The notes beneath the pieces were generated by a model, which saw only the letters and a list, made by a program, of their open reading frames with translations, was not told the DNA's origin and did not search any database. Positions 1 through 20,510 of a DNA stretch of 20,510 nt are shown here, in pieces (positions within the stretch are counted from its first letter, which is position 1; every line of letters begins with the position of its first letter). Position numbers and translations under genes: made by a program. The stretch is taken from IMG/VR virus record IMGVR_UViG_3300010158_000388, positions 1 to 20,510 of that record, one strand, 5' to 3'. This DNA is from a virus.

Positions 1-1
1 A

Positions 2-34
2 ATCTTCATTGAAAAACTTCATAAAAATATTTAG
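2..34 (+). CDS. possible C-terminal end of an upstream plus-strand gene (partial)
   Basis: One forward frame is open from the left edge and ends at a TAG at 32-34, reading ...FIEKLHKNI. It lies just before a plus-strand gene with its own late-type promoter box, so it may be the tail of another plus-strand gene. Only ten codons are visible, so chance cannot be excluded and no function can be given. Confidence 0.3.
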   Translation: MFIEKLHKNI

Positions 35-39
35 GCAAA

Positions 40-47
40 ACTAAATA
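40..47 (+). promoter_or_regulatory. late-promoter-like box ACTAAATA, 5 bases before ATG
   Basis: ACTAAATA ends exactly 5 bases before the ATG at 53. It differs from the T4 late promoter core TATAAATA in its first two bases. The same box with the same 5-base gap occurs before the other two plus-strand genes and the homing endonuclease gene. If it works as in T4, transcription would start at or next to the ATG. Confidence 0.55.
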
Positions 48-52
48 ATAAT

Positions 53-499
53 ATGAACAATATATTTGGTAAAGTATTTTATAATCTACTCGAGCAAGAT
101 GTAGCCGAAAATCTTCCCCCTACAGGCGAGGAGACTACAGGTGAAGAAATGTCTGATCAAGATGCTATGCAGGCAAGTGGAACAAACCCTGCTGACATGG
201 AAATAAATACACCTAGTCAAAAAGTAATGCAGGCAACTTCGGATGCTCAAAAGCATATGATCGGGGAACTTAAACAGTGGATCGAAGAGCTTAGCCAGTT
301 TTCTGAATATTTAAATGGAATGGGGCCTGATTCAATACAATCAAAATTACGGGCTTCAATAGCAGATACTATTTTTGATAAGATTAAAGTTGCAGAAAAT
401 AAGAAAATTGCTCGCGTTGCTATGGAGTTACGCTCTTTAAATGAAATGTTAAAGGGTTACCTCTCAACTGCATCTGATTCAAAATATAAATTCGTTTAA
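53..499 (+). CDS. unknown protein, probable late gene
   Basis: A 148-residue acidic protein that I do not recognise. The N-terminus is a short hydrophobic segment (IFGKVFYNLLE) followed by an acidic, low-complexity stretch at about residues 18-50. The C-terminal half is predicted helical with charged heptad-like spacing. Residues 12-14 (LLE) match the [L/I]xE cleavage rule of the T4 prohead protease gp21, so the first 14 residues could be a capsid-targeting sequence; this is inference. It is one of only three plus-strand genes among replication genes, and a late-promoter-like box ends 5 bases before its ATG, which supports this start. There is no Shine-Dalgarno sequence. Its 3' end overlaps the convergent primase gene by 4 bases. 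It could be a minor virion or scaffold protein, but no family supports that. Confidence 0.75.
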   Translation: MNNIFGKVFYNLLEQDVAENLPPTGEETTGEEMSDQDAMQASGTNPADMEINTPSQKVMQATSDAQKHMIGELKQWIEELSQFSEYLNGMGPDSIQSKLRASIADTIFDKIKVAENKKIARVAMELRSLNEMLKGYLSTASDSKYKFV

Positions 500-1545
500 T
501 TTTTGTGCAGGTGGTTGTTTCCAATTACCCCTAGTAAAAAATCACCCTTTATTCCACAGTAAGTATGCTTTAAGACATATTCTGTTGAAATACCCCCCGA
601 TTTTATAGCAATTGCAATATCGTTAAAATCTTTACTTTTTTTACCAATATTTTCTGGCCAGATAAATACACACTCATCCTGCGATAGTAAGATTTTACTT
701 TTATTATAAGAAGTTTTATCTAACCACTGAGAATCTAATACCCAGATTTTTTTATAACTAGAAAATTCCTTTATTTGCTCTAATTGCTTCGAAGTAAATG
801 AACCTATAGACTTTTCTTGAATACCAGCAACTGCTATCCCGTTTTTACAAAAGCAAGCATTTAATGGCCCTTCAAAAATAAAAATATTCTCATTTGTATT
901 ATCAATATTATTTAAATTGAATATAGTTTTCTCACTATTAACTTTTGATAAATATCTCGGCTTGTTAGATTTAGCATTAAATAGGTCTCTCGATTGATAA
1001 TGTAATATTTTATTATTACTATCATAAAACGGAATAATTAATCTATTTTTATGTACAAAGTCAGTTAAAGAAATATAAAATGTCTTTGGCTTATTTACTG
1101 CATTACTTAATTTACGAGTATTTAAAAAGTTAAGAGCCTGCTTAACAAAAATATTATCACTATAGTAGTTTAATTGTATTTCATCGGATAAATTAATACA
1201 ATCTTTAGGCAAGTCATCTACTTTAATTTTTTCAACTGACTTACTAGCATTAGTATCTATTTCGATATTAATTCCGCTATTTTCAATATCATTATTTAAT
1301 TCTTTGAAATTGAACCCCGTTACTTGCTGTAACCACTTAAATGGACCACTCGACCAACCACAATTATGGCAAAATATATTATTTTTATCCGGTAAAAAAT
1401 AACACCTACGCTTACTTAGCCACGAATTACCTTCTCTACAAACAGAACAAGAACCTTGATATGTTTTATTATGCTTATTATACTTTACATTTCCGCAATA
1501 CTGAAAAAATTTAGTAATTATATATTCTTCAGGTATTATTAGCAC
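496..1545 (-). CDS. DNA primase, DnaG/T4 gp61 type
   Basis: This 349-residue protein should make RNA primers for lagging-strand synthesis with the gp41 helicase. An N-terminal zinc-binding domain has ligand pairs C33/C36 (CSVC) and C59/C62 (CHNC). A TOPRIM-like domain follows, with the glutamate motif FIFEGPLNA (E225), an aspartate strand WVLDSQWLD (D271, D276) and a KDFNDIA motif near 305-311. The length is close to T4 gp61 (342 residues). The start is GTG: an in-frame TAA lies four codons upstream, with only an ATT between. A GGAAT box sits 17 bases before the start, like the GGAAA boxes of other replication genes here. The gene is last in the leftward replication cluster and converges on the plus-strand gene at 53-499. 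Family assignment is firm; the exact start is less so. Confidence 0.9.
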   Translation of the reverse strand: MLIIPEEYIITKFFQYCGNVKYNKHNKTYQGSCSVCREGNSWLSKRRCYFLPDKNNIFCHNCGWSSGPFKWLQQVTGFNFKELNNDIENSGINIEIDTNASKSVEKIKVDDLPKDCINLSDEIQLNYYSDNIFVKQALNFLNTRKLSNAVNKPKTFYISLTDFVHKNRLIIPFYDSNNKILHYQSRDLFNAKSNKPRYLSKVNSEKTIFNLNNIDNTNENIFIFEGPLNACFCKNGIAVAGIQEKSIGSFTSKQLEQIKEFSSYKKIWVLDSQWLDKTSYNKSKILLSQDECVFIWPENIGKKSKDFNDIAIAIKSGGISTEYVLKHTYCGIKGDFLLGVIGNNHLHKN

Positions 1546-1562
1546 AATCTGATTTTACAGAG

Positions 1563-1567
1563 ATTCC
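1563..1567 (-). promoter_or_regulatory. GGAAT box upstream of primase
   Basis: On the minus strand TAAGGAATC lies with its GGAAT 17 bases before the GTG start of the primase. It is the one variant of the GGAAA box found at the same distance from eight other minus-strand starts in this window. Confidence 0.35.
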
Positions 1568-1576
1568 TTATGCAAA

Positions 1577-1771
1577 CTACATTTCTATTTCTTCTCTAGT
1601 CTGAGAATCTAATACTTTAACTACACCCTTGCGAATAAAGTAACCAGAAGCAGGATCAGTCCAGATTGCTTCAACATATATCTTACCGGCATATTCACGC
1701 TCAGTAATTCTAGGTGAAACAGGGCGACCGCTAATGGGTGAAGTAATAATTTTAGGCTGAACGTGTTGCAT
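1577..1771 (-). CDS. small unknown protein (64 residues)
   Basis: A 64-residue protein with a proline-rich N-terminus (residues 5-21), then a compact predicted beta region ending in an acidic tail (REEIEM). I cannot assign a family. It sits between the primase and other small unknowns on the minus strand, an arrangement typical of conserved small genes in T4-like replication clusters. An ACTAAATA box ends 8 bases before its ATG. Absence of competing frames and a tight fit between neighbours support it as a real gene. Confidence 0.65.
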   Translation of the reverse strand: MQHVQPKIITSPISGRPVSPRITEREYAGKIYVEAIWTDPASGYFIRKGVVKVLDSQTREEIEM

Positions 1772-1779
1772 AATAATAA

Positions 1780-1787
1780 TATTTAGT
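1780..1787 (-). promoter_or_regulatory. ACTAAATA box, 8 bases before ATG
   Basis: The minus strand reads AAACTAAATATTATTATTATG, with the box ending 8 bases before the start at 1771. It is the same octamer found 5 bases before the plus-strand gene at 53. The longer gap makes its role less certain. Confidence 0.35.
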
Positions 1788-2039
1788 TTATTTGCAGCAA
1801 TTATATTGACTAACTAAAAAATCATATATATCATCCGGCAATTCTTCTACAATATCTAAGATATTATCATTAATACCTATTTCAAATTTTTCGGGTGGTA
1901 TAGATCGCTTAATTAATTTTGGTAAAGATAAAAAATTATATGAGTTTGGTTTAGATTCAATATAAACTAGAACTTCACCACAATAGTCACCTGCTGTCAC
2001 TGCATAGGCAGTATATTTACTCGGTTGGACCTTGAACAC
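1788..2039 (-). CDS. small unknown protein (83 residues)
   Basis: An 83-residue protein of unknown function, predicted mixed alpha/beta, with an acidic segment (DIVEELPDDIYD) near the C-terminus and a CCK end. The start used is GTG at 2037-2039, which overlaps the end of the upstream gene by 23 bases. No ribosome-binding site is evident, so the start is uncertain. Overlap with its neighbour suggests translation from the same mRNA. I recognise no domain. Confidence 0.6.
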   Translation of the reverse strand: MFKVQPSKYTAYAVTAGDYCGEVLVYIESKPNSYNFLSLPKLIKRSIPPEKFEIGINDNILDIVEELPDDIYDFLVSQYNCCK

Positions 2040-2376
2040 AGTGAGTAAAAAAGAATCTTGTTACAGCAGTAACTAAACTATCTGTATCTTTTTGAGACTT
2101 AGTGTTTGTAATTGAAATATATTCACCGTTGAAATTGAAGCCTATAATTAAAAATGTACTTAAGAATTCTTCAATAGTCGACACTAATGCATCAGTTTCA
2201 GATACAGTTCGTCTCTGGTGATTTTCCAAATGAGTTGCAACAGCCGCCTTCAATATTAATTTAATATCAAGACCGGGTATTTCAGCTATTTCATTTTTAG
2301 CTACTGGCTCCTTTTTAGTCCGTCGTTTAGGAGTCAACTTTGCCTTTTTTTTATAATTGTCATTGTTGTTTTCCAT
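2017..2376 (-). CDS. unknown protein with basic N-terminus (119 residues)
   Basis: A 119-residue protein. Residues 8-24 are strongly basic (KKKAKLTPKRRTKK), which suits nucleic-acid binding or disordered contacts. Residues 30-115 look like a compact alpha/beta domain with a hydrophobic core strand (FLIIGFNFNGEYISI). I do not recognise the family. An ACTAAATA box ends 8 bases before the ATG. The gene is first in a short overlapping pair with the 83-residue unknown. Confidence 0.65.
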   Translation of the reverse strand: MENNNDNYKKKAKLTPKRRTKKEPVAKNEIAEIPGLDIKLILKAAVATHLENHQRRTVSETDALVSTIEEFLSTFLIIGFNFNGEYISITNTKSQKDTDSLVTAVTRFFFTHCVQGPTE

Positions 2377-2384
2377 ATCAATTA

Positions 2385-2392
2385 TATTTAGT
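2385..2392 (-). promoter_or_regulatory. ACTAAATA box, 8 bases before ATG
   Basis: The minus strand reads AACTAAATATAATTGATATG, with the box ending 8 bases before the start at 2376. Octamer and spacing are the same as for the gene starting at 1771. Confidence 0.35.
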
Positions 2393-2408
2393 TAAATTTA
2401 CTATAATA

Positions 2409-2813
2409 TTACGCTTTAATCGTCTCTGTTTGTGGCTTTTCTACATATAAAGGCTTTTCAACATACAAAGGTTTCTCTTTGTATATTTGATCGCTTTTAT
2501 CAATAGTTGGGATGTTTCGCTTAACTAAATTTTGAATAATAACTTCAATAGATTCAGTCTGAATAGAGTAATTACGGGGGAATAAAATACCGCCATCATT
2601 AAATTCAAACATAATTTGATTATTAAATTCTCTGTTTTGATAGCAAGTAATATAAACCGAGGAACTCTTTGGATTTACCATAACAGTCCACCGCCTTGGA
2701 TCAGATATTGCGTAATCTTGAAAGATTCTAATCACATAATATCCGTTATCCTTCAATCGTTTAATAAAGTACCCAGGCGTTCTAATTTTGTTTTGCTGTC
2801 TCTTGTTTAACAT
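2409..2813 (-). CDS. unknown protein with C-terminal EKPLYV repeat (134 residues)
   Basis: A 134-residue protein with a basic start (NKRQQNKIRTPGYFIKRLKDNGY), then a beta-rich core (RRWTVMVNPKSSSVYITCY) and a conserved-looking NDGG turn. It ends in a tail with two perfect EKPLYV hexapeptides. The compact core looks like a real folded domain, but I cannot name a family. The start lies 5 bases after the stop of the clamp gene, which points to co-transcription with gp45. The repeat tail could be a flexible partner-binding segment; that is inference. Confidence 0.7.
   Translation of the reverse strand: MLNKRQQNKIRTPGYFIKRLKDNGYYVIRIFQDYAISDPRRWTVMVNPKSSSVYITCYQNREFNNQIMFEFNDGGILFPRNYSIQTESIEVIIQNLVKRNIPTIDKSDQIYKEKPLYVEKPLYVEKPQTETIKA
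2442..2477 (-). repeat. two tandem 18-base copies encoding EKPLYV
   Basis: Positions 2442-2459 and 2460-2477 each encode EKPLYV on the minus strand, and a third EKP follows. The copies differ only at synonymous positions, so the repeat is kept at protein level. Confidence 0.7.
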
Positions 2814-2818
2814 AATAA

Positions 2819-3547
2819 TTATTGTAACATTGCTGTTGAAATATAACTTAATTTATACTCACTATCGGTAATTTCAAATAGAATTATACCTTTTTCGGAG
2901 TTTACACTTATTTTTATAATATTTGATGATAAATTCGTAATCAATCGAAAGACATCAAACGAAAAAGGAATTGCTTTTTTGAGCTCATCTCCTTGATAAG
3001 TATTAGATAGAATAGTCGTATAGTTATCTACATTATGCCTACTCCGGTCAGTTAAATCTGCATAAATATTACCATTCTCGGAATACAAATAAACCTTGTT
3101 ACTATCAGTAATAAAAATACTACTCTTTAGTAAGCTATTAAAGGTCTGAGTAGTTACTTCAAATGATGTATTATAAGTAAATTTATTAATCTTATCAATA
3201 CTAATATTTGGAATATTAATAATACCATCCTCTAATAAGTGATATTTAAATCTAGTTTTTTCAGATTTATACTCAATATTATTATTATGCAATTTGAGTT
3301 TAATCTCATCTCCATCAATACACTCTAATATTTTGATAAGTTTCTTTACATCTGGTATATTCAAGTTTACATCAGATGCATTCTCTAATGCTGTCTCGGC
3401 ATAGAGAATAATGTTATTATCGGCAGTTTTATTTAAACTACTAATTGTATTAGATTTAATTGATAGGATTGCCATCTCACCAATTCGTGTAATAGGCGAG
3501 AGAAATTTATTACAAAATCTATCTTTATTAGATATAATTAATTCCAT
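2819..3547 (-). CDS. DNA polymerase sliding clamp, T4 gp45 type
   Basis: A 242-residue protein, close to T4 gp45 (228 residues). It has two similar halves of alternating strands typical of PCNA-fold clamps: residues about 1-110, then a second domain starting near FEVTTQTFNSLL. The C-terminal strands (IIKISVNSEKGIILFEITDSEYKL) match the clamp pattern of antiparallel edge strands. It would encircle DNA, tether the polymerase and, in T4-like phages, help activate late transcription. No sequence motif is diagnostic, so the call rests on length, fold pattern and position beside gp32. Its ATG overlaps the stop of the preceding gene (TAATG), indicating translational coupling. A GGAAA box lies 17 bases before the ATG. 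The clamp-binding end of the polymerase fragment (QTDLF) fits a partner clamp in the same cluster. Confidence 0.75.
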   Translation of the reverse strand: MELIISNKDRFCNKFLSPITRIGEMAILSIKSNTISSLNKTADNNIILYAETALENASDVNLNIPDVKKLIKILECIDGDEIKLKLHNNNIEYKSEKTRFKYHLLEDGIINIPNISIDKINKFTYNTSFEVTTQTFNSLLKSSIFITDSNKVYLYSENGNIYADLTDRSRHNVDNYTTILSNTYQGDELKKAIPFSFDVFRLITNLSSNIIKISVNSEKGIILFEITDSEYKLSYISTAMLQ

Positions 3548-4098
3548 TAATATATACTATCCGTTTTCCTTTGTTTCTTTTCTTTAGAAGCAATATCAAT
3601 AGATGAACTTAATTTAGCTATTGCGGCTGTAATCTCAGCAATATTTTTATCGTTTTTAGATAATTTGTTTTCGATCTTTGTGAGAGTACTTTCAATTCTA
3701 GATAATGCATCATTAATTTTTACAGCTGTTGCACTGTTATCGAAGTCAAATAATAGCTGGTTATCATCTAGTGGGTTACTTGGCTCAACAAGATATGGCG
3801 CTGATACGTGCGCAACGTACGGGGGAGGTACAGCGGGTGGGGGTACAGCAGGTGGAGATGCTTGCGGTGGCAGCGGTCTTGCATTAAATTTAAAATTATT
3901 TGGTACATTATTAATTACAGTCTGAGCAAGATTTTTAAAGTCACCGCCTTTCTGAATTAAATTAGTACTAGTACCAATAATGTTCTTATCTAGCTTGTTA
4001 ATTTCTGCATAGGTCTGTCCCATAAAATTCACCAGCAGGTTTTGAATTTCTGCTGGTGAAGTCGATGGATCAAACCCCTGGTCGTGGGATTCGTTCAT
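3547..4098 (-). CDS. proline-rich linker protein between gp32 and gp45, unknown function
   Basis: A 183-residue protein with three parts: a helical N-terminus (residues 14-65), a proline-rich linker (about 74-110) containing a duplicated PPAVP unit, and a predicted coiled coil (about 125-168) before a basic tail. Residues 113-118 (NQLLFDF) resemble a hydrophobic clamp-binding peptide, though the match to the bacterial QL[S/D]LF consensus is imperfect. It lies between the ssDNA-binding protein and the clamp and is translationally coupled to the clamp (TAATG). TATAATA ends 5 bases before its ATG. A role as an oligomeric adapter in the replisome is an inference from position and architecture. 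I know no family for it. Confidence 0.7.
   Translation of the reverse strand: MNESHDQGFDPSTSPAEIQNLLVNFMGQTYAEINKLDKNIIGTSTNLIQKGGDFKNLAQTVINNVPNNFKFNARPLPPQASPPAVPPPAVPPPYVAHVSAPYLVEPSNPLDDNQLLFDFDNSATAVKINDALSRIESTLTKIENKLSKNDKNIAEITAAIAKLSSSIDIASKEKKQRKTDSIY
3565..3569 (-). promoter_or_regulatory. GGAAA box upstream of sliding clamp gene
   Basis: AAAGGAAAAC on the minus strand places GGAAA 17 bases before the ATG at 3547, with a TATATAT stretch in between. The box is embedded in the last codons of the preceding gene, so it coexists with coding sequence. Confidence 0.4.
3826..3855 (-). repeat. two tandem 15-base copies encoding PPAVP
   Basis: Positions 3826-3840 and 3841-3855 are alike at 13 of 15 bases and encode PPAVP twice in the proline linker of the overlying gene. 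This G/C-rich patch stands out from its AT-rich surroundings and looks like slippage-type duplication. Confidence 0.6.
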
Positions 4099-4105
4099 TT
4101 TTTTA

Positions 4106-4960
4106 TTATAGGTCTCTTAGAAGGTCTTGAATGATGTCATCAGTAATTTCATTTTCATCCTCAATAACAGGCGCAGCTTTTACTTCAGTCTGCTTTTCAG
4201 GAACTTTAGTATTAGTAGCTTTTACTGCTGGGCTAGGGCTCGGAGTTTCATTTACACCTCTAAGATGGAAGTGCTCGTTAAACAATGCTCGAATTTCATC
4301 TGCAGTCTTTACCGTCATTACAGATTCAAGATTATGCACACCTTTATAGATCTCTTCAATCTTTTGATTAGATAATTTCAAGTCTGATGCAGAGGCAAAT
4401 CGGCTACTTACGTACGTAGGATATTCACCTTGAGTCTCGCACTTAATCTTTAAGCTGCATCCTTCTGCTGAAAGATCAAATACTCGATGACCAAACTCTT
4501 CAACATCTTCACCATTTACAGCTGCTTCGATAATCTTATGGAGCTGTCGACCATAGCGAAGGATTTTTACCTTACCTTTATTCTCTGGATTCGTTGGATC
4601 ATCAATTACATACACATTAACCAGCCATTTTTCAGCTCGTTTAACGCTTTCAACCTTCGACTTCTCATCATCAGTTCCGACTCGAAGTAACTTAAATCGC
4701 TCTTCTGCAATTGGATCCCGTTCATTAAACGTTTGCAAAGACAAAGCTGATACATATTGACCCGTAGCAAATGAAGTCCAACCATGAACAAAGTAATGAA
4801 AAAAGGTCTTTACTGGATCTAAGCTATTAGGCAGAATCCGTACAGTATAGGTATTACCGGGCTCAAGCTTAAGAACTTCTTTATAAGTCGTAGCACCACC
4901 ACCACTATCGTCTTTGTTAAGGGCATCGCGAATTGACTGTAACATTGTTTTTGTAATCAT
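4106..4960 (-). CDS. single-stranded DNA-binding protein, T4 gp32 type
   Basis: A 284-residue protein (T4 gp32 has 301). It would coat ssDNA during replication and recombination and interact with UvsX, the helicase loader and the polymerase. Shared features are an N-terminal cooperativity region, an OB-fold core with VRILPNSLDP, FVHGW and the strongly T4-like stretch DDPTNPENKGKVKILRYG, and an acidic C-terminal tail ending DDIIQDLLRDL, much like T4's DDLLNDL. T4 gp32 binds zinc through one histidine and three cysteines; the matching segment here (about residues 60-95) has no cysteine, so the zinc site appears lost. GGAAA lies 17 bases before the ATG and TATAATA lies 5 bases before it. The gene precedes the linker protein and clamp on the same strand. 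Confidence 0.9.
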   Translation of the reverse strand: MITKTMLQSIRDALNKDDSGGGATTYKEVLKLEPGNTYTVRILPNSLDPVKTFFHYFVHGWTSFATGQYVSALSLQTFNERDPIAEERFKLLRVGTDDEKSKVESVKRAEKWLVNVYVIDDPTNPENKGKVKILRYGRQLHKIIEAAVNGEDVEEFGHRVFDLSAEGCSLKIKCETQGEYPTYVSSRFASASDLKLSNQKIEEIYKGVHNLESVMTVKTADEIRALFNEHFHLRGVNETPSPSPAVKATNTKVPEKQTEVKAAPVIEDENEITDDIIQDLLRDL

Positions 4961-4977
4961 ATTAGTATTATAAGCGG

Positions 4978-4982
4978 TTTCC
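4978..4982 (-). promoter_or_regulatory. GGAAA box with TATAATA upstream of gp32
   Basis: The minus strand reads AACGGAAACCGCTTATAATA and then CTAAT before the ATG at 4960. GGAAA is 17 bases from the start, and a good -10-like TATAAT lies between them. This is the clearest example of the recurrent element. Confidence 0.5.
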
Positions 4983-4988
4983 GTTAAA

Positions 4989-5627
4989 TTAAATTTTTGA
5001 TTTCTCTTTAATTAACTCATTGCCTGCACGAATTAATTGCTTTGCTTGTGTGGACTTTAAATACATTACATATGATGTATTGTTGTCGTATTCGAATCGT
5101 TCACCGAACATGAACGCTAGTACTTGTTTGTCTTGTTGTTTCATAGATTGTTGGAAATTTTTAAGTTCAAATAAATTGTGTATTGTTATTTTGTGCTCTT
5201 TTAAGTGTAGTAGGTAACTTGATATATTATTGGTTTTGTGGTTTATGTATTCATCTATATTAATATTTTGCTCATTGCAAAAATCTCTTATATAAATTAA
5301 TGAATCTTTTAGTTTTTGTAGTATTGAATCTGGATTAGTTAGTTTTAATTTGTCTTGAAATAATGTATAGGATTTTAGTGCTTTTTGTGATGTATAGAAC
5401 TTTAAATTGAACTCTTTATCATTATAAATTGTATATGGGGCTTGAATAAATTCAACTAAATTAATATTTTTAAATTTAGTTAGCAGACGAGAAATTTTGT
5501 TGAGACTATTTGCATCCTCTGCATTAAAATTATCAAAATTAATTCGTAATTTGTACGGTTTATCGTTCTGCACCCTACTAATTTTTAAGTATGTGTTGTA
5601 AATGTGTTTTTCGAAGTCAGTTAGCAT
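4989..5627 (-). CDS. unknown protein in the position of helicase loader gp59
   Basis: A 212-residue, lysine- and asparagine-rich, mostly helical protein. T4 gp59, which loads the gp41 helicase onto gp32-coated DNA, has 217 residues and is encoded directly before gene 32, as this gene is. One segment (SSYLLHLKEHKITIHNLFEL, about residues 135-154) is reminiscent of a helical segment in the C-terminal half of T4 gp59 as I recall it. The N-terminal half shows no clear likeness. I therefore offer gp59 as a positional suggestion, not an identification. It begins 15 bases after the upstream gene's stop and has GGAAA 19 bases before its ATG. Confidence 0.65.
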   Translation of the reverse strand: MLTDFEKHIYNTYLKISRVQNDKPYKLRINFDNFNAEDANSLNKISRLLTKFKNINLVEFIQAPYTIYNDKEFNLKFYTSQKALKSYTLFQDKLKLTNPDSILQKLKDSLIYIRDFCNEQNINIDEYINHKTNNISSYLLHLKEHKITIHNLFELKNFQQSMKQQDKQVLAFMFGERFEYDNNTSYVMYLKSTQAKQLIRAGNELIKEKSKI

Positions 5628-5642
5628 TATTCCAAATAATAT

Positions 5643-5915
5643 CTATTTTCCTTCTTTTGAATTAAAAAATTTAGATATATACTTACTCTTACTTAAGGTC
5701 GAATCATACGTTAAAAATATACGTACTAATTCAAAATCTGTATCAATACATAGATTAGTCTTAAAAATATATTTAAATTGATCGCTTTGTAAAGTATGCA
5801 AAAAAACATTAGGTAAATTTAATTTTTTTCGGCAAAGAATACAAATTAACGAACAATAACTTAAAAAGTTATGATCTTGTTCCTTTTCTTCTAATGTTTG
5901 GTAATCTGCAATCAT
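5643..5915 (-). CDS. small unknown protein in the position of gp33 (90 residues)
   Basis: A 90-residue, cysteine-containing, probably helical protein (SYCSLICILCRKKL at about 19-32). In T4 the order is 33-59-32; this gene occupies the gene 33 place, two genes before gp32. T4 gp33 links the clamp to RNA polymerase for late transcription and ends in a hydrophobic clamp-binding peptide. No such peptide is obvious here, so the link is only positional. Its ATG overlaps the TGA of the DHH phosphoesterase gene (ATGA), showing translational coupling. Confidence 0.6.
   Translation of the reverse strand: MIADYQTLEEKEQDHNFLSYCSLICILCRKKLNLPNVFLHTLQSDQFKYIFKTNLCIDTDFELVRIFLTYDSTLSKSKYISKFFNSKEGK
5647..5651 (-). 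promoter_or_regulatory. GGAAA box upstream of the gp59-position gene
   Basis: AGAAGGAAAATAG on the minus strand places GGAAA 19 bases before the ATG at 5627. It overlaps the final codons of the 90-residue gene, and a TATTAT stretch lies between box and start. Confidence 0.35.
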
Positions 5916-6811
5916 GTGGTTATAGGTTTAAATGTTTTACTGAACGTTGAAAAGATTTCGGTAATTTTTCCGCCGCCCGCAGCTTCATGTCCACCCCCAT
6001 CACATAATTTTCTCGCTAATACTCCCATGTTTACCGGACAACCTGCTTTTCGCCTAAAGCTAACTGCTTTACTAGATAGATTAACTATAATAGCAATGTC
6101 TGCATTATATTTGGTCATTAAATAATCTGATACCTCATTGATAGATACCTCAGCGAATGCACTATAAACATTGTAGAACTGATTATCTTTGTTTATCTGA
6201 GTATTATATACTTCTAGCGTTTCAATTAAGTTCTTGAGTCTTTTATTGTGAAGAGAAATAATATTTAAATTAAAGTCCGAGAATTTACTAAAACCAGCAT
6301 TAAATTCATCACAGAATTTTTGTAATTTGTTGCCGGTTCCATACCAAAAAATATTGTTCAAATCATTTGATTCTGGTAATTGCAGTTTATAGCAATCATA
6401 GTCATTAACAATTGCAATTAATCGGAGCTGTTCACGGGTTAACGTTTTTGCAAACTTAAAGTGCTTTAAAATTAATTTACAGCACGACTCACACTCTTCA
6501 ATAATTGTAGTAGCATTAATATATACATGTTTGGTATTAATGTGAGTACTGTGATGATCAATAATCGTTATATTTTTTTGATCTATAATATCATAATCAT
6601 TCGATACATCTAAATCAAGTATGTATACGTCTGTATAATGTTTAATATTATTTTTATTCTGCCAGTTTAAGAATCTTTCACGGAAGTTTTTTACCGTAGT
6701 TGTATGAACTTCATATCTCTGGCCAAGATACCACGACAAGGTTAGGTATGAAGCTGCACCATCCATATCTACATCAGTCCATATTACAATTTTATTTGAT
6801 TGGTTGCTCAT
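5912..6811 (-). CDS. DHH-family phosphoesterase
   Basis: A 299-residue protein of the DHH/DHHA1 superfamily (nanoRNase, RecJ, pAp-phosphatase and relatives), which use two metal ions to cleave phosphoesters. Visible motifs are I (TDVDMDG, D13/D15/D17), II (LDLD, D66/D68), the signature DHH at 85-87 and IV (NDYD near 136-139). A C-terminal DHHA1-like substrate motif GGGHEAAGG lies about 20 residues from the end. Length and motif spacing fit the short nanoRNase/NrnA type better than full RecJ. A role in degrading short oligonucleotides or nucleotide phosphates during infection is plausible; the substrate cannot be read from sequence. An ACTAAATA box lies 14 bases before the ATG. The gene heads an overlapping pair with the gp33-position gene. 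Confidence 0.88.
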   Translation of the reverse strand: MSNQSNKIVIWTDVDMDGAASYLTLSWYLGQRYEVHTTTVKNFRERFLNWQNKNNIKHYTDVYILDLDVSNDYDIIDQKNITIIDHHSTHINTKHVYINATTIIEECESCCKLILKHFKFAKTLTREQLRLIAIVNDYDCYKLQLPESNDLNNIFWYGTGNKLQKFCDEFNAGFSKFSDFNLNIISLHNKRLKNLIETLEVYNTQINKDNQFYNVYSAFAEVSINEVSDYLMTKYNADIAIIVNLSSKAVSFRRKAGCPVNMGVLARKLCDGGGHEAAGGGKITEIFSTFSKTFKPITT

Positions 6812-6825
6812 TTAGTTGTCTGCTT

Positions 6826-6833
6826 TATTTAGT
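6826..6833 (-). promoter_or_regulatory. ACTAAATA box upstream of DHH phosphoesterase
   Basis: The minus strand reads AAACTAAATA ending 14 bases before the ATG at 6811. It is the same octamer as at other starts but further away, so a role is less certain. Confidence 0.3.
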
Positions 6834-6849
6834 TTAATTGTCATAAAAT

Positions 6850-7251
6850 TCAATCTTGTAGTAAATTTAAAGTATTCAGACTATCTTCTGCTTCAGTAGT
6901 TAATGAGTTTAATTCCTCATCTTCTATAATAGTTAGTGTAGAATAATCAATTGAGAATGCATTATTGCCAAAATTAGGACCAAATCGATTTTTCATAATA
7001 CCCATTCGAATAATACCATTTTCCGAGTCTTCATCTTGCTGATATACACCTGCAATAAAATCAGCTGTTGCTCCCATACCATAACTTTCACTTAATGACT
7101 TTAATGATGGCTCCCCTACATCGTACTCGCTATTATGTGTAAGGATATCATTTGCAAAAAATAAATTATCACCTGACACACAAATATCTAGAGTTTCCAT
7201 AACTCCAACTTCTTCAATACATACAATTTCATCTTCAATTATGTTATTCAT
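6850..7251 (-). CDS. replicative DNA helicase gp41, C-terminal part, with split-intein C-half
   Basis: This gene encodes a 40-residue intein C-half followed by 93 residues of helicase. The intein part has block F (about ETLDICVSGDNLFFAN) and block G (DILTHN), with catalytic His-Asn followed by Ser as the +1 residue. The extein (SEYDVGEP...) continues a DnaB/gp41 C-terminus, including SYGMGATADFIAGVYQ and an IRMGIMKNRFGPNFG strand typical of the RecA-like core end. I chose the ATG at 7251 because it overlaps the stop of the endonuclease gene by 8 bases and gives a normal C-half length; an ATG 8 codons upstream also exists. The protein is useful only after trans-splicing with the N-terminal half, giving about 441 residues (T4 gp41 has 475). 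Confidence 0.9.
   Translation of the reverse strand: MNNIIEDEIVCIEEVGVMETLDICVSGDNLFFANDILTHNSEYDVGEPSLKSLSESYGMGATADFIAGVYQQDEDSENGIIRMGIMKNRFGPNFGNNAFSIDYSTLTIIEDEELNSLTTEAEDSLNTLNLLQD
7132..7251 (-). other. split intein C-half (IntC), gp41-8 type
   Basis: Forty residues end in LTHN before Ser. The segment VGVMETLDI...LFFANDILTHN is very close to the published gp41-8 IntC as I recall it (VGVEETIDI...LFFANGILTHN). The junction codon pair is AAT (7132-7134) and AGC (7129-7131). Confidence 0.88.
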
Positions 7252-8512
7252 ATAAAAATTTCTTACATTTATCAATTTCTCGTTGCTTGTTCTCCTTGTA
7301 ATCTTTTTCCCACACTATTAAGACACTAAAACCTCTTGATTCAGCGCATTTAATTTTCTTATTGTCATATTCCCATATCTTGGTACATGTTAAGTCTTTT
7401 TTCCAAGGATTAGGTTTATCATTTTCAGTGAAAATAGCAGGATTACCATGGAATATATCCCCATTAAACTCAATTATTTTCTTTGTTGTTAAATCTACCA
7501 AATCATAAAAATATATGATATCAGATTTCCGACTAATAAAATATTCACCGACTTTAGTAGCATACCGTAATTCGTGTGTATTATCGTCAATATACTCAAA
7601 CAATTCCTGTGATATTCTCGAGAAGCCGGATCTTGTTGTTGTGTACTTTATATATTCCTGAGTGCCTATATCTATACCATGTTTTTCAATATACCAATCA
7701 AGTGTATTACGATACCTCTGATAATCGCTTTGCATATTATATTTTATATTGCCTTCGACTGGTCCATACCTTTCAATATTATATTCCAAGGATTTATGGT
7801 CTTTATCTTTTTTACATATACTAATTCCTTGATTACCATATTTTTTAATGTATCCCTGTCTCGAAGAACCTAAATGTAATTTATCGATTCTGCTATTAAA
7901 TATCTCATTTCCTCGTTCATCACCATATTTATTAATAAAATACAGTAGTGATTTATTTATAGTGTCCTTTTCACGAATCTTAAAATATCTTATCGTTCCC
8001 TCTACCTCACCATATAACTCAATTTGCCTTTCTAGAGTTTTATTTCGTTTATTCTTCTCGCAAAATTTATTATACTTTACAATACCTATATCTTTACCGT
8101 GTCTCTCTATAAACTTCTCCACACTTCCACCAGATCGCTTACACCTGTTTCTATACTTCTTCGCGCCTTCATCAACCCCATATTTATTAATATATTTATC
8201 CAACCATGGTACATTACCTTTTTTATTTTTTTCTTTATATTTTACTGTACCTTCTAATTTACCATATAAGAAAATATAATTATCAATAGAATGCGATTTG
8301 CCATTAATTGTTTTATATTTTTTAAATCTGTCAAATAAATCTGTAAATCCTAACTTTAATGATAATGCAATGAACCGATTCTCTGCTGCGCTAAAACATT
8401 TACCGTTTTCTTTTTCTATTTCGTTAATTTGCGGATAAAACTCAGCATATAATAAACAATTCTCCCCAAGTACTTTTTGCACTTCTTTTCGTTCCAAAAA
8501 TAACTTCATCAT
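7244..8512 (-). CDS. free-standing homing endonuclease with YGxxxG repeats and Vsr/EDxHD-like nuclease domain
   Basis: A 422-residue protein encoded between the two intein halves. Residues about 65-300 hold roughly seven or eight imperfect repeats of 25-45 residues around YG-x3-G-x3-Y (YGKLEGTVKY, YGVDEGAKKY, YGEVEGTIRY, YGPVEGNIKY), likely DNA-binding modules. The last 80 residues carry a nuclease domain resembling very-short-patch repair and EDxHD homing endonucleases: IIEFNGDIFHGNP (E348, D352, H355) and, after a GFSVLIVWEKDY strand, W401/E402. I chose the ATG at 8512 because an ACTAAATA box ends 5 bases before it and it follows the N-half stop; an in-frame extension upstream overlaps intein coding. 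A second ATG follows immediately. It probably cuts intein-less helicase genes so that the insertion spreads. Confidence 0.85.
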   Translation of the reverse strand: MMKLFLERKEVQKVLGENCLLYAEFYPQINEIEKENGKCFSAAENRFIALSLKLGFTDLFDRFKKYKTINGKSHSIDNYIFLYGKLEGTVKYKEKNKKGNVPWLDKYINKYGVDEGAKKYRNRCKRSGGSVEKFIERHGKDIGIVKYNKFCEKNKRNKTLERQIELYGEVEGTIRYFKIREKDTINKSLLYFINKYGDERGNEIFNSRIDKLHLGSSRQGYIKKYGNQGISICKKDKDHKSLEYNIERYGPVEGNIKYNMQSDYQRYRNTLDWYIEKHGIDIGTQEYIKYTTTRSGFSRISQELFEYIDDNTHELRYATKVGEYFISRKSDIIYFYDLVDLTTKKIIEFNGDIFHGNPAIFTENDKPNPWKKDLTCTKIWEYDNKKIKCAESRGFSVLIVWEKDYKENKQREIDKCKKFLYE

Positions 8513-8516
8513 ACTA

Positions 8517-9869
8517 TTATTTAGTACTTTTGATGTTATTATCTGCAACTCTTGCTGCATTGCAGATAGAATATAATTTATCACCAACAGTCAAGCCTGA
8601 ATTTATATTTTTACACCCATCTGTTGTAGGAAATATATGTTGTTTAGAGCAAATAACTGTTTTACCGCTTCGAAGAGTAATCCGGTAACATTTTTGTGTC
8701 TCGGGTGGATATATATGTTTAACAATAACAGGCGTGTTGCCTCTAATAATATCACCAACCTTTATATCCTTCAATTTAACTTGTTTGCCACTATCAAGTG
8801 TAATATTAGTATTAATATCTAAGCAGCGATTAATTTGGGTTGCTGTAATAATAGGGCAACTAAATACATATGTCAGTGCTCTTACCTGTTCAGATAAATA
8901 TTTGACCCTTTCATATGAATTACTCCCAACCGGTGAGTTTAATAAATTTAAGTAATCTAATACAATTGCATCAATATTAATACCTTTACTCTTTAGCTTC
9001 TTAATAAATGCAGATAATTGATTTGGCGTAATTAAACTTGGTGGAAATTCTTTAATAAAAATACGGCCCTTCGGATTTTTATTTTTAATGTCAGTAATTG
9101 TTTCTTTTAATAATCTGCAATTGGTTCTTAGCTCTCTAATTGGAATTTTAGATACTGAAGAGCAAATACGCCTTGCATACATCATCTCTGACATTTCAAG
9201 GGTAATTAAAAGAACAGTCTTACCAGTTTCAGCAATATTTTTTGCAATATTACCCAAGACAATACTTTTTCCAATATTTGTCTGTCCTGCAAAAATATAT
9301 AACCCCCGGCCATTCTGCAAAAAGCCACCATCTAGTTTATCATCAAGCCATTTCCATTTACTCGCAATAACGGGCTCTGCATTATTGAGATCTGCAATAA
9401 CATTATCAATATTACTGTAAATCTCAATCCCTGAGTCTGAGATTAAACTAATATTGCAATTCTTCTCGAATTTATCAAGAATTAATGATGTATCGAATTC
9501 CCCTGTGTGAATACTATCAGCAACCTCTAGAATAGTATTATACACAGCACGCTCTTTTAAGAAACGTTCTGTGTTTTCAATTAATTCTTCTTTATTGAAG
9601 GTCTTATCAAGATTTTGTACTATATTAAGAATAAATTTAAAGGCACTAATTTCATCCTTAGTTGTAATGTAAGTTTTTAGCTCTGTTAAGGTCGGTAAAG
9701 CGCTTCGCTTACTAAAGAAGTCCTTAATAATATTAAAAATTACTTTGTTCTCACTATACTTAAGGTAATCTACATTGGTTACATCTACGATCGTTGTAAA
9801 GTACTCTTCATCTGTTATGCACTTATACATAAAGATTTTTTCGAAGTGATCCAAATCAATTTTTGACAT
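8517..9869 (-). CDS. replicative DNA helicase gp41, N-terminal part, with split-intein N-half
   Basis: Residues 1-348 are a DnaB/T4 gp41-type hexameric 5'-3' helicase: a helical N-terminal domain, then a RecA-like core with Walker A GQTNIGKS (195-202), catalytic glutamate in ITLEMS (E225), Walker B AIVLDYLNLL (D305) and the ITATQINR motif at 341-348. The reading then passes into an intein N-half beginning CLDINTNITL (C349) and ends after 102 intein residues. The helicase is completed by trans-splicing to the product of the gene at 6850-7251, joining QINR to SEYDVG. GGAAA lies 16 bases before the ATG. Without splicing the N-part lacks the core's final strands and should not work. Confidence 0.93.
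   Translation of the reverse strand: MSKIDLDHFEKIFMYKCITDEEYFTTIVDVTNVDYLKYSENKVIFNIIKDFFSKRSALPTLTELKTYITTKDEISAFKFILNIVQNLDKTFNKEELIENTERFLKERAVYNTILEVADSIHTGEFDTSLILDKFEKNCNISLISDSGIEIYSNIDNVIADLNNAEPVIASKWKWLDDKLDGGFLQNGRGLYIFAGQTNIGKSIVLGNIAKNIAETGKTVLLITLEMSEMMYARRICSSVSKIPIRELRTNCRLLKETITDIKNKNPKGRIFIKEFPPSLITPNQLSAFIKKLKSKGINIDAIVLDYLNLLNSPVGSNSYERVKYLSEQVRALTYVFSCPIITATQINRCLDINTNITLDSGKQVKLKDIKVGDIIRGNTPVIVKHIYPPETQKCYRITLRSGKTVICSKQHIFPTTDGCKNINSGLTVGDKLYSICNAARVADNNIKSTK
8518..8525 (-). promoter_or_regulatory. late-promoter-like box ACTAAATA inside the end of IntN, before the endonuclease
   Basis: The minus strand reads GTACTAAATA, then ATAGT, then ATGATG. The box encodes the last residues of the intein N-half (S, T, K) and most of its TAA stop, and it ends exactly 5 bases before the endonuclease ATG. 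Box and gap match the three plus-strand genes. Confidence 0.6.
8520..8825 (-). other. split intein N-half (IntN), gp41-8 type
   Basis: This part is 102 residues long and begins with catalytic Cys. Block A is CLDINTNITL. Block B is GKTVICSKQHIFPT, with the usual TxxH as SKQH. The DGCKNINSGLTVGDKL segment is very close to the gp41-8 IntN (DGLKTINSGLKVGDFL) as I recall it. Insertion after Asn-Arg of the TQINR helicase motif is the site I recall for gp41-8. Confidence 0.88.
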
Positions 9870-9882
9870 AATTTATGTTATC

Positions 9883-10596
9883 TTATTTCCTGGATGCATA
9901 TTCAGCAAGAAAGGTGTTGTTACTCTTCAACCAATTAGGTTCAAACACTCCACCCTTAAGTCCTGGAGAATCATGAATAATATAAATTGGGTAAACCCCT
10001 ACTTTTAATCCCATTTTGTGTGCATCAATACAACTTGCAATATCATAATGATGGAAGTTGTAGTTTTCATTAAATTTCCAAGCTGTCTTTAAGATAGTTG
10101 GTAAGTGAATAGCAAGAAATGATCCATCTGCAATTACAACACGACTGGGAGTTTGTCCGAATACAGTTGTGTACATAGTATTATGCGGTGCAGGGTGTGC
10201 TGCTTGCCCTCTATGGTTTTCTTTCTTACACATAATGTGCCACAAAGTTGGAAATTCAATTACTGGATCAATACCACCCGCAACACCAATAATATCATAC
10301 TTTAATTCATTGTGAGCTTTGTATAGCTTTTCTTGCAGCATTCCATCATCAATAAATACATCATCATGACAGAAGACAATAAAATCAAATTTTTCGGCAT
10401 ACGCTGGTGTAATGTATCTATTGTAGACTTTTGATAGTCCTTTAGTATTTTCTGTTACTACCTCAGATTTATATTTTATTAATGAATTATTCTTATAATC
10501 TGATTGAGTAATAAAGCTAATAGATTTACTGACTTGTAAATTATTAATATTTTTAGTGCTTTGCTGAGTGGCGCTGACAATTAGGATCGGTTTCAT
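9883..10596 (-). CDS. glycosyltransferase, GT2-like (GT-A fold)
   Basis: A 237-residue protein with an N-terminal Rossmann-type strand (KPILIVSAT), a donor-sugar segment GLSKVYNRYI, the nucleotide/metal motif FCHDDVFIDD (D78/D79) and a GVAGG turn. It resembles the short family 2 transferases (StrF-like) found in phage and bacterial surface-sugar loci. It has no signal peptide or membrane segment. Targets could be phage DNA bases or host or virion surface sugars; sequence does not decide. I chose the ATG at 10596, 4 bases after the amidotransferase stop; an ATG 19 codons upstream would overlap that gene and add unrelated residues. Its 3' end carries the GGAAA box of the helicase gene. Confidence 0.8.
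   Translation of the reverse strand: MKPILIVSATQQSTKNINNLQVSKSISFITQSDYKNNSLIKYKSEVVTENTKGLSKVYNRYITPAYAEKFDFIVFCHDDVFIDDGMLQEKLYKAHNELKYDIIGVAGGIDPVIEFPTLWHIMCKKENHRGQAAHPAPHNTMYTTVFGQTPSRVVIADGSFLAIHLPTILKTAWKFNENYNFHHYDIASCIDAHKMGLKVGVYPIYIIHDSPGLKGGVFEPNWLKSNNTFLAEYASRK
9886..9890 (-). promoter_or_regulatory. GGAAA box upstream of helicase gp41
   Basis: CCAGGAAATAAG on the minus strand places GGAAA 16 bases before the ATG at 9869, over the last codons and stop of the glycosyltransferase gene. Confidence 0.4.
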
Positions 10597-10600
10597 TGTA

Positions 10601-11269
10601 TTATATTGTAAAGTATGGAGTTGTATTTGCAAATTTGCCAATAGCTTTGACATTTTTAGTATTTAAATTAATTTGATAAATATTACCTTCAATTAATTCG
10701 GTCCAATTACCTGATATTGAATTAATTGAGCAAAAGTCACCGGTTTTTGTATTGCAGAATAAAGTACTTCCCTGCCTTGCAATATATAAGCTGTTACTCT
10801 GCTCATTAAAAATCCAAACAGCAAACGTCCCTTCTAATAATGATAAAACACTACTAATATTTTCAATTTCAGTAACTGTTTGATTGTCTGTACTAAATTG
10901 ATTTAATAGTGATGGAATTACTGCACTATCAACTGGGCTTTTATTCCATTTGCAATATTTTTCAGTTAGTTCTTTTGAGTTTGTAATAACACCATTATGG
11001 CCTACAATCCAATCACCTGATCTAAAGGGATGACTCGTTAATGCAAGGTACTCTCTTTGTGCGCTTGTAGGTGCTTGATTATGGCCTAACGCAAATTTAG
11101 TATTTTTGCTCAAATTAATTTCTTCTGGGTGATCTTTTTGTCTAATAATTTTAAGCGAATTTTTATTAGATATAGATAACAAGCTAAAAGCATATTCACC
11201 TCTAAAGATTGTTGCTGAATGTAATATTTCGAGCATTGATTGATTTGCAGACCCATAAATTGAACACAT
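10601..11269 (-). CDS. class II glutamine amidotransferase (stand-alone)
   Basis: A 222-residue protein that should release ammonia from glutamine. The nucleophile Cys2 follows the initiator Met (MCSIYG). Other Ntn-hydrolase motifs resemble the GlmS/PurF/AsnB glutaminase domain: GHNQAPT (62-68), HPF (80-82), VGHNGVITN (89-97, N92/G93 oxyanion hole) and DSAVI (114-118). No synthase domain follows, so ammonia must pass to a separate partner. The QueC-like protein 1.1 kb away is the best candidate, because known Gat-QueC enzymes fuse these two domains; this is inference. GGAAA lies 21 bases before the ATG, and the gene is divergent from the plus-strand gene at 11329. The glycosyltransferase starts 4 bases after its stop. 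Confidence 0.85.
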   Translation of the reverse strand: MCSIYGSANQSMLEILHSATIFRGEYAFSLLSISNKNSLKIIRQKDHPEEINLSKNTKFALGHNQAPTSAQREYLALTSHPFRSGDWIVGHNGVITNSKELTEKYCKWNKSPVDSAVIPSLLNQFSTDNQTVTEIENISSVLSLLEGTFAVWIFNEQSNSLYIARQGSTLFCNTKTGDFCSINSISGNWTELIEGNIYQINLNTKNVKAIGKFANTTPYFTI

Positions 11270-11290
11270 AATTACTAATATTGTATATGT

Positions 11291-11295
11291 TTTCC
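11291..11295 (-). promoter_or_regulatory. GGAAA box upstream of amidotransferase
   Basis: AACGGAAAAC on the minus strand places GGAAA 21 bases before the ATG at 11269, in the 59-base divergent gap shared with the plus-strand late-type promoter. Confidence 0.4.
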
Positions 11296-11315
11296 GTTAA
11301 AAAACTATATTTTTT

Positions 11316-11323
11316 TATAAATA
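11316..11323 (+). promoter_or_regulatory. perfect T4-type late promoter TATAAATA
   Basis: TATAAATA is the exact T4 late promoter core. It ends 5 bases before the ATG at 11329. In T4 the core spans about -13 to -6, which would place the transcription start at that ATG; a second in-frame ATG lies at 11341. Confidence 0.7.
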
Positions 11324-11328
11324 CTTGT

Positions 11329-12345
11329 ATGAGTAATATTATGAATCGGCCTGGTTGGGCAAATAAACCTTTAAGTGGCCTTATACTTGAAATGGCGCGT
11401 GAAACTTCTTTTCCTTGGGTATCTGAAGTGCAGGTATTGCTGGATAAGCTTGAGGAGTTTAAATTCCGTGGTTCAACTCGCGAAACTGTATTTAGCTTAA
11501 TTAATAAATCGGGCTTTAAGTGGCTTCAGGAACCACCATTTAAAAAAGGAGTCTTTAGAATTGGACAATTTGAGATGCTTTCACCTGAAATTAGAGCCAA
11601 AGCTCAAAAAGACCTCGATAAACTGAAAGATAAAATTAAAGATGCAAAGCAATTAAAGGATTTATTAATTATTAAAAATTTAAATAAACCTGAATATGAG
11701 GAGCCATCTGTACGGAAAGATTTAAAGAAAAAAGAAGCGGTTGCGGCAGCCAAAGTAGCCAAAATGCATTCTGATGCTGAGATAATTGCAAATGGCATTA
11801 CAAATTCGCCCGATGATTCTATACCAGAAGACATTTTACATTATATTTTGCCAGTAATGTTTGCAAGACTTAGTTATACTCTTGAAGGTGAAGATGTTGA
11901 GATATCTAAAGTACAACAGGTTTTAAATCGTCTTGAAAAATATATAATTAGAGGTGAGGAAGCATTTGCAGAAGCTATCCTCGATATCGTTGATAGTGAT
12001 GATGAAGAAGAATCAACAATAGCTGTGTTTATTTACAAAGCATATAAAAATGCTATTAAAGAAGTTACAACTAGCGCAAAACTTGGACCATCATTTAGAA
12101 AAGGTCTCCGTGCAAGTGAAGATACACCCGAAAGTGAACCTGACAGTAAACCTGATTTTAATATTGATCCTAGACCTGAAAATGCTGAGCATTCATCTAT
12201 GCCCTATCCTTCTGAATATGGCGAATGTAATTATAAAGAAGAGGTAAAAATTTCTCAGACTAAACAAAATCAATTACTAGCTGAAAATTATAGACAGCGC
12301 AGACAGCACCAATATCGCATCAACGAAAAGTATAATAAACAGTAA
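11329..12345 (+). CDS. unknown protein, probable late gene
   Basis: A 338-residue protein from the ATG at 11329 (334 from the in-frame ATG at 11341). I recognise no family. The N-terminal region (1-100) looks folded. A charged helical stretch rich in Lys and Ala follows (about 95-155, probable coiled coil), then a helical domain (165-250) and a disordered acidic/proline tail (TPESEPDSKPDFNIDPRPE) with a basic end. Residues 19-21 (ILE) fit the [L/I]xE rule of T4 prohead protease gp21. Opposite orientation to its neighbours and a perfect late promoter suggest a virion or assembly protein. A TTG further upstream could extend the frame but would put the promoter inside coding sequence, so I rejected it. 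It converges on the QueC-like gene with a 2-base gap. Confidence 0.8.
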   Translation: MSNIMNRPGWANKPLSGLILEMARETSFPWVSEVQVLLDKLEEFKFRGSTRETVFSLINKSGFKWLQEPPFKKGVFRIGQFEMLSPEIRAKAQKDLDKLKDKIKDAKQLKDLLIIKNLNKPEYEEPSVRKDLKKKEAVAAAKVAKMHSDAEIIANGITNSPDDSIPEDILHYILPVMFARLSYTLEGEDVEISKVQQVLNRLEKYIIRGEEAFAEAILDIVDSDDEEESTIAVFIYKAYKNAIKEVTTSAKLGPSFRKGLRASEDTPESEPDSKPDFNIDPRPENAEHSSMPYPSEYGECNYKEEVKISQTKQNQLLAENYRQRRQHQYRINEKYNKQ

Positions 12346-12347
12346 AA

Positions 12348-13076
12348 TTATATTTCTCTACAATCGTGCTTAATGTATTGCACGTTTATTGCTTCTTGCT
12401 GCAAATATACTAATGGATCTTTTAGCTTTGCTTCAATAAACCCTTGAAGTCTTAAACTACTACTTGCAGTTGTTGCATCAGATAAGTTATTACCAGCATA
12501 ACAAGTCCAAGTCTTCTCAAAGTTTACTCCTAATCGGACTCCTTCGAGAATAATATCCTTCTTACTCATATTAATTAATGGAGCAAATACATTAACATTA
12601 TTTTTTCTATTAAGTAGGTTTAAATTATTAACACTCTCTAAGAACTCCGGTGAACCATCCCAGTAACCTGCTAAACTATCAGCTTGAGCAGATCCAATAT
12701 ATACATTCTTACAAACTAATGCCTCAGCATATGCAGTTGCAATACTTATGAACACCATATTTCTGTTTGCAACATATGTATTAGGTTGCGCTTCACCTTT
12801 AATATCCTTTACATTAGGCGTTGCAATGTCATCATTTAAAAGCGAGCTAGTCCTTACAAGCTCCTTAAGAAATTTTACATCAATTACTTTATTAGTAATT
12901 TCTATACCTTTTGCTTTCAAAGCATTAATATGGTAATCGACACAATCAATCTCTTTGAGATGTCTCTGACCATAATCAAAAGTTAATGTATGAATTTCTT
13001 TAAACTTCTCTGAAGCAAGATAACACAAGACTGTACTATCCATTCCACCACTAAACGGTATAACTACTTTATTCAT
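12348..13076 (-). CDS. QueC-like PP-loop enzyme (7-deazaguanine pathway), zinc site degenerate
   Basis: A 242-residue protein matching QueC in length and motifs: PP-loop SGGMDS (9-14), FDYGQRH (33-39), ANRNMVFISIA (103-113), AGYWDGSPEF (136-145) and TWTCY (189-193). Genuine QueC converts CDG to preQ0 with ATP and ammonia and binds zinc with four cysteines. Here C192 remains, but positions 201, 204 and 207, where the other three belong, are Ala, Ala and Ser. The usual PDCRPEF is also altered to WDGSPEF. The fold is therefore clear, but the reaction may differ, for example amidation of a deazaguanine base with the nearby amidotransferase. The ATG overlaps the end of the preceding 74-residue gene by 8 bases, so translation is probably coupled. 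Confidence 0.85.
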   Translation of the reverse strand: MNKVVIPFSGGMDSTVLCYLASEKFKEIHTLTFDYGQRHLKEIDCVDYHINALKAKGIEITNKVIDVKFLKELVRTSSLLNDDIATPNVKDIKGEAQPNTYVANRNMVFISIATAYAEALVCKNVYIGSAQADSLAGYWDGSPEFLESVNNLNLLNRKNNVNVFAPLINMSKKDIILEGVRLGVNFEKTWTCYAGNNLSDATTASSSLRLQGFIEAKLKDPLVYLQQEAINVQYIKHDCREI

Positions 13077-13293
13077 TTAATAATACACTCCCAGTTGAAT
13101 TGTTCTCTGTAATGACTGAATTTCGCACAGTATTCATAATTGATTGTTTATCCATATTCACCCAATCATTAATATAGAGTTTCCTCGAATTTTTAAAATT
13201 AATTAAGAGTCGATTACCATCAACATTAACTGTTGAGATAGTACTATTAAACTCATTTAGGATGCTATTAATTACTTCGTTTGTGTTTGTCAT
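13069..13293 (-). CDS. small unknown protein (74 residues)
   Basis: A 74-residue protein lying between UvsX and the QueC-like gene. It starts 3 bases after the UvsX stop and overlaps the next start by 8 bases. It has a short helix, a central beta hairpin (STVNVDGNRLLINFKNSRKL) and a polar, serine/asparagine-rich C-terminus. I recognise no family. Its position right after uvsX is compatible with an accessory role in recombination, but the length and sequence do not match T4 UvsY (137 residues). Confidence 0.6.
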   Translation of the reverse strand: MTNTNEVINSILNEFNSTISTVNVDGNRLLINFKNSRKLYINDWVNMDKQSIMNTVRNSVITENNSTGSVLLNE

Positions 13294-13296
13294 AAA

Positions 13297-14424
13297 TTAT
13301 TTGGTTGTTGCTACGTCGTCAGATTCTACTTCATCTTCATCGTCAGTTAGTTCATCGGTTGAGTCTTGATTAACTCCATACTTCCATTCTGTGAGCATCT
13401 TTGCTTCGATTTCTGGAATAATACTCTCCCAAAATACTGCATCATCTTGAAAGGACTTTGCATACCCCATCTTCTTCCCCTTATACACATATGTAGAACC
13501 CGTTTGTTCCATAACCCCCATACCAACTGCTATTTCCAATAAACCATAGTATTTATCAAGTCCTGTATTGAATGATAAATAAATATCACCCTCAAGATAT
13601 TGTTTAATAAATCGGTTCTTTGCAGTCAATGCTCTAATAACAATACCAACATAGTTTCTTTGCAATGTTGCTAATTGATCCTTACCTTTAGAGTCTGCTT
13701 CTTTAATAGGCTTTCGCATTAACTGTACACTAATACTCGGCATATACACACATGCTTTGCCGCCTGGCATAGTCTTTACTAACGATGGATGCAATTCACC
13801 AGGATTATCATATAAATGGTTAGTAAAAATAATTGGCGTCTTTGTCAGTGCACTTAACTGCGTAGCCGTTCGCAATAATGATTTAATTGCTCGTGCCCTT
13901 GTACCCATATCCATACTTGAAGATTCTTTCTCCATCCGATTTGATTCCATTTGACTCTCTAAATTACCCAAAGAATCGACTGCAATAATAAATTTGCCTT
14001 CTAGTCCCTTTTCTTTTACATTTGTTAAGAATTTAAAGATATCATTTCGGCATTTCTCAATATTGAATGTTGGAATATATTTTACTTTGCTCGTATCTAA
14101 TCCTAGACGTTCTGCGCCTTCGCAATCAATAGCATTTTCTGTATCAAAAATTACTGGAATTAACCCTTTGCGTTGAGCAGATGCAAGAATTTGTTGCACG
14201 AAAAATGACTTACCTACCATGCTCTCACCGTATAGCATTGTTACACGGCCCTTGGGAATACCACCGTTTTTAATTTTACCAGAAATAATAGCATTTAGTA
14301 CATAACTACCAGTATCGATCCAGTCATCATCGCCAACAATTGATAGAGTAGAGTTCTTAAGAAAACAAGCATATGGATTATTTTCATCTAAAATACTCAG
14401 AGCTGACATTATATCTTTATTCAT
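13297..14424 (-). CDS. uvsX: recombinase UvsX (RecA family)
   Basis: A 375-residue RecA-family strand-exchange protein; T4 UvsX has 391. It shows Walker A GESMVGKS (66-73), the catalytic glutamate segment FDTENAID (E96), Walker B FIIAVDSLG (D150), an L1-like stretch with the METhionine-rich SSSMDMGTRARAIKSLLR, and KTPIIFTNHLYDN. The acidic C-terminal tail (DELTDDEDEVESDD) is typical of phage UvsX and modulates interaction with gp32-coated DNA. It would drive recombination-dependent replication with gp32. The gene begins a transcription unit just after a terminator hairpin, with GGAAA 17 bases before the ATG. Confidence 0.93.
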   Translation of the reverse strand: MNKDIMSALSILDENNPYACFLKNSTLSIVGDDDWIDTGSYVLNAIISGKIKNGGIPKGRVTMLYGESMVGKSFFVQQILASAQRKGLIPVIFDTENAIDCEGAERLGLDTSKVKYIPTFNIEKCRNDIFKFLTNVKEKGLEGKFIIAVDSLGNLESQMESNRMEKESSSMDMGTRARAIKSLLRTATQLSALTKTPIIFTNHLYDNPGELHPSLVKTMPGGKACVYMPSISVQLMRKPIKEADSKGKDQLATLQRNYVGIVIRALTAKNRFIKQYLEGDIYLSFNTGLDKYYGLLEIAVGMGVMEQTGSTYVYKGKKMGYAKSFQDDAVFWESIIPEIEAKMLTEWKYGVNQDSTDELTDDEDEVESDDVATTK

Positions 14425-14441
14425 ACGTTTATGATATTATC

Positions 14442-14446
14442 TTTCC
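14442..14446 (-). promoter_or_regulatory. GGAAA box upstream of uvsX
   Basis: AATAAGGAAAGATAATATC on the minus strand places GGAAA 17 bases before the ATG at 14424, directly after a terminator hairpin, so an independent promoter is needed here. This makes the box a good promoter candidate. Confidence 0.5.
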
Positions 14447-14461
14447 TTATTTTTATATAAT

Positions 14462-14496
14462 AAAAGCGCATAAAATTTTTAATTCTATGCGCTTTT
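14462..14496. terminator. strong bidirectional-type terminator hairpin
   Basis: A perfect 11-base-pair stem (AAAAGCGCATA at 14462-14472, TATGCGCTTTT at 14486-14496) with a 13-base loop ends in T-rich sequence on both strands. It lies after the stop of the 115-residue gene and before uvsX, so it probably ends leftward transcripts. A smaller hairpin (ACTCTA 14501-14506 with TAGAGT 14513-14518) lies just upstream in the minus direction. Confidence 0.8.
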
Positions 14497-14518
14497 TCAT
14501 ACTCTATTTTAGTAGAGT

Positions 14519-14866
14519 TTAATCCTCAAATAGCTTAATAATTTGTGGATCAGATGGAGGGATAATTAGAGACTGAGTAAAGACTCGGTCATACTGTTCA
14601 TTAAGCTTTGTCTCTACTTCGAGGTCATTAACAGCAAGAGAAATCTGGCTGAGATTAAACGACCAACTGGTCCCGGTTACCTGGCTACTTGCAGATAAGA
14701 ATTCACGGAAGAACAAAGGGATCAATTGAACCTGCAATTGACCATTTTGAGTCTGAGCAACATGAATCATTGCTGGATCCTTAACTACAAGGTTAGTTTC
14801 ACTACGGCTAATTTCCTGGGCTAGAATAGTCCGCCCAACATTGTCAATAAATACGATTTTTTTCAT
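14519..14866 (-). CDS. small unknown protein between polymerase and uvsX (115 residues)
   Basis: A 115-residue, beta-rich protein (KKIVFIDNVGRTILAQEIS, then LQVQLIPLFFREFL) with an acidic C-terminal end. I recall similar small proteins encoded between gene 43 and uvsX in other marine T4-like phages, but no function. The order here (polymerase C-part, this gene, uvsX) keeps that synteny. It has GGAAA 18 bases before the ATG and a terminator after its stop, so it may be transcribed alone or as the end of the polymerase transcript. Confidence 0.75.
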   Translation of the reverse strand: MKKIVFIDNVGRTILAQEISRSETNLVVKDPAMIHVAQTQNGQLQVQLIPLFFREFLSASSQVTGTSWSFNLSQISLAVNDLEVETKLNEQYDRVFTQSLIIPPSDPQIIKLFED

Positions 14867-14884
14867 CTTGTATATAATAATATG

Positions 14885-14889
14885 TTTCC
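14885..14889 (-). promoter_or_regulatory. GGAAA box upstream of the 115-residue gene
   Basis: AAAGGAAACATATTATTATA on the minus strand places GGAAA 18 bases before the ATG at 14866, in the 38-base gap after the polymerase C-fragment. Confidence 0.45.
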
Positions 14890-14904
14890 TTTATTAATCA
14901 AGAA

Positions 14905-16008
14905 TTAAATTCCAAACAGATCAAACAAATCTGTCTGCACAGCTTCAGATGGCTTTCTAGGTACCCAGTTTACAGCTTCGTAAAATCGTTCTACACAAGA
15001 ATAAACAATTTTATTGAACATCTTCTCTTTGTCTGGTATAAAGATACTTTTTAGTTCTTCAGGAAATTTATACTTAAATGCAATTGCATCAATACCATAC
15101 TTGTTAGGTTTCTCTACGTAAATATACTTGATCTTATCACCATCTGCAATTGATTCGTACTTAGTATCTAGATTTAATTTTTTGAGAATCAAATTATAAA
15201 AGTAAGCTGCTTTAACATGACATGGCATCCGTAATGCAGTTCTAAACTCACTACATTTACTAGCATATTTATCATAATTTCTAATACTAGAAGTAAAAGC
15301 AGTATCTTTAATATCTAGCCTTTTAAATGTATTATATGCATCCATTAAGATTTTATTCGTACTACTCTGAGAGTAAGTAGTAAGCATATTCTCAATAATA
15401 CTCTTTACATATGGTTTAATTGCTCTTGGCATTGTAGTTCTTACTACTTCTACACCAGTATATTTCCACTTATCGCAATTAATCCCTTCATCGTCCAATA
15501 CATGCAAAACATATCGCTTTTTCTCGAGAAATATTCCTGTATCAGCAAGAGACTCGCGCTTAAATAAAAATCGACTATCTTTTGAATTTAATGAACTTTG
15601 CGCCCATTTTGAAATCCCATTATTAATATATTTCTCAATTTTATCTACAACAGAATACGTTTCTTTAGTAATTTTGCCGTTCTCAGAAAAATTTAATTCA
15701 GGTATCTTACTCAAACTAATATATAAACTATCGGTATCCCCGTAAGTCCTTACTTCTGAAGCAGTTATATTCAAATTATAATTTGTATTAATAAATTCCG
15801 CACTTAATTCTGCTGCTTGCTTGATAACAGCCTGACCAGTCAAAGTAATTGATGCTGCAATATCATCATCACCAAAAGAAGCATGCTTGTTTCCGAAGAA
15901 ACCATACACGCTATTAATAAAAACCTTAATACAATGCTGCTTTGTATTAAGCCGCTCAATTTTATCCTTCAGCTCTTTCTGACGAGCTAACAACTGTTCT
16001 TTATTCAT
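14905..16008 (-). CDS. family B DNA polymerase gp43, C-terminal fragment (fingers second helix, palm motif C, thumb)
   Basis: A 367-residue protein holding the second half of the polymerase. It begins with a fingers-like helix (KELKDKIERL), then motif B KVFINSVYGFFGN (28-40) and motif C YGDTDS (89-94, catalytic aspartates), a KKRYVLHV strand and the thumb. It ends in QTDLFDLFGI, a clamp-binding peptide like the C-terminus of T4 gp43. Motif A and the exonuclease are on the separate fragment at 17717-20510, so the two proteins must assemble. There is no intein sequence at this break. Its ATG overlaps the TGA of the TilS-like gene (ATGA), so it is translationally coupled to that gene rather than to its other half. 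TATAATA lies 4 bases before the ATG. Confidence 0.92.
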   Translation of the reverse strand: MNKEQLLARQKELKDKIERLNTKQHCIKVFINSVYGFFGNKHASFGDDDIAASITLTGQAVIKQAAELSAEFINTNYNLNITASEVRTYGDTDSLYISLSKIPELNFSENGKITKETYSVVDKIEKYINNGISKWAQSSLNSKDSRFLFKRESLADTGIFLEKKRYVLHVLDDEGINCDKWKYTGVEVVRTTMPRAIKPYVKSIIENMLTTYSQSSTNKILMDAYNTFKRLDIKDTAFTSSIRNYDKYASKCSEFRTALRMPCHVKAAYFYNLILKKLNLDTKYESIADGDKIKYIYVEKPNKYGIDAIAFKYKFPEELKSIFIPDKEKMFNKIVYSCVERFYEAVNWVPRKPSEAVQTDLFDLFGI

Positions 16009-16664
16009 AATTTATTATAATTTAATTCCTTGATATCTTTTGTGATTAACGAAATACAATGTTTCTTTAGATTTACTTTCTGTTGTTGCATTGATGGAAT
16101 AATTTCTGTTCTAATCCAGTTACGCCTCGATCCTTTAATTTGATTATTAGTTTCATCCTCAGTCACAAAGTCTTTTAAGTGCCCATTCTTCCACCTATTT
16201 ACAAAATTAATAAAATCTTTCTTTTCTGTTAATAAAAAGGGATGAGCAATCTTAAATGTATTGAAGTCTGATACTAATTTAATTGGTCTGTAATTTGCAT
16301 GACCCCTAAAACAATTTAAAATATAACTCTCAACATAATCATCCAGATGATGACCAGTAATTACAATACTATTGTGTGCAATTTCGCCAAAAAATTTTAA
16401 TCGAGCATCTCTACAGCTCTTTTCTGATTTTAAATTCTTTCCATAACCAATATGGTGTTTAATATTTAAATCTTTTACTCTTTTTTCCATTAAATCGTTC
16501 TGTTTACGCAACTTGTGATTAAAATGTAGTGCAGTAACATTATATCCAAGTTTTTGCAAGTAAAAGAAAGCTGCAAGGCTGTCAACTCCCATAGACAGAG
16601 CAACAAAGATCTGTTGTTCTTTACTTTTGAGGCTAATTAAAGAATCTAAATTATTTTTAATCAC
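16005..16664 (-). CDS. TilS-like PP-loop ATPase (tRNA(Ile)-lysidine synthase N-domain type)
   Basis: A 219-residue N-type ATP pyrophosphatase. Motifs are PP-loop LSMGVDS (23-29; the second position is Met where SGG is usual), ALHFNHKLR (45-53), CRDARLKFF (84-92), TGHHLDDYVES (103-113) and RRNWIRTEIIPSM near 180-192, which together point to TilS rather than QueC or GuaA. TilS adds lysine to C34 of tRNA-Ile(CAU). Cellular TilS is about twice as long; this one has only the catalytic domain, so tRNA specificity is open. The start is GTG at 16664 with GGAAA 17 bases before it. Its stop overlaps the polymerase C-fragment start. I see no tRNA gene in the window. Confidence 0.8.
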   Translation of the reverse strand: MIKNNLDSLISLKSKEQQIFVALSMGVDSLAAFFYLQKLGYNVTALHFNHKLRKQNDLMEKRVKDLNIKHHIGYGKNLKSEKSCRDARLKFFGEIAHNSIVITGHHLDDYVESYILNCFRGHANYRPIKLVSDFNTFKIAHPFLLTEKKDFINFVNRWKNGHLKDFVTEDETNNQIKGSRRNWIRTEIIPSMQQQKVNLKKHCISLITKDIKELNYNKL

Positions 16665-16681
16665 ATTTATATTTTAATTTG

Positions 16682-16686
16682 TTTCC
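16682..16686 (-). promoter_or_regulatory. GGAAA box upstream of TilS-like and polymerase C-fragment genes
   Basis: GCAGGAAACAAATTAAAATA on the minus strand places GGAAA 17 bases before the GTG at 16664, inside the 40-base divergent gap, only 5 bases from the oppositely oriented late-type box. Confidence 0.45.
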
Positions 16687-16691
16687 TGCTG

Positions 16692-16699
16692 TCTAAATA
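16692..16699 (+). promoter_or_regulatory. late-promoter-like box TCTAAATA, 5 bases before ATG
   Basis: TCTAAATA ends exactly 5 bases before the ATG at 16705. It differs from T4 TATAAATA only at the second base, and it shares the fixed gap seen at 53 and 11329. Confidence 0.55.
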
Positions 16700-16704
16700 A
16701 TTGA

Positions 16705-17733
16705 ATGATTAGTTTTCTACGTTATTTAACACTTTTGAGGGAGGGCGGGTGGTCTAATGCGATTACTCAAGGTACTATAATACACCCACCATTGATTCGT
16801 AAAATATTAATTGAAATAAAAAAAGTTGTAGCTGATTTTAATCACTGGACAAAAAATAATTATGGGCAATTTCCAATTGAGGTAGACTCCCCACTTGGTA
16901 GTTCTGCATATTATGAGCAAGATGATGAATCTACTGTATACGGTGATATAGATATATTAATAATTACACCCGATGGTAATGAGCGCACTCCAGGACGGTC
17001 ACGATCTTATTGGAACAAATTATTTCAAAGTTTTATTAAAGAAACAAAACCCGAAAATATTCATAGAGATAGTAAAGAAGGTCATCCAATTTTTATCACA
17101 GAGAACAATGAGTGCGTCCAAGTTGATTTACTTTTTTGCACTGAGAAAAATAAAGCCTGGTATAAAGCAAGATTAACCCCTGAGCGAGGATTAAAGGGGG
17201 CCGCTTACGGTAAAATATTTACAGCACTTGGTGACACATTAACTGCCAGCATACAGGATAATGGAGTACAAGTAAAAATATCTTATGGCAAACGAATGAA
17301 TTATGCAAATACTAAATCTAATTACAAAATAGAAGTTATTAGTACAAATATTAGCACTTTTGCATATGATATTTTAATGGCAGAAATAGGTAGTTCTATA
17401 CCCGCAAATGAAATAAAAGTTGACCCGCTGTTGGATCAAAATAGAGGTGTAGATGTTAATAATATTACTGCTCTCAAATTACTTAAAGCTGTAAAGGGTC
17501 TAGGTAAAAGTTTTGAACAAAATAAACTCTTCGGAAAAGGTCATCTTGAGCATATAAAGAGTTTACAAAATTATTATTCCACCTTTATTTCAAAATATGC
17601 CGAGTTAATGGATAGAAATATTGGTTCCTCTAAACGGGATAAAGCAATTGATAAACAAAAGGCAATTAATGATGTAGAGAAAGTTAGAGAAGGTAAAGAT
17701 AGAGTTATTAAGCAGTTTAATTCAATTCCATAG
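16705..17733 (+). CDS. nucleotidyltransferase (Pol beta superfamily), probable late gene
   Basis: A 342-residue protein of the DNA polymerase beta-like nucleotidyltransferase superfamily. It has the GSSAYY helix start (65-70), the metal pair in YGDIDILI (D81/D83) and a third acidic strand CVQVDLLF (D141). This pattern is shared by poly(A) polymerases, CCA-adding enzymes and OAS/CD-NTase-like enzymes; I cannot choose a substrate. The N-terminus MISFLRYLTLLREGG is hydrophobic and contains LRE before Gly, fitting the T4 gp21 rule ([L/I]xE, then a small residue) for removable capsid-targeting peptides. With its late-type promoter and plus-strand position between two polymerase fragments, it may be packaged in the head; this is inference. 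Its 3' end overlaps the convergent polymerase gene by 17 bases. Confidence 0.85.
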   Translation: MISFLRYLTLLREGGWSNAITQGTIIHPPLIRKILIEIKKVVADFNHWTKNNYGQFPIEVDSPLGSSAYYEQDDESTVYGDIDILIITPDGNERTPGRSRSYWNKLFQSFIKETKPENIHRDSKEGHPIFITENNECVQVDLLFCTEKNKAWYKARLTPERGLKGAAYGKIFTALGDTLTASIQDNGVQVKISYGKRMNYANTKSNYKIEVISTNISTFAYDILMAEIGSSIPANEIKVDPLLDQNRGVDVNNITALKLLKAVKGLGKSFEQNKLFGKGHLEHIKSLQNYYSTFISKYAELMDRNIGSSKRDKAIDKQKAINDVEKVREGKDRVIKQFNSIP

Positions 17734-20510
17734 CTTTAAGCTTTTCAATAATTTCCACTTCTTCATTCTTACATTTTTTAAGCTCAGCTTGAATCTTTTT
17801 ACGTTCAGTATAATAAAAATCTACTAAGTCAGGCATAATACCTTTAGTTTTTTGCGAGAACAAAATCTTTGCTTTTGATACTGCAATATCTTCTGTTTTA
17901 AGATACTTAACAAACTTATCTCTAGTCAATTTAAATATCTGACCATTTACATGTCTAACAGTAATGTGATTATCGTCACTCTCAATAATTTTACCCACTT
18001 TAGTCTCAGGAGACATATTTAAACTAATCATGACGTTCGGATATAGAGAGTTTGCATCAAAACTTACAATATTTTTCTGAAATCCTTTTTGAGGCTCTGC
18101 AACAAATGCCCCTGGGTTCTTACCTTCTACGTCACTTCTAATAAAAGTTGAAATATGTAAGTTGTTTTTTCTTGCTCTAATAGCTGATGCACCTGTAATT
18201 ACAGATAATGTACCCATTGCACCCTCAAACGTAGTCAGTCCCATGTATGCTAACATTCTCAGCAAAGATATATACTGCAACTTAATTTCTAGCTTAACTA
18301 AAAGATTTACATCTTGAATATTATAATCAACAAATGTATTCCAATCAGTTTCCATTAACTGATACAAATCTTTATCGCCAATATCAACTTTTCGTTCATT
18401 TAATTCAGTCTCTCCAATAAAATCTAAACGATATGATTCTTGATTTTTAAATCTAAATCGTTTGTAAATATCTAGGTAATCCACGCACGAAATACCTTCA
18501 ATATACCACTGAATTTGCGGTCTACCAAAGCTATTCATAAAAGTTCTTGAATATACTCTATCAACCGGTGATAAATCATTAACTGCACTAGCACCTAATA
18601 TATTCCTGATACGATTTACAATATATGGAATATCGAAAAACGTACAATTATGGGTCAATATACCATTACATACAAATAAATGTGTATCTGTTTCAATATC
18701 ACACATTTCAACTTTATTACCTGTTGAAGTAACAGGCTTCAAGCGTACAATGTATTCATTCTGCGTATCATTATTTACGTACTTAATATCCTTACTTATT
18801 GTCTGTAATTTAGTAAAATATTTAAGCTCATCTATTTTTTGCTTTCTGGGTTCTTGAAACATTTTACAAGATATTTCTCGCAAAAATAACCGGTTTGTCT
18901 CATAATTATATATATGTAGAATGGTCTTACTTGACCGGACGCACGATATAACATTATTCCATAATAGCAATTCCTGCAAATCATTTAAAAAATTATATTG
19001 AACACAATCAAAATTGCATAGATCAACACCTGTATCAATGCAGCCATCACCATCAATCATACCCGCATATAGACTAGTAAATTGACAATAGCTTAGCTGT
19101 GACAGCAACTCTATATTTGGTTGCTTCTTGAGTTGATTATTGTATATTAATGTTAATAGTAGACCTATTTTATTTGTAAGACCGAACTGCTTATAGTAAC
19201 AGCCATCTTTTGCCTTTAGCGGGCGACTTACTGCTCTCTTATCAATTACGTCTGTATGCAACCTATGTATTTCTGTATATTGTGATATTACATTTTCATA
19301 CTTATTACATAACCGTACACTCAACTGTGGCTTAATTACATCGACTTTTTTTATTTTATCCAACGTCCCATCTGTAAATAAAAATCCGATAAATTGCAGT
19401 AATTCAGGTGAGATCTCTTCATCTAAATTTATTTGAGTTGCATGTTTATTTTGCGTAAATAGCAGAGTCTGCGTGGTTTCAAGAAACGAAACTATATCTT
19501 GCCGGTCAATATAATCCTTTAAAAATGACCATCTCCAATTAGATCTACCTTTCCAAAATTCGGCACCCCACCAATAATCAGCTCTAATTAATTGCGTTAG
19601 TTGAATATTATTTTTTAATTTGTCGCGTATTCTGCAATCTGTTATATAAAAATCAAATAGTAAGGTACTATTCAAAAATGTATCTAGGTTTTTAGTAATT
19701 AATTGTCTATATGTTAGATTATTATTTTTATTTGGAGTTAAGCACACCTTAGAATATACGTCATTATTTGTTTGTAGCTCTATTATGTCACTGACACTTA
19801 GTTCCTGCAGCGGTAATTTCGAGAATGTATTTTTATTTTTATACGTATGTTTTGGTTTCACTATCACCATAAATCTGTGATCAATTGATGATAATACATT
19901 AAAACCGAACTCATTCTCAATACAATATTCATCTTTTAAACCTGTGTCCATATATCTATTTATACAATTACCGTATAATTTAAGCGGAGTATTCTCAGTT
20001 TTTTTCGATATATTACCTATGCTTGTAATCCTATCTTCAAGCCATATGTGCTGCTCTTTATTAATACAATTCCAGCCACTTAAGATATCAGGAGGATTCT
20101 TTCGAAGAAACTCAACAAAATCCGTCAGCAAGTCAATCTCAGTAGCACAGTTAAAGTACTTAATATTTTTCTGCTTAGGTTTGTATTCCCCAGTACCCCA
20201 AACATAATATACCTCTTCAATACTATCAAAGACGTTGATCAAGTTAATCGGATATGCTGCATTTTCAGGACTAGGAAATCCCATTCCAGTCGGCGCAACA
20301 GCTTCAATATCGAAGAAATAAATCTTTAATGGAAATTTAACAAAGTCTTCTGTATCATTGTAATCACCATACATATCGATTAGCGATTGCTGCACAGGAT
20401 TGAAATTTTCGAATAATCTCTTCGTCCCAGTCTCTTTAATCCACTTTAATTTATCGAAATATGTATTAAATGACTTTTTACGAATCTTAGTATTAAAGAT
20501 ACTTAAGTCA
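17717..20510 (-). CDS. family B DNA polymerase gp43, N-terminal fragment with intein (partial, runs off right edge)
   Basis: This fragment has the 3'-5' exonuclease and part of the palm. Positions below are counted from the GTG at 20395. It shows Exo I FFDIEA (D29/E31), Exo II ILSGWN joined after splicing to CTFFDIPY, Exo III VDYNIQDV (Y691/D695) and palm motif A SFDANSLYP (D780). After motif A comes one fingers helix (YYTERKKIQAEL), and it ends KAMELN before motif B. An intein occupies residues 110-583. The frame stays open for 38 codons upstream of the GTG to the window edge, reading DLSIFNTKIRKKSF...NFNP, which looks like a gp43 N-terminal domain; the true start is therefore outside. The rest of the polymerase is at 14905-16008, behind the TilS-like and nucleotidyltransferase genes. 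Confidence 0.93.
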   Translation of the reverse strand, partial: DLSIFNTKIRKKSFNTYFDKLKWIKETGTKRLFENFNPVQQSLIDMYGDYNDTEDFVKFPLKIYFFDIEAVAPTGMGFPSPENAAYPINLINVFDSIEEVYYVWGTGEYKPKQKNIKYFNCATEIDLLTDFVEFLRKNPPDILSGWNCINKEQHIWLEDRITSIGNISKKTENTPLKLYGNCINRYMDTGLKDEYCIENEFGFNVLSSIDHRFMVIVKPKHTYKNKNTFSKLPLQELSVSDIIELQTNNDVYSKVCLTPNKNNNLTYRQLITKNLDTFLNSTLLFDFYITDCRIRDKLKNNIQLTQLIRADYWWGAEFWKGRSNWRWSFLKDYIDRQDIVSFLETTQTLLFTQNKHATQINLDEEISPELLQFIGFLFTDGTLDKIKKVDVIKPQLSVRLCNKYENVISQYTEIHRLHTDVIDKRAVSRPLKAKDGCYYKQFGLTNKIGLLLTLIYNNQLKKQPNIELLSQLSYCQFTSLYAGMIDGDGCIDTGVDLCNFDCVQYNFLNDLQELLLWNNVISCVRSSKTILHIYNYETNRLFLREISCKMFQEPRKQKIDELKYFTKLQTISKDIKYVNNDTQNEYIVRLKPVTSTGNKVEMCDIETDTHLFVCNGILTHNCTFFDIPYIVNRIRNILGASAVNDLSPVDRVYSRTFMNSFGRPQIQWYIEGISCVDYLDIYKRFRFKNQESYRLDFIGETELNERKVDIGDKDLYQLMETDWNTFVDYNIQDVNLLVKLEIKLQYISLLRMLAYMGLTTFEGAMGTLSVITGASAIRARKNNLHISTFIRSDVEGKNPGAFVAEPQKGFQKNIVSFDANSLYPNVMISLNMSPETKVGKIIESDDNHITVRHVNGQIFKLTRDKFVKYLKTEDIAVSKAKILFSQKTKGIMPDLVDFYYTERKKIQAELKKCKNEEVEIIEKLKAMELN
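18647..20068 (-). other. contiguous intein with LAGLIDADG homing endonuclease, in the Exo II motif
   Basis: A 474-residue insertion starts with Cys (CINKEQHIWLEDRI) after SGWN and ends LFVCNGILTHN before +1 Cys. Block B-like SSIDHRF and block G LTHN are visible. Two LAGLIDADG-type helices, FIGFLFTDGTL and LYAGMIDGDGCI, indicate an endonuclease domain that looks intact. Precise removal restores GWNCTFFDIPY, matching T4 gp43 GWNIEGFDVPY. Confidence 0.9.

Follow-up and report, generated by a model that had tools for sequence, protein, structure and literature searches.

The DNA analyzed here (the window) comprises the whole of an IMG/VR record of 20,510 bases from a T4-type phage, with genes for gp32 (ATG at 4960, identified by PF08804), DNA polymerase B, and clamp-like, UvsX-like, and DnaB-like proteins. 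The polymerase gene lies in two parts (14905-20509) and is split by two genes that diverge from a short gap: a leftward TilS-like PP-loop gene (16005-16664, minus strand) with a GTG start at 16664, and a rightward gene for a putative nucleotidyltransferase (16705-17733, plus strand) with an ATG at 16705, each start codon also being the predicted RNA start. The TilS-like label, originally given from the letters alone, was upheld by PF01171 (E 9.9e-23, or 1e-22 when rounded). The rightward protein has no match in Pfam, PHROG, or PDB or among named phages, and its AlphaFold2 single-sequence model (mean pLDDT 36.5) is unusable; in the loci compared and in close-relative scans, neither gene has a relative beyond its own lineage. 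The DnaB-like helicase gene (6850-9869, minus strand) is split at intein-like ends, with a separate open reading frame (7244-8587) in between; in G001, a 98% relative, the helicase is uninterrupted (441 amino acids) and window positions 7125-8825 are missing. Split gp41 inteins are known in marine phages, and the split seen here resembles these. An intein-like insert with LAGLIDADG similarity within the N-part of the polymerase (18649-20065, minus strand) is also absent in G001. A tRNA scan gave no tRNA and one doubtful tmRNA, reported by ARAGORN in the relative G007 (L054 12252-12661, minus strand), which has an unusually long tag and is probably false. Two scans of genome contigs for a host, made with the polymerase and capsid alignments, returned no relative.

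The gap between GTG 16664 and ATG 16705 is 40 nt long and identical in sequence in G001 (here a 97-98% relative). The sequence-only reading had placed in it two opposed regulatory boxes, one for each flanking gene and 5 nt apart, and had seen the same layout at 11270-11328. This description holds: the minus strand carries GGAAA at 16682-16686, the plus strand carries TCTAAATA at 16692-16699, and the two are separated by the 5 nt at 16687-16691; the second gap repeats the layout with GGAAAA (minus strand, 11290-11295) and TATAAATA (plus strand, 11316-11323). Position counts against shuffles, given below, identify the boxes, the GGAAAA element included, as positional signals of two kinds, each serving the gene that had been assigned to it. 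On the leftward side, GGAAA is part of a GGAANN element (16681-16686), falls at -22 to -18 if the GTG is taken as +1, and is followed by a -10 box, TAAAAT (16671-16676, one mismatch to TATAAT), 6 nt before the start codon, the whole reading GGAANN-N4-TAAAAT-N6-GTG. On the rightward side, the late box includes CTAAATA from 16693. The -10 box of the second gap, TACAAT (11280-11285, minus strand), stands 10 nt before ATG 11269, with a predicted leader of about 4 nt, and the opposed late box precedes ATG 11329. In both gaps the late box ends exactly 5 nt before the ATG.

Both layouts occur elsewhere in the window. CTAAATA-N5-ATG is found at 20-34 (minus strand), starting a leftward gene that the window edge truncates, and at 41-55 (plus strand), starting gene 53-499, and these two form a late/late divergent gap of 30 nt; a third copy (8510-8524, minus strand) precedes an in-frame internal ATG (8512) of the open reading frame at 7244-8587, the insert that splits gp41. 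Also on the minus strand, CTAAATA stands 8 nt before ATG 1771 (1780-1786) and ATG 2376 (2385-2391), and TTAAATA 6 nt before ATG 10653 (10660-10666). Further predicted GGAA promoters on the minus strand are at 1552-1567 (TAAAAT, 6 nt before GTG 1545), 4967-4982 (TATAAT, 6 nt before the gp32 ATG at 4960), 5636-5651 (TATTAT, 8 nt before ATG 5627), 14431-14446 (TATCAT, 6 nt before ATG 14424 of the UvsX-like gene), 14874-14889 (TATTAT, 7 nt before ATG 14866, with TTGA at spacer 16 too), and 16014-16029 (TATAAT, within the 3' end of the TilS-like gene and 5 nt before ATG 16008 of the polymerase C-part). Two of the seven [AC]TAAATA-N5-ATG hits, those at 7918 and 19949, sit inside genes and may be due to chance. 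The latter (ATAAATA-N5-ATG, 19949-19963, minus strand) lies inside the polymerase intein with its ATG in frame, so that a late transcript might give rise to a shortened intein protein, or the match may be fortuitous.

The significance of the boxes comes from their position, the bare words being unremarkable. GGAAA occurs 44 times in the window against 48.2 expected, and TATAAATA with up to one mismatch 146 times against 118.7 expected, a number reached by 2 of 100 shuffles. When anchored to a start codon, GGAA-N5..7-TATAAT-N5..8-start (up to one mismatch in TATAAT) is found 8 times, against a mean of 0.90 and a maximum of 3 in 300 dinucleotide shuffles, and [AC]TAAATA-N5-ATG 7 times, against a mean of 0.65 and a maximum of 4; in a separate run, none of 100 shuffles reached 7 (maximum 3). 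Across the window and G001, 9/53 gene starts have GGAA[AT] ending 17 nt upstream, and 6/53 have TATAAT ending 6 nt upstream. Permuting the word within this lineage leaves little of the signal, as GGAA plus a -10 box stands before 13 of 52 clusters, AAGG before one, and three other permutations before none, while AGGA, which scores 10, is the same box read with a one-base shift. In the window lineage taken by itself, the late box is only mildly enriched over permuted words (TAAATA at gap 5-7 before 7/52 gene starts, against 5 for the best permuted words and a mean of 2.43), and its gap is looser here, values from 5 to 16 occurring. As the late class is weakly resolved in so small a lineage, the case for it rests on the relatives. 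Shine-Dalgarno-like words precede 5 of 41 genes in G001, against 0 at the control position. Before counting, starts with fewer than 80 nt of upstream sequence, genes below 50 amino acids, coding scores below 15, and near-duplicate starts were removed, and the per-gene window counts do not include gene 11329, which the gene caller mis-starts (at 11281 or 11287), or gene 53, which it drops because too little sequence lies upstream.

In related uncultured T4-like phages, a leaderless-type layout without ordinary ribosome-binding sites appears to recur at hundreds of gene starts. A polymerase scan gave 40 loci; with an alignment, at least 479 polymerase-bearing relatives were found, and a scan with a capsid alignment found at least 581, 80 being kept in each case. 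Named phages are distant (at most 31.7% identity for the polymerase and 33.8% for the capsid protein among the matches listed), and in an unrooted tree of 43 rows, which holds no T4 row because the T4 stretch used lacks the polymerase, the 40 clade rows split from Mosig, C48C1, and P-RSM6 with support of 100/100. TAAATA stands exactly 5 nt before the start of 34/187 genes in G007, 25/149 in G002, and 12/90 in G003, against about 0.1-0.4 per position farther upstream. The wider sets comprise 118 polymerase-region loci (1076 starts in 421 clusters) and 80 capsid-region loci (508 starts in 183 clusters), and partly overlap with G002 and G007. In these, TAAATA at gap 5/6 precedes 50 of the 421 polymerase-region clusters (shuffled mean 3.37, maximum 11) and 51 of the 183 capsid-region clusters (shuffled mean 1.51, maximum 6), and at least one such box is present in 65/76 polymerase loci having at least 8 starts and in 63/65 capsid loci having at least 4. 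TATAAT at gap 6/7 precedes 24/421 polymerase-region clusters (shuffled mean 2.90, maximum 9) and is not significant in the capsid region (4/183; mean 1.11, maximum 6). Late-box gaps of 5, 6, and 7 number 47, 18, and 4 in G007, G002, and G003 together and 74, 26, and 12 in the other loci, and the -10 boxes peak at gap 6, one base beyond the late-box peak (11/17, 11/31, and 24/70). A box is not recognized at 1162 of 1969 starts; many of these are operon-internal, and some promoters may have been missed.

In neither set do Shine-Dalgarno words at -16 to -4 exceed the control (15 versus 22 of 421 clusters; 9 versus 9 of 183). The same gene caller, applied to about 50 kb of each of five named T4-type phages, finds such words before 30/55 genes in T4, 34/55 in Mosig, 21/56 in C48C1, 15/67 in P-RSM6, and 29/81 in Cr30, against controls of 2, 0, 7, 5, and 7. 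Start-abutting TAAATA (gap 5-6) was not seen in these five, save for one case in Mosig, and in the T4 region TAAATA sits at gaps 26-28 (8 cases). Counts of TAAATA-N5-ATG over whole records, with the reversed control in parentheses, are 40 (2) for G007 and 30 (5) for G002, and 10 (5) for T4, 11 (3) for Mosig, 1 (1) for C48C1, 5 (2) for P-RSM6, and 0 (1) for Cr30.

Three promoter classes seem to be used in the clade, TTGA-N16-TATAAT, GGAA-N6-TATAAT, and TAAATA. Among the 75 of 846 clusters with TATAAT at gap 4-8, TTGA lies at spacers 15, 16, and 17 in 5, 21, and 6, and GGAANN at spacer 4 in 14; this fixed GGAANN-N4-TATAAT spacing couples GGAA to the -10 box in the manner of a -35 box. TTGA also stands 16 nt before TAAATA in 9/169 clusters of the relatives, which suggests that some late boxes also serve as -10 boxes of early promoters. 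The box type tracks gene content in G007, where PHROG tests covered 20 of the 33 late-class and 10 of the 12 -10-class genes of at least 150 amino acids (54 and 24 genes in all). Matches to tail, head, neck, or lysis families were found for 12 of the 20 late-class proteins, to an unknown family for one, and to nothing for seven, with 0/20 matching DNA metabolism. Five of the 10 -10-class proteins are primase, exonuclease, SSB, DnaB, and UvsX, and the other five are QueE, a nucleotide-metabolism family, a tail hub, an unknown family, and one without a match; the tail hub counts against a clean gene-class split. Genes without either box are largely operon-internal in G007, overlapping a co-directional upstream gene in 45/84 cases against 0/33 for late-box genes. 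A gp55-like homologue is present in 9 of 11 records, the near-identical G001 included, and is not found in the 20.5-kb window fragment itself.

From the box positions and spacings, the gene-class split, the lack of Shine-Dalgarno sites, and the gp55 homologue in relatives, we infer start sites, timing, a GGAA-reading factor, leaderless translation, and perhaps steric exclusion of opposed polymerases. It is likely that each box is a promoter that sets its RNA start at, or 1-2 nt from, the start codon and so yields leaderless mRNAs. CTAAATA or TATAAATA on the rightward side would be a T4-type late box read by the phage gp55-like sigma, and GGAANN-N4-TATAAT on the leftward side would be a -10 promoter in which GGAA stands in for the -35 box and is probably read early or mid infection with the help of a putative factor. 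The resulting leaderless mRNAs would do without a Shine-Dalgarno site, and about 40 bp could hold both divergent promoters because neither would need room for a leader. The geometry of the boxes is consistent with this. In sigma70 promoters, the -10 box lies at -12 to -7, which predicts a gap of 6 if the RNA starts on the start codon. With the RNA start as +1, the T4 late box occupies positions -13 to -6 (PMC1524935), and a gap of 5 would accordingly place +1 on the A of the ATG. Two box types of different known geometry therefore both point to the start codon, and this one-base offset (late box 5, -10 box 6) is the best sequence evidence for leaderless RNA. We thus regard the boxes as probable real, opposed promoters of two classes, with the leaderless, Shine-Dalgarno-free register as the finding of interest.

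The sequence-only reading went further and suggested that such gaps could be mutually exclusive early/late switches. While its two kinds of box, the genes they serve, and the layout shared by both gaps stand, exclusive switching is unsupported, as late/late pairs are as tight and strand organization can explain the pairing of early with late. A dedicated switch, in which leftward early or middle and rightward late transcription alternate because the promoters exclude each other, is unlikely. The predicted start sites are 41 bp apart, at which distance the footprint of RNA polymerase makes overlap expected, and steric exclusion is plausible. Among 61 nonredundant divergent pairs of relatives (of 189, with gaps of -20 to 300; counts that leave out the window and G001), 47 have gaps of 10-60 nt, and the types are early/late in 20, none/late in 17, late/late in 9, none/early in 8, none/none in 5, and GGAA/late in 2. 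Of the 31 pairs with a recognized box on both sides, 22 join unlike classes and none is early/early, as a switch would have it; however, 9 are late/late, with gaps from 30 to 67 nt. Unlike pairs are also explained by the strand bias of the gene classes, since in G007 39/54 late-class genes but 6/24 -10-class genes lie on the plus strand (Fisher p = 1.5e-4), which by itself favors early/late pairs. In addition, a change of sigma alone can give temporal control, and at the glutamine amidotransferase gap (window 11270-11328) an opposed late start within 120 nt is found upstream of only 13 of 43 homologues (at 50 nt in L084 and L088). Compact gaps would follow from promoters that need no leader.

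It could also be argued that the boxes are translation-initiation signals and not promoters, as Bacteroidota-type initiation uses an A/T-rich, Shine-Dalgarno-independent start context, and the boxes do lie at a fixed distance from start codons that lack Shine-Dalgarno sites. We consider this quite improbable, as the boxes are present at a minority of genes, overlap with the upstream gene in G007 is seen at 0/33 genes with a late box and 45/84 without a box, and box type tracks gene class. Moreover, TTGA and GGAA keep a fixed spacing from TATAAT that would be of no use to a ribosome, and the late box is the T4-type late box in phages with a gp55 homologue. A long-spaced Shine-Dalgarno role for GGAAA at the leftward genes is highly unlikely: AGGAA resembles such a word and keeps a constant distance from the start, but at 17-18 nt upstream it is much farther away than is usual for such sites, on which ground the idea was set aside; it is equally fixed to TATAAT; and relatives have TTGA-N16 in its place at orthologous genes. 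That A+T-rich intergenic DNA yields such boxes by chance, as bare word counts near expectation might suggest, has next to no probability and is contradicted by start-anchored counts above every shuffle in both the window and the relatives.

The promoter reading extends to a difference between lineages, as GGAA is mainly an element of the window lineage. At orthologues of the GGAA-type genes of the window, relatives carry TTGA-N16-TATAAT (loci not dereplicated), in 62/94 loci for UvsX (GGAA in 1), 17/37 for gp32 (GGAA in 1), and 15/55 for glutamine amidotransferase (GGAA in 0). GGAA promoters are found at 7/22 starts in the window and 10/40 in G001, and at none of 78 starts in the sister loci L084, L085, L088, and L110. 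Elsewhere the element occurs at low frequency (two cases in L127; 47 plus 11 mixed of 1969 starts), and outside the window lineage it precedes 10/280 and 13/603 clusters, against up to 2 and 5 for permuted words, the AGGA shift apart. It is possible, and we propose it tentatively, that this abundant uncultured clade dropped both leaders and Shine-Dalgarno sites from each of its three temporal classes, with promoter position alone setting both RNA and translation start, and that in the window lineage the replication genes were switched from TTGA-N16-TATAAT to a new middle promoter, GGAA-N6-TATAAT, whose reading factor differs from MotA, with the leaderless register kept.

Comparison with known systems gives additional insight. 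T4 middle promoters (MotA box plus TATAAT) are alike in that an upstream element replaces the -35 box, TATAAT is kept, and replication genes are served. The MotA box lies near -30, whereas GGAA in the clade lies at about -22 to -19, and a search for a MotA box (TGCTTtA) near -30 found instead GGAA, as GGAANN, at spacing 4 before TATAAT. The MotA/AsiA system itself was considered and rejected, as both families are absent from all 8 of the clade records searched, which may be incomplete, and present in T4. The sigma70 early promoters of T4-like phages share TTGA and TATAAT at spacer 16 with the relatives, but the -10 box of the clade stands about 6 nt before the start codon. T4-type late promoters, read with the gp55 sigma, have TATAAATA in T4, NATAAATA in S-PM2, and CTAAATA in Aeh1, a box sequence in common with the window, and further likeness is seen in the gp55 homologue of the relatives and the structural genes downstream. 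Unlike in the T4 region tested, where the box lies mostly 26-28 nt upstream and a Shine-Dalgarno site is present, the clade box ends 5 nt before the start with no such site. For Aeh1, the late consensus published is CTAAATA (PMC1524935). Leaderless phage transcription has precedent, as most middle and late transcripts of the lytic Thermus phage phiYS40 are reported to be leaderless (PMC3594737), and a remark citing an E. coli study holds that phage transcripts are often leaderless (PMC5312081). The layout described here differs in being built on T4-type late boxes and is deduced from DNA sequence. To our knowledge, phiYS40 and its host are unrelated to the window phage and its host. Searches of open-access PMC literature on leaderless T4-like or lytic phages gave no leaderless T4-like phage among the papers listed.

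The major capsid gene of the relatives is an exception to the start-abutting layout, with such a late box in 0 of 81 leaders and a Shine-Dalgarno-like word in 46 of them. A stretch about 100 nt upstream is conserved in L081-L083 and L163-L242 (e.g., L082:1094-1194) and contains two hairpins, within which compensatory changes occur among 65 unique leaders (e.g., UA in 47 and CG in 18; GC in 47 and AU in 18). Rfam gave no match at E up to 1 for the stretch in L081-L083, and a further closing stem seen by eye is not predicted by RNAalifold. It is possible that this leader represents a new structured RNA.

T4, the textbook example of temporally ordered phage transcription, uses leaders and Shine-Dalgarno sites. 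If the leaderless reading is true, the same sigma-switch program would be shown to work with leaderless translation in T4 relatives, and start sites and temporal classes would become readable from sequence alone in the polymerase- and capsid-bearing stretches of one collection (at least 479 and 581, respectively). It would also hint that the hosts have ribosomes able to initiate efficiently on leaderless RNA, and the replacement of TTGA by GGAA at orthologous genes would offer a natural experiment in promoter rewiring.
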